From NCBI GenBank assembly GCA_903924985.1, contig CAIYDT010000138.1, positions 1-49,026 on the forward strand: a stretch of DNA of 49,026 nucleotides, in the 5' to 3' direction. The position numbers were made by a program, and so were the translations under genes. Shown one piece after another: positions 1 to 49,026 of this stretch. Within the stretch, counting starts at the first letter, position 1; each line of letters opens with the position of its first letter. The notes below the pieces were generated by a model, which was given only the letters and a program-made list of their open reading frames with translations, searched no databases and had not been told where the DNA came from. The DNA comes from an uncultured Acetobacteraceae bacterium. GTDB lineage: Bacteria; Pseudomonadota; Alphaproteobacteria; Acetobacterales; Acetobacteraceae.

Positions 1-150
1 GCGCGGATCGTCGCCACCGCCCCGATCCGGGCGTTCTGGAGCCACGACCATGCGCCGGATACCGATATGTTGGCTGCCTGGAAGGAGGCGGTGCGGCAGG
101 GCACCGCGCTGATTGACGCGGAGGACGCCGCGGAGGCCCTTGCAACGTGA
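1..150 (+). CDS. 3' end of an unidentified protein (partial)
   Basis: An open frame enters from the window edge and ends at TGA 148-150, giving the last 49 residues of a protein. The tail is Ala-rich (ends DAAEALAT) and includes an [12 protein letters not shown] stretch. I do not recognise the family. It lies 70 bp upstream of the leuC start on the same strand, so it may be the first part of the same operon. Its stop codon sits inside a short repeat (142-158) that recurs near 25.7-26.1 kb. The frame is well supported by codon composition; the function is not. Confidence 0.6.
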
Positions 151-158
151 GGGGATGC
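142..158 (-). repeat. Copy of the GCA-hairpin repeat family (R0), degenerate
   Basis: The minus strand here reads GCATCCC-CTC-ACGTTGC, close to the four copies at 25672-26117. Like the copy at 25672 it is followed by GCAAG and GCCTCCG. The stem is imperfect in this copy. It overlaps the stop codon of the upstream partial gene, so a repeat seems to have shaped the end of that protein. Confidence 0.5.
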
Positions 159-220
159 CGACGGCGTTCCGCCGAACGGGTTTGACTTGCCAGACGGCGC
201 CGTTCGCGGGAGCCTCGGGC

Positions 221-1585
221 ATGGCACAGACCTTGTTCGATAAGATATGGAACGCGCATGTCGTGGTGGCCCGCGAAGACGGCACCAGCCTGCTGTGGAT
301 CGACCGCCATCTGGTGCACGATGGCGGGTTTCACGGCTTCGGCATGCTGCGGCACGCGGGACGGACGCTGCGCCGGCCGGACCTGACATTCGGGGTGGCG
401 GACCATTACGTGCCGTCTCATTCGCGCGCGCTGCCGATCGCGGACCCTGAGGGAGCCGTTTTGGTCGCGCGCCTGGGGGAGAATGCGCGCCGGTATGGGT
501 TCGGCGTCATGGGGCTGGACGATCCGCGACAGGGCATCGTGCACGTGGTGGGACCGGAGCAGGGGATTACCCTGCCGGGGCTGACGCTGGTCTGCGGGGA
601 CTCGCATACCGCGACGCACGGCGCGTTCGGCACGCTGGCGTTCGGCGTCGGCGCGTCGGAGGTCGCGCATGTACTGGCGACTCAGACGCTGTGGCAGCGG
701 AAGCCTCGGACGATGCGTATCACGGTGGACGGCGTGCTGGGGCCGCACGTGTCGGCGAAGGACGTGATCCTGGCGATCATCGGCCGCATCGGGGCGGCGG
801 GCGCGGTGGGGCATGCGATCGAGTATGCCGGCAGCGCCATTCGTTCGCTGTCGATGGAGGGGCGCATGACGCTGTGCAACATGTCGATCGAGGCGGGCAG
901 CCGCACCGGCATGGTGGCGCCGGACGACACGGCGTTTCAGTACCTGCATGGCCGGCCCCGGGCGCCGAAAGGGGCGTTGTGGGACCAGGCGGTGGCGGCG
1001 TGGCGTTTGCTGCCGAGCGATGAGGGGGCGGCGTTCGATACCGAGGTCTCGTTGGATGCGGGGGACATCGCGCCGACGGTGACCTGGGGGAACTCGCTGG
1101 ATACCGCGCTGCCGGTGACCGCAACGATACCCGCCACGGCGGATGCCGCTCAGCTCGCGTATATGGGGCTGACGGCGGGTCAGCCGCTCGAGGGCATTAA
1201 GCTGGACCGGGTGTTTATCGGCACCTGCACGAACGGGCGGATCGAGGACCTGCGGGCGGCGGCTTCCGTGCTGCGCGGGCGTAAGGCGGTCATCCCCGGC
1301 TTGGTCGTCGCGGGTTCCGTGCCGATCAAGAAACAGGCGGAAGCCGAGGGGCTGGCGCGCGTCTTCACCGAATCCGGCCTGACCTGGGGGGAACCGGGGT
1401 GCTCGGCCTGCACGGGGATGAACGGGGACTATGTGCCGGCGGGGGAGCGGTGCGCGGCAACGTCCAACCGCAATTTCGTGGGCCGGCAGGGGCCGGGATC
1501 GCGGACGCATCTGATGTCTCCGGCGATGGCCGCGGCCGGTGCCGTAACCGGGACGATTACCGACGTGCGGAGGGTGGTGGCATGA
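221..1585 (+). CDS. leuC: 3-isopropylmalate dehydratase large subunit
   Basis: The large, iron-sulfur subunit of isopropylmalate isomerase converts 2-isopropylmalate to 3-isopropylmalate in leucine synthesis, as a cytoplasmic heterodimer with LeuD. The 454-residue product carries the family motif [13 protein letters not shown] (125-137). The three cluster cysteines are at 336 (TCTNGR) and 394/397 ([10 protein letters not shown]), followed by the [10 protein letters not shown] segment near 415-424. I chose ATG 221 because GGGAG lies about 9 bp upstream and the protein then starts [10 protein letters not shown] as in other LeuC; an earlier ATG at 113 would run through a repeat and the upstream stop. 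Its stop overlaps the leuD start by 4 bp. It is slightly shorter than the usual ~466-470 residues, so a related hydro-lyase role cannot be fully excluded. Confidence 0.93.
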
Positions 1586-2178
1586 CGCCGTTTACCGTGG
1601 TCTCGGGCCCCGCCGCCGCGCTGGATCGTGCGAATGTCGATACCGATCAGATCATTCCGGCGCGCTTCCTGCGCAAGTCGCGGACCGAGGGCTACAACAA
1701 TTTCCTGTTCCATGACGTGCGAGTGGCGGAGCCCGATTTTCCGTTGGGGCCGTCCGGCAGCCCGGAAATCCTGGTGGCAGGCGCCAATTTCGGCTGCGGA
1801 TCGTCGCGGGAAGGCGCGGTTTACGCGCTTGGCGACGCGGGGGTGCGGTGCGTGATCGCGCCGGGGTTCGGGGACATTTTCGCGGGGAACGCGGGCAAGA
1901 ACGGGCTGCTGACGGTGGTTCTGCCGGAGGATCGTTGCGCCGAGCTGCGGGCGGCGGCGGCGGATGGGGCGGATATCACGGTGGATTTGCCGAACCAGCA
2001 GGTTCGCGCGGCGAATAGCGTTTATGCGTTCGAGATCGACCCGTTCCGGAAACGGTGTTTGCTGGAGGGGTTGGACGATATTGGGCTGACGCTGGCGAAC
2101 GACGACGCCATCGCGGCGTTCGAGGCGGCGGACCGTGTGGGACGCGCCTGGGCGGTTCCGGATAGCGACGGGACGTGA
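1582..2178 (+). CDS. leuD: 3-isopropylmalate dehydratase small subunit
   Basis: The swivel-domain partner of LeuC, 198 residues, the normal family length. Recognisable segments are [11 protein letters not shown] near residue 22, the substrate loop [13 protein letters not shown] (about 71-83) and the following [17 protein letters not shown]. The start is ATG 1582, overlapping the leuC stop (ATGA), so the two subunits are translationally coupled. The reading frame is open further upstream inside leuC, but that part has no LeuD similarity. Its own stop overlaps the GTG of the next gene in the same way. Confidence 0.94.
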
Positions 2179-2732
2179 CCTTCCTTACCGATTTTGCCGA
2201 TCAGGCGGTAATGTTGCCGCTCGTGTTGGCGGTGGCGGTCGTGCTGACACTGCAAGGGTGGCGGCGGGGGGCCGTGGCGTGGCTGGGGGCGATCGGCGTC
2301 ACGTTCTTCGGCATGCTGGTTCTGAAGCTGGTTTTCCTCGGATGCGCCTCGGTGTTTGGGCCGGTGGCGCTGCGCAGCCCCAGCGGTCACACGGCGGCGG
2401 CGGCGGTGGTGGCCGGCGGGGTGGCGGCGATTTATGGGGGCGGACGGCGGACCGTCCTGGTCGTTGCTTTGTTGGCGGCGATCGCGATCGGGCTGACGCG
2501 GGTCGGGTTGCGCCTGCACTCCTGGCCGGAGGTTGCGCTCGGTGCGGCCATCGGGGTGGCCGGTGCGCTGGCGCTGGCCCGCTTTGCCGGCCCGCCGCCG
2601 GTGTTGCGGCTACGGCCGATGGTGCTCACCGCGGCCTTCGTTCTGGCGCTGTTCCATGGCCGGCATCTGGAGGCGGAGGTCGCGTTGCGGCAGGCCGCCG
2701 ATGGGTTTCCCTGGTGTCAGGCGCGGCCGTAG
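2175..2732 (+). CDS. PAP2-superfamily membrane phosphatase
   Basis: A 185-residue membrane protein with several hydrophobic segments. It has the PAP2 signature motif 2 (SPSGHT, about residues 68-73) and a motif-3-like segment TRVGLRLHSWPE with the catalytic-type His. Motif 1 (KxxxxxxRP) is not clear, so it is a divergent member. Such enzymes dephosphorylate lipid phosphates or isoprenyl pyrophosphates at the membrane. It starts at GTG 2175, overlapping the leuD stop by 4 bp, although no link to leucine synthesis is obvious. Its 3' end overlaps the convergent manC-like gene by 16 bp. Next to a GDP-mannose enzyme, a role in polysaccharide or lipid-carrier recycling is possible but inferred. Confidence 0.75.
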   Translation: MTFLTDFADQAVMLPLVLAVAVVLTLQGWRRGAVAWLGAIGVTFFGMLVLKLVFLGCASVFGPVALRSPSGHTAAAAVVAGGVAAIYGGGRRTVLVVALLAAIAIGLTRVGLRLHSWPEVALGAAIGVAGALALARFAGPPPVLRLRPMVLTAAFVLALFHGRHLEAEVALRQAADGFPWCQARP

Positions 2733-4141
2733 GTGTCTTCCAGCCGCACGATATCGTCCTCCCCGAGGTAAGCGCCGGACTGCACCTCGATCAGGGTCAG
2801 CGGGATCTTGCCGGGGTTTTCCAGGCGGTGGACGCAGCCAAGGGGGAGGTAAACGCTCTCGTTCTCGCGGAGGATCATGATCTCCTTGTCGCGGGTCACC
2901 CTGGCGGTGCCGTTCACCACCACCCAGTGTTCGGCCCGGTGGTAATGGCTTTGGAGGGATAGCTGCCGGCCGGGGTACACCACGATGCGCTTGACCTGGA
3001 AGCGGTCGCCCTGGATCAGGCTTTCATAGAAGCCCCAGGGGCGGTGGCCGCGGTTGTGGGCTGTGGCCTCGGGGCGGCCGGCGGCTTTCAGGCGATCGAC
3101 GATCTTTTTGACGTCCTGCGCCATGCCGCGGTGCATCGCCAGCACGGCGTCCTCGGTCACCACCAGGACGGTGTCCTTGAGCCCCACGACGGCGGCGAGG
3201 CGGCCGTCGGTGCGGATGTAGCAATTCTCCGCGCCCTCCAGGAACACGTCGCCAAGCGTGACGTTGCCGGCGTTGTCCTTGGCGCCGAGCTCCCACAGGG
3301 CGCTCCAGCTTCCCACGTCCGACCAACCGATATCCGCCGGAACGACGGCTGTCCGGTTGGTGCGTTCGGCGACCGCGTAGTCGAGGCTGATGGACGGGCA
3401 GGCGCTAAACGCCTCGACGCCGAGCCGGATGAAATCCAGGTCGGTGGCGCGTTCGGCGACGGACTTGCGGACGGCCGGCAGCACGTCGGGGGCGTGGGTG
3501 TCCAGTTCGTCCATCAACGTGCGGGCGGTGAACACGAACATGCCGGAGTTCCACAGATACTGCCCATCCGCGACGAGGCGCGCGGCGGTGGCGGCATCGG
3601 GCTTTTCCAGGAAGCGGGCGACGGCGTGGACGCCGGGGGCGTCGGGCAGTTCGGCGCCTTGTTCAATGTAGCCGTAGCCGGTTTCCGGCGCCGTCGGGCG
3701 CATGCCGAAGGTGACGATCCGGCCGTGGCGGGCGGCGGCCACGGCGAGGTCCAGCGCGGTTAGCAGCGCCGGCACGTCGCCGATCGCGGCGTCGGCGGCC
3801 ATCATCCACAGGATTGTGTCGGGGTCGTCCTCCGCCACCAATACCGCGGCGGCGGCGATGGCGGGGGCGCTGTTGCGGCCCACCGGTTCCAGCACGATGC
3901 GGGCGCCCTCGATCCCGGCGTCGCGGAGCTGTTCGGCGATCAGGAACCGGTGCTCCTGGTTACACACCACGATGGGCGGCGCGAATTCCGGGCCTTTGGC
4001 GCGCAGGGCGGTTTCCTGGATCATCGTGCGGTCGGATACCAGCGGCCAAAGCTGCTTGGGGAAGCTCTCGCGCGATACCGGCCAGAGGCGGGTGCCGGAG
4101 CCGCCCGACAGAATCACGGGGACGATGCGGGATTGGGTCAT
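2717..4141 (-). CDS. manC: Mannose-1-phosphate guanylyltransferase / mannose-6-phosphate isomerase (bifunctional)
   Basis: A 474-residue bifunctional enzyme of the ManC/AlgA/CpsB type that makes GDP-mannose for exopolysaccharide or LPS. The N-terminal nucleotidyltransferase domain has ILSGGSGTRLWP (10-21) followed by ESFPKQ. The middle has FLEKP and NSGMFVF. The C-terminal cupin (about residue 350 on) has RPWGFYE and SHYHRAEHWVVV, the metal-binding isomerase motif. The canonical PADH near residue 110 reads AADAA here, a small departure. The start is ATG 4141; the frame continues upstream but without similarity. It is divergent from the SelW-like gene at 4229 and convergent with the PAP2 gene. 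Confidence 0.92.
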   Translation of the reverse strand: MTQSRIVPVILSGGSGTRLWPVSRESFPKQLWPLVSDRTMIQETALRAKGPEFAPPIVVCNQEHRFLIAEQLRDAGIEGARIVLEPVGRNSAPAIAAAAVLVAEDDPDTILWMMAADAAIGDVPALLTALDLAVAAARHGRIVTFGMRPTAPETGYGYIEQGAELPDAPGVHAVARFLEKPDAATAARLVADGQYLWNSGMFVFTARTLMDELDTHAPDVLPAVRKSVAERATDLDFIRLGVEAFSACPSISLDYAVAERTNRTAVVPADIGWSDVGSWSALWELGAKDNAGNVTLGDVFLEGAENCYIRTDGRLAAVVGLKDTVLVVTEDAVLAMHRGMAQDVKKIVDRLKAAGRPEATAHNRGHRPWGFYESLIQGDRFQVKRIVVYPGRQLSLQSHYHRAEHWVVVNGTARVTRDKEIMILRENESVYLPLGCVHRLENPGKIPLTLIEVQSGAYLGEDDIVRLEDTYGRA

Positions 4142-4228
4142 GGGGCACCTGGTCGATTGGGTTCGTCTTTCCTTGCCCAATCGGCCGCCCGATGCCAAGC
4201 TCTTTCCCGTGATAGACAGGCCGAGGTC

Positions 4229-4447
4229 ATGCGGATAGAGATCGAATACTGCGGCATGTGAGGCTATGAGCCACGCGCCCGTGCGGCGCGTGACCAGTTG
4301 CTGCAAGCCCATCCCGGCGCCGAGATCGCCCTGAAGAAATCGGGCGGCGGCGTGTTCGAGATCGTCGTGGATGGGCGGTTGGCCTACTCCAAGAAGGCGA
4401 CTGGCCAGTTCCCGACGGCTGCCCAGGTGCTCGGGGTTCTTGCCTGA
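4229..4447 (+). CDS. SelW/Rdx-family selenoprotein (CxxU), in-frame UGA read as selenocysteine
   Basis: From ATG 4229 the frame gives MRIEIEYCGM, then TGA at 4259-4261, then continues open as GYEPRARAARDQLL to TGA 4445-4447, 73 codons in all. With the first TGA as selenocysteine the product has the CxxU redox motif at residues 8-11. It then shows the Rdx pattern GGGVFEIVVDGRL and SKKATGQFPT, matching the SelT/SelW/SelH family in order and length. These thioredoxin-like proteins act in thiol redox reactions. AGG at 4218-4220 lies 8 bp before the ATG. A perfect hairpin with a GU loop follows the UGA at the bacterial SECIS distance (separate entry). The gene is divergent from manC and 50 bp upstream of a moxR gene. 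Sec insertion needs selABCD, none of which are in this window. A pseudogene is less likely, given conservation on both sides of the UGA. Confidence 0.82.
4272..4292 (+). promoter_or_regulatory. Bacterial SECIS-like hairpin after the in-frame UGA
   Basis: CACGCGCC (4272-4279) pairs perfectly with GGCGCGTG (4285-4292) around the five-base loop CGTGC (4280-4284). The stem starts at the 11th base after the UGA and the loop GU is at bases 20-21. That fits the bacterial rule of a GU-containing apical loop roughly 16-37 bases downstream, and the E. coli fdhF mini-SECIS geometry. No bulged U is present in the 5' arm, unlike fdhF. The element lies inside the coding sequence, as expected for bacterial SelB-binding elements. 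Confidence 0.75.
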
Positions 4448-4497
4448 CCGGCGCTTTCCCCCGACAATCGCGGGGACGTTAGACAAGGACTCCCCGC

Positions 4498-5343
4498 GTG
4501 GCCGGTTTCAAAAGCACCGAACGATACATCGCCTCCCGCGATCTGGAGGTCGCGGTCAACGCCGCCGTGACCCTGGAGCGCCCGTTGCTGGTGAAGGGCG
4601 AACCGGGCACCGGCAAGACCGTGCTGGCGCACGAGGTCGCCCAGTCGCTCGGGATGCCGCTGATCGAGTGGCACATCAAATCCACCACCAAGGCGCAGCA
4701 GGGCCTTTACGAATACGACGCCGTGTCCCGCTTGCGCGACGGGCAGTTGGGCGATGAGCGGGTGCGCGACATCGGGAATTACATCGTCCGCGGCAAATTG
4801 TGGGACGCGTTCGAGGCCGAGAAGCAGGTGCTGGTGCTGATCGACGAGATCGACAAAGCGGATATCGAGTTTCCCAACGATCTGCTGCTGGAACTCGACC
4901 GGATGCAGTTCTTTGTCTACGAAACCCGCAAGACGGTGGCGGCGAAGCACCGGCCGATCGTGATCATCACGTCGAACAACGAAAAGGAACTGCCGGACGC
5001 CTTCCTGCGCCGCTGCTTCTTCCATTACATCCGGTTCCCGGATCGCGAAACGATGGAACGCATCGTCCAGACCCACTATCCGGACATCCGCAAGGACCTC
5101 GCGCGTGAGGCATTGAACGTGTTCTTCCAGGTGCGGGAGGTTCCCGGCCTGAAGAAGAAGCCCGCGACGTCGGAATTGCTTGACTGGCTCAAGCTTTTGA
5201 TGGTAGAAGATTTGCCCCCGGAAGCCCTGCGTGCGAACGAAAAACACGTTGTGATTCCGCCGCTGCACGGCGCGCTGCTGAAAAACGAGCAGGACGTGCA
5301 TTTGTTCGAACGCCTTGCCTTCCTGGCGCGCCGGGGGGGCTGA
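4498..5343 (+). CDS. MoxR-family AAA+ ATPase (module 1)
   Basis: A 281-residue AAA+ ATPase. The Walker A motif is GEPGTGKT (34-41), Walker B is VLVLIDEID (111-119), and a sensor segment IITSNNEKELPDAFLRRC follows. MoxR ATPases work with VWA-domain partners as maturation chaperones, for example CoxD with CoxE in CO dehydrogenase maturation. The GTG start at 4498 has AAGGA about 8 bp upstream. The TGA overlaps the ATG of the VWA gene (TGATG), so the two are coupled. The target enzyme is unknown. A second MoxR-VWA pair lies at 11445-13798. Confidence 0.9.
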   Translation: MAGFKSTERYIASRDLEVAVNAAVTLERPLLVKGEPGTGKTVLAHEVAQSLGMPLIEWHIKSTTKAQQGLYEYDAVSRLRDGQLGDERVRDIGNYIVRGKLWDAFEAEKQVLVLIDEIDKADIEFPNDLLLELDRMQFFVYETRKTVAAKHRPIVIITSNNEKELPDAFLRRCFFHYIRFPDRETMERIVQTHYPDIRKDLAREALNVFFQVREVPGLKKKPATSELLDWLKLLMVEDLPPEALRANEKHVVIPPLHGALLKNEQDVHLFERLAFLARRGG

Positions 5344-6521
5344 TGTTCTCCCATTTGATTCTCGGGCTGCGAACGGCGGGTCTGCCAGCCTCCATCACGG
5401 AATATCTGACCCTGATGGGGGCGATGAAGGCCGGGGTCGCGGAATACAGCATCGACGATTTCTACTATTTGGCGCGCGCCACCCTGGTGAAGGATGAGCG
5501 GCACCTCGATAAATTCGACCGCGTGTTCGGCGCCTGCTTCAAAGGGCTGGAACCGCCGGAGGGCGTAAAGGTCCAGGACCTGCCCGAGGAATGGCTGCGC
5601 AAGCTGGCCGAGAAGATGCTGACGCCCGAGGAAATGGCCAAGATCGAGGCCATGGGTGGCTTCGACGCGCTGATGAAGCGCCTGCAGGAACTGCTGGCGG
5701 AGCAGAACAGCCGGCACCAGGGCGGGTCCAAGTGGATCGGCACGGCGGGGACCTCCCCGTTCGGCGCGTACGGCGCCAACCCCGAGGGCGTGCGCATTGG
5801 CCAGGACAAATCCCGCAACCGCACCGCCGTGAAGGTGTGGGACAAGCGGGAATTCAAGGATCTGGACGACACCGTGGAACTCGGCACCCGGGGCATGAAG
5901 CTGGCACTGCGCCGGCTGCGCCGGTTCGCTCGGCAAGGGGCGGCAACGGAGCTGGATCTGCCGGACACCATCCTGGCGACCGCGAAGAACGCGGGGTCGC
6001 TGGATTTGAAAATGGTCCCCGAACGGCACAACACCGTGAAGGTACTATTGCTGCTGGATATCGGCGGGTCGATGGACGACCACGTGAAGCTGACGGAGGA
6101 GCTGTTCTCCGCCGTTCGTTCCGAGTTCAAGCATTTGGAATACTATTATTTCCACAATTGCCCGTACGAGCGGGTGTGGAAAAACAACCGCCGGCGGCAC
6201 GAGGAAGTCATCCCGACCTGGCAGGTGCTGCGGACCTATGGGCCGGACTACAAGCTGGTGATCGTTGGGGATGGAGCAATGAGCCCGTACGAGATCACCA
6301 TGGCTGGCGGGTCGGTTGAACATTGGAATGAGGAAGCCGGGACGGTGTGGCTGGACCGGCTCACGGGCCACTACCGGCGGTCGGCTTGGCTGAACCCGAC
6401 ACCGAAGCAAAGCTGGGGGCACGTGCGCTCGATTACCATGCTGAACGATGCGATGGAGGGGCGGATGTTCCCGCTGACGGTCAATGGCATCGACGAAATG
6501 ACGCGGGAGTTAAGCCGCTAG
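5343..6521 (+). CDS. CoxE-like VWA-domain protein (module 1)
   Basis: A 392-residue protein with a C-terminal von Willebrand A domain, the usual partner of a MoxR ATPase. The metal-site motif reads DIGGS (239-243) rather than the classic DxSxS, so the first serine is replaced by glycine; GDGAM follows later. The N-terminal half is charged and has no transmembrane segment. The start ATG 5343 overlaps the moxR stop. It probably presents a client protein to the ATPase; the client is not identified. It is followed after 10 bp by the MetE-like gene, suggesting cotranscription. Confidence 0.85.
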   Translation: MFSHLILGLRTAGLPASITEYLTLMGAMKAGVAEYSIDDFYYLARATLVKDERHLDKFDRVFGACFKGLEPPEGVKVQDLPEEWLRKLAEKMLTPEEMAKIEAMGGFDALMKRLQELLAEQNSRHQGGSKWIGTAGTSPFGAYGANPEGVRIGQDKSRNRTAVKVWDKREFKDLDDTVELGTRGMKLALRRLRRFARQGAATELDLPDTILATAKNAGSLDLKMVPERHNTVKVLLLLDIGGSMDDHVKLTEELFSAVRSEFKHLEYYYFHNCPYERVWKNNRRRHEEVIPTWQVLRTYGPDYKLVIVGDGAMSPYEITMAGGSVEHWNEEAGTVWLDRLTGHYRRSAWLNPTPKQSWGHVRSITMLNDAMEGRMFPLTVNGIDEMTRELSR

Positions 6522-6531
6522 GGAGAACTTC

Positions 6532-7707
6532 ATGCTGACGGTCACGAAAGACATGGTCATGCCGACCGCGATCACCGGTTCCTATCCGCGGCCCCTGTGG
6601 TACGACGTCAGCCTGGGCGGAAGATCGTTCAAGACCGCGATGGGCGATTCGCTGTTTCGCGAACAATATCTCGACGCCGTCGCCGCCACGATCAACGCGC
6701 AGGAAGCAGCCGGCCTCGACATCGTCACCGATGGCGATGCGCGCTTCGATCTCGCCGTCGGCGGCAAGTCCTGGTTCTTTTATCCGATCGAGCGGCTCGG
6801 CGGCGTCAACGGTCATCGCGACCTGTCGCGCGGCTGGATGAGCCGGCACGGGCTGCGGCCAGGCAAGATCCTGTGGGAAGTGCAGGAAGCCTATCAGCCT
6901 GGTGTCGTGACCGAAAAACTGACGCGAGGACCGCTGGAATATTCGGCACTTTGGAAGACCGCGCAACGCCTGAGCGACCGGCCGGTGAAATTCGGCGGCA
7001 TTTGCGCGCCCGCGATGGCCAGCATGCTGTGGAACGAGTATTACGCCGACGATAAGGAAATGATCCTCGCGCTGTGCGACATCATGAATGAGGAATTTCG
7101 TGAACTCGCCGATTCCGGCTGCCCCTTGATTCAGGTCGAGGAACCGCCGCATCACGGACAGTCGACCCGACCCGGCATCACCGACGCCGACTACCGCTTC
7201 ATGACCGAGGCGTTCAACCGCCAGACCATCGGGGTCAACGCGGAAATCTGGGTGCACACCTGCTGGGGTAATCCCAACCAGCAGCGCGTTTATTGGGAAG
7301 TGCCGAGCTACGAACGGGCGCTGCCGCATTTGCTCGAATTGAACTGCGACGTCATCACCTTCGAATGCGCCAGTACCGAGGGGCGCGATCTGGAGCTGTT
7401 CAGCCGGTACAAGACCGATAAGAAGATCGGCATCGGCGTTGTGAATCACTGCAACACCGTCGTCGAACCGCCCGAGCTCGTTGCCAGTATTATCCGCAAG
7501 GCGCTGAAATACATTCCGCCGGAGCGGCTTGTGATTACGACCGATTGCGGCTTCGGCCGGGAAGGGCTTAGCCGCCGCATTGCCTACTACAAATGCGTCT
7601 CTCTCGTCGAAGGCACTAACATCGTTCGCAAGGAACTCGGCCTCCCCGAGGTTCGGATACGCGCCGCCGACCCAGGGCTTTATTTCGCGCCGTCCAGGAA
7701 GGACTGA
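6532..7707 (+). CDS. Cobalamin-independent methionine synthase (MetE C-terminal)-like methyltransferase
   Basis: A 391-residue single-domain protein of the UROD/MetE-C fold. It opens with ITGSYPRP and carries the zinc-site pattern of MetE: His242 and Cys244 (HTCWG), Glu278 (FECAS) and Cys339 (TDCGFG). MetE itself is about 750 residues with two domains, so this is a core-type relative. Such proteins transfer methyl groups to thiols from various donors. GGAGAA precedes ATG 6532. It is followed 3 bp downstream by an SDR gene. The methyl donor and acceptor cannot be read from the sequence. Confidence 0.85.
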   Translation: MLTVTKDMVMPTAITGSYPRPLWYDVSLGGRSFKTAMGDSLFREQYLDAVAATINAQEAAGLDIVTDGDARFDLAVGGKSWFFYPIERLGGVNGHRDLSRGWMSRHGLRPGKILWEVQEAYQPGVVTEKLTRGPLEYSALWKTAQRLSDRPVKFGGICAPAMASMLWNEYYADDKEMILALCDIMNEEFRELADSGCPLIQVEEPPHHGQSTRPGITDADYRFMTEAFNRQTIGVNAEIWVHTCWGNPNQQRVYWEVPSYERALPHLLELNCDVITFECASTEGRDLELFSRYKTDKKIGIGVVNHCNTVVEPPELVASIIRKALKYIPPERLVITTDCGFGREGLSRRIAYYKCVSLVEGTNIVRKELGLPEVRIRAADPGLYFAPSRKD

Positions 7708-7710
7708 CAT

Positions 7711-8466
7711 ATGACACGTTTGGCAGGCAAGGTTGCCCTGATCACCGGTTCGGGCACCGGTATCGGCCGCGCCACGGCGAAAAAGATGGCGGCAGAGGGT
7801 GCTCGGGTTGTCGTTGCCGAACTGAACGCCGCCGCGGGGGAGCAGACCGCGCAGATCATTGCGCAGGCCGGCGGGGATGCGATCTTCGTCCGCACCGACG
7901 TGACCGAGCCCGACAGCATCCAGGCGGCGATCGCACGCGCCGTCCAGCACTACGGCGCGCTGCATGTGCTGCACAACAATGCCGGGGGGTCGACCAGCAT
8001 CGACAACACCGTGGTGGACGCGCCTTTGGAAGAATTCTGGCGGGTCATCAAGCTGGACCTGTTCGGCACCTTCCTGGGCTGCCGCTTCGGCATTCCGGCC
8101 ATCATCGCGTCGGGTGGTGGGTCGGTGATCAACATGTCGTCCAACGTCGCGCTGATGGGTGTCCCCGGACGGGATTGCTACACCGCCGCGAAGGGTGGAG
8201 TGGCAGCGATAACGCGCTCGATGGCGGTGGAATTCGCGCCGCGAAAGGTGCGGGTGAACGCGATCGCGCCCTCGGCGACCATGACCGACCGGGTGCGGGC
8301 GCTGGTCGCGGGCAATACGGCGCTGGACAAGCTGGCCCAGTCGCATTTGGTGGGACTCATCGAACCAGAGGATATCGCGGACATGGCGGTATTCCTGGCG
8401 TCTGACGAATCCCGCATGGTGACGGGGCATGTTTACCCGGTGGATAGCGGGGTCACGATATCCTGA
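7711..8466 (+). CDS. SDR-family oxidoreductase
   Basis: A classical short-chain dehydrogenase of 251 residues. The cofactor motif is TGSGTGIG (12-19), NNAGG follows near residue 90, and the catalytic Tyr157/Lys161 lie in YTAAK. It likely uses NAD(P)H on a hydroxy or keto substrate in the cytoplasm. It begins 3 bp after the MetE-like gene, so the two are probably one transcript. The C-terminal half has the usual FabG-like VTGHVYPVDSG ending. The substrate is unknown. Confidence 0.88.
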   Translation: MTRLAGKVALITGSGTGIGRATAKKMAAEGARVVVAELNAAAGEQTAQIIAQAGGDAIFVRTDVTEPDSIQAAIARAVQHYGALHVLHNNAGGSTSIDNTVVDAPLEEFWRVIKLDLFGTFLGCRFGIPAIIASGGGSVINMSSNVALMGVPGRDCYTAAKGGVAAITRSMAVEFAPRKVRVNAIAPSATMTDRVRALVAGNTALDKLAQSHLVGLIEPEDIADMAVFLASDESRMVTGHVYPVDSGVTIS

Positions 8467-8516
8467 GAGCGCTACGTCTCCGTATCAAGGCTGTTCTGCA
8501 CGCGGGTCTGTTCGCG

Positions 8517-9371
8517 GTGCTGCGGGCGTGCGTCATTTCGCCGCTGCTGCTATCGCGCAGCCGGCTGCTGCGGCATTTCCTGTTCGAGGCGATCTATCGG
8601 TCCCGTTACGATGGATCGCTGATCTCCCGCGACGGTTCGGTCAGTTTCGTGCACGACAGCCGGGATCGCGGACCAGGGCGGGAGCTGTTCATCCGTGGCA
8701 CGCAGGATTTCGGGAAACTGGAAGTCACGTTGCGGTTGCTGCGGGACAGCGGCGTGCCGCCGGTGACGCGCATGCTGGATATCGGCGCCAATATCGGCAC
8801 GATCTGCATCCCGGCGGTAAAACGGGGGCTGATCGGTTCCGCTATCGGGGTGGAGGCGGTGCCGGCGATCGAGCGGATGTTTCGGGCGAATATTCTGCTG
8901 AACGATATGGAAGCCGCCATCGTTTCGGTGCATGCGGCCGTCAGCGCCATGGCGGGGGAAACGATCGAGATCGCGATCAACACCGGCAACCAGGGCGACA
9001 ACCGCGTCGGCGCGGCGGGCGACCGAACCGAGTTTGCCGGCAGTGTGCGGGTCGTGACCACGACTTTGGACGAATTGCTGCCGGATGGGCCGGCGGGGAC
9101 GTTGATCTGGATGGACATCCAGGGGCACGAGGGGATCGTGCTGTCCGGCAGCCCTCGGACCTTAGCCGGTACGCCGCCGCTGGTGCTGGAATTTTGTCCG
9201 CTGTTGATGCGGGAGGCCGGGAGCTACGAGGCTTTGAAGATGGCGGTAGCGGGCTACCGTGGCTTTCACGATCTGGCGCATCCCGGGTATTTGCGGCCTT
9301 TGGCGGACCTGGATAGGCTGCACGCGGCGCTGGGTATGCGCGGCAACTTCACCGATATTCTGGTGCTCTAA
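8517..9371 (+). CDS. FkbM-family methyltransferase
   Basis: A 284-residue SAM-dependent methyltransferase of the FkbM type. It has the SAM motif MLDIGANIGT (86-95) and a later segment DELLPDG...LIWMDIQGHEG typical of the family. These enzymes O-methylate sugars or small metabolites. The start is uncertain. GTG 8517 gives a hydrophobic N-terminus, but the frame is open back to just after the SDR stop at 8466 without an ATG, so an upstream non-standard start is possible. It sits in the plus-strand run between the MoxR-VWA modules. Confidence 0.8.
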   Translation: MLRACVISPLLLSRSRLLRHFLFEAIYRSRYDGSLISRDGSVSFVHDSRDRGPGRELFIRGTQDFGKLEVTLRLLRDSGVPPVTRMLDIGANIGTICIPAVKRGLIGSAIGVEAVPAIERMFRANILLNDMEAAIVSVHAAVSAMAGETIEIAINTGNQGDNRVGAAGDRTEFAGSVRVVTTTLDELLPDGPAGTLIWMDIQGHEGIVLSGSPRTLAGTPPLVLEFCPLLMREAGSYEALKMAVAGYRGFHDLAHPGYLRPLADLDRLHAALGMRGNFTDILVL

Positions 9372-9386
9372 GGGAGGGCCAAGGAC

Positions 9387-9794
9387 ATGAAAATCAAGCG
9401 CGTGGAACACATCGCCATCGCGGTGGACTCGATGAAGCAGTCGCTCGACCTGATGCGCGACACATTCGGGCTGGACCTGGAATACGAGGAACAGATCGGC
9501 CAGACCAGACTGGCGATGCTGCCGGTGGGCCAGACCTATATCGAGTTGCTGGAGGGCCAGGGGCCGGAGTCCGGCGTGACCAAGTGGATCGCGGAGAAGG
9601 GCACCGGCCTGTTCCACATCTGCTTTGAAGTGGACGATATCGAGGGTGCGATCGCCGAGTTGAAAGCGAAGAACGTGAAGCTGCAAAGCGAGACATGGAA
9701 GACCGGGCATGGCGGGTCGAAGATCGTGTTTCTGGATCCCTCGGCGACCGGCAACGTGTTGATAGAACTCGCCGAACTCGCGCCGGGGCACTGA
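9387..9794 (+). CDS. Methylmalonyl-CoA epimerase-like VOC protein
   Basis: A 135-residue VOC-superfamily protein resembling methylmalonyl-CoA epimerase, which interconverts the 2R and 2S forms in propionyl-CoA use. Metal-ligand candidates are His8 (RVEHIAIAV), His77 (LFHICFEVDD) and Glu127 (NVLIELAEL), in family order. GGGAGG lies about 11 bp before ATG 9387. The next gene follows after 3 bp. No mutase is in the window, so assignment to propionate metabolism rests on family similarity only; another lyase or epimerase activity is possible. Confidence 0.78.
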   Translation: MKIKRVEHIAIAVDSMKQSLDLMRDTFGLDLEYEEQIGQTRLAMLPVGQTYIELLEGQGPESGVTKWIAEKGTGLFHICFEVDDIEGAIAELKAKNVKLQSETWKTGHGGSKIVFLDPSATGNVLIELAELAPGH

Positions 9795-9797
9795 GCG

Positions 9798-10664
9798 ATG
9801 GCTGGGTTCGTGCATCCGGAGTTTCTGGTCGAGACCGATTGGCTTGAGCAGAACCTGTCGCGTGCGGATGTCGTGGTGCTGGACTGCACCGTGCATCTGC
9901 GCATTCAACCGAACGGGCCGTATAAGATCGAGCCAGGGCGGGAGGATTACGAGAAAGGCCATGTCAAAGGCGCCCAGTTCTGCGACGTGCAGCGCGACGT
10001 ATCCGATACGACGCAGAAGTTCGCGTTCATGCGCCCCACGGCGGACGGGTTCGCCGCGGCGATGCGCCGTTTGGGGGTCAGCAATAACACCCGCGTGGTG
10101 ACCTACAGTACCGCGAACCCCTGGTGGGCGACACGGGTGTGGTGGCTGCTGCGGGAGTTCGGCCACGACAACGCCGCGGTGTTGAACGGCGGCTGGCAGA
10201 AATGGAGCAAAGAAGACCGTCCGTCCGAAACCGGCCCTGGTGTGGTGCGTGCCGACGGTACGTTCACCGTCACGGCCGAACGGGGGTTGATGGTCGGGAA
10301 GGACGCCGTGAAAGCGGCGATGGGGGACGCCTCGGTTTGCACGCTGAACGCGCTGATGCCGGCGCAGTATTCCGGCGGCACCTATGGGCGGCCGGGGCAG
10401 ATTCCCGGCAGCGTTGCGGTGCCAGCGGCGCACTTGCTCGATCCCGCGACCAACACATTCCTGCCGGCCGACGAGTTGCGCAAGCGGCTGGGCGCTGTTG
10501 GGGCGCTGGATCGGCCGGTCATTGCGTATTGCGGTGGCGGCATCGCGGCCAGTGCGGATGCTCTGGCATTGGTGATGTTGGGGCACAGGGACGTGAAGAT
10601 TTACGACGCGTCGCTGTCGGAATGGTCGAAGGATGAGAGCCTGCCGATGGAAACGGGAGTATAG
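9798..10664 (+). CDS. Thiosulfate/3-mercaptopyruvate sulfurtransferase (two-domain rhodanese)
   Basis: A 288-residue tandem rhodanese. The N-terminal inactive domain contains the CDVQRDVSDT region. The C-terminal active domain has the cysteine loop CGGGIAA with Cys245 as the probable persulfide carrier. The loop sequence is nearer to mercaptopyruvate sulfurtransferases (CGSGVTA) than to thiosulfate enzymes (CRKGVTA), but the donor cannot be settled. It begins 3 bp after the epimerase-like gene and ends 4 bp before the next SDR. Confidence 0.88.
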   Translation: MAGFVHPEFLVETDWLEQNLSRADVVVLDCTVHLRIQPNGPYKIEPGREDYEKGHVKGAQFCDVQRDVSDTTQKFAFMRPTADGFAAAMRRLGVSNNTRVVTYSTANPWWATRVWWLLREFGHDNAAVLNGGWQKWSKEDRPSETGPGVVRADGTFTVTAERGLMVGKDAVKAAMGDASVCTLNALMPAQYSGGTYGRPGQIPGSVAVPAAHLLDPATNTFLPADELRKRLGAVGALDRPVIAYCGGGIAASADALALVMLGHRDVKIYDASLSEWSKDESLPMETGV

Positions 10665-10668
10665 AGCC

Positions 10669-11448
10669 ATGCGTATGCAAAACAAAATAGGCATCGTCAC
10701 CGCCGCCGGATCGGGCATGGGCCGCGCCGGGGCGATCCGGTTCGCGGCTGAGGGCGCCTCGGTCGCGGTCGTCGATCTAAACCCGGCCGCGGTCGCCGAC
10801 GTGGTAAAGACGATCACCGACGCGGGTGGCAAGGCCATCGGTCTGTCAGGCGATCTGACTAACGAGGATTTCGCCCGCGGCATCGTGCGGGAGACGACGA
10901 AAGCCTTCGGGGCGCTGGATTTCGTCTGGAACCATGTCGGATCGCCAGGCCCGGCTTCGGTCGAGGGCCTGGACTGGAAAGAATATGACTTCACCATGAA
11001 CCTGAACGTGAAGTCGGTGCTCATCACGACCGAAGCCGCACTGCCTGAATTGCGCGCGCGTGGTGGTGGATCGATCCTGTTTACGGCGTCGACCTCGGGC
11101 CTGGTCGGCTCGCAGTTCAGCCCGGTCTATAACGCCGCCAAGTTTGGGATCGTGGGGATGGTACGGGGGCTGGCGAAGCGGTACGCGAAGGAGAAAATCC
11201 GGATCAACGCCGTGTGCCCCGGTCCGACCAATACGCCAATGCTGCGGGTGTTCGTCGCGCGGCCGGACAGCCAGTTGCCGGCTGGGGAGACGCCGGAGTC
11301 GCTGGTGTGGAAGCGTGCCGCGCAAACGCCGATGGGCCGGCCGGGAGAGCCCGAGGAAATCGCCAACGCGGCGCTGTTCCTGCTGTCGGATGAGGCGTCG
11401 TACGTGACCGGTGTGGCGCTGGCAGTGGATGGTGGGGCGACGGCTTAA
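10669..11448 (+). CDS. SDR-family oxidoreductase
   Basis: A 259-residue short-chain dehydrogenase. The cofactor loop is TAAGSGMG (11-18), and the catalytic Tyr154/Lys158 lie in YNAAK. A longer insert near residues 190-215 (VARPDSQLPAG) sits in the substrate-binding region. I chose ATG 10669, 4 bp after the sulfurtransferase stop and preceded by GGGAG; an in-frame ATG upstream lies inside that gene. Its stop overlaps the end of the convergent VWA gene. The substrate is unknown. Confidence 0.87.
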   Translation: MRMQNKIGIVTAAGSGMGRAGAIRFAAEGASVAVVDLNPAAVADVVKTITDAGGKAIGLSGDLTNEDFARGIVRETTKAFGALDFVWNHVGSPGPASVEGLDWKEYDFTMNLNVKSVLITTEAALPELRARGGGSILFTASTSGLVGSQFSPVYNAAKFGIVGMVRGLAKRYAKEKIRINAVCPGPTNTPMLRVFVARPDSQLPAGETPESLVWKRAAQTPMGRPGEPEEIANAALFLLSDEASYVTGVALAVDGGATA

Positions 11449-12833
11449 ACCGCGTCCTCCAGAATATCGGTAATCGCCCGCTCCAGGTGACGGAGTGTAT
11501 TGCACACCGTCACCAGGCTGCAGAACGGCGCGTACCGGTACATGTCCGAATCCCCGGTGCCCCAGGCGGATTTATATTCCGGATTCAGCCAGATAATCCG
11601 CTTCGACCGTTCCGACATGCGCGCGACGATATCGGCGCGCGGGTCGGTGCGGTTGCCGCGGGCGTCGCCCAGGATGATGATCGTTGTTTTGTTGGTGACG
11701 TGCTGCATCCAGCCGTCCTCGAAGTCGGCGAAGGAATTGCCGAAGTTGGACGAACCGAATCCGATCAGTTCCATTATCTTGGTGATGGCCTGCTCGACCG
11801 GTTCTTTTTCCAGAATTTCGGAAACCTCGATCAGCGATCCGGCGAAGGCGAAGGACCTGATATCCGACAGGGCTTCGTTCAGCGCATACAGGAACATCAG
11901 CAGGAACTGCGACATCGGCGCGACCGATCCGGACACATCGCACAGCACCATCACGCGCGGCTTTTCGATGCGCTTCTGCTTCCAGACGGTGATGAATGGA
12001 ATGCCGCCCCAGCCCATATTGCGGCGCATGGTACGGCGAATATCCAACTGCCCACGCAGCCGGCGGCGGCGGGTTTTGGCATAGCGGGCGGCGAGCTTTT
12101 TTGCCATCTGCCGCACCAGGACTCGCATCCGGTCCAGATCCCGCCGTTCCAAATTCGACAGGCGGGCGGATTTCAGTAATTCTTCCCTGAATTTCTCCGT
12201 TTCGCCCTTGGCGAACAGGATCAAATTACGCTCGACGAAATCGCGGACGGAGTCTCGCAATTGGTCGACGCGGCCTTCCAGGAATTGCGCGCGACCCAGC
12301 CCTTCCGGGGTGCCGGATTGACGCAATGCCTCTATGTCCCGTTCGACCTGGCGCAAGCCCATACGGTCCAGGATGCGGCGGGCGTAGAGGTTCTTCTGAG
12401 TGAAGAAGCGGATATTCTCGATGCCGGATTCGCGGGCGGCCTTTTCCATCTCGGTGGCCAGCGAAGCGCGGTCGTCTTGTTCCAACAGTTGCCCAAGACC
12501 TTGGCCGCCGCCTTCGCCCTGGCCTTCGCCGCCCTGAGACTGTGCCGCCGACCCGCGCTTCGGGCCTTCGGCTTCGTCCTCTGATGCGCCGAGGTCGTCG
12601 CGCTTGAAATAGAGCTCGAACGCCTCATCGTAGGCGGCTTTTTCCTCGGGGGTTTTCGCCAGGATCAACCCAAGCGAGTCCTTCAGAATGTCGCGGTCCG
12701 AGAAGCCGATCATCTGCACGGCGCGCGCCGCGTCGATCCCCTCGGCCGCCGAAACGCGCAAACCCGCGCCCCGGGCGACCTGGAGGAACCGCCGCAGCGG
12801 CTCGCTGGCCGGGGCTATTCCCGACCCGGACAT
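11445..12833 (-). CDS. CoxE-like VWA-domain protein (module 2)
   Basis: A 462-residue cytoplasmic protein. An N-terminal helical part is followed by a Gln/Gly-rich linker (about 95-115) and a basic segment (RRRRLRGQ). A C-terminal VWA domain has the complete metal motif DVSGS starting at Asp299. The partner of the MoxR ATPase encoded just upstream on the same strand, it probably acts in maturation of an enzyme complex. Start ATG 12833 overlaps the stop of that ATPase gene. Unlike the VWA protein of module 1, the metal site is intact and the linker is longer, so the two modules are not recent duplicates. Confidence 0.85.
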   Translation of the reverse strand: MSGSGIAPASEPLRRFLQVARGAGLRVSAAEGIDAARAVQMIGFSDRDILKDSLGLILAKTPEEKAAYDEAFELYFKRDDLGASEDEAEGPKRGSAAQSQGGEGQGEGGGQGLGQLLEQDDRASLATEMEKAARESGIENIRFFTQKNLYARRILDRMGLRQVERDIEALRQSGTPEGLGRAQFLEGRVDQLRDSVRDFVERNLILFAKGETEKFREELLKSARLSNLERRDLDRMRVLVRQMAKKLAARYAKTRRRRLRGQLDIRRTMRRNMGWGGIPFITVWKQKRIEKPRVMVLCDVSGSVAPMSQFLLMFLYALNEALSDIRSFAFAGSLIEVSEILEKEPVEQAITKIMELIGFGSSNFGNSFADFEDGWMQHVTNKTTIIILGDARGNRTDPRADIVARMSERSKRIIWLNPEYKSAWGTGDSDMYRYAPFCSLVTVCNTLRHLERAITDILEDAV

Positions 12834-13798
12834 CAGGCGGCGACGCCCGCGTCAGCCCGAGCCTTGTGGGTCAGGCCGGCGATTTGCTTGTTGGCGGCTT
12901 CTATGTCGGCCTCGAACTTCAGCAGCACGTTCAGCGTGTCGCGTACCAGATCGACGCTCAGGACCGATGTGTGCAGCAGCACCAGCACCTTCGCCCAATC
13001 GATCGTCTCACTGACCGACGGGACTTTCTTAAGGTCCAGCACCCGCAGCTGTTGCACGAAGCTGACAAGTTGCTTCAGCAGCTTGTCGTCGATGCCCGGC
13101 ACGCGGGAAGCGATGATTCTGGCCTCCAGCTTCTCATCCGGGAAGCCGATGTGCAGATGCAGGCAGCGGCGTTTCAGTGCGTCACCGAGGTCGCGTGTGC
13201 TGTTGGACGTCAGCAGCACGATCGGCGGCACGATGGCGCCGACGGTGCCGATTTCCGGGATGGTGACCTGAAAGTCGGACAGGATTTCCAGGAGGAACGC
13301 CTCAAACTCCTGGTCGGATTTGTCGATCTCGTCGATCAGCAAGACGGCGCCGCCCGGCTCCTCCAGCGCGCGCAGCAAGGGGCGCGGCTCCAGGAACTGC
13401 TTGGAAAAGAAGATGTCCCCGAACGCGTGCAGTTTGGTCAGGGAGGTCGCGAGGTTGTCGGAATCCCCGATGACCGACCCGATCTTGTCCTTGAGGATTT
13501 GGGTGTACAGCAGCTGCTTGCCGTATTTCCACTCGTACAAGGCCTTGGACTCGTCCAGGCCCTCATAGCACTGCATGCGGATCAGCGGCAGCTTCATCCA
13601 GGATGCGACGGACTTCGCCAGTTCGGTCTTGCCGACGCCGGCCGGGCCTTCCACCAGGATGGGCTTCTGAAGGTGGTGCGCCATGTAGATGGCGGTCGAA
13701 ATCTGCCGGTTGGCGATATAGCCGGCGGCGGACAACCCCCGGTCAACCTGGTCGATTGACTGGAGGGGCGAGAGCCCCGGCGGTAGCACGTCGTCCAC
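12833..13798 (-). CDS. MoxR-family AAA+ ATPase (module 2)
   Basis: A 321-residue ATPase with Walker A GPAGVGKT (51-58), Walker B AVLLIDEIDKSD and a sensor segment LLTSNSTRDLGDALKRRC. It resembles CoxD-type MoxR proteins. The stop codon overlaps the start of the VWA gene. The start ATG 13798 is divergent from the globin gene at 13881, leaving an 82-bp shared upstream region in which I see no clear promoter. Its client may be a molybdenum hydroxylase, given the decayed one at 32.1-32.7 kb, but that link is inferred. Confidence 0.9.
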   Translation of the reverse strand: MDDVLPPGLSPLQSIDQVDRGLSAAGYIANRQISTAIYMAHHLQKPILVEGPAGVGKTELAKSVASWMKLPLIRMQCYEGLDESKALYEWKYGKQLLYTQILKDKIGSVIGDSDNLATSLTKLHAFGDIFFSKQFLEPRPLLRALEEPGGAVLLIDEIDKSDQEFEAFLLEILSDFQVTIPEIGTVGAIVPPIVLLTSNSTRDLGDALKRRCLHLHIGFPDEKLEARIIASRVPGIDDKLLKQLVSFVQQLRVLDLKKVPSVSETIDWAKVLVLLHTSVLSVDLVRDTLNVLLKFEADIEAANKQIAGLTHKARADAGVAA

Positions 13799-13880
13799 GT
13801 GATGCTGCTCCGATACTGTTCAGTAGGTTCGATAGCATCGGGTGGTTGGAAAGCCAAACCGCGACTGGCAGGATGGCGGC

Positions 13881-14270
13881 ATGGACACCGATATCATCGC
13901 AAGCTGCCTGGAACTCGTAGCCGAACGTGCCGACGACCCCGCGCCCCTGGTGTTTCAGCGCCTGTTTCAGGAGAATCCCGAAATCGAGGCCCTGTTCGTC
14001 CGTGATACCGCCGGCCTGGTGCGGGGGGAGATGATGGCCGTCACGCTGGAAGCGCTACTGGATTGCGCTGGGGGCGATGCTTACGCGGTCAGCCTGGTGG
14101 AGATCGAGCGGGTCAACCATGTCGGTTTGGGCGTCGAACCTGAGGTATTCGACACCTTCTTCCGGGTGGTAATGACGGTGTTCAAGGAGATCCTGGGCGA
14201 CGATTGGACCGACGAGATGGACGCCGCGTGGCGCCGGGTCCTGGCGCGCTTCCCGCATGCCCTGACCTAA
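13881..14270 (+). CDS. Small single-domain globin-like protein
   Basis: A 129-residue all-helical protein with a globin-like pattern. The probable proximal haem ligand is His80 in IERVNHVGLGV, followed by the helix VFDTFFRVVMTVFKEILGDDW and a terminal Trp-containing helix. A distal Tyr/Gln pair is not obvious. Such proteins bind oxygen or NO, or sense them. I chose ATG 13881; the frame is open to 13842 but those extra residues do not look conserved. It is divergent from moxR module 2 and 37 bp upstream of an acyl-CoA dehydrogenase. Family assignment is by pattern only. Confidence 0.65.
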   Translation: MDTDIIASCLELVAERADDPAPLVFQRLFQENPEIEALFVRDTAGLVRGEMMAVTLEALLDCAGGDAYAVSLVEIERVNHVGLGVEPEVFDTFFRVVMTVFKEILGDDWTDEMDAAWRRVLARFPHALT

Positions 14271-14307
14271 GGTTACACTCCCCCGATCGAGACGGGAGAA
14301 CGGGACC

Positions 14308-15474
14308 ATGGATTTCCACATCAGCGCCCAGCAGCGGGAGATGATCCAGTCGGTGCGCGCATTGGCGCAGACCGAATTCAAGCCCAACGCCATGCGTTGG
14401 ATGGATGGCACTTTCCCCTGGGAAAACATGAAGAAGCTTGCCACCCTCGGCGTGCTGGGCATGTCGGTGCCCGAGGAATACGGCGGCCTGGGCCTGCCCA
14501 TCCTGGATACCGCCCTGATCCTGGAGGAGATCGCCAAGGTCGACTACGTGACGGCGATGGCGGTGTTGGGCGAAGCCGGGGTGCAGACCCGCGTGATCGC
14601 CCGCTATGCCCCGCCGTCCATTCGCGAACGCATTTTGCCGGCCGTGGTTAGCGGCGATTGCATTTTAGCGGTGTGCATGACGGAGCCTCACGCCGGCACG
14701 GATGTGGCCAACTACCGCACTAACGCCCGCATTGTCGGCGACAAGGTCATCCTGAGGGGCACCAAAACGCTGATCAGCCGAGCGAAAGAGGCTGGGATGT
14801 TCGTGGTGTTTACCCGCATTGACGGGAAGCCGGGGCGGGAGGGCATCGGCTGCGTGCTGGTCGAACCCGACACCAAGGGATTCGCGGTCACCGGCACGTA
14901 CCACACCATGGGCGGGGAGAACCTGCACGAGATCCAGTTCGACGATTGCGAACTGCCTTTGGAGAACCTTGTCATCCGCGACGACGGTTTCCGAAAGCTG
15001 CTGAGCGCGTTCAACACCCAACGCTGCCTGAACCCCGCCATTTCGCTCGGCCTGGCCGAAGGCGCGTTCGATGAAGCGGTGAACTATGTCCGAGAGCGCA
15101 CGATTTTCGGCAAGCCGATCTCCGACTTCCAGGGGATGCGCTGGAAGCTGGCCGACATGTTCAAGGACATCGAGGCCGGGCGCGGGTTGCTGTATCGCGC
15201 CTGCCTGTCGGCGAACCCCTTCCCCGACCCGTTCCTCGCGGCGGCGGCCAAGGTGTTCAACAACGAAATGTCGCTGCGCGTCACCACAGAGGCGGTGCAG
15301 GTGCACGGCGGCTTCGGGTTCACCGATGAGTTTCCGGTGTCCCGCTTCTATCGCGGTGCTCGGTATGGCTCGATCGGCGGCGGCGCGTCGGAGACGTTGC
15401 GTGATTTGATCGGTAAGAAGATCGTGGGCGACTTCGATCCTGTCGATGGCATCATGGGATTTGGGATTTTCTGA
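14308..15474 (+). CDS. Acyl-CoA dehydrogenase family protein
   Basis: A 388-residue flavoprotein. It has the family segments EEYGGLGLP (57-65), MTEPHAGTDVANY (about 128-140), VQVHGGFGFTDEFPV and a C-terminal GGGASETLRDL in place of the usual YEGTSEIQR, in which the glutamate may be the base. It oxidises an acyl-CoA to the enoyl-CoA and passes electrons to ETF. It opens a tightly packed operon with SucC/SucD-like, lyase and CoA-transferase genes; the next gene starts 1 bp after its stop. That suggests a dicarboxylyl-CoA substrate, but this is inference. Confidence 0.88.
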   Translation: MDFHISAQQREMIQSVRALAQTEFKPNAMRWMDGTFPWENMKKLATLGVLGMSVPEEYGGLGLPILDTALILEEIAKVDYVTAMAVLGEAGVQTRVIARYAPPSIRERILPAVVSGDCILAVCMTEPHAGTDVANYRTNARIVGDKVILRGTKTLISRAKEAGMFVVFTRIDGKPGREGIGCVLVEPDTKGFAVTGTYHTMGGENLHEIQFDDCELPLENLVIRDDGFRKLLSAFNTQRCLNPAISLGLAEGAFDEAVNYVRERTIFGKPISDFQGMRWKLADMFKDIEAGRGLLYRACLSANPFPDPFLAAAAKVFNNEMSLRVTTEAVQVHGGFGFTDEFPVSRFYRGARYGSIGGGASETLRDLIGKKIVGDFDPVDGIMGFGIF

Positions 15475-15475
15475 C

Positions 15476-16597
15476 ATGATGCTGATTGAGGCGGACGGGA
15501 AGGCGTTGTTCCGGGAGCATGGCATCCCCGTGCCGGCCGGGATCGTCGTGGCGGATGGGCGGGCCGCCGATCTGCCGGGCTCCGGTCCCTGGATAGTCAA
15601 GGCGCAGGTGCCGGTGGGCGGGCGCGGCAAGGCGGGTGGGATCAAGAAGTGTGCGACCCCCGCACAGGCCGGGGCAGCCGCCGCCGCGATGATCGGCACG
15701 CGGCTGAAAGGGCACACTGTCGATGCGTGCCTGATCGAGCAAGCCGCCACGGGCCAGGAACGCTATCTGGCCGTCATGGTCGATGCCGCCAACCACGAGC
15801 TGCGGGTCATCTGGTCCGCCGCCGGCGGGGTGGAAATCGAGCATTCCGGCGCCGCTGAGGGTCGGTTGTGCCCCCTACATCCCGGTGCGGTCGCGGACGC
15901 CCTGGCCGAAATGATCGCCGATGAGCCGGAGGCTTGGCGGTCGTCCGCCCTGTCGATCGGACGGCATCTGGCCGAGATGGTGCTGTCGAAGGAACTGGCT
16001 CTGGCGGAAATCAACCCGCTGTTCGTGTCCGCCGAGGGCTGCCTCGCGGGCGACGCCAAGGTTGTTGTCGATTTGAACGCGGTTCCCCGGCAGCCTCGCA
16101 TCGCCGAACTGGTGGCGGCGCGTCCAGGGATCTATGTCGATGCCAACCGGAAGCTGAAGGAGGGTTTCGACTATGTCGAACTCGATCCATCCGGGGAAAT
16201 CGGGCTGGTGACGACCGGTGCGGGTCTGTCGATGATGCTGATCGACGAACTGACGGCCCGCGGCGCCAAACCGCTCAATTTCTGTGACATCCGCACCGGC
16301 CAGATGCGCGGCAGTCCGGCGCGGCTGATGCGGGTGCTGGAATGGATCACCTCGCGGCCGTCGCTGAAGGCAGTGCTGGTTAACATCTTCGCTGGGATCA
16401 CCGACCTTGGCGAATTCGCCGGATTGTTGGCTACCGCCATCGAGCAATCGCCTGCGTTGAAGGTTCCGGTCGTGGCTCGCTTGGTGGGACGTGGGGCGGC
16501 GGAGGCGCGCCGCATTTTGGCGGAGCGGCAGCCGGGTATGCTGGTGACGGAAGATCTCGACGAAGCCTTGGTTCGGATCCAGGAGATCGTGCGATGA
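15476..16597 (+). CDS. SucC-like ATP-grasp CoA ligase beta subunit
   Basis: A 373-residue relative of the succinyl-CoA synthetase beta subunit. It has the N-terminal ATP-grasp region (VKAQVPVGGRGKAGG, about 42-56), ALAEINPLFV, and a C-terminal CoA-ligase domain with TTGAGLSMMLID and VNIFAGITD. It is shorter and more divergent than TCA-cycle SucC (about 386-398 residues), so it may activate malate, methylsuccinate, citramalate or another dicarboxylate instead. Start ATG 15476 lies just after the dehydrogenase stop; ATG 15479 follows directly. It overlaps the alpha-subunit gene by 4 bp. Confidence 0.84.
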   Translation: MMLIEADGKALFREHGIPVPAGIVVADGRAADLPGSGPWIVKAQVPVGGRGKAGGIKKCATPAQAGAAAAAMIGTRLKGHTVDACLIEQAATGQERYLAVMVDAANHELRVIWSAAGGVEIEHSGAAEGRLCPLHPGAVADALAEMIADEPEAWRSSALSIGRHLAEMVLSKELALAEINPLFVSAEGCLAGDAKVVVDLNAVPRQPRIAELVAARPGIYVDANRKLKEGFDYVELDPSGEIGLVTTGAGLSMMLIDELTARGAKPLNFCDIRTGQMRGSPARLMRVLEWITSRPSLKAVLVNIFAGITDLGEFAGLLATAIEQSPALKVPVVARLVGRGAAEARRILAERQPGMLVTEDLDEALVRIQEIVR

Positions 16598-17478
16598 TCG
16601 GATCGCTGACGCGGGAAACGCCGGTGATCGTGCAAGGCATCACTGGCCGCATGGGCCGCACGCATGCCGCGCTGATGAAGGCATACGGCACCAACATCGT
16701 GGGCGGCACATCGACCCGCACCGACATGAAGGAGGCAGCCGGCGTGCCGGTGTTCGCGGATTGCCGAGCGGCGGTGCTGGCGACGGGGGCGGTGGCGAGC
16801 GTGGCGATGGCGCCGCCCGAGGAAACCTTGGCCGCCGTGCAGGAAGCTTTGGCGGCCGGCATCAAGCTGGTCGTAACGGTGGCGGAGGGCATTCCGCTGC
16901 ACGATGCCATCAAGATCGGGCGCGCGGTGAACCGTGCCGGGGCCGTTTGGGTGGGGGCTTCGACGCCCGGCTTGGCCATTCCGGGGCAGGTGAAATTGGG
17001 CTTCCTGCCGGATGTCTGCCTGCGGCCCGGGCCTTTGGGAATCATGTCGAAAAGCGGGACCCTGTCCTATGAGGTTGGCTACCGGTTGGGCACGGTGGGG
17101 TTGGGTCAAAGCATCTGGGTGGGTGTCGGCGGCGATCCGGTCAAGGGCGTTCGTTTCGCCGATATGCTTCCTATTTTCTTTGACGATCCCCGCACCAAGG
17201 GCATCGTCATGGTCGGGGAAGTCGGTGGATCGGAAGAGGAAGAATGCGCCGACGCCTATGCTCGTCTGGGGGCACGCAAGCCGCTGTACGCGTTGATCGC
17301 GGGGCGGGAGGCAAAAGAGGGCGTGTCGATGGGCCATGCCGGCGCCCTGGTGCATGGCACGACCGGGACGCTGGATTCCAAGACCGATCGGTTGAAAGCG
17401 GCGGGGGCGAAGGTGTTCGCGTCGATCGATTCGCTGATCCAGGCTTGCTCCCGCGATTTTCAGTTTTCCAGGAACTAG
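16594..17478 (+). CDS. SucD-like CoA ligase alpha subunit
   Basis: A 294-residue alpha subunit. It has the CoA-binding N-terminal domain (IVQGITGRMGRTHA) and the phosphohistidine motif MGHAGA with His248. NTP-driven thioester formation requires phosphorylation of this His. The segment between (SKSGTLSYEVGYRL) matches the family. It is coupled to the beta-subunit gene by a 4-bp overlap. The pair probably activates a free dicarboxylic acid that the other operon enzymes then process; TCA-cycle succinyl-CoA synthetase itself is less likely in this context. Confidence 0.86.
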   Translation: MIGSLTRETPVIVQGITGRMGRTHAALMKAYGTNIVGGTSTRTDMKEAAGVPVFADCRAAVLATGAVASVAMAPPEETLAAVQEALAAGIKLVVTVAEGIPLHDAIKIGRAVNRAGAVWVGASTPGLAIPGQVKLGFLPDVCLRPGPLGIMSKSGTLSYEVGYRLGTVGLGQSIWVGVGGDPVKGVRFADMLPIFFDDPRTKGIVMVGEVGGSEEEECADAYARLGARKPLYALIAGREAKEGVSMGHAGALVHGTTGTLDSKTDRLKAAGAKVFASIDSLIQACSRDFQFSRN

Positions 17479-17489
17479 GGGTTTTGGGC

Positions 17490-18455
17490 ATGCTTCCGTC
17501 ATCCGTTCTGATCACCGAGGAAGGTCCACGCGAGGGTTTCCAGATCGAAAAAGGCCCGATCACGACCGATCGCAAGGTCGAGCTGATCGATGCGCTGTCG
17601 GGAACGGGGTTGCGCCGCATCCAGGTGGCGTCCTTCGTCAGCCGCAAGCAGGTGCCGGGGATGGCGGATGCCGACGATATCGTGGCACGTATGAAGGTTG
17701 TGCCGGGGGTGGATTATACCGCGCTGTGGTTCAACGATGCGGGGCTCGAACGGGCGCGGGTGACGGGGAAGCTGACGCTGGAGGGGAAGGTGCGGGTCTA
17801 TCCCTCCGAGGTGTTCATGAAGCGGAATATCAACCGCACGCCGGAACAACATCTTGTGCACACGCATGCGGAGATCGAGCGGTATAAGGAGCTGGGGATT
17901 CCGGTGCGGGATGCCTCGGTGTCCAACGCGTTCGGCTGCAATTTCCAGGGCGATATCGCGGTCGAGAAGGTTGTCGAGTGCGTCGGCACGCTGATGGCTT
18001 TGGCCGAAGAACACGGCATGGAATACGAGAAGATTGGTCTGGCTGACACCATGGCCTGGGCGACGCCGGTGACCGTCAAGCGGGTGATTGGGGCCGTGTG
18101 GGATCGGTATCCCGATGCGAACCTTAGCCTGCATCTGCACGATACGCGCGGCATGGGGATCGCGAATGCCTATGCCGGGCTGGAAATGGGTATCCGAAAA
18201 TTCGACGCCGCCGTGGGCGGTCTCGGTGGTTGCCCCTTCGCGGCGCATAAGGGCGCGGCTGGGAATGTGTCGACCGAGGACCTGGTGTTCCTCTGCCACG
18301 AAATGGGTATCGAAACGGGTGTCGATCTGGATGCGCTGATCGAGTGCGCGATGCTGGCCGAGGATGTCGTTGGCCACCCGTTGCCAGGATCGATCAAACA
18401 GGGCGGCAATTTGGCTCGGTTGCGGGCCTCGGTCCGTGCGGGGGCGTCCGCATGA
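17490..18455 (+). CDS. HMG-CoA-lyase-like DRE-TIM enzyme
   Basis: A 321-residue TIM-barrel lyase of the 3-hydroxy-3-methylglutaryl-CoA lyase family. The signature loop GGLGGCPFA holds the catalytic-type Cys248, and LHLHDTRGMG supplies the metal histidines. The first barrel motif reads EEGPREGFQ, where classical HMG-CoA lyases have GPRDGLQ; the metal-side Asp is therefore Glu. That hints at a subfamily with a different substrate, such as another 3-hydroxyacyl-CoA. Start ATG 17490 follows the SucD-like stop by 11 bp. The stop overlaps the CoA-transferase start. Confidence 0.84.
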   Translation: MLPSSVLITEEGPREGFQIEKGPITTDRKVELIDALSGTGLRRIQVASFVSRKQVPGMADADDIVARMKVVPGVDYTALWFNDAGLERARVTGKLTLEGKVRVYPSEVFMKRNINRTPEQHLVHTHAEIERYKELGIPVRDASVSNAFGCNFQGDIAVEKVVECVGTLMALAEEHGMEYEKIGLADTMAWATPVTVKRVIGAVWDRYPDANLSLHLHDTRGMGIANAYAGLEMGIRKFDAAVGGLGGCPFAAHKGAAGNVSTEDLVFLCHEMGIETGVDLDALIECAMLAEDVVGHPLPGSIKQGGNLARLRASVRAGASA

Positions 18456-19654
18456 GCCTGCCGCTTTCCGGCGTCCGCGTGCTGGACCTGTCGAATGTCA
18501 TTGCCGGGCCGCTGGCTTCGTATCAGCTCGCGCTGATGGGTGCCGAGGTCATCAAGGTCGAGGTCCCCGGCATCGGCGATCTGTCCCGCAAAATGGGCTC
18601 CGATCTGGCGGCCGGGCGGAAGCAGATGGGGACGTCATTTTTGGCGTTCAACGCCAACAAAAAGTCGCTTTCGCTGAACCTGAAAAGCGAGAAGGGCAAA
18701 GACGTTTTCCGTCGGCTGGCGAAGGACGCCGACGTGGTGCTGGAGAATTTTCGGCCTGGCGCCATGGCGCGACTTGGCCTGTCGGCGGAGGCATTGCGCG
18801 CGTTGAATCCCCGCCTGATCTACTGCGCCGTGTCCGGGTTCGGACAAACCGGCCCACTGGCGCAACGGGCAAGCTACGACCAAATCATCCAAGGTTACTG
18901 CGGGTTGATGAGCCTGACCGGCGACGCCGAAACCGCGCCAATGAAGGCCGGGCTGGTGGTGTGCGACACGACGGCCGCGATCACCGCTGCCTTCGCCATC
19001 GCGGCGTCCCTGGTGCGGCGGGCGACCACCGGTGAGGGCGAGACGATCGATGTTTCCATGTTGGATTCCTCGCTCGGCAGCATGACAGCGTGGACGATCT
19101 CCAACTACCTGAACGCGGGGAATGTTCCGCGGGCTATCGGTAACCATTCGCAGACCTCGGCACCGTCGGGGACGTTCCGCACGGGCGACGGGCCATTGAA
19201 TATCGTTAACAACGAACAGAAGCAGTTCGCCGCGACATGCGATGCGCTTGGGTTACAGGCATTGAAAACCGACCCGAGGTTCGCCGAGCGGGACGACCGG
19301 ATGAAGAACCAGAAGGCTTTGCAGGGGATTCTGGAGGCCCATCTGGCGACCGATACCGCTGCCGCGTGGGAAGAGAAGCTAATCGCCCATGGCGTCCCCG
19401 CCGGCCCCGTCTACACCGTCCCACAGATCGCCGAGCACGCGCAGTTGCGGGAGCGGGGGCAATTGCAGACCGTGCATGTGGCCGCGCTGGACCGCGACGT
19501 TCAGGTGGTGGGTGCAGGGTACAAGCTGGGTGGCAAGCCAGTGCCGATCACCGCGCCACCGCCGTCGCTGGGTCAGCATACGGAAGACGTTCTGCGGGCG
19601 GCTGGGTATTCAAATGCCGAGATCGATGAATTGCGGAACGACGGGGTGGTTTAG
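18452..19654 (+). CDS. CaiB/BaiF-type (class III) CoA transferase
   Basis: A 400-residue class III CoA transferase. It begins LSGVRVLDLSNVIAGP and has the conserved GAEVIKVE, NANKKSLSLNL and a catalytic-type Asp143 in ASYDQIIQGY. The second domain has TGEGETIDVSML. These enzymes move CoA between carboxylic acids. The start ATG overlaps the lyase stop by 4 bp, so it ends a five-gene operon that has both a ligase and a transferase for acid activation. The donor and acceptor acids are unknown. Confidence 0.9.
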   Translation: MSLPLSGVRVLDLSNVIAGPLASYQLALMGAEVIKVEVPGIGDLSRKMGSDLAAGRKQMGTSFLAFNANKKSLSLNLKSEKGKDVFRRLAKDADVVLENFRPGAMARLGLSAEALRALNPRLIYCAVSGFGQTGPLAQRASYDQIIQGYCGLMSLTGDAETAPMKAGLVVCDTTAAITAAFAIAASLVRRATTGEGETIDVSMLDSSLGSMTAWTISNYLNAGNVPRAIGNHSQTSAPSGTFRTGDGPLNIVNNEQKQFAATCDALGLQALKTDPRFAERDDRMKNQKALQGILEAHLATDTAAAWEEKLIAHGVPAGPVYTVPQIAEHAQLRERGQLQTVHVAALDRDVQVVGAGYKLGGKPVPITAPPPSLGQHTEDVLRAAGYSNAEIDELRNDGVV

Positions 19655-19682
19655 ATGGAACGCCGTCCACCATGCTCCCTTC

Positions 19683-19704
19683 GTGTCATCCCCGGGGATG
19701 ACAC
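19683..19704. repeat. Perfect 22-bp palindrome
   Basis: The sequence GTGTCATCCCC and its exact reverse complement abut without a loop, between the CoA-transferase stop (19654) and the SMP-30 start (19723). It could act as a terminator stem for the upstream operon or as a dyad binding site. It resembles other CCCGGG-centred intergenic palindromes in this window. Confidence 0.6.
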
Positions 19705-19722
19705 AAATATGAGGATACGAAC

Positions 19723-20607
19723 GTGACCAACCCAATCCCAGTCCTCCAAACCCACACCTCGGAAGTCTTCACCAAGATCCCCGACCACCTGTCCAAACGT
19801 GCCAACGGTCAGCGTGCCGGCTTCCTGGAGGGGCCATCGATCGACAGGGACGGCAACCTGTTGTGCGTCGATATTCAGGCCGGCCGCATCTACCGCATCT
19901 CCATGGACAAGCAGTGGGAGGTTCTCGTCGAATACGACGGGACCCCCAACGGGCTGAAGCTGCACAAGGACGGCCGCGCCTTCATCGCCGACCGGAAGAA
20001 CGGTCTGATGGTGCTCGACCCCGCTACGGGTAAGATCGAAAACCTCCTGTCCGGGCCGAAGCACGGCGAGAAATTCCAAGGTCTTAACGACCTGCATTTC
20101 GCATCAAACGGCGATTTGTATTTTACCGATCAGGGGCGCACAGGATTGCAGGATCCGTCTGGTCACGTTTATCGGCTGACGGCAAACGGATCGCTTGAAA
20201 CCGTTATCGCCAACGCCCCCAGTCCCAACGGGTTGGTGCTTAGCAAACGGGAGAACGCGCTCTATGTCGCGGTCACGCGCGCCAATGCGGTGTGGCGGAT
20301 CGATCTGGACGACACGGCGAAGCGGGCAGGCCTGTTCGCCCAATTACCCTGCGCCGGGCCGGACGGCGTCGCACTGGACGATGACGGAAACGTCGTGGTC
20401 GCGCACCCGACGCTCGGCGGCGTCTGGGTCTACAGCCGGATCGGGCTGCCGCTCCACTTTATCGCCACCAGCGCCGGTGAGATGACGACCAACATGGCCT
20501 TCGGGGGCGCCGATAACAAGACGCTGTTCGTTACCGAATCCAAAACTGGATCGATTCTGTCAGCCCGGTTGCCTGTGGCGGGGCGGAAGATGTTTTCGCA
20601 CACGTAG
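19723..20607 (+). CDS. SMP-30/gluconolactonase-family protein
   Basis: A 294-residue six-bladed propeller protein of the SMP-30/LRE family, typically calcium- or zinc-dependent lactonases. It has FLEGPSIDRDGNLLCVD (about 35-51) with the metal-site Glu, and NDLHFASNGDLYFTD in the middle. No signal peptide is visible, so it is likely cytoplasmic. The GTG start at 19723 follows the palindrome by 18 bp. It is monocistronic, ending at a strong hairpin (20623). The substrate lactone is not evident. Confidence 0.85.
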   Translation: MTNPIPVLQTHTSEVFTKIPDHLSKRANGQRAGFLEGPSIDRDGNLLCVDIQAGRIYRISMDKQWEVLVEYDGTPNGLKLHKDGRAFIADRKNGLMVLDPATGKIENLLSGPKHGEKFQGLNDLHFASNGDLYFTDQGRTGLQDPSGHVYRLTANGSLETVIANAPSPNGLVLSKRENALYVAVTRANAVWRIDLDDTAKRAGLFAQLPCAGPDGVALDDDGNVVVAHPTLGGVWVYSRIGLPLHFIATSAGEMTTNMAFGGADNKTLFVTESKTGSILSARLPVAGRKMFSHT

Positions 20608-20622
20608 TGGCGCCATCGCTTC

Positions 20623-20667
20623 CCGTCATGGCCGTCCTCGGGTCAAGCCCGAGGACGGCCATGACGG
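20623..20667. terminator. Strong bidirectional hairpin between convergent genes (REP-like)
   Basis: A 20-bp perfect stem: CCGTCATGGCC continues to 20642, the loop is TCAAG (20643-20647), and the complementary arm runs 20648-20667. It sits exactly between the SMP-30 stop (20607) and the stop of the convergent aldolase gene (20677). The position suggests a bidirectional terminator. No U tract follows, and shared loop and flank sequence with 32783 and 44751 marks it as part of a dispersed repeat family. Confidence 0.75.
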
Positions 20668-20676
20668 ATTATCGGA

Positions 20677-21477
20677 TTAAACCTTAATCCCCTTCACGAA
20701 CTTCGCTCGGCTCGTGCACGCCGACATCAGGAACGAGAGGTCCGTGCCGGTCGATACATAGCGCGCGCCCATTTGCACGAATTGCGCCATCAGATCGTCG
20801 CGGCCGGCCAACCCGCCGATGCCCACATGTTTGCCGACCTTCTTCGCCGCCGCGATGGTGCGTTCGAACGCGGCTTTCAGCAGCGGGTGGTCGTACTGGC
20901 CGTTGATGCCCAGCTCCCCGCACAAATCGTTGCTGCCGATCAGCAGCATGTCGACGCCCTCGACGGCGATGATTTCCTCGACGTTTTCCAGCGCGTCTTT
21001 GGTCTCCATCATCAGCACCAGGGACGTCGCGTCGTTCATCGCGGCCTGAGTCTCGACCATCGGGAAGCTGCGATAGTGATACTGCGACAGCGCGCCGCCA
21101 GCCGAGCGATGACCGATCGGCGGGAATTTCACCAGATTGACCATCTCTTTTGCCTCGGCGGCGGAGCGGACATGTGGGGTGATCACCCCCATCGCGCCGC
21201 CATCCAGCACGCGGCAGATATATTCCGGGGTATTGGCCGGCACCCGCACCAGCGGGGTGATCCCGATCTGCTGCGCGGATTGGCAAATCTGGCAGACTGC
21301 GTCGATCGACAGCGTGTTGTGCTCCATATCGACGTAAATCGTATCGAACCCGGCGGTCTGGGCGATGCGGGCGATTTCGATGGTGCGGGACATCCGCACG
21401 GTCATTGAGGCTACGATCTCATCGCGCGCCAGCTTTTCCTTCATGTGATTCCGCAGAATCTTGGACAGTTCGGACAT
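20677..21477 (-). CDS. HpcH/HpaI-family aldolase
   Basis: A 266-residue class II pyruvate-type aldolase of the HpcH/HpaI/CitE-like fold. Key residues are Asp50-x-Glu52-His53 (VDMEH, the catalytic His), Glu158 (METKDA) and Asp184 (GSNDL) for the divalent metal. It cleaves 4-hydroxy-2-oxo acids to pyruvate and an aldehyde. The gene follows the small unknown ORF and the hydantoinase on the same strand with an 11-bp gap, so a shared catabolic pathway is plausible. The exact substrate is unknown. Confidence 0.87.
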   Translation of the reverse strand: MSELSKILRNHMKEKLARDEIVASMTVRMSRTIEIARIAQTAGFDTIYVDMEHNTLSIDAVCQICQSAQQIGITPLVRVPANTPEYICRVLDGGAMGVITPHVRSAAEAKEMVNLVKFPPIGHRSAGGALSQYHYRSFPMVETQAAMNDATSLVLMMETKDALENVEEIIAVEGVDMLLIGSNDLCGELGINGQYDHPLLKAAFERTIAAAKKVGKHVGIGGLAGRDDLMAQFVQMGARYVSTGTDLSFLMSACTSRAKFVKGIKV

Positions 21478-21488
21478 TGTCTTAACCC

Positions 21489-21782
21489 CTATGAACCAAA
21501 TCTTGGCGCGGCGCCGCCCTCGGCGCCCAGCGCGTTACGCAGCCGCGATAACACCACGACGATGGACTGCACCGCGCGCGGCGCAGGCCGATCGGGCGTC
21601 TTCAGGAACCATCGCACCGGACGCAAGTCCGGTTCGGCGGCTGTCAACGTAAAAGTACCCTCCGCCGTCACCACCGAAACGTCGTCATCCCCCACCACGA
21701 CCTGCCCCGCAACCTCCCACAACCGCAGGCAATCGCGCAGCAGGTCGCGCTGTTCGGCCAACGATAAAGCCGTGGGGGTCAA
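21489..21782 (-). CDS. Small uncharacterised protein between hydantoinase and aldolase
   Basis: A 97-residue frame starting at TTG 21782, which overlaps the hydantoinase stop (TTGA), and ending at TAG 21489. The protein begins with TPTALSLAEQRDLLRD, has a beta-rich middle (VVVGDDDVSVVTAEGTF) and a basic C-terminal part. It has no membrane segment. I recognise no family. Tight coupling to the hydantoinase and codon use like its neighbours argue that it is real; a later TTG at about 21767 is an alternative start. Confidence 0.55.
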   Translation of the reverse strand: MTPTALSLAEQRDLLRDCLRLWEVAGQVVVGDDDVSVVTAEGTFTLTAAEPDLRPVRWFLKTPDRPAPRAVQSIVVVLSRLRNALGAEGGAAPRFGS

Positions 21783-23209
21783 AGCTGCGGGCCGTTGAAC
21801 ATTTCGGCCGCGACCTTGCGGTGCTGCCATTTGCCGTCGTTCAGGCTGCCTTTGAACACGCCGCCCTCGACCACGACCTTGCCGCGCAGCACCGTCAGGC
21901 ACGGCCATGCTTCCATCTTGCGGCCTTCCCACGGGGTATAGTCGGCCTCGTGCAACTGCGAGGCCGTGATAACCCGCTTGTCGTTCGGATCCAGCACGCA
22001 GATATCGGCGTCGGCCCCCGCCGCCAGCGCACCCTTGCGCGGATACAAGCCCATGATCTTGGCCGCGTTGGTGGACACCAAATCCACATACCGGTTCAGC
22101 GAGTAACCCCGCTTGCCCACCATTTCGGTGTACATCAGTGCCACCCGAGGCTCCACGCCCGCGTTTCCACCGGTTGTATCGTCGACCCGAGCGCCTTGTA
22201 GCTTCTTGGCCAGGGTGCAGCAGATTTCGTCGGTAGCGACGCAGTTGATGGCGCCGTCCAGCGTGCCGGACCACAAAGCCGCCTGATCCTCCGGCGACTT
22301 CAAGGACGGGTAGGTGTGGTAGATCTGTCCGTTCGGTGTTTTGTAGTCGGCGCTGGTTTTCAGCATGTACTGATGCAGGCTCTCACCATAAATGGGCACC
22401 CCGCGCGCACGGGCATCGCGGATCGCGGACACGCCGGTCCCGGCGGACACATGCATCATGTAAAGCGCGGTGCCCGGCACTTTCTCCGCCAGCCGCATCA
22501 CGCGGCGGAACGAGATGTCCTCGGACAGCGTATTGTGCACCTCGGCCATATTTTCGAAGCCGGTCCGTCCCTCGCGGATCAGCTTGCCGTACATGTGCAT
22601 CACGATGTCGTTGTCTTCGGAGTGGATGACGCCCATCCCCTGGTTCGCCGCCAGCACCTGGAAGATTTCCCAGATGTCGCCGAAATCGACCATGCGGCCC
22701 TTGCGGGACGGGGTGATGTCGGTGGTGAAGATCTTCACCGTGGGGAAGCCGGCCTGAATGGCTTCCGCCACTTGCCCGGGTAAATGCACCGGCAGGGCGC
22801 CCTCGACCATCAGATGCTGGGCGTAGTCGCAGGCGGTGTGGCCTTTCCAGTCTTCCTCCCGCTTCTCGATCGCGTCCTGTACGTTCGCACCCTGGGAGGC
22901 GCGGGTAAAATCGATCATCGTGGTGGTGCCGCCATGCACGGCGGCTTTGCTGACCACGTCGGGCGGATCCGTCAGCCCGGCACTGCCATCTGGGTTGGGC
23001 AGATGCCATTTGCAATGCACATGCGGGTCGATTCCGCCGGGCATGACGATTTTGCCGGAGGCATCGATCAGACGAGCGCCCTCGGGCACCGGCAGGCTGC
23101 CTTTGGCGGCAACCGCCACGATCTTTTCCCCCGATATCAGGATGTCGAAAGCGCCCACGCCCTGCGGGGTCACAACCGTGTCGCCACGGATCACCAAATC
23201 GGCCATCAT
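21779..23209 (-). CDS. D-hydantoinase / dihydropyrimidinase
   Basis: A 476-residue cyclic amidohydrolase. All expected metal ligands are present in order: His63 and His65 (DPHVH), Lys159 (VKIFTT, carboxylated in the family), His196, His253 and Asp327 (ATDE). It hydrolyses hydantoins or dihydropyrimidines to N-carbamoyl acids. The region around Asp327 (ATDEICCT) differs from the usual SDH or SDN, so the ring specificity may be unusual. Two ATGs lie in tandem at the start (23209 and 23206). It is divergent from the FAD oxidoreductase. Confidence 0.9.
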   Translation of the reverse strand: MMADLVIRGDTVVTPQGVGAFDILISGEKIVAVAAKGSLPVPEGARLIDASGKIVMPGGIDPHVHCKWHLPNPDGSAGLTDPPDVVSKAAVHGGTTTMIDFTRASQGANVQDAIEKREEDWKGHTACDYAQHLMVEGALPVHLPGQVAEAIQAGFPTVKIFTTDITPSRKGRMVDFGDIWEIFQVLAANQGMGVIHSEDNDIVMHMYGKLIREGRTGFENMAEVHNTLSEDISFRRVMRLAEKVPGTALYMMHVSAGTGVSAIRDARARGVPIYGESLHQYMLKTSADYKTPNGQIYHTYPSLKSPEDQAALWSGTLDGAINCVATDEICCTLAKKLQGARVDDTTGGNAGVEPRVALMYTEMVGKRGYSLNRYVDLVSTNAAKIMGLYPRKGALAAGADADICVLDPNDKRVITASQLHEADYTPWEGRKMEAWPCLTVLRGKVVVEGGVFKGSLNDGKWQHRKVAAEMFNGPQL

Positions 23210-23271
23210 ACCCTCCCGTGCTGAATACCGGCATCGTTCCCCGTACTGACGCCCAGGGCAAGAGGCAGACC

Positions 23272-24384
23272 ATGGACTTCGACATCGTCGTGATCGGCGC
23301 CGGCATGGCCGGTGCCACCGCTACCGCCCATTTGTCGGCCGAACGCCGCGTCGCGCTGATCGAGACAGAGGAGACAGCCGGGTACCACACGACCGGCCGC
23401 TCCGCCGCGATGTGGATCCAGAACTATGGCCCCCCCGACGTGCGCACGCTCAGCCGCCTGTCGCGTCCATTCTTCGAAACCCCACCGCTGGGGTTCACCG
23501 ATGTGCCGCTGATGCGCCGCCGCCCCATGCTGTTGCTGGCAACCGAGGCACAGTTGCCCGATCTGGACGCCGCCCTTGCCGATGGCTCCGGCTTGCGCCG
23601 CATCGCCGCGTCCGCGGCCGTCTCCATGGTACCCGCCCTCCGCCCCGGCTACGCCGTCGCCGCGGCGGTGGAGGACGATGCCTTCGACATGGATGTCGCG
23701 GCGATTCATCAAGGGTTTCTGCGAAAGCTGCGCCGGGACGGCGCCACCCTCGCGCTGCGTAGCCGCGCCGGCCGCATAGAACGTGACGGCACGCACTGGG
23801 TCGTAGAAACCACCGGAGGCACCCTCTTCCGTGCGCCCATCGTCGTGAACGCCGCTGGCGCATGGGGCGATGAGGTCGCGGCGTTGGCCGGCGCCGCGCC
23901 ATTGGGTCTGACCCCCAAGCGCCGCACCGCCGCGATCATCGACCCCAGCCCGTACGATGTGGAAAACTGGCCGATCGTGCTGGACGTTCAGGAGAACTGG
24001 TACGTGCGCCCGGAAGCGCGCACCCGTCTGTTCGTCTCCCCGGCCGACGAAACACCTACCTACCCGCACGACGTCCGCCCCGACGAACTCGACATCGCGC
24101 TCGGCATCGACCGCATGCGGCAGGCGTTGGACATCGAAGTCCGCCGCGTCGAACACAGCTGGGCCGGCCTGCGCACCTTCACCCCGGATGGCAGCCTGGC
24201 CTTCGGCTGGGACCCGCGCGTGGAAGGCTTTTTCTGGAGCGTCGGGCAGGGCGGCTACGGCATCCAAACCTCCCCCGCCGCGGGGCGGTTTGTTGCCGAT
24301 TTGGTATTGGGCCGCGACCCTGGGGAGGCGGGGGAAATCACCGGCGCGGTTGACCCGCGCCGGTTCGCTAAACCTACGCCTTGA
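23272..24384 (+). CDS. FAD-dependent oxidoreductase (DAO family)
   Basis: A 370-residue flavoprotein of the D-amino-acid/glycine oxidase superfamily. The N-terminal dinucleotide motif is VVIGAGMAGA (6-15), followed by a GRSAAMW loop. The C-terminal segment SVGQGGYGIQTSPAAG closes the FAD site. It probably oxidises an amino or hydroxy acid. I chose ATG 23272; the frame is open upstream but that part overlaps the divergent promoter region. Its 3' end overlaps the convergent amidohydrolase gene by 11 bp. Confidence 0.86.
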   Translation: MDFDIVVIGAGMAGATATAHLSAERRVALIETEETAGYHTTGRSAAMWIQNYGPPDVRTLSRLSRPFFETPPLGFTDVPLMRRRPMLLLATEAQLPDLDAALADGSGLRRIAASAAVSMVPALRPGYAVAAAVEDDAFDMDVAAIHQGFLRKLRRDGATLALRSRAGRIERDGTHWVVETTGGTLFRAPIVVNAAGAWGDEVAALAGAAPLGLTPKRRTAAIIDPSPYDVENWPIVLDVQENWYVRPEARTRLFVSPADETPTYPHDVRPDELDIALGIDRMRQALDIEVRRVEHSWAGLRTFTPDGSLAFGWDPRVEGFFWSVGQGGYGIQTSPAAGRFVADLVLGRDPGEAGEITGAVDPRRFAKPTP

Positions 24385-25459
24385 TGCCGAGCACCCGAGC
24401 GGCGTTGGTGCCGAGAATGGCCAGCTTCTGTTGGTCGGTCAGGGTCTTCGTCGCGAAGATGTGGTCTACCGGATGCAGCTCCCACGGATAGGGGTAGTCG
24501 CTGCCGAGCATCAGTTGGCTGGTGCCGACCTGCGCCGCGAGATGGCGCAGGGCCTCCGGCGTGAAGACCAGCGTGTCGAAGAACAGCTGGTTCAGATACT
24601 CGGTTGGCTTTTTCTTCAGCGTGATGTTCGGATTGCAGCCGGGCGGGGAGACGAAGCAGGCGTGGTCGGACCGGTCGGCGTAGGAAGCGAGGAACCCGCC
24701 GCCGTGGGCCGAGATCACCTTCAGGCCGGGGAACTTGTCCAGCGTGCCCTCGAAGATCAGATGCTGGAGCGCGATCGTGGTACCCAGTGGGTTGCCGATG
24801 GTGTTGCCTAGCCAGCCGTTGCCCTTTAGCCGAGCGTTCAGTTCCGGCACGCCTTGCGGGTGAATGAACAGGCTGGCGCCCAACTCCTCGGCCTTCGCCC
24901 AGACGGAATGCAGCGCGGGGTTGGAGAACTCCCAATCGTTGACCCGGTCGCCGATCGCGGCACCGCGCAGCCCTTGCTTCTTCACCGCCATTTCCAGCTG
25001 CTGCACCGCCAGTTGCGGGTCCTGCAGGGTCAACGACGCGAAGGCTGCGAACCGGTCGGGCTTGGAGGCGACGAGTTCGGCCAGCTTCTCATTCTGGATT
25101 TTGACGATCTGGGCGCCCAGATCGCGGTCCTTCCCGTACCAGAAGGGGTTGATCGACAGCACCTCCATATCGATCGCCTGGGCGTCCATGGCCTTCAGGC
25201 GTTCTTCGATGGCGATGAAGCCTTCGGCCGCGCCTTTCACGGTGGGGTTCATGATGACGGCATCGCCGCCGACCAGGGCCGCCGCTTCGTGAAATATGCA
25301 GTGAGAATGGACGTCGATGGTTTTGACGCGCGTGCCGTTTACCGCGACGGGGCGGCGGGCCGGCGTCGCGGCATGCGCCGAACCGGGTAGGCCGCAGCCG
25401 CAAAACACGATCCCGGCCGCGGCGGCGGCACCGGTGAAGAATCCTCTGCGTGTGTTCAT
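24374..25459 (-). CDS. Tat-exported amidohydrolase (ACMSD-like)
   Basis: A 361-residue amidohydrolase-2 protein. The N-terminus is a twin-arginine signal (RRGFFTG at 4-10, then a hydrophobic Ala-rich stretch and AHA before residue 31), so it is likely exported folded to the periplasm. Metal residues include His51 and His53 (DVHSH), a later FIHPQG, ISAHGGG and GSDYPY. Relatives include aminocarboxymuconate-semialdehyde decarboxylase and resorcylate decarboxylases. ATG 25459 is preceded by AGGAGA; the open frame upstream runs through the tRNA gene and is not coding. A periplasmic location is unusual for this family. Confidence 0.88.
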   Translation of the reverse strand: MNTRRGFFTGAAAAAGIVFCGCGLPGSAHAATPARRPVAVNGTRVKTIDVHSHCIFHEAAALVGGDAVIMNPTVKGAAEGFIAIEERLKAMDAQAIDMEVLSINPFWYGKDRDLGAQIVKIQNEKLAELVASKPDRFAAFASLTLQDPQLAVQQLEMAVKKQGLRGAAIGDRVNDWEFSNPALHSVWAKAEELGASLFIHPQGVPELNARLKGNGWLGNTIGNPLGTTIALQHLIFEGTLDKFPGLKVISAHGGGFLASYADRSDHACFVSPPGCNPNITLKKKPTEYLNQLFFDTLVFTPEALRHLAAQVGTSQLMLGSDYPYPWELHPVDHIFATKTLTDQQKLAILGTNAARVLGIKA

Positions 25460-25539
25460 GAACGTCTCCTGCCCATTAGTTTGCTTATGGGGGAGGCGTA
25501 CCACGGCGTCCTGGCGATCGCCAGACGGGGTAAATGAAT

Positions 25540-25613
25540 TGGAGGTCCGGGCCGGAATCGAACCGGCATTCTCGGATTTGCAGTCCGGTGCATCACCACT
25601 CTGCCACCGGACC
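25540..25613 (-). tRNA. tRNA-Cys (GCA)
   Basis: The minus strand folds as a tRNA. The acceptor stem GGTCCGG pairs perfectly with CCGGACC, the anticodon GCA is at 25579-25581, and the T arm is GCCGGTTCGATTCCGGC. The discriminator base is U, the cysteine identity base, and CCA is encoded (25540-25542). It lies 80 bp upstream of the amidohydrolase gene. Confidence 0.95.
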
Positions 25614-25671
25614 CCCGGTGTCGCGGTGCGGTATATCGGGCCGCCGCCCCCGGCGGTCAAGTGCGTTGTCG

Positions 25672-25688
25672 GCATCGTCTCACGGTGC
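25672..25688 (+). repeat. GCA-hairpin repeat copy R1
   Basis: GCATCGT-CTC-ACGGTGC folds into a 7-bp stem with one G-U pair and a CTC loop. It is preceded by TCG and followed by AAGAGCCTCCG, which matches the copy at 142-158 beyond the hairpin. Confidence 0.6.
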
Positions 25689-25780
25689 AAGAGCCTCCGA
25701 GTAGCCGCGTGCGACCTGGATCCGATAAGACCGAAACAACGTCGGCGGCTGGTCGACCCTTGCCGTAACACCGGACATCG

Positions 25781-25797
25781 GCAACGTCTCACGTTGC
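25781..25797 (+). repeat. GCA-hairpin repeat copy R2
   Basis: GCAACGT-CTC-ACGTTGC is a perfect 7-bp stem with a CTC loop, followed by ATGGACCCTTGAGG. Relative to R1 the fourth pair changes from T-G to A-T, a compensating pair of changes. Confidence 0.65.
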
Positions 25798-26319
25798 ATG
25801 GACCCTTGAGGAGGTACGTGGCCGAAGCGCGCCGCGACGCCCCCACAACACAGGCCCCGCACCAAGAAAAAGGTCTCCCCGCGGGAGGGGGCCGCGGAGA
25901 GGGAGAACAACCGCGGGAAACCCACTGCATCCATCACCCACCGTCGGCATCCCCTCACGGTGCATGGCCCTTTGGGTAAGCGCCCTGAACGGCCGGCGCC
26001 ATACCGCGCACCGGCGCGGGTGCGGTGGCACAGCATTAAGTATTTCGCACGAGGGCTCGAAGGCAGGTGTCAAACGACATTGAAAACTGGTCCACCATCG
26101 GCACCGGCCCACGGTGCATGGACCGTTGGGTCCGCACGACGTCCCGACCAGCGGCGGGGTTCGAAGGCAGCCCGGCAGCGAAGGGTGCGGTTCCTCCCCG
26201 GTTTCGTTCTCGGGCGCCCAGATGGTTTCGGCGATGGCGTGGATGAGGTCTTTGGCGAAGGCGCTGTCCAGCGGGCTGTCGGGGTCGAAAAGATCGACGG
26301 ATATGGGGGAACGGGTCAT
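25789..26319 (-). CDS. Doubtful ORF, possibly a small gene run into repeats
   Basis: ATG 26319 has GGAG 9 bp upstream and an A/T-rich island 40 bp further up. The first ~45 residues (MTRSPISVDLFDPD..., then AFAKDLIHAIAETIW) look coding, with mostly C or G third bases. After that the frame runs through two or three hairpin repeats and becomes Arg/Pro/Cys-rich without a coding character. It may be a small gene whose original 3' end was replaced by repeats, or chance. I recognise no family. Confidence 0.22.
   Translation of the reverse strand: MTRSPISVDLFDPDSPLDSAFAKDLIHAIAETIWAPENETGEEPHPSLPGCLRTPPLVGTSCGPNGPCTVGRCRWWTSFQCRLTPAFEPSCEILNAVPPHPRRCAVWRRPFRALTQRAMHREGMPTVGDGCSGFPAVVLPLRGPLPRGDLFLGAGPVLWGRRGALRPRTSSRVHAT
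25947..25963 (+). repeat. GCA-hairpin repeat copy R3
   Basis: GCATCCC-CTC-ACGGTGC keeps the flanks (TCG before, ATGGCCCTTTGGGT after) but the inner stem is mismatched. An alternative outer stem CACCGT/ACGGTG with a 12-base loop is available. Confidence 0.55.
26101..26117 (+). repeat. GCA-hairpin repeat copy R4
   Basis: GCACCG pairs perfectly with CGGTGC around GCCCA. The flanks are ATCG before and ATGGACCGTTGGGT after, close to R3. The fourth stem pair is C-G here, against A-T in R2. Confidence 0.6.
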
Positions 26320-26360
26320 GCGCATGCGCTCCGCGGCAACAATGGGAACCGCGTCCTTGG

Positions 26361-26396
26361 CATAATATAGGAATATAGTCAAGAAAATAAAAAATA
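26361..26396. promoter_or_regulatory. A/T-rich island upstream of pcm
   Basis: A 36-bp tract made almost only of A and T in otherwise GC-rich DNA, between the doubtful minus ORF (26319) and pcm (26490). It is probably promoter DNA for one or both directions, but I cannot place -35/-10 hexamers at correct spacing on either strand. Confidence 0.35.
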
Positions 26397-26489
26397 CCGG
26401 AACGCCCGCTAACCCCAATCCAACCCCCGCTTTGCGCCCCGCGCGCCGCCCCTGTATAAGCAAGGGGCAATTCACGAGACGCATCCCCG

Positions 26490-27176
26490 ATGGCCAGCAC
26501 CGCCGACGATCTTCCCGTCCTCGACCACCATGCCGATGCCCGCAAGCGCATGGTCGACAGCCAAATTCGCCCCAACAAGGTCACCGATCCACGCATCCTC
26601 GCCGCCATGCGTTTCCTGCCGAGGGAGCGGTTCTTGCCCACCAGCCTGGACGCCCTGGCCTATTCCGACGAAGACGTGCCGCTCGGTAATGGCCGGTTCC
26701 TGATGGAGCCAATGGTCCTCGCCCGCCTGCTGCAAATGGCCGAACCTCGGGAAGGGGAACGTGCCTTGGTCGTCGCCGCCGGTACCGGCTACGGCGCCGC
26801 CGTGCTGTCGCAATGCGGCCCGCGCGTCACGGCCGTGGAAGAAGACCCGCGATTGCTGGCCCTGGCCCGCGATGCCCTGGGTGCCGAAGCCCCCGGTGTC
26901 GATTTGGTCGCCGGCAAACTGGACGCCGGCTGGCCGGCCGGCGCACCCTACGATGTGATCCTGATCGAAGGCGCGGTGCGGGAGATTCCCGCCGCCGTCG
27001 CCAAGCAGCTGAAAACCGAGGGTGGGCGGTTGGTCGCGGTGATCGCCGGCCCTGGACGTACCAATCAGGCCGTTCTGGCCGAGGCAACGTCGTTCGGCTT
27101 GCGCGCGCAGCCGGTATTCGATTGCGCGACCCCGTCGCTGCCGTCGTTGCTGCCCGCGCCAGAATTCGTATTCTGA
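26490..27176 (+). CDS. pcm: Protein-L-isoaspartate O-methyltransferase
   Basis: A 228-residue SAM methyltransferase that repairs isoaspartyl residues in damaged proteins. The N-terminal RKRMVDSQIRPNKVTD and FLPRERFLP are typical of the alphaproteobacterial form. The SAM motif is ALVVAAGTGYGAAVL (about 91-105), where the usual family has LEIGTGSGY. IEGAVREIPAAV follows. It stands first in the pcm-tolC-popZ-valS order seen in many alphaproteobacteria. The start has no strong Shine-Dalgarno. Confidence 0.87.
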   Translation: MASTADDLPVLDHHADARKRMVDSQIRPNKVTDPRILAAMRFLPRERFLPTSLDALAYSDEDVPLGNGRFLMEPMVLARLLQMAEPREGERALVVAAGTGYGAAVLSQCGPRVTAVEEDPRLLALARDALGAEAPGVDLVAGKLDAGWPAGAPYDVILIEGAVREIPAAVAKQLKTEGGRLVAVIAGPGRTNQAVLAEATSFGLRAQPVFDCATPSLPSLLPAPEFVF

Positions 27177-27297
27177 CGCGGCGGCAGACCTGGATCGGCC
27201 GCACCGATTCGGTGGCGCCGAAGCGCCGCTTGTGGCAAATGGTACGCTGACGGGTCTGAAAGCTCGGATTCGGCCGGTTGGGAAATGGGGTTGCGGC

Positions 27298-28848
27298 ATG
27301 GTTCGGCGTTACGGTTTGCTCCCTGGTTTGGCATTGGCCGGCTTCGGTCTCGCGGTCACCGGCTTGCCGGCACTCGCGGAAACCGGGACAGTTGCGCCCC
27401 CGGCTCGGGCCTCGGCACGCAAAGCGCATGCCGCTCCCGTGCGCGTAGCGCAGGCTGGCACGCCGCAACGTGCACCGACCGCCAAGCCGCCCGCCGCCAA
27501 GCCGCGTGCCGACGGCCCGCATACGTTGAACGAGGCTTTGGCCGCGACCTACTCCAATCAGCCGGCTTTGCTGGCGGAACGGGCGAAGCTGCGTGCGACC
27601 GATGAAAGCGTGCCGCAGGCGCTGGCCGGCTGGAAACCGACCGTCGTAATGGGCGGCACCGCCGGCTACGGCGCTGGCCTATCGCGTGCGTATTCGGCCG
27701 TTTCCCACGTGTGGATCAACACGCCCGCTAATCGCGACCTCGCCACGGGGACCGTGACGGCAACCCAAAATCTGTACACCGGCGGCAAGGTCCAAGGGAA
27801 CGTTAACCGTTCCAAGAACCAGATCATGGCCGAGCGGGCGAATTTGATCGCGCAGGAGCAGACCAGTTTTTTGGCAACCGTGACTGCCTATGTGGGCGTG
27901 ATCCAGGCGCGCGAGTTGCTGGAGCTACAGCGTAACAACGAGCAGGTGCTGACGAAGCAGTTGCAAGCGACCAACGACCGCTTCCGGGTCGGCGAAATTA
28001 CCCGCACCGACGTCGCGCAGGCGGAGGCTGCTCTTGCCGGCGCGCGTGCGCAGCGTGAAACGGCGGAAGCCAATCTGGCCATCGTCCGCGGTACATTCCA
28101 GCAGGTCGTTGGCGTGGAGCCCCCCGAGGGCATGATCGAGCCGCAGCCGTTGGCGGTGCCGGTCAAAACCGAAGCCGAAGCCTCGACCCTCGCGAGCAAC
28201 AATAACCCGGCGGTAATTGCCGCGTTGTTCAACGACGCGGCGGCCAAGGACGCCGTTGACGTTGCGCTTGCCGCGCTGATGCCGCAAATCGGCTTGCAGG
28301 GGCAGGCGTTTCAACAGCAAAACGCCGGCGTCGCCGGTACCGCGAGCAATGGTTACCAAGTGGCCGTGCAGCTTTCCGTGCCAATCTACCAGGGTGGTGC
28401 TGAATATGGCGCCGTGCGGGCAGCCAAGCAGACTCAGCAGCAGACCATGCGGCAGATCGACGACGCCAAGCGCACCGCCGTGCAGAACGCGGTGCAGGCC
28501 TTGTCCACTCTGGTCGGGGCGCGGGCCGCCGCCGAAAGCACGCGGGCCGCGATCCGCTCTAACGAGATTGCCCTGGAAGGCGTAACGCGGGAGGCGATCG
28601 TCGGCAGCCGCACCACCCTCGACGTGTTGAACGCGCAGCAGGCGTTGCTGACTTCCCGCACTTCGCTGGTGCAGAATCTGTCGCAGCTGATTACCGCATC
28701 CTTCCAGGTGGCCCAGGCCATTGGCCGCCTCACCGCTCGGGATTTGCGCCTGCCGGTGCCGCTGTATGACGAGACGGCCTACTATAATGCGGTCAAGGAC
28801 CGCTGGATCGGGCTGGGCGACTACGCCACCGATCAGCCCGCGCGCTGA
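27298..28848 (+). CDS. tolC: TolC-family outer-membrane channel protein
   Basis: A 516-residue TolC-type outer membrane efflux protein. It starts with a signal peptide (MVRRYGLLPGLALAG, cleavage after ALA near residue 28), then a Pro/Ala-rich linker and two repeat halves rich in Ala, Gln and Asn. Repeated features include TATQNLYTGG and VGEITRTDVAQAEAALAGA in the first half, and SVPIYQGG and VGSRTTLDVLNAQQ in the second. It forms the trimeric exit duct for type I secretion and RND pumps. ATG 27298 is chosen because the signal peptide starts there; the frame is open to 27232. Confidence 0.92.
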   Translation: MVRRYGLLPGLALAGFGLAVTGLPALAETGTVAPPARASARKAHAAPVRVAQAGTPQRAPTAKPPAAKPRADGPHTLNEALAATYSNQPALLAERAKLRATDESVPQALAGWKPTVVMGGTAGYGAGLSRAYSAVSHVWINTPANRDLATGTVTATQNLYTGGKVQGNVNRSKNQIMAERANLIAQEQTSFLATVTAYVGVIQARELLELQRNNEQVLTKQLQATNDRFRVGEITRTDVAQAEAALAGARAQRETAEANLAIVRGTFQQVVGVEPPEGMIEPQPLAVPVKTEAEASTLASNNNPAVIAALFNDAAAKDAVDVALAALMPQIGLQGQAFQQQNAGVAGTASNGYQVAVQLSVPIYQGGAEYGAVRAAKQTQQQTMRQIDDAKRTAVQNAVQALSTLVGARAAAESTRAAIRSNEIALEGVTREAIVGSRTTLDVLNAQQALLTSRTSLVQNLSQLITASFQVAQAIGRLTARDLRLPVPLYDETAYYNAVKDRWIGLGDYATDQPAR

Positions 28849-28870
28849 TTGCCAGGGGGGACTTGATGAC

Positions 28871-29368
28871 ATGAGCGCCTCATCGCCCGCCCCGACGCCC
28901 GCTCCATCCGGGGATCCGTCGATGGAGGATATCCTCGCTTCGATTCGCCGAATCCTGAGCGACGACGAGGTCAAGGCCGAGGCGCCGCCCGGCGCGGTGC
29001 CCGAACCGGCAGCGGCGGATGACGACGACGTGTTGATGCTCGATGCATCGATGATGGTAATGGCGGAACAAGCTGTCGAACGCGCGTCGGGGCAAGAGCC
29101 GGCGTTGGATATTCCCCCCATACCGGTGCCGAACCTGGTGGCGCCCGAAGCGGCCGCCGCCGCGGCGTCCAGCGTCGATAGTCTGGTGCGCACGCTGAAC
29201 ACCGAACGGTCGATGATGGTGACCAGCCAGGGGCCGACGATCGAGGACATCGTGCGCCAGGAAATCCGCCCGCTTCTGAAGGCCTGGCTGGATGTCAACC
29301 TGCCGCCGCTGGTCGAACGCCTGGTTCGCACCGAAATCGAACGCGTCGTAGGCCGCGCTCGCACCTGA
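28871..29368 (+). CDS. popZ: PopZ-like polar organising protein (DUF2497)
   Basis: A 165-residue protein with the PopZ layout. A short conserved N-terminal helix (PSMEDILASIRRILSDDE) is followed by an acidic, Pro/Ala-rich disordered middle, then a conserved C-terminal helical segment (PTIEDIVRQEIRPLLKAWLD and LVRTEIERV). In Caulobacter such proteins form a polymeric matrix at the cell pole that anchors the chromosome. The position between tolC and valS matches the usual synteny. The N-terminal ATG at 28871 follows GGGGG by about 10 bp. Confidence 0.88.
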   Translation: MSASSPAPTPAPSGDPSMEDILASIRRILSDDEVKAEAPPGAVPEPAAADDDDVLMLDASMMVMAEQAVERASGQEPALDIPPIPVPNLVAPEAAAAAASSVDSLVRTLNTERSMMVTSQGPTIEDIVRQEIRPLLKAWLDVNLPPLVERLVRTEIERVVGRART

Positions 29369-29382
29369 ATTTTCGCCATCGG

Positions 29383-29417
29383 CGGCCTCCCGCGGTTTCA
29401 ACCCGAGGCCGCGGGAG
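29383..29417 (+). promoter_or_regulatory. Possible two-state leader covering the valS ribosome binding site
   Basis: Two hairpins that exclude each other can form. CTCCCGCGG (29387-29395) pairs with CCGCGGGAG (29409-29417), burying the GGGAG Shine-Dalgarno 8 bp before the valS ATG. Alternatively CGGCCTC (29383-29389) pairs with GAGGCCG (29405-29411), leaving GGGAG free. The pairings are visible directly; a regulatory role is inference. Confidence 0.35.
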
Positions 29418-29425
29418 AGACCGAG

Positions 29426-32104
29426 ATGCTCGACAAGACTTTCGCCCCCGCCGAGACTGAGGCCCGCCTTTACGAGGGGTGGGAGAAGGAAGGCGCGTTC
29501 GCCTGCGACCCGGATTCGAACGCCGACCCCTTCACCATCATGATCCCGCCGCCGAACGTCACCGGCAGCCTCCACATGGGGCATGCGCTGACCTTTACCG
29601 TGCAGGACACGCTGATCCGCTGGCGCCGCATGAGCGGGCGGGACGCGCTGTGGCAGCCCGGCACCGACCACGCCGGCATCGCGACGCAGATGGTGGTGGA
29701 ACGCCTGCTGGCCGCCGAGGGCATCGACCGCCGCGATATCGGCCGCGACAAATTCCTGGAACGCGTCTGGCAGTGGAAGGCGGAGTCCGGCGGCACCATC
29801 ACCCGCCAGCTGCGGCGTTTAGGCGCGTCGCTGGACTGGCCGCGCGAGCGCTTCACCATGGACGACGGCCTGTCCTCGGCGGTGCGGGAGGTGTTCGTTA
29901 CGCTGTATCGGCAAGGCCTGATCTACCGCGACCGCCGGCTGGTTAACTGGGACCCCAAGCTGCAAACCGCGATCTCCGATCTTGAGGTGGAAAACCGGGA
30001 GATCAAGGGATCGCTTTGGTACCTGAATTATCCCATCGACGGCGAACCCGGCCAGTTCATCACCGTGGCGACTACCCGGCCGGAGACGATGCTGGGCGAC
30101 ACGGCGGTGGCGGTGAACCCGGCGCATCCCACGCTGGCTGGGCTGATCGGCAAGTTCGCCATCCTGCCGCTGGTGGGACGCCGCATTCCCATCGTTGGGG
30201 ACGAATACGCCGACCCGGAAAAAGGCACTGGCGCGGTGAAGATCACACCCGCGCACGATTTCAACGATTTCGAGGTCGGCAAGCGTCACAATCTGCCAAT
30301 GCCGTCGGTGCTGGACAAACAGGCGCGCGTGACGCTGGCGGAAATCGCGGACGATCTGGTGGACGGCGATTTCGTCCGCACGCTGGAAGGCATGGACCGC
30401 TTCGCCGCCCGCAAGGCCATCGTCGCCGAACTGGAACGACTGGAACTGCTGGTCAAAATCGAGCCGCACACCAACCAAATCCCGCACGGCGACCGCGGCG
30501 ACGTGCCCGTGGAGCCGCTGCTGACCACGCAATGGTACTGCAACGCGGGGGAACTGGCGAAACCCGCCATCGAGGCGGTGGAAACCGGCAAAACCGTGTT
30601 CGTGCCGAAGCAATGGGAAAACACCTTCTTCGCCTGGATGCGCGACATCCAGCCCTGGTGCATCTCCCGCCAGTTGTGGTGGGGCCACCGCATCCCCGCC
30701 TGGTACGGACCCGATGGCGAAGTCTTCGTCGCCAAAACCGCCGAGGAAGCCGCTGCTCTGGCCAAGGCGCATTACGGCGACGACACCGCCGTGGCGCAGG
30801 ATGAGGACGTGCTGGATACCTGGTTCAGCTCGGCCCTCTGGCCGTTTTCTACCCTCGGCTGGCCGGAGAAAACCCCGGAGGTAGCCCGCTATTACCCCGG
30901 CGACGTACTGGTCACCGGCTTCGACATCATCTTCTTCTGGGTCGCTCGGATGATGATGATGGGTATCCATTTCATGGGCGATGTGCCGTTCAAGACGGTC
31001 TACATCCACGGCCTGGTGCGCGACGAAAAAGGCCAGAAAATGTCGAAATCGAAGGGGAACAGCATCGACCCCCTCGAACTGATCGACAATTTCGGCACCG
31101 ATGCCCTGCGCTTCACCATCTGCTCCCTGACCGGTCCGGGCCGCGATGTGAAGCTGGGTGCCAGTCGGGTGCAGGATTTTCGGGGATTCATTACCAAGTT
31201 ATGGAACGCCGCCCGCTTCTGCGAAATGAACGGCGTCGCCATCGATCCCTCGTTCGACCCAGCCGCCGCGAAATTGCCGCTGACACGCTGGCTGCTCGAT
31301 TCCGCCAATGCCGCTGTGGCGGAAGCAACCAGGGCATTGGAAGCCTACCGCTTCGACGAATACGCCGCCGCCGGCTACCGTTTCGTGTGGAACACGTATT
31401 GCGATTGGTTCCTGGAATTCGCCAAACCCGCACTGGCGGAAGGCGCCGACCCGGTTGCCGCAGCCGAGGTGCGCGCAACGGCCGCGCACGTGTTGGGCAT
31501 TATCCTGCGGATGCTGCATCCCGCGATCCCCTACGTGACCGAGGAACTCTGGGACCGTTTCGGATACGGCGCCGAATGCAGCCTGATTCGCGAAACCTGG
31601 CCAACCGCCATCCCCGTGACCGGTGCCGCCGAGGCGCGTGCCGAACTGGATTGGGTGGTGCGGCTGATTGGTCTGGTGCGCTCCGTTCGCAACGAAATGA
31701 ACGTGCCGCCCAGCGTGCCGGGGGCGGTGTTGTTGCGGGATGCGTCGGCGGAAACGATGGCCCGAGCACAACGTTGGATCGAACCGATCCGCCGCATGGC
31801 GCGCGCGTCGGAAGTCCGAGGGGTGGACGGCGATTTGCCGAAAGGATCGGCGCAGGCGGTGCTGGATGAGGCGACGGTTGTCCTACCGCTCGAAGGCATC
31901 ATCGACATCGGCGCCGAACGAGTGCGTTTAGGCAAGGACCGCGACAAGGCCGCGGCGGAAGCAAAGAAATTCGAGCAGAAGCTCGCGAACGCGGATTTCG
32001 TGAAGCGCGCGCCGGAAGAAATCGTGGAGGAAAACCGCGCGCGTGTTACCGCGTATTTGGCGGAAGTTGCACGGTTGGAAGCGGCCATGGCGCGGATTGG
32101 GTAG
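29426..32104 (+). CDS. valS: Valyl-tRNA synthetase
   Basis: An 892-residue class I synthetase that charges tRNA-Val and edits threonine. The HIGH motif is HMGH (50-53) after PPPNVTGSL, and the KMSKS motif is intact at 538-542. The editing domain ([17 protein letters not shown]) and a C-terminal coiled coil (near 840-885) are present. The GGGAG site 8 bp upstream of ATG 29426 lies in a potential hairpin. It ends 3' to 3' against the molybdenum hydroxylase scar. The length is normal for the short alphaproteobacterial form. Confidence 0.96.
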
Positions 32105-32746
32105 ATCCAACCACGTCATCCCCTTTTTCGTCGTCCTCGGCCGCACCCAGCAGCACCGCCGGGGGGCGACGGCAATCGTCGGCTCCCCAACCCCGCCCCA
32201 GAACCCGCCGGATCGCACCAGCACCGTATCGACCTTCGGCATTTGGGCCAGCTTCGTCACCTGGTAGGTATCGAAGTTGGTCTCCACCACCCGGCCTTTG
32301 TCGATGGTGATCTCGCTGGTCAGCATGGCGCTGAGGCCGAAGACAAACGATCCTTCCACCTGCGCCGCGATCTGGTCGGGGTTGACGGCGTAGCCGCAAT
32401 CGGTGCCGCCGACGATGCGGTGGATGGTGACTTCTCCCTTGGGGGACACGGAAACCTCGGCCACCGCCGTGTGGATGGCCGCCTTGATCCGCTGATAGGT
32501 GCCGCAGCGGCAGATGTTGGTGACCATGTCGGCGATGTCGGCATCGGTCGGGTGCGGCTTGGCGGCCAGCAACGCGGCCGAGGCCATGATCTGCCCGGAT
32601 TGGCAGTAGCCGCATTGCCCGACTCCGCAGCCTTACTTGGTGCCGGTTAGGCCGATCCATTCGCGGAGGACCCACAGCAAAGGTGTGCCGGGATCCACGT
32701 CGACGTCGCGGGTTTGCCCGTTGATGTTGAGTTTGAACTTCGCCAT
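32105..32746 (-). pseudogene. Decayed isoquinoline 1-oxidoreductase-like operon (small and large subunits fused by deletion)
   Basis: Reading from ATG 32746, the frame starts as the ferredoxin-like small subunit ([35 protein letters not shown]). It then meets TAA at 32633-32635, where Tyr is normal. In the same frame it continues [19 protein letters not shown]: the first and second 2Fe-2S motifs are joined, so about 60 residues between them are missing. After [11 protein letters not shown] it switches without a stop into the C-terminal end of the molybdopterin large subunit ([30 protein letters not shown]). A frameshift then loses the tail. At least four lesions are therefore visible. The N-terminal bulk of the large subunit is absent. 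It cannot encode an active enzyme. Confidence 0.85.
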
Positions 32747-32782
32747 GGTCGTTGTCTTTCCATGATGATATTCCCAACGTCC

Positions 32783-32801
32783 GGCCGGGTCAGGCCCGGC
32801 C
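32783..32801. repeat. REP-like hairpin between pseudogene and TauD gene
   Basis: GGCCGGG (32783-32789), loop TCAGG, CCCGGCC (32795-32801), followed by ATGACGGTTG. It shares the loop and the right flank with the elements at 20623 and 44802. Confidence 0.65.
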
Positions 32802-32814
32802 ATGACGGTTGTGG

Positions 32815-33699
32815 TTAATAAGGCCGATCCCCCGCCACCGTCACCCGAAACCCAGACCGCGTGTTCGGCCAGTAATCCCACATCGCCCGATGCTGCACAC
32901 AGCGGTTATCCCAGAACGCAACGGAATTCTCTGCCCAGCGGAACCGGCACTGGAACAGCGGGTTCTCCGAATGTGAATACAGGTAACTCAGGATCGCGTA
33001 GCTCTCGTCGCGCGGCACGCCGAGGATGCTTCGGGTAAAGCCGCGGTTCACATACAGCGCCTTCTTGCCCGTCACCGGATGCGTGCGCACGATCGGATGT
33101 TCCGCCTTGGGATAGACAGCCTTGTCGTCGACCCCGAAATTCTTGTAGGTGCCGCGGTAGTTTTCTTCCCCGTCATGCACGGCGACCATACCGTCGAGGT
33201 AGGCTTTCATCTTGTCCGACAGCGCCTCATACGCGGCGTACATGCTGGCGAACAGCGTGTCGCCGCCCTTCGGCGGGCAGGTCTTGATATACAGGATGGA
33301 GCCCATCGGCGGTTCGGGATCGCACGACACATCGCTGTGCCAGCCTTCGCCGTTCGCCCGCGGGCTGTCCTTGTCGGCGTGGATGATCATCAATTCGTCA
33401 TGACCGGGCGCATGCGGCGCCGCTGGATGGATATGGAGTTCGCCGAAATTGCGCCCGAATGCGAGATGCTGCTCCGGCGTCATGTGCTGGTCGCGGAAAA
33501 AGATGACTGAGTTCTCCGCCAGCGCCCGATGGATTTCGTCCATCTGGCGGTTGGAGATCGTGCTCGCCAAATCGACACCCGCGATCTCGGCGCCAATGAT
33601 CGGCGTGAGTTTGTCGACGGCGATAGTCTCGTATGGCGCGGATTCGTCCACGACATGGCGGTAGCGGGGGCCGTTATTGCCACGCATCGGGTCCATCAT
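32815..33699 (-). CDS. TauD/TfdA-family Fe(II)/2-oxoglutarate dioxygenase
   Basis: A 294-residue dioxygenase. The iron-binding facial triad is His121 and Asp123 (WHSDVS) and His270 (QHRAMWDY); Arg281 or Arg285 would hold 2-oxoglutarate. [23 protein letters not shown] in the N-terminal part is typical. Relatives hydroxylate taurine, alkylsulfonates or aryloxyacetates; the substrate here is unknown. Alternative in-frame ATG at residue 5. It lies on the minus strand 17 bp after an aminotransferase gene, possibly one transcript. Confidence 0.88.
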
Positions 33700-33716
33700 T
33701 TTGAAAAATCCTCCTG

Positions 33717-34949
33717 TCAGCTGCGCTGAATGTTGGCGCTGCGTACGGGGATGCCGGTTTCCTCATAGCAAACCTGGGCGAAGGCCGCGACGCCGTCCTG
33801 GATCGTCTTCTTGTCGGGCATCGCGAAGCAAAGCCGCAGATGGGATGTGGAGTTGTCCGGGCTGACCGCCCAGGCCGGGCCTTCGTTGAACACGATGCCG
33901 CGCGCCGCCGCCGGTTTCAGCAGTTTGCGGGTGTCGATGCCGTCGGGCAACTTGATCCATAGAAAGATGCCGCCCTTGGGCGCCCAGCACTCGGCGGCGG
34001 TACCGAATTCGCGGTGCACCGCTTCCACCATGCATTTCAGCTTGTCGTGCAGCACGCCGTTCAGATGGCCCAGATGCTTGTCGAAATTCTTCGAGAAATA
34101 TTCCGCGACCACCATCTGGTCCAGCGCCCCGGTGCCGCTGTCGCCCTTCAAAGGCAGCAGGCGCCGCATGATTTCCCATTCGGCAACGACGTAGCCAAGC
34201 CGTAACGCGGGGGCCAGGGATTTGGAGAACGATCCGAGATGAATGACGCAGCCGGGGTCCAGCGCGTACAAAGCGGGTGGCGCCTCAATGCCGTCCCAGA
34301 TCAAATCCGCGTAGCATTCATCCTCGAAGATCGCCACGTTGTATTCGCGGGCCAGCTTGATCAGCCCATGGCGGCGGTCCAGCGGCAGGATGGACGCGGT
34401 GGGGTTCTGGATGGTCGGGATGGTATAGATGAATTTCGGGGTTATTCCGCGCGCCTTCAATGCCGCCAGCTGCGCCGCCAGCGCGTCGATGACGATGCCG
34501 TCCTGGTCCAGCTTCATCCCCTCAACCTTCGCGCCGATCTTGCGGAAGCGGTTGATGGCGCCCTGGTAGCAGTATTCCTCGCACAGCACGGTGTCGCCGG
34601 GGTTCACCAGCAGCTTGCTGATCATGTCCAGGCCCTGGCCGGAGCCGGTGGTGATCATGATGTCGTCGATGCCGATGTTGAACCCGCGATGGGAATTCGC
34701 CTTGTCGGCCACGAACTGCCGCAGCCCGGGGTAGCCCTGCGGCCCGAGACCCAGATTGTAGATCGCCAGCTTGGAGCCTTCGCGGCGCAGGACGGAGGCG
34801 GCGGCTTCGACCAGCCCCTCAATGGGGATTTCCTCGGGGTCGTTGTTGCCGCCGACGAAGTAATAGGGCGGGAACGGCGCCCATTTGGCCACGGGATCGG
34901 GCAGGCCCTCGCTATAGAGCTTGCTGTAGTCGAAATTCACCGCGTCCAT
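33717..34949 (-). CDS. PLP-dependent aminotransferase (class I/II)
   Basis: A 410-residue fold-type I aminotransferase. The probable PLP lysine is Lys243 in LGSFSKSLAPALRLGY. Other family marks are YNLGLGPQGYPGLRQ, TTGSGQGLDMI and the IPTIQNPT segment. It resembles 2-aminoadipate and aromatic aminotransferases. It has no DNA-binding N-terminal domain, so it is not a MocR regulator. It is divergent from the hydroxyacid dehydrogenase at 35048, across a 98-bp gap. A joint role of the two (transamination, then reduction of the 2-oxo acid) is a reasonable inference. Confidence 0.87.
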   Translation of the reverse strand: MDAVNFDYSKLYSEGLPDPVAKWAPFPPYYFVGGNNDPEEIPIEGLVEAAASVLRREGSKLAIYNLGLGPQGYPGLRQFVADKANSHRGFNIGIDDIMITTGSGQGLDMISKLLVNPGDTVLCEEYCYQGAINRFRKIGAKVEGMKLDQDGIVIDALAAQLAALKARGITPKFIYTIPTIQNPTASILPLDRRHGLIKLAREYNVAIFEDECYADLIWDGIEAPPALYALDPGCVIHLGSFSKSLAPALRLGYVVAEWEIMRRLLPLKGDSGTGALDQMVVAEYFSKNFDKHLGHLNGVLHDKLKCMVEAVHREFGTAAECWAPKGGIFLWIKLPDGIDTRKLLKPAAARGIVFNEGPAWAVSPDNSTSHLRLCFAMPDKKTIQDGVAAFAQVCYEETGIPVRSANIQRS

Positions 34950-35047
34950 GGTCGGTTCCCTCTGGTCTGATTGGGAGGGAGGTTAGAGCACTTTCGCCCC
35001 GACAGGAAACTGCCCCAAACTGGGGCCGACAAATAAGGACCCCGCCC

Positions 35048-36016
35048 ATGATCCCACCCCGCGAATCGCTGACCGTTTGCTTCGCCCACGCCGCCTATCA
35101 GATGAAAGCCTGCTGGGACGCCCTGAACACCGGCATCGCCAGCTTCGAGGTGCGGGAACGCGCCGAACTCGACCGGCGCGCGCATGAGGCGGACGTGATC
35201 GTGGCGTCCGGCATGTGGCACAACGGACTGATCCAATCGGCTACAAAACTGTCGTTTATCCAGTCCATCAGCTCCGGCACCGACCAATACGACAAGCCGG
35301 CACTCGCCTCGCACGGTATTCGGCTGGCCAGTGCGGCGGGGGTGAATGCAAGGGCGGTCGCCGAACACGCCATCAGCCTGATCCTGGCGATGGCTCGCCG
35401 CCTGCCGGAGGCGCGCGACAATCAGGCGCAGCGCGTCTGGCGCGGCATGATCGGCGATCTGACACAGCGCGAGGACGAACTCGGCGGCAAAACCCTGATC
35501 GTCGTCGGCCTCGGGCGCATCGGCGGGCGGCTTGCTCGGCTGGCCAAAGCGTTCGACATGAACGTGATCGGATTCCGCCGCGATCCCTCTTCTGGGGCGG
35601 CGGATGCCGACAGCGTGCACGCACTGGCGGAACTGGGCGATCATCTGCCGATAGCCGATTTCGTCGCGCTCACCTGCCCGCTGACCCCGGAGACGAAGCA
35701 CGTGATCAACGCGGCCTCGCTGGGTCGCATGCGGAAGTCCACCTATCTGGTGAACGTCGCCCGCGGCGGCTGCGTGGACGAACCCGCGCTGATCGCGGCG
35801 CTACAAGCCGGCGCCATCGCGGGTGCCGCGCTGGACTGCACCGACCCGGAACCTCCGGAAGCGGCGTCCCCGCTCTGGGCGATGCCGAACGTGCTGATCA
35901 CGCCGCACACCGGCGGCGAAACCACCCAGTACGAGAATAACGTCAACGACATCCTGCTGGAAAACCTGAACCGCCTCTGGCGCGGGGAAACCGAGCTGCG
36001 GAATCAGATTGTTTAG
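35048..36016 (+). CDS. D-2-hydroxyacid dehydrogenase
   Basis: A 322-residue NAD(P)-dependent dehydrogenase. The Rossmann motif GLGRIG is at 154-159, with the catalytic triad Arg239 (NVARGG), Glu268 (DPEPP) and His287 (TPHTGG). It interconverts 2-oxo acids and D-2-hydroxy acids. Its stop codon abuts that of the convergent SRPBCC gene with no gap. The substrate side (MWHNGLIQSA, SSGTDQYD) looks typical of the glyoxylate/hydroxypyruvate reductase-like group, but specificity is unproven. Confidence 0.88.
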   Translation: MIPPRESLTVCFAHAAYQMKACWDALNTGIASFEVRERAELDRRAHEADVIVASGMWHNGLIQSATKLSFIQSISSGTDQYDKPALASHGIRLASAAGVNARAVAEHAISLILAMARRLPEARDNQAQRVWRGMIGDLTQREDELGGKTLIVVGLGRIGGRLARLAKAFDMNVIGFRRDPSSGAADADSVHALAELGDHLPIADFVALTCPLTPETKHVINAASLGRMRKSTYLVNVARGGCVDEPALIAALQAGAIAGAALDCTDPEPPEAASPLWAMPNVLITPHTGGETTQYENNVNDILLENLNRLWRGETELRNQIV

Positions 36017-36433
36017 TTACGCCAGTCCGAGGGCTTTCTTCATCGCCCGCAGATTGCCGCGCAGGTTGCGGGTGTAGCGGGCGGTGATGTCCTCATCCGT
36101 CTGCCCCTCAGACGGGCTGAGGTGCATGATCAGGGTGATGCGCGTGGTGTTATCGTCCAGCGGGATGGCGGCGACGGTGGAGCGGTAATCCGCCATCTCC
36201 GGCCGGTCGACCATGGTGTAGGTGTAGGAATACTGCGAACTGGCGGCGAGGCGTTCTTTCACCACGCGGCCCTCGGGCATGTTCAGGGTGCGGATTTTGC
36301 CGAAGGGGGTGTCCTCGACGGACTCCTTCTCGACCAGAACGGCCCATTTGCGGATGCCAGCGAAGTCGCCGATCACGCCCCAGACCTTGTCGGCGGGGAG
36401 GTTGACATCTTCGAAGGTAGATACGTCGGCCAT
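36017..36433 (-). CDS. SRPBCC-family ligand-binding protein
   Basis: A 138-residue START/SRPBCC-fold protein similar to polyketide cyclase/dehydrase families. It shows the usual N-terminal VNLPADKVWGVIGDFAGIRKWA, a central beta region (SYTYTMVDRPEM) and the C-terminal long helix (NLRGNLRAMKKALG). These proteins bind hydrophobic ligands in a deep cavity. No catalytic signature stands out. It is divergent from glcD and directly convergent with the dehydrogenase gene. Confidence 0.8.
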   Translation of the reverse strand: MADVSTFEDVNLPADKVWGVIGDFAGIRKWAVLVEKESVEDTPFGKIRTLNMPEGRVVKERLAASSQYSYTYTMVDRPEMADYRSTVAAIPLDDNTTRITLIMHLSPSEGQTDEDITARYTRNLRGNLRAMKKALGLA

Positions 36434-36557
36434 GGCGGGTTTCCTTCTCTGCGTTTCTGTTTGTGCCGCTATTCATACGTCCAGGCGGCGTGGCGGTAAA
36501 ATCCCGGTTGCCCGAGCGGCGCTCAAGCGCCATCTTCCTGGACGAGGGAGACACCCT

Positions 36558-38003
36558 ATGATCCGCCTGCCCGCCCCCAAGCGCGACGTCCTCGCCCGCC
36601 GCGACGCCATTGTCGCCGGCCTGCGCGATTTGCTGCCGGAAACCGGCTTGATCGCCGATTCCTTGCGGCTCAAGCCGTACGAGACCGACGGCTTGTCCGC
36701 CTACCGTCAGATGCCGCTCGCCGTGGCTCTGCCGGAGACCACCGAACAAGTCGCGGATGTGCTGCGCTTCTGCCACCAGAACGGCGTGCGGGTAGTGCCG
36801 CGCGGCGCCGGCACGTCCCTGTCAGGCGGCGCGCTGCCGATGGAGGACGCGGTTGTCGTGGGCCTGATGCGAATGAACCGCATCCTGGACATCGACTACG
36901 CCGACCGCGTGGCCACGGTGCAGGCGGGCGTGACCAATATCGGCATCACCAACGCCGTCGCCGGCAACGGGTTTTTCTATGCGCCGGATCCGTCGTCGCA
37001 ACTCGCCTGCATGATCGGCGGCAACGTCAACATGAACTCCGGCGGGGCGCATTGCCTGAAATACGGGGTCACCGCCAATAACCTGCTCGGCCTGAAAATC
37101 GTGACCATCGAGGGCGAAATCCTCGACATCGGCGGCGCCCACCTCGACGCCGCCGGCTACGACTGGCTCGGCCTGCTGACCGGCAGCGAGGGCATGCTGG
37201 CCATCGTGACCGAAGTCAACGTCCGCATCCTTCGCTCGCCCGAGGGTGCCCGCGCCATGCTGGCGGCCTTCACGTCCAACGAAATCGCCGGTGGTTGCGT
37301 GGATGCGATCATCGCCTCCGGCATCATCCCGGTGGCGCTGGAATTCATGGACCGCCCCGCCATCCACGCCTGCGAGGCCTTCGCCCATGCCGGCTACCCG
37401 CTGGACGCGGAAGCCATGCTGATCATCGAGGTCGAGGGCAGCGTCGCCGAACAGGACGATCTGCTGGACCGCCTGAAAGCCATCTGCCAGCGCTTCGATC
37501 CCATCAGCCTGCGCGTGTCCCAGTCGGCGGAGGAATCGGCCGCGATCTGGAAGGGCCGCAAGGGCGCGTTCGGCGCGGTCGGGCGCATCAGCCCCGACTA
37601 CCTGTGCATGGACGGCACCATCCCCACCTCCCGCCTGCCGGAGGTGCTGCGCCGCATCGGCGAAATGTCGGACAGCTACGGGCTGAAAGTGGCCAACATC
37701 TTCCATGCCGGGGACGGCAACCTGCACCCGCTGATCATGTTCGACGCCAACGACCCCTCCAGCTTCCACAAGGCGGAAACGTTTGGGGCGGATATTTTGA
37801 AGCTGTGCGTCGAGGTCGGCGGCTGCCTGACCGGCGAGCACGGCGTGGGCGTCGAAAAGCGCGACCTCATGCCGGTGCAGTTCGCGCCGCATGAGCTGGA
37901 CCAGCAGCGCATGATCAAATCGGCGTTCGACCCGGAGTGGTTGCTGAACCCGAGCAAGGTGTTCCCGCTGGTCGAACCCGTGGCGCTGGCGCAAGCGGCG
38001 TGA
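36558..38003 (+). CDS. glcD: Glycolate oxidase subunit GlcD (FAD-linked)
   Basis: A 481-residue flavoprotein. It has the FAD_binding_4 domain (VVPRGAGTSLSGGALP, about 80-95; PDPSSQLACMIGGNVN) and a C-terminal FAD-oxidase domain with IFHAGDGNLHPLI and GEHGVG. It oxidises glycolate to glyoxylate with GlcE and GlcF at the membrane. ATG 36558 follows GAGGGAG by about 9 bp; the open frame upstream reaches into the SRPBCC gene on the other strand and is ignored. The stop overlaps the glcE GTG by 4 bp. Confidence 0.92.
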   Translation: MIRLPAPKRDVLARRDAIVAGLRDLLPETGLIADSLRLKPYETDGLSAYRQMPLAVALPETTEQVADVLRFCHQNGVRVVPRGAGTSLSGGALPMEDAVVVGLMRMNRILDIDYADRVATVQAGVTNIGITNAVAGNGFFYAPDPSSQLACMIGGNVNMNSGGAHCLKYGVTANNLLGLKIVTIEGEILDIGGAHLDAAGYDWLGLLTGSEGMLAIVTEVNVRILRSPEGARAMLAAFTSNEIAGGCVDAIIASGIIPVALEFMDRPAIHACEAFAHAGYPLDAEAMLIIEVEGSVAEQDDLLDRLKAICQRFDPISLRVSQSAEESAAIWKGRKGAFGAVGRISPDYLCMDGTIPTSRLPEVLRRIGEMSDSYGLKVANIFHAGDGNLHPLIMFDANDPSSFHKAETFGADILKLCVEVGGCLTGEHGVGVEKRDLMPVQFAPHELDQQRMIKSAFDPEWLLNPSKVFPLVEPVALAQAA

Positions 38004-39184
38004 GGCTGGCGTTGCTTCCGGTCAATGAAGCCGGGGTTCAGGACGCGGTTTCCAGGGCCACGGCGGAGCGGGAGCCTCTGCTGGTCCAAGGCAACGGCAC
38101 CAAAGCCGGCATGCTGCGTCCGGTCCAGGCGGCGCGCGTGCTGTCCACCGCCGGCCTGTCCGGGATCACGCTGTATTCCCCCAGCGAGCTGATCGTCTCC
38201 GCCCTGGCCGGGACGCCGCTGCCGGAGATCGAGGCCGCTCTGGCCGAGAAAGGCCAGCAACTCACGGCCGAACCACCGGACCTGTCGCGGCTGCTGGGTG
38301 CCACCGGCAAGCCGCAGACCATCGGCGGGATCACCGCCACCAACCTGTCAGGCCCGCGCCGCGTCGCCTGGGGTGCCATGCGCGACCACGTCATGGGCAT
38401 TCGCGCGGTCAGCGGGCGGGGGGAGGTCATCCACTCCGGCGGCCGGGTGCTGAAGAACGTCACCGGCCTGGACCTGTGCAAGCTTTTCACCGGCAGTCAT
38501 GGCACCCTGGGGGTCATCACCGAGGTCACCTTGAAGGTGCTGCCCGCGTCAGAATCCTCCGGCACGCTGGTGCTGCCCGGCCTTGACGCGCGATTGGCCG
38601 TGACCGCCCTGTCAGCCGCGCTCGGCTCCCCCTACGGCGTGTCCGGCGCCGCATGGCTGCCGGCATACGAAGGCTTCTCCGGACCCGTGGCGCTGGTGCG
38701 GATCGAGGATTTCACGGCATCCGTTGCCTACCGCACCGAGAAGCTGCGCACCGAGTTGGGCATTGCCGGCACCGACATCCTGGACGCCGTGGCATCCCGA
38801 GCGGTGTGGGCGGCGGTGCGGGATGCCGCGCCGTTGCCGGCAGCGGACACGGATGCGGTCTGGCGGATTTCTGTCAGACCCTCCGCCGGACCGGATGTGC
38901 TGGGCGCGGTTGCCCCGGCTGGAATCCGCGGCTTCCTCGATTGGGGCGGCGGGCTGGTGTGGCTGGCGGGCCCGGCGTCGTTGGAAGCGCATCGCCAGAT
39001 TGAAGCCGCCGCGCGCAACGCCGGAGGTACCTGGACGTTGCTGCGCGCGCCGGACAGCCTGCGGAACGCGGTCGCCGTCGTGCCACCGGAGGCTTTGGCG
39101 CTGGCGGCGATCGGGCGCCGGGTGAAGGCGGCGCTGGATCCCGCCGGTATTCTCAATCCCGGCCGCATGTACGCGGGAGTATAG
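38000..39184 (+). CDS. glcE: Glycolate oxidase subunit GlcE (FAD-binding)
   Basis: A 394-residue subunit starting at GTG 38000, overlapping the glcD stop. The FAD-binding half includes LTAEPPDLSRLLG, TIGGITATNLSGPRR and the GSHGTLGVITEVTLKV segment. The C-terminus ends ALDPAGILNPGRMY as in the family. It is the second flavin-domain subunit of the glycolate oxidase complex. The next gene in the operon is not glcF but a small membrane protein beginning 6 bp downstream. Confidence 0.9.
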   Translation: MRLALLPVNEAGVQDAVSRATAEREPLLVQGNGTKAGMLRPVQAARVLSTAGLSGITLYSPSELIVSALAGTPLPEIEAALAEKGQQLTAEPPDLSRLLGATGKPQTIGGITATNLSGPRRVAWGAMRDHVMGIRAVSGRGEVIHSGGRVLKNVTGLDLCKLFTGSHGTLGVITEVTLKVLPASESSGTLVLPGLDARLAVTALSAALGSPYGVSGAAWLPAYEGFSGPVALVRIEDFTASVAYRTEKLRTELGIAGTDILDAVASRAVWAAVRDAAPLPAADTDAVWRISVRPSAGPDVLGAVAPAGIRGFLDWGGGLVWLAGPASLEAHRQIEAAARNAGGTWTLLRAPDSLRNAVAVVPPEALALAAIGRRVKAALDPAGILNPGRMYAGV

Positions 39185-39189
39185 GGGGG

Positions 39190-39459
39190 GTGCATATACC
39201 GACCTGGCTCGACATGTTGCTGCTAATTGGGACCTTCATCATGACCTCCCTGCAGCACCGGTTGATCAACCCGAAGTACGGTCCGGTACTGAACGTCCGC
39301 TTTGGGCTAATGGCGCTTTGTTGGGTCCTGATGGCACTGACGGCTGTTTTGAATCAGCATGCCGGTTGGACATCCATCGGTCTGTTCCTGGCTGCTTTAT
39401 CGTGCGTGGCCATTGCTGTACACTTGCAACGTATGATGCCGCCAAAACAGCAGGACTGA
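39190..39459 (+). CDS. Small three-helix membrane protein in the glc operon
   Basis: An 89-residue protein starting at GTG 39190 behind a G7 tract. Three hydrophobic segments (about 6-20, 39-55 and 61-78) and a basic C-terminus (HLQRMMPPKQQD) are visible. I recognise no family. The TGA overlaps the glcF ATG (TGATG), so it is translated as part of the operon. It may anchor GlcDEF to the membrane or couple it to the quinone pool; this is inference from position. Confidence 0.7.
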   Translation: MHIPTWLDMLLLIGTFIMTSLQHRLINPKYGPVLNVRFGLMALCWVLMALTAVLNQHAGWTSIGLFLAALSCVAIAVHLQRMMPPKQQD

Positions 39460-40751
39460 TGCAAACCAATTTCACAGCGGATCAGCTGCGGGATCCCGAT
39501 ATCGCATCGTCCAACCAGGTGCTGCGAACCTGCGTGCATTGCGGCTTCTGCACCGCCACCTGCCCAACGTTCCTGCTGCTGGGCGATGAACTCGATAGCC
39601 CGCGCGGCCGAATCTACCTGATCAAGGACATGCTGGAGACCGGCCGCCCCGCGACCGAGGCGGTGGTGCGCCACGTCGATCGCTGCCTCTCCTGCCTGTC
39701 CTGCATGACCACCTGCCCATCGGGCGTGAACTACATGCACCTGGTGGATCACGCGCGCACCTACATCGAAAACACCTACCAGCGTCCCTTCGCCGAACGG
39801 GTGCTGCGCGGTGTGCTGGGCGCGATCATTCCCCGGCCGTGGCTGTTTCGCGTCGCGCTGCTGGGGGCGCGTGTGGCGCGACCGCTGGCGGGCCTGATTC
39901 CTGGCCAGACCATGCTGGCGCAGCGCCTGCGCGCCATGCTGGCATTGGCACCCTCGTCCGTGCCGGGACCGAGTGCGGTGGAAAAGCCGAGTATTCATCG
40001 GGCGGTGGGTGTTCGCAAAGCCCGCGTCGCGCTGCTGGCCGGCTGCGCCCAGCAGGTGCTGTCGCCATCCATCAATGAGGCAACGATCCGGCTGCTGACC
40101 CGTTTGGGCGTCGAAGTCGTCGTCGCTCGGGAAGCCGGGTGCTGCGGCTCTCTCAACCACCACATGGGCCACCACGACGCCGCCATGTCCCGAGCGCGCG
40201 CCAATATCGAAGCGTGGAGCAAGGAGAATGTGGACGCCATTATCGTTAACGCCTCCGGCTGCGGCACGACCATCAAGGACTACGGCTTCATGTTCCGCGA
40301 CGATCCATTACGCCGGAAGGCGGAAGCGGTTGCCGCCCTGGCCAAGGATATTACCGAGTTCCTGATTGGGTTCGGCTATGCGCCCACGCGGGACAAGCCG
40401 GACCTGACGGTCGCGTACCATGCCGCGTGCAGCCTGCAACATGGGCAGAAGGTGACAGCCGACCCCAAGACGCTACTGACGCGCGCCGGCTTCCGGGTGG
40501 TTGAACCCGCCGAGGGACATATATGTTGCGGCTCCGCCGGCACCTACAATTTGCTGCAACCGGTCATCGCCAACCAGCTTCGGGCGCGCAAGCTGGGCAA
40601 TATCAAGGCAACCAAGCCCGATTTGATCGCGGCGGGTAATATCGGCTGCCTGACGCAACTGGCCGGGGACGAGCTGCCCGTCGTGCACACCATCGAGCTG
40701 CTGGACTGGATGGCGGGCGGGCCGAAACCCGCCGTCGTGCCATGCGACTGA
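39459..40751 (+). CDS. glcF: Glycolate oxidase iron-sulfur subunit GlcF
   Basis: A 430-residue protein with two 4Fe-4S ferredoxin motifs, CVHCGFCTATCP (Cys25, 28, 31, 35) and CLSCLSCMTTCP (Cys76, 79, 82, 86). Two CCG domains follow (CCGSLNH, CCGSAGTYN). It carries electrons from GlcD/GlcE to the respiratory chain. Start ATG 39459 overlaps the upstream stop. The 3' end overlaps the TPR gene by 10 bp. The ORF is open further upstream, but that part is the small membrane protein in another frame. Confidence 0.93.
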   Translation: MQTNFTADQLRDPDIASSNQVLRTCVHCGFCTATCPTFLLLGDELDSPRGRIYLIKDMLETGRPATEAVVRHVDRCLSCLSCMTTCPSGVNYMHLVDHARTYIENTYQRPFAERVLRGVLGAIIPRPWLFRVALLGARVARPLAGLIPGQTMLAQRLRAMLALAPSSVPGPSAVEKPSIHRAVGVRKARVALLAGCAQQVLSPSINEATIRLLTRLGVEVVVAREAGCCGSLNHHMGHHDAAMSRARANIEAWSKENVDAIIVNASGCGTTIKDYGFMFRDDPLRRKAEAVAALAKDITEFLIGFGYAPTRDKPDLTVAYHAACSLQHGQKVTADPKTLLTRAGFRVVEPAEGHICCGSAGTYNLLQPVIANQLRARKLGNIKATKPDLIAAGNIGCLTQLAGDELPVVHTIELLDWMAGGPKPAVVPCD

Positions 40752-41290
40752 TCGTCCTGCTGTGCGTGCTGCTCCCCGGTCTGGCCTTCGGCCAAACCCC
40801 GGCGGAAAAGCGGGCAGAGGTCGACAAATTGCTGCAATCCTTGAAGGACGCGCCGAGCAGCGAGGCCGCGGCGCCGCTGGAGCAACGTATTCAGCAACTC
40901 TGGATCGATGGCGGCACCGCGGCGGTGACGCTGCTGATGCATCGCGGTCTGCGGGAGCTGAAAGCCGAAACGACCGACGAAGCGATCGAGACTTTTAACG
41001 ACGTTATCGTGCTCGACCCCACTTTGGCCGAAGCCTTTCACCAGCGCGGCATCGCGCGGTTTCAGGCCGGCGACACCGCGGGGGCAGTCGCCGATTTTCA
41101 GCAAACCCTGAAGCTGGAGCCTCGGGAGTTCGCGACCTGGAAAACGCTGGCGGATATCGCGACGACGCGCGAGGACTGGGCCGGCGCCTATGCCGCGTGG
41201 CAGAAAGTGATGGAGCTCGATCCGAAAACCCCCAACGGCTCGGAACGCCTGCGTGAGCTGAAGCGCAAGGCCGTTGGGGAGGATACGTAG
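40742..41290 (+). CDS. Exported TPR-repeat protein
   Basis: A 182-residue protein with a signal peptide (MRLIVLLCVLLPGLAFG, cleavage near residue 18). Two or three tetratricopeptide repeats follow, with the characteristic TDEAIETFNDVIVLDPTLAE and AFHQRGIARFQAGD. It should be periplasmic and a protein-binding scaffold. It begins 10 bp inside glcF and so belongs to the same transcript, but a direct role with glycolate oxidase is not known. Confidence 0.78.
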   Translation: MRLIVLLCVLLPGLAFGQTPAEKRAEVDKLLQSLKDAPSSEAAAPLEQRIQQLWIDGGTAAVTLLMHRGLRELKAETTDEAIETFNDVIVLDPTLAEAFHQRGIARFQAGDTAGAVADFQQTLKLEPREFATWKTLADIATTREDWAGAYAAWQKVMELDPKTPNGSERLRELKRKAVGEDT

Positions 41291-41293
41291 CGG

Positions 41294-42424
41294 TCAGCCG
41301 ACCTCGTCGGCCAATCGTTGCAGATAATAGGCGGGATCGCCGAACAGGCGTTCGATGACCATGCAGCGGCGGAAGTAGTGGCCGACGGCGTATTCCTCGG
41401 TCATGCCGATGCCGCCGTGCATCTGCACCGCGCTTTGCGACACGTAGCGTCCGGCCTGGCCGACGCCGACCTTGGCCATTGCCATGTCGTGCGCGCGTTC
41501 CACCGGATCGTCGTTTTCCAGGCTCACGGTCGCCAGCATGGCCATGCTGCGACCCTGTTCCTGAGTCATGAACATGTCCGCCATACGATGCTGCACGACC
41601 TGGTAGGTGCCGATGGGGTTGCCGAACTGGACGCGGGTTTTGCTGTATTCCAGCGTCATTTCGTTCATCGCCTCCATCGCGCCGACGGTCTCGGCGGCGG
41701 TGGCGGCGATACCGGCTTCGACAATCTTTTCCACGATCGCCAGGCCCTTGCCGACGGCGCCGAGCACTTCCGTGACCCGTACGTTGGACAACGAGATATC
41801 GGCGGCTCGGGTTTCGTCGCGGGCGATGTAGCCTCGGCGCGCCACGCCCTGGGCATCGGTATCGACCAGGAAGAGCGTGATGCCCTCCGCGTCGTAGCGA
41901 TCGCCTGACGTCCGAGCGCTGACGATCAGCTTATCCGCCGAATCCCCATGCGCCACGACGGTTTTGGAGCCGTCCAGCACCCAGGCGTCACCATCCTTCT
42001 TCGCGGTGGTGACGACATCCGTCAGGTCGTAACGCGCCTGACGCTCGCTATGCGCGAAGGCCAGTTTCAGTTTGCCCTCGGCGATGGCGGGCAGGATCGC
42101 CTGCTTCTGCGCGTCGGTGCCCGCGGCCATGATCGCGGTGCCGCCCAGGATGACGGTGGGGAAATAGGGCTCCACCACCAGCACGCGGCCGAACGCCTGC
42201 ATCGTCAGCATGACCTCCTGCGGGCCGCCGCCGTAGCCGCCGTATTGTTCCGGGAACGGCAATCCGAGAAGGCCGAGTTCCGCGAATTGCGACCACATCG
42301 CCGTGCTCCAGCCCTCGGGCGCGGCGATGTAGGTTTTGCGTTGGGCGAAACTGTAGTTATCGGCCAGCATGCGACTGACGGATTCCAGCAGCAGGCGCTG
42401 GTCGTCGGAGGGTTCGAAGTCCAT
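41294..42424 (-). CDS. Acyl-CoA dehydrogenase, PimD-like small subunit
   Basis: A 376-residue acyl-CoA dehydrogenase starting MDFEPSDDQRLLLESVSRMLADNYSF, the pattern of PimD-type small subunits. Family segments include PEQYGGYGGG and QMHGGIGMTEEYAVGHYFRR. The C-terminus lacks the GTxE motif found in the partner, in keeping with a heteromer in which one subunit lost part of the active site. Its start overlaps the upstream partner's stop. With that partner it would oxidise a long or dicarboxylic acyl-CoA; pimeloyl-CoA is the known case for the family. Confidence 0.85.
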   Translation of the reverse strand: MDFEPSDDQRLLLESVSRMLADNYSFAQRKTYIAAPEGWSTAMWSQFAELGLLGLPFPEQYGGYGGGPQEVMLTMQAFGRVLVVEPYFPTVILGGTAIMAAGTDAQKQAILPAIAEGKLKLAFAHSERQARYDLTDVVTTAKKDGDAWVLDGSKTVVAHGDSADKLIVSARTSGDRYDAEGITLFLVDTDAQGVARRGYIARDETRAADISLSNVRVTEVLGAVGKGLAIVEKIVEAGIAATAAETVGAMEAMNEMTLEYSKTRVQFGNPIGTYQVVQHRMADMFMTQEQGRSMAMLATVSLENDDPVERAHDMAMAKVGVGQAGRYVSQSAVQMHGGIGMTEEYAVGHYFRRCMVIERLFGDPAYYLQRLADEVG

Positions 42425-43626
42425 TACAACCCCAACACGGCTTTGGTGAGGATATTCTTCTGGATCTCATTCGTGCCGCCGTAAATCGACGCCGCACGGA
42501 GAAACAGATACGAACCGACCGAGGCGGACGATGCCTCCAGCATATCGTCGGGCTCGTTCATGGCCGCCAGTTCCTGCGCCCAGATCGGGGTCGCCATCGG
42601 ACCGGCGACGTCGATCGCCAGTTCGGTGGTGGCTTGCAGGAGTTCGGTGCCCTTGACCTTCAGCACGGACGACAGCGGGTCGGGCCGGCCGCCGCCGGCT
42701 TTGTCGTGGGCGGACACGACGCGGTACTGGGTGATTTCAAGCGCCTTCATGTCCACCTGCAACTGCGCCACGCGCTGGCGGAACACCGGGTCGGCGATCA
42801 GCGGCCGGCCGTTGGCGTTGACCTGCCTGGCCATGTCGATCGAGGCGTTCACACGCTCCTTCGATTTGCCAAGCCGCGCGATGCCGGTTCGCTCATTCCC
42901 CAGCAGGAATTTGGCAACGTCCCAGCCTTTGTTTTCCTGGTGGACGAGTTGGTCGGCGGGGACGCGGACATCGTCGAAAAATACCTCATTGAGGTGGTGC
43001 GACCCGTCGATCGAGATGATCGGCCGCACGGTGATCCCCGGCGTTTTCATGTCGACCAGCAGGAAGGAAATACCCTCCTGCCGCTTGCGCGCGTTCGGGT
43101 TGGTGCGGACCAGGAGGAAGCACCAGTCGGCGTGATGTGCGGTGGAGGTCCAGATTTTCTGCCCGTTCACCACGTAGTGGTCGCCGTCCAGCTTCGCCGC
43201 GGTCTTCAACGATGCCAGGTCCGACCCGGCGCCGGGTTCGGAGAACCCCTGGCACCACCAATCGTCGATGTTCGCGGCACGCGGGAGGAAGCGCTTCTTC
43301 TGCGCCTCGGTCCCGAACTGGATCAGCACCGGGCCGATCATCGTGATGTTGAACGACGACAACTCGGGGGCCGGCGCCATCTGGTTTTCTTCCAGGAAGA
43401 TCATCTTCTGGATCGCGGTCCAGCCGGTTCCGCCCCACTCCTTGGGCCAGGACAGGCCGGCCCAGCCCTTGGCGTTCAGGATGCGCTGCCAGCGGACAGT
43501 GTCTTCCTTGCCGGGGTGGTGGCCAAGCTTCATCTTGGCGTGGATGTCGGCGGGGAGGTTTTCGCGGATGAAGGTTCGGACTTCCTCGCGGAAGGCGATC
43601 TCCTCGGGGGTGAAGCGCAGATCCAT
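42424..43626 (-). CDS. Acyl-CoA dehydrogenase, PimC-like large subunit
   Basis: A 400-residue partner starting MDLRFTPEEIAFREEVRTFI, like PimC. It has QGFSEPGAGSDLASL, FFDDVRVPADQLV and the C-terminal SIYGGTNEIQKNI motif that includes the usual active-site region. The TAA overlaps the ATG of the PimD-like gene, a coupling expected of alpha2beta2 dehydrogenases. No PimA-type ligase is nearby; a MaoC-like hydratase gene lies 262 bp upstream on the same strand. The acyl substrate is inferred, not shown. Confidence 0.87.
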   Translation of the reverse strand: MDLRFTPEEIAFREEVRTFIRENLPADIHAKMKLGHHPGKEDTVRWQRILNAKGWAGLSWPKEWGGTGWTAIQKMIFLEENQMAPAPELSSFNITMIGPVLIQFGTEAQKKRFLPRAANIDDWWCQGFSEPGAGSDLASLKTAAKLDGDHYVVNGQKIWTSTAHHADWCFLLVRTNPNARKRQEGISFLLVDMKTPGITVRPIISIDGSHHLNEVFFDDVRVPADQLVHQENKGWDVAKFLLGNERTGIARLGKSKERVNASIDMARQVNANGRPLIADPVFRQRVAQLQVDMKALEITQYRVVSAHDKAGGGRPDPLSSVLKVKGTELLQATTELAIDVAGPMATPIWAQELAAMNEPDDMLEASSASVGSYLFLRAASIYGGTNEIQKNILTKAVLGL

Positions 43627-43888
43627 GGGTTCGGTTCCCTCCTACTGGCGGGTAGCTTAGGCGGGACAACCGGCCGCGTGCAACTATGGGCTACTGGCGT
43701 CCGCGGATTCAGCGCCCCATATTTATCTCGGGGTGGCTGATCCGATTGGTGATCGGGCGACGGTACCGGCCCAGTGCGACTTGGAATTTTCAAGAGCGGG
43801 AACTGACCCGCAAGGACAAAACCCTGGCCAAGACGGCCCCCCTGCCTCCGCGGGGGCAAGCTTTGCTTGTGCTGTCAAAAAAACATCC
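43627..43888. other. 262-bp intergenic gap
   Basis: The gap lies between the PimC-like start and the MaoC-like stop. Apart from a CCCCC/GGGGG stem with the loop TGCCTCCG near 43838-43857 and an A7 run near 43877, I see no gene or recognised element. The stem may help terminate the upstream gene. Confidence 0.35.
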
Positions 43889-44689
43889 CTACGCCGCTTC
43901 CGCCAACTGCCGAGGCCGATAAATCGCGATATGCGTCACCCGCGCCACCGGTGTCGCCTCATTCGCGACCACCAGCGCATCGATCTCCACCCACTTGTGC
44001 CCCTTGTGCTCGTAGTTCTTCGTGACCCGCGCCCGCACGTTCAGCGTATCCCCCACCCGAGCCAGGCCGAGGTTCTGCACCGAACTCCCCATATGCATCC
44101 AGGCCGGCAGGATCACGTTATGCGTCAGCGCCCAGTTGCAGCAGCGTAACACCGTCCCTGGATGCACGATTCCCTCATTCAGGTACAATCCCAAAGTCTC
44201 CCGCGTGTCGCCGATATCCTGGGTTTGATACGCCGGCGTCACCGTCAGCGGGTTCATGCCGAGCCAATCGCCCACCGCAATCGATTTCTCGTCTGCCGCG
44301 ACACGGTTCGCCCGAGGGGCGAGGGCAACAAAATCCGATAATAACGGGGCGGGCACAGGCCCAGCCGGCATCCCCGCCCGCCCGATGGCGCAGAGCACGC
44401 CGCCGCTGTTCACCGCGATCTCCATGCCGTTGGCGTCTTCCACCGCGGTAATTTCGGCGATGTCGCCCTCGTAGACGGGCTTGCCGAACTTGGCCTCCCC
44501 GGTGCCGCGTTCCAGCCACTCACGACCCCATTTCAAAACGGGCATGTGCGACATGTAGGCGTAGACATGCACCCCGCCGACAAGCCCGCCCTTGAAGCCG
44601 AAGCGCTGCGCCGTGGCGTCGTCGTGGATTTTGTTCTCCGACGCTTTGGCGGTGTTGAACGCGGAGACCTGGTACGGGGGAAGGGTCAT
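43889..44689 (-). CDS. MaoC-like double-hotdog hydratase family protein
   Basis: A 266-residue protein with hotdog-fold marks. The N-terminal SENKIHDDATAQRFGFKGGLVGG resembles the hydratase-2 active-site motif, and the C-terminal half repeats the fold (VGDTLNVRARVTKNYEHKGHKWVEID). MaoC-like enzymes hydrate trans-2-enoyl-CoAs; the neighbouring acyl-CoA dehydrogenase pair would supply such a product. It lacks the ketoreductase domain of multifunctional enzymes. Two repeat hairpins follow its start. A thioesterase-like function is the main alternative. Confidence 0.72.
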   Translation of the reverse strand: MTLPPYQVSAFNTAKASENKIHDDATAQRFGFKGGLVGGVHVYAYMSHMPVLKWGREWLERGTGEAKFGKPVYEGDIAEITAVEDANGMEIAVNSGGVLCAIGRAGMPAGPVPAPLLSDFVALAPRANRVAADEKSIAVGDWLGMNPLTVTPAYQTQDIGDTRETLGLYLNEGIVHPGTVLRCCNWALTHNVILPAWMHMGSSVQNLGLARVGDTLNVRARVTKNYEHKGHKWVEIDALVVANEATPVARVTHIAIYRPRQLAEAA

Positions 44690-44750
44690 GGGTCGGTTTC
44701 CTTGTGTCGTCCCCGTTCGGGGTATCTTTAAGCAACTGTGCCGGCGGGGG

Positions 44751-44771
44751 CCCTCGGGTCAAGCCCGAGGG
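44751..44771. repeat. REP-like hairpin upstream of the MaoC-like gene
   Basis: CCCTCGGG (44751-44758), loop TCAAG, CCCGAGGG (44764-44771): a perfect 8-bp stem with the same loop as the 20623 element. Confidence 0.65.
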
Positions 44772-44801
44772 TGGCGTTTAGTCGTGCCGCACTGGCATGA
44801 G

Positions 44802-44825
44802 ATGGCCGGGCACGGGCCCGGCCAT
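44802..44825. repeat. REP-like hairpin after the VOC dioxygenase-like gene
   Basis: ATGGCCGGGC (44802-44811) pairs with GCCCGGCCAT (44816-44825) around ACGG. The GACGGTTG flank matches the element at 32783. It lies 18 bp past the stop of the VOC gene and may terminate it. Confidence 0.65.
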
Positions 44826-44842
44826 GACGGTTGATAAAGACC

Positions 44843-45733
44843 TCAGTTCAGCGCCCACAAACCAACCTCATACCCCGGCACGAAGTTGCGGTTGTTCATG
44901 TCCGGGTTGCGATTGACAAAAACCCGATTGAACATCGGGTGGCGCATCGACCGAGTCTCATGCTCGATCGTGAAGATGGGCTTGTTGGTGTCCACGTCGA
45001 CGATATCCAGAAAGCGATACTGGTGCTGGTCGCTTTCCTCGGTGATCAGACCGCGCTCCAGCAGTTTCTTGTGCGGGCCGGAGAAGTCCGCCAGCGTGAT
45101 CTGGATGTGGTGGCCGTCGTATTCCGGGTGCTTCGTAGCGCTTTCCCGGTAGATCACTTTGCTCTCGGCGGAGGTATTGGCCCAGGCGAAGGCGCCCCGC
45201 TCATCGGACGAAACGCCGGCGATGCCGCCCAGGATCTCGGTATAGAACTTCGCGATACCATCCAGCTTGGTGCCCACGGGCACGTCGAACTCCACATACG
45301 GCATGCCTAGGCGCATCGGCCCGAACAGCGACGGGGTCGGGGCGTGGCAACGGATGCGGTTGCCCCAGGGGCAGGTGGTCTCCACCACGTCGCCCGCGAT
45401 GCGGTACGAATACTGCGTCCCCTCCAGGAACTTCTTGGCATATTCCAGCCGTGTCAGCAGCGCTTCCAGGTCCGGCAGCACCAGCCCCGTGGTGCCGCGC
45501 ACCACCTGGGTGCCGCGGGTCGGCAGATGGAACTGGCCTCGGCCCACGTTCACCCACATGTTCTCCAACCCCGCCATCAGGTACGGGTCGCGGGTCAGGC
45601 CCAGGCCCATGAGGTAGTACGCTGTCGCCTTACCCTGATCCGGCACCAACACGTTGACGTGGCCGAGCTCCACGATATTACCGAGGTCCTCCTCGGCACG
45701 GTTAAATTTCGGCTGTGCTGCCATGTCGTTCAT
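44843..45733 (-). CDS. Two-domain VOC (extradiol-dioxygenase-like) protein
   Basis: A 296-residue protein of the vicinal-oxygen-chelate superfamily with two modules. The first is VELGHVNVLVPD (near 22-33) and the second carries YVEFDVPVGTKLDGI and HHIQITLADFSGPH. Type I extradiol dioxygenases have His, His and Glu; candidate residues are in each module but I cannot align them firmly. It could also be a lyase. ATG 45733 has GGGAG 10 bp upstream. The longer frame upstream overlaps the divergent MFS gene and is not coding. The promoter region shared with it is only about 30-40 bp. Confidence 0.7.
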   Translation of the reverse strand: MNDMAAQPKFNRAEEDLGNIVELGHVNVLVPDQGKATAYYLMGLGLTRDPYLMAGLENMWVNVGRGQFHLPTRGTQVVRGTTGLVLPDLEALLTRLEYAKKFLEGTQYSYRIAGDVVETTCPWGNRIRCHAPTPSLFGPMRLGMPYVEFDVPVGTKLDGIAKFYTEILGGIAGVSSDERGAFAWANTSAESKVIYRESATKHPEYDGHHIQITLADFSGPHKKLLERGLITEESDQHQYRFLDIVDVDTNKPIFTIEHETRSMRHPMFNRVFVNRNPDMNNRNFVPGYEVGLWALN

Positions 45734-45772
45734 TGGTCTTCTCCCGAGCGTTGATTCTGCTACGTGGAAACC

Positions 45773-47038
45773 ATGATAACCAAGGGAGCAAACAACACAA
45801 CAAGCGGCCTGCGCGCCCTTTTGGCGGCGCCATCGTTCCTCCGTCTGTGGGCGATTGGCGGTTGCGTGAACACCATGCGGTGGTTCGAGCTGCTCTCTGC
45901 CGCCCTGTTCACCCTGGATGTCACCGGCTCCGGCCTCGACGTCGCCATCGTCTCCTCCGCCCGTACCATGCCCATGCTCCTGCTCGGCGCCTTCTCCGGC
46001 GTCGTCAGTGAGGCGGTGAACCGCAAACACGTGCTGCTGATCGGTCAGATCATGGCGTGCCTATCGTCCGGCAGCATCGCGATTCTGGCATGGTCCGACG
46101 TCGTGCGCCCCTGGCATCTGGGCGTCGCGGCGGCGGTCACGGGGGTCGTCTGGTCTACCGAAATGGCCACCAGACGCCGCATGGTGGGGGAATGCGTGGA
46201 GGTCCCCCTCGTCTCCCGAGCCCTCGCGCTCGATACCATGTCCAACTCCTTCACCCGTTTGATCGGCCCTGTCGCAGCCGGCGCCATCTATCAGACGGTG
46301 GGGATTACCGGGTCGTACATGGCCTCGACCGCCGTGTTCGCACTGGCGGCGTTCCTGGTCTTCGGCCTGCGCCACAAGCAGAACACCCGCCGGCTGGTCA
46401 TAAGCCAGGTGCCTCGCGACCTGGCGGAGGGCATCCGCTACGCCCGCGGCAACGTCACCATCGCCGGCGTGCTGATGGTCACGATCTTCATGAATTTGCT
46501 GGGTTTCCCCTATTCCGCCTTGGTCGCCCCCATCGGCAAAATGGTGTTCCAGGTGTCCCCCACGCTGGTCGGGGTCCTCGCCGCATCCGAGTCCTTCGGC
46601 GCCTTCCTCGGCGGCATCTGGTTGACCTCCGGCGGACCCAACCTGACCGGGCGGACGCTGATGGTCGGCGGCTCCATCCTGCTCATGGCCTGCGTCATCC
46701 TGATGCCGCTCTCCCCGTTCTTCTCCCTGGCCTGCGGCCTGCTGGCGGTCGGAGGATTCGGGTCGTCCGCCTTCGCCAACATGCAGACATCGCTGATCGT
46801 GCTGCACACGCCCAGCCATATAAGGTCGCGGTTGATGGGCCTGCTGACGGTGTGCATCGGCATGGGCCCGCTCGGCATTCTGCTGTTCGGCGCCGTGGCG
46901 GACTGGGTCGGGCCCATGCTGGCCATCGATCTGGTCGCGACGGTGGGATTGGCCTGCGTCATAGCCTCGGGCCTTTGGTGGCAACGGCGGGAAAAACGAG
47001 GTATAGTACCGGAAATCAACCCAGGAGGCGTCCCATGA
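45773..47038 (+). CDS. MFS transporter
   Basis: A 421-residue integral membrane protein with about 12 hydrophobic segments. It resembles the MFS_3-like/enterobactin-exporter group (RTMPMLLLGAFSGVVSEAVNRKHVLLIGQ, with the RK loop between helices 2 and 3). A central cytoplasmic loop lies near 195-225 (LRHKQNTRRL). GTG 45764 is an alternative start three codons upstream. It likely exports a small molecule. Its TGA overlaps the ATG of the VOC gene, so the pair may handle one compound. Confidence 0.87.
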   Translation: MITKGANNTTSGLRALLAAPSFLRLWAIGGCVNTMRWFELLSAALFTLDVTGSGLDVAIVSSARTMPMLLLGAFSGVVSEAVNRKHVLLIGQIMACLSSGSIAILAWSDVVRPWHLGVAAAVTGVVWSTEMATRRRMVGECVEVPLVSRALALDTMSNSFTRLIGPVAAGAIYQTVGITGSYMASTAVFALAAFLVFGLRHKQNTRRLVISQVPRDLAEGIRYARGNVTIAGVLMVTIFMNLLGFPYSALVAPIGKMVFQVSPTLVGVLAASESFGAFLGGIWLTSGGPNLTGRTLMVGGSILLMACVILMPLSPFFSLACGLLAVGGFGSSAFANMQTSLIVLHTPSHIRSRLMGLLTVCIGMGPLGILLFGAVADWVGPMLAIDLVATVGLACVIASGLWWQRREKRGIVPEINPGGVP

Positions 47039-47598
47039 GCCGTAGCCCGGTCGGCGTGAATCACGTTGTGCTAAATGTCCGCGATATGGACGAGTCCCAC
47101 CGCTTCTGGACCGATGTTGTCGGCCTCAAGCAGGTCGGCGCTCTGAAACCCCGGCCGGAGATGGGCAAGTTGCCGCGGATGCGGTTCTACAGCGGCGACC
47201 ACGACGGCAAATTGACCCACCACGATGTGGCGCTGGTGGAAAACCCAAACCTGCCGGCCCCGCCCGAGGGCGGCTGGAACCCGTTCACCGCCCCGCAGGC
47301 GATCAACCACGTCGCCATCGCCATGCCCGACCGCGAATCCTGGCAAGCCAAGCTGGAGGAACTGCAAACCAAGGGCGTCAAATTCAACATGCGCGTCAAT
47401 CACGGCGTGACCCACAGCGTCTACATCAACGATCCCAACGGCTACGGGGTGGAGCTGCTGTACGAACTCCCCCGCGACATGTGGGAAAACGACATCGACG
47501 CCGGTCTGAATTTCCTGGAATTGCTGCCGACCGAAGGGCCGGAGGCGCTCAAGGACGATCTTAAAAACGCCCCCCGCTTCGGCGTGGCAGTGGAATAG
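47035..47598 (+). CDS. VOC-family protein (glyoxalase/dioxygenase-like)
   Basis: A 187-residue single-chain VOC protein. It begins GVNHVVLNVRDMDESHRFW with the usual first-module His, and the second module has INHVAIAMPD and VYINDPNGYGVELLYE with a terminal metal Glu. The ATG at 47035 has a strong AGGAGG at 47023-47028 and overlaps the MFS stop by 4 bp. Such proteins include glyoxalase I, fosfomycin-resistance and catechol-dioxygenase relatives; the activity is not decided by the sequence. Confidence 0.8.
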   Translation: MSRSPVGVNHVVLNVRDMDESHRFWTDVVGLKQVGALKPRPEMGKLPRMRFYSGDHDGKLTHHDVALVENPNLPAPPEGGWNPFTAPQAINHVAIAMPDRESWQAKLEELQTKGVKFNMRVNHGVTHSVYINDPNGYGVELLYELPRDMWENDIDAGLNFLELLPTEGPEALKDDLKNAPRFGVAVE

Positions 47599-47685
47599 CA
47601 ACGGACGTCAGATAGCGCCTTGCCTGCCGGGACGGGGACCGCTATATGCCCGCCTCCGACGTGCGGGACACCGAACGTCGTTGGC

Positions 47686-47762
47686 CGGAGTGTAGCTCAG
47701 CCTGGTAGAGCACTGTGTTCGGGACGCAGGGGCCGGAGGTTCGAATCCTCTCACTCCGACCA
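47686..47762 (+). tRNA. tRNA-Pro (CGG)
   Basis: Acceptor CGGAGTG pairs perfectly with CACTCCG. The anticodon arm CTGTG/CGCAG holds the loop TTCGGGA with anticodon CGG. The T arm is GGAGG-TTCGAAT-CCTCT, the discriminator is A and the CCA is encoded (47760-47762). The next gene starts 25 bp downstream. Confidence 0.95.
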
Positions 47763-47787
47763 GGAGTTTCGGCGCTGGGAGCAAAAG

Positions 47788-48804
47788 ATGCACCATTTGC
47801 CCGCCGTATCTGAAACCGGCCTCCTCGGCGTCATGCATCTGAAGCGCGCCTGGGCTCGGGTTCAAATTCAGAAGCAAGAGCGCCTTCCCTACGATCCCGT
47901 CGAAGGTCATCGAGATCGCCTGGTGTTCCACGCGCTTGGACTGGGATTAGAACAGGCGCTGCAATATCTTGGCCGGACGGACCCCACGCTCGAAGCCTTC
48001 GAACGGTGGATCGTCGAGGTCACCGGCGGCGTGCCACCGGAACGGATCGCCCGCATCAATGCTGCCATGGGCGGCAAACCCCCGCCACCCGAGATCGCCG
48101 CGTGGCTGGCCGAGGTGGATGCGCACGAGCCGGTCCTATCGGCGGACGACCTCACTTTCTGGGATGAGCATGGATACGTGATCGTGCACGACGCGGTGCC
48201 CGAGGAATCCAGGCTCGCGGCGATCGAGGCCATCCTCACGCATCGCGGCGCCCGGCTGGACGATGGGGAGTCCTGGTATCGCGGCGGCCAGAGCATCATG
48301 ATCCAATACTTCCAGCACCCAGCCTTCGAGGCCAATCGCTACGCCATGCGCGTGCACAAAGCCTACGCGCAATTATGGGACTCGGCCGATCTGTGGGTCA
48401 CGACCGATCGCGTCGGCTTCAATGTGCCGGAGCGCCCGGGTTGGACATTCCAAGGCCCCGACCTGCATTGGGACACCAGCCTGTCCCGCCCCCTGGGTTT
48501 CAGTACGCAAGGCATCCTGTACCTGACCGACACGACCGCCGAGCAGGGCGCGTTCACCTGCGTCCCCGGTTTCCACCGGCGGATCGACGCATGGCTGGAC
48601 TCCCTGCCGCCGGATGCCAATCCCCGCCAGCAAGACCTTCACGCGCTTGGTTCGAAGCCGATCGCCGGGCGAGCCGGTGACCTGGTCATCTGGCACGATG
48701 CCTTGCCGCACGGCAGCCGCCCGAACCGGGGCGATGTGCCACGCATTGTGCAATACATCGCCATGTATCCGTTCGCGCCGAAGATCGCGGCGGAGTGGGT
48801 GTGA
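47788..48804 (+). CDS. Phytanoyl-CoA-dioxygenase (PhyH)-family protein
   Basis: A 338-residue Fe(II)/2-oxoglutarate-type enzyme. An N-terminal helical extension (about 1-110) precedes the beta core. The iron motif is His227-Trp-Asp229 (HWDTS) with distal His308, and Arg311 (PHGSRPNRG) would bind 2-oxoglutarate. Relatives hydroxylate phytanoyl-CoA or small metabolites. ATG 47788 has GGGAG about 6 bp upstream; the open frame before it crosses the tRNA and is not coding. Cotranscription with tRNA-Pro is possible. The substrate is unknown. Confidence 0.83.
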   Translation: MHHLPAVSETGLLGVMHLKRAWARVQIQKQERLPYDPVEGHRDRLVFHALGLGLEQALQYLGRTDPTLEAFERWIVEVTGGVPPERIARINAAMGGKPPPPEIAAWLAEVDAHEPVLSADDLTFWDEHGYVIVHDAVPEESRLAAIEAILTHRGARLDDGESWYRGGQSIMIQYFQHPAFEANRYAMRVHKAYAQLWDSADLWVTTDRVGFNVPERPGWTFQGPDLHWDTSLSRPLGFSTQGILYLTDTTAEQGAFTCVPGFHRRIDAWLDSLPPDANPRQQDLHALGSKPIAGRAGDLVIWHDALPHGSRPNRGDVPRIVQYIAMYPFAPKIAAEWV

Positions 48805-48821
48805 ACGTTCTATTTTATTCG

Positions 48822-48850
48822 TCGTCCCCGGGGCGTGACCCGAGGGCCGC
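48822..48850. repeat. Degenerate REP-like element
   Basis: GTCGTCCCCGGGGCGTGACCCGAGGG resembles the CCCGGG-centred elements elsewhere in the window, but two stem positions mismatch. It lies just after the PhyH gene. Confidence 0.35.
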
Positions 48851-48945
48851 CCGCCGCACAGGTCGTGGGATCCAAAACGCGAGTGAACCTAAATCCGGCA
48901 GTTGGATGATTGCCAAGCCCGGGAGAATCGTTGGATTCTGCCGGT

Positions 48946-49026
48946 ATGACCCAGCAAATCCCAGGTGCGGTCAGTCACCCCTCGGGTGAACAACCGCCAG
49001 TTGAAGAGCCGCCCGCGACCGCTGAC
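48946..49026 (+). CDS. Start of an unidentified gene (partial)
   Basis: ATG 48946 opens a frame that stays open to the window edge (27 codons): MTQQIPGAVSHPSGEQPP, then acidic and Pro-rich. That is a plausible disordered N-terminus. GGGAG lies about 20 bp upstream, too far for a good Shine-Dalgarno, so the start is uncertain. No family can be named from this much sequence. Confidence 0.35.
   Translation, partial: MTQQIPGAVSHPSGEQPPVEEPPATAD

Follow-up and report, generated by a model that had tools for sequence, protein, structure and literature searches.

The window (the whole stretch of 49,026 nucleotides analysed here) carries near one end a short selW-like gene of the Rdx family that is interrupted by an in-frame TGA and followed by a putative SECIS hairpin (Table 1). 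It is preceded by a divergently oriented manC-type gene and followed by genes for a MoxR-like AAA ATPase and a CoxE-like VWA protein. The manC gene lies beside selW in 23 of the 40 loci examined, some of which end at contig ends, and the two genes possibly share a divergent promoter region. The AAA ATPase gene was seen downstream of selW only in L023-L026 among the 40 loci.

Table 1. Features of the selW-like locus (window positions) and related genes elsewhere in the same genome (contig or locus handle before the positions)
Feature	Position	Strand	Description and basis
manC-type mannose-1-phosphate guanylyltransferase/mannose-6-phosphate isomerase gene	2717-4141	-	TIGR01479, 679.6 bits; divergent from selW
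selW-like (Rdx family) selenoprotein gene	4229-4447	+	72 residues, CxxU motif C8-G-M-U11; translation, Pfam, NCBIfam, relatives, predicted fold
In-frame TGA, inferred selenocysteine codon	4259-4261	+	residue 11; TGA in 36/37 relatives, Cys in 1
Putative bacterial SECIS hairpin	4272-4292	+	stem 4272-4279/4285-4292, loop CGTGC 4280-4284, G-U at 4281-4282
Terminal TGA stop of the selW-like gene	4445-4447	+	sequence, translation
AAA ATPase (MoxR-like) gene	4498-5343	+	PF00004, PF07728; downstream of selW
CoxE-like VWA protein gene	5343-6521	+	PF05762; downstream
tRNA-Sec	C111:12289-12380		73 bits, anticodon TCA
selA	C111:12414-13742		560 bits; contig and strand of tRNA-Sec, gap of 33 bases to selA match
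selB (L009)	C222:8135-9955		one of two divergent paralogs
selB (L010)	C110:3553-5403		one of two divergent paralogs
Candidate UGSC-family selenoprotein gene	L112:16363-16743	+	TGA 16498-16500, U-G-S-C motif; contig also with selB
Candidate UGSC-family selenoprotein gene	L114:2134-2781	-	TGA 2371-2373, U-G-S-C motif; contig also with selB

The selW-like frame opens with ATG, has TGA as codon 11, continues with 61 sense codons and closes with a second TGA; read with U at codon 11 it translates to MRIEIEYCGM-U-GYEPRARAARDQLLQAHPGAEIALKKSGGGVFEIVVDGRLAYSKKATGQFPTAAQVLGVLA-stop. The start was chosen from relatives, the frame being open upstream of it: under the standard code the ORF begins with GTG at 3950, codes for 103 amino acids and stops with the TGA at 4261. 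The original prediction gave sequence and coordinates exactly and rightly recognized the CxxU motif; the frame is also continuous, as it held, but its 73 codons include the stop, so that 72 positions are coded.

With Sec at codon 11 the protein matches Rdx (PF10262) with an E value of 3e-19 and 69.4 bits against a curated cut-off of 22.6 (Pfam) and TIGR02174 with 58.1 bits against a cut-off of 34.2 (NCBIfam). Both matches extend over nearly the whole length and cross the TGA site, which bears out the Rdx membership claimed from the motifs on either side of it. The NCBIfam equivalog NF041051 (SelTWH_Campy), a SelT/SelW/SelH family (seleno)protein model, finds each of the 27 aligned proteins with an E value of at most 0.001, yet the window protein, with 77.6-77.7 bits, stays below its cut-off of 88. 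Genes of this kind, which look interrupted by a stop, are plausibly easily overlooked by automatic gene finding; since the models TIGR02174 and NF041051 exist, a selenoprotein-aware pipeline could find this one.

A structure predicted with AlphaFold2 from a 27-row alignment (window plus 26 of the 37 related loci described below), with Cys in place of Sec, reached a pLDDT of 96.3. Its elements run strand, helix, three strands, two helices, and the strand at residues 2-8 precedes the C8-x-x-U11 motif. The predicted model is of the SelW-type thioredoxin-like fold. In a Foldseek search against the PDB the top hit was 2fa8 (TM 0.91), followed by 2obk, 2oka, 3dex, 2ojl and 2p0g; MIEN1 (2ljk; TM 0.80) and mouse selenoprotein W (2npb; TM 0.77) came after these SelW-related proteins and before thioredoxins. 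A sequence profile search recovered the same eight entries. The last two are animal proteins of the same fold family, with 34% and 29% identity, respectively. The solved bacterial proteins 2fa8 (from Agrobacterium), 2oka, 2obk and 2p0g, which we take to be Cys forms, resemble the window protein in sequence family and predicted fold (TM 0.89-0.92); the window gene differs from them in carrying TGA for the second motif position.

A lone stop inside a frame usually points to a broken gene, and the assembly is a draft, in which a Cys or other codon could have been turned into a stop by mutation or by a sequencing error. The relatives speak against such a dead or misread gene. A genome collection scanned with the window protein returned 37 related loci; TGA occupies the site in 36 of them and a Cys codon in the remaining one, L058 (Arhodomonas), the in-frame UGA thus aligning with Cys or Sec in the homologs; since the only one of the six search peptides to span the site had Cys there, the scan was without bias to TGA. 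The nearest loci are labelled Acetobacteraceae, with Rhodopila globiformis DSM 161 among the 37, and others are labelled Desulfuromonadales, Desulfobulbaceae, Verrucomicrobia, Hydrogenedentota and more, so that the same TGA recurs in other records and, by label, in several phyla. Both positions of the CxxU motif (C written for U) are invariant in the 27 aligned proteins. The protein is also constrained downstream of the TGA: in nine near relatives compared with the window over the 150 bases 3' of it, most of the differences (181 of 318) are at third codon positions, the pattern that selection on a protein would produce. A lack of such conservation had been named beforehand as a finding that would speak against Sec; in the TGA relatives that were read, the downstream part is conserved. 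A pseudogene or sequencing error is on this evidence most improbable.

The genome itself, placed in Acetobacteraceae by the labels of its nearest loci (5,585,638 bases in 285 contigs, 98.7% complete, 7.5% contamination), contains selA, selB, tRNA-Sec and selD, the four genes whose presence the original prediction had proposed as a check. The tRNA-Sec lies beside selA; ARAGORN classes two further tRNA-Sec matches over the cut-off as tRNA-Ser. Contigs C222 and C110 each carry a selB gene over the cut-off, and contigs C213 and C91 each a selD gene. The selD match at C91:5097-5993 (L019) lies within an open frame of 709 residues, the N-terminal part of which resembles an oxidoreductase by eye. All machinery genes sit on contigs other than that of the window, but these contigs resemble it in composition: for ten pieces of the five contigs the tetranucleotide profile has a correlation of 0.93-0.97 with that of the window, as compared with 0.964 for one half of the window against the other and 0.671 for the window against a stretch of E. 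coli. An origin of these contigs from a contaminant of related composition is conceivable. This machinery and the protein-level conservation downstream of the UGA support its proposed decoding as Sec, which in the window gene would then occur at codon 11.

A survey of 299 genomes of the family, our own included, found the frame with TGA in 34 genomes, our own counted; in two of them (G165 and G171) it is present only as a contig-end fragment. SelW-type selenoproteins are thereby placed in 34 of the 299 sampled genomes. selA was over the cut-off in 85 of the 299 genomes, among them 30 of the 34 with TGA-form selW (Fisher p about 1e-14) and none of the 35 with a stop-free homolog (Fisher p 5e-6), both tests ignoring shared descent. 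The Sec form thus tracks selA, and every genome with the distant Cys form lacked a selA match over the cut-off. The stop-free homologs resemble the window protein at 32-42% identity, and in each of the 35 the corresponding site reads CxxC, but they are of a recognisably different type, mostly CTQCNWLLR. From their sequences these Cys forms are a distinct, distant subfamily, so that the contrast between TGA and Cys with respect to selA is partly lineage-based.

Four TGA-form genomes are without selA over the cut-off. Three of these (G034, G139 and G289) are 72-82% complete and their best tRNA-Sec hits, of about 50 bits, are near the tRNA-Ser level of our own genome; the fourth, G230, is 95% complete and has a clear tRNA-Sec (81 bits). 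Conversely, 55 genomes have selA but no SelW match, including G199 and G265 of the same genus.

That the locus instead encodes two short peptides, one ending at codon 10 and another restarting downstream, would agree with the standard-code ORF, which ends at the TGA. The conserved Cys, however, stands before the TGA and the family core after it, one domain is matched from end to end, and the TGA form tracks selA; re-initiation is extremely unlikely. A genome-wide reassignment of TGA, for example to Trp, would also account for a TGA in frame. Its probability is close to negligible: the surveyed 31% of the genome contains 794 non-overlapping frames of at least 300 codons, and 414 of these end in TGA, as does the selW-like gene itself, and the residue at the site is Cys in the stop-free L058 and in all 35 stop-free homologs of the family. 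The conservation of the TGA, the normal use of TGA as a stop and the evidence on the frame led us to reject the pseudogene, split-peptide and reassignment readings.

UGA misreading occurs under low selenium, and a read-through in which the UGA is translated, at least in part, as an amino acid other than Sec is compatible with the sequence. The complete Sec machinery and the co-occurrence with selA make this very unlikely.

For Sec insertion in bacteria a hairpin just 3' of the UGA with a G in its small apical loop is looked for, and the predicted structure at 4272-4292 is of this form: a stem of eight pairs closes the loop CGUGC, with G-U at +20/+21 after the UGA. In E. coli fdhF the hairpin is in the same register and GGU occupies the same codon, likewise within the predicted loop; the two UGSC genes of our own genome (see below) have UGU and AGU at the corresponding codon. 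A comparison of the hairpin codons drew on 52 rows (window, L023-L043 and L060-L089), which gave 41 distinct sequences. Codons +4 to +9 show little synonymous variation, with 0 to 1 of 500 draws as low in an entropy test that ignores shared descent; the test is by itself without specificity, since codons outside the hairpin, such as -5, -3, +29, +43 and +47, are likewise unusually uniform. Codon +7 is CGU in 26 of the 41 sequences and another codon in 15; among its 32 Arg codons CGT thus accounts for 26, as compared with 11.8% of the Arg codons across the surveyed 31% of the genome. When the folding energy was ranked against synonymous recodings, the median rank of the 41 native hairpins was 17%, that of a control stretch 53%, and 4 of 41 hairpins versus 1 of 41 control stretches were at or below 5% of the recodings. 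The hairpin appears only modestly more stable than its recodings, and this energy test across the 41 relatives lends it weak support.

The evidence consists of the frame, the family and predicted-fold match, the conservation of the TGA, the Sec machinery, the co-occurrence with selA and the codon constraint in the hairpin. Judged from these sequence data, positions 4229-4447 are almost certainly a gene whose product is a small redox protein that contains selenium and belongs to a known family. We propose, with a probability of about 0.95, that this frame functions as a gene for a SelW-like selenoprotein of the Rdx family in which the UGA is read as Sec via SelB and the hairpin. SelB would bind the hairpin just 3' of the UGA, with G-U in the loop, and deliver Sec-tRNA(UCA) when the ribosome reaches the UGA of codon 11; read-through to the second TGA would yield a protein of 72 residues with a thioredoxin-like fold. 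Its C-x-x-U motif is predicted to sit on the loop after strand 1, and a role in thiol/selenol redox chemistry appears probable.

Bacterial SelW-like selenoproteins were in print by 2005 (PMC1088965), and they have been reported from marine metagenomes, Deltaproteobacteria, Clostridia and Symbiobacterium (PMC1088965, PMC2398784, PMC1794560). In ocean samples they were the largest selenoprotein family with 427 sequences (PMC2398784); a table in a survey of 2006 gives 10 for SelW-like (PMC1794560), the entry for Selenoprotein W like in the table of another paper reads 35 and 35 (PMC5029168), and SELENOW-like proteins are mentioned in PMC13188914. With a near full-length match to PF10262 and TIGR02174, CxxU and a predicted hairpin after the UGA with a G in a small apical loop, the selW-like gene belongs to this known bacterial family as a new member. 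It differs from the earlier cases in that its closest relatives carry the label Acetobacteraceae: for Alphaproteobacteria the 2006 survey counted one selenoprotein family and called FdhA the sole one (PMC1794560). The tRNA-Sec position differs also from the arrangement described for certain lineages such as Alphaproteobacteria, in which tRNA-Sec is nested in or overlaps selB (PMC13188914); in the window genome it is beside selA. A literature search on selenocysteine in Acetobacteraceae, selenium in Rhodopila and SelW, under that spelling, in Alphaproteobacteria, covering few subscription journals, returned no report of the present case. The analysis confirms a gene that a standard-code reading cuts off at the TGA.

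Formate dehydrogenase was considered as the main Sec client of the genome and rejected. None of the matches to the families TIGR01591 and TIGR01553 in our own genome (13 and 10) has an in-frame TGA, and in the best FdhA, on contig C147 (L101), the usual Sec site is occupied by Cys (ARVCHSP) despite the full Sec machinery.

A survey of TGA-interrupted frames covered 1,742,018 of the 5,585,638 bases (31%), so that other selenoproteins may exist. It gave 161 candidates, SelW included, which were judged by eye from frames and motifs; many of them appear to be adjacent genes joined by reading through a stop. The family scan beyond SelW covered two UGSC candidates only (Table 1). Both match PF24696 (1e-24 and 8e-32), while their scores of 99.6 and 106.4 with the equivalog NF041046 are under its cut-off of 125. 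In another genome of the collection (G051, locus L067) a UGSC-type TGA frame, with its TGA at 2973 on the minus strand, lies about 1.3 kb from the SelW gene.

The presence of two divergent SelB paralogs besides one selA match and one tRNA-Sec is a less ordinary lead, separate from the SelW result, and merits a study of its own; the phrase 'two selB' was not found among the literature matches listed. That SelW and UGSC proteins, and not formate dehydrogenase, are what this Acetobacteraceae genus retains its Sec machinery for, with the two paralogs served by one SelA and one tRNA-Sec, dividing the selenoprotein mRNAs between them and SelW assigned to one paralog by its hairpin, is an unlikely, though conceivable, explanation. 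Among 20 genomes of the genus selB is over the cut-off in 15, five of which have two copies (our own, G000, and G301, G304, G306 and G310). A tree built from 20 SelB proteins divides the two copies of G000, G304, G306 and G310 between two separate groups, with support of 100/100 for each.
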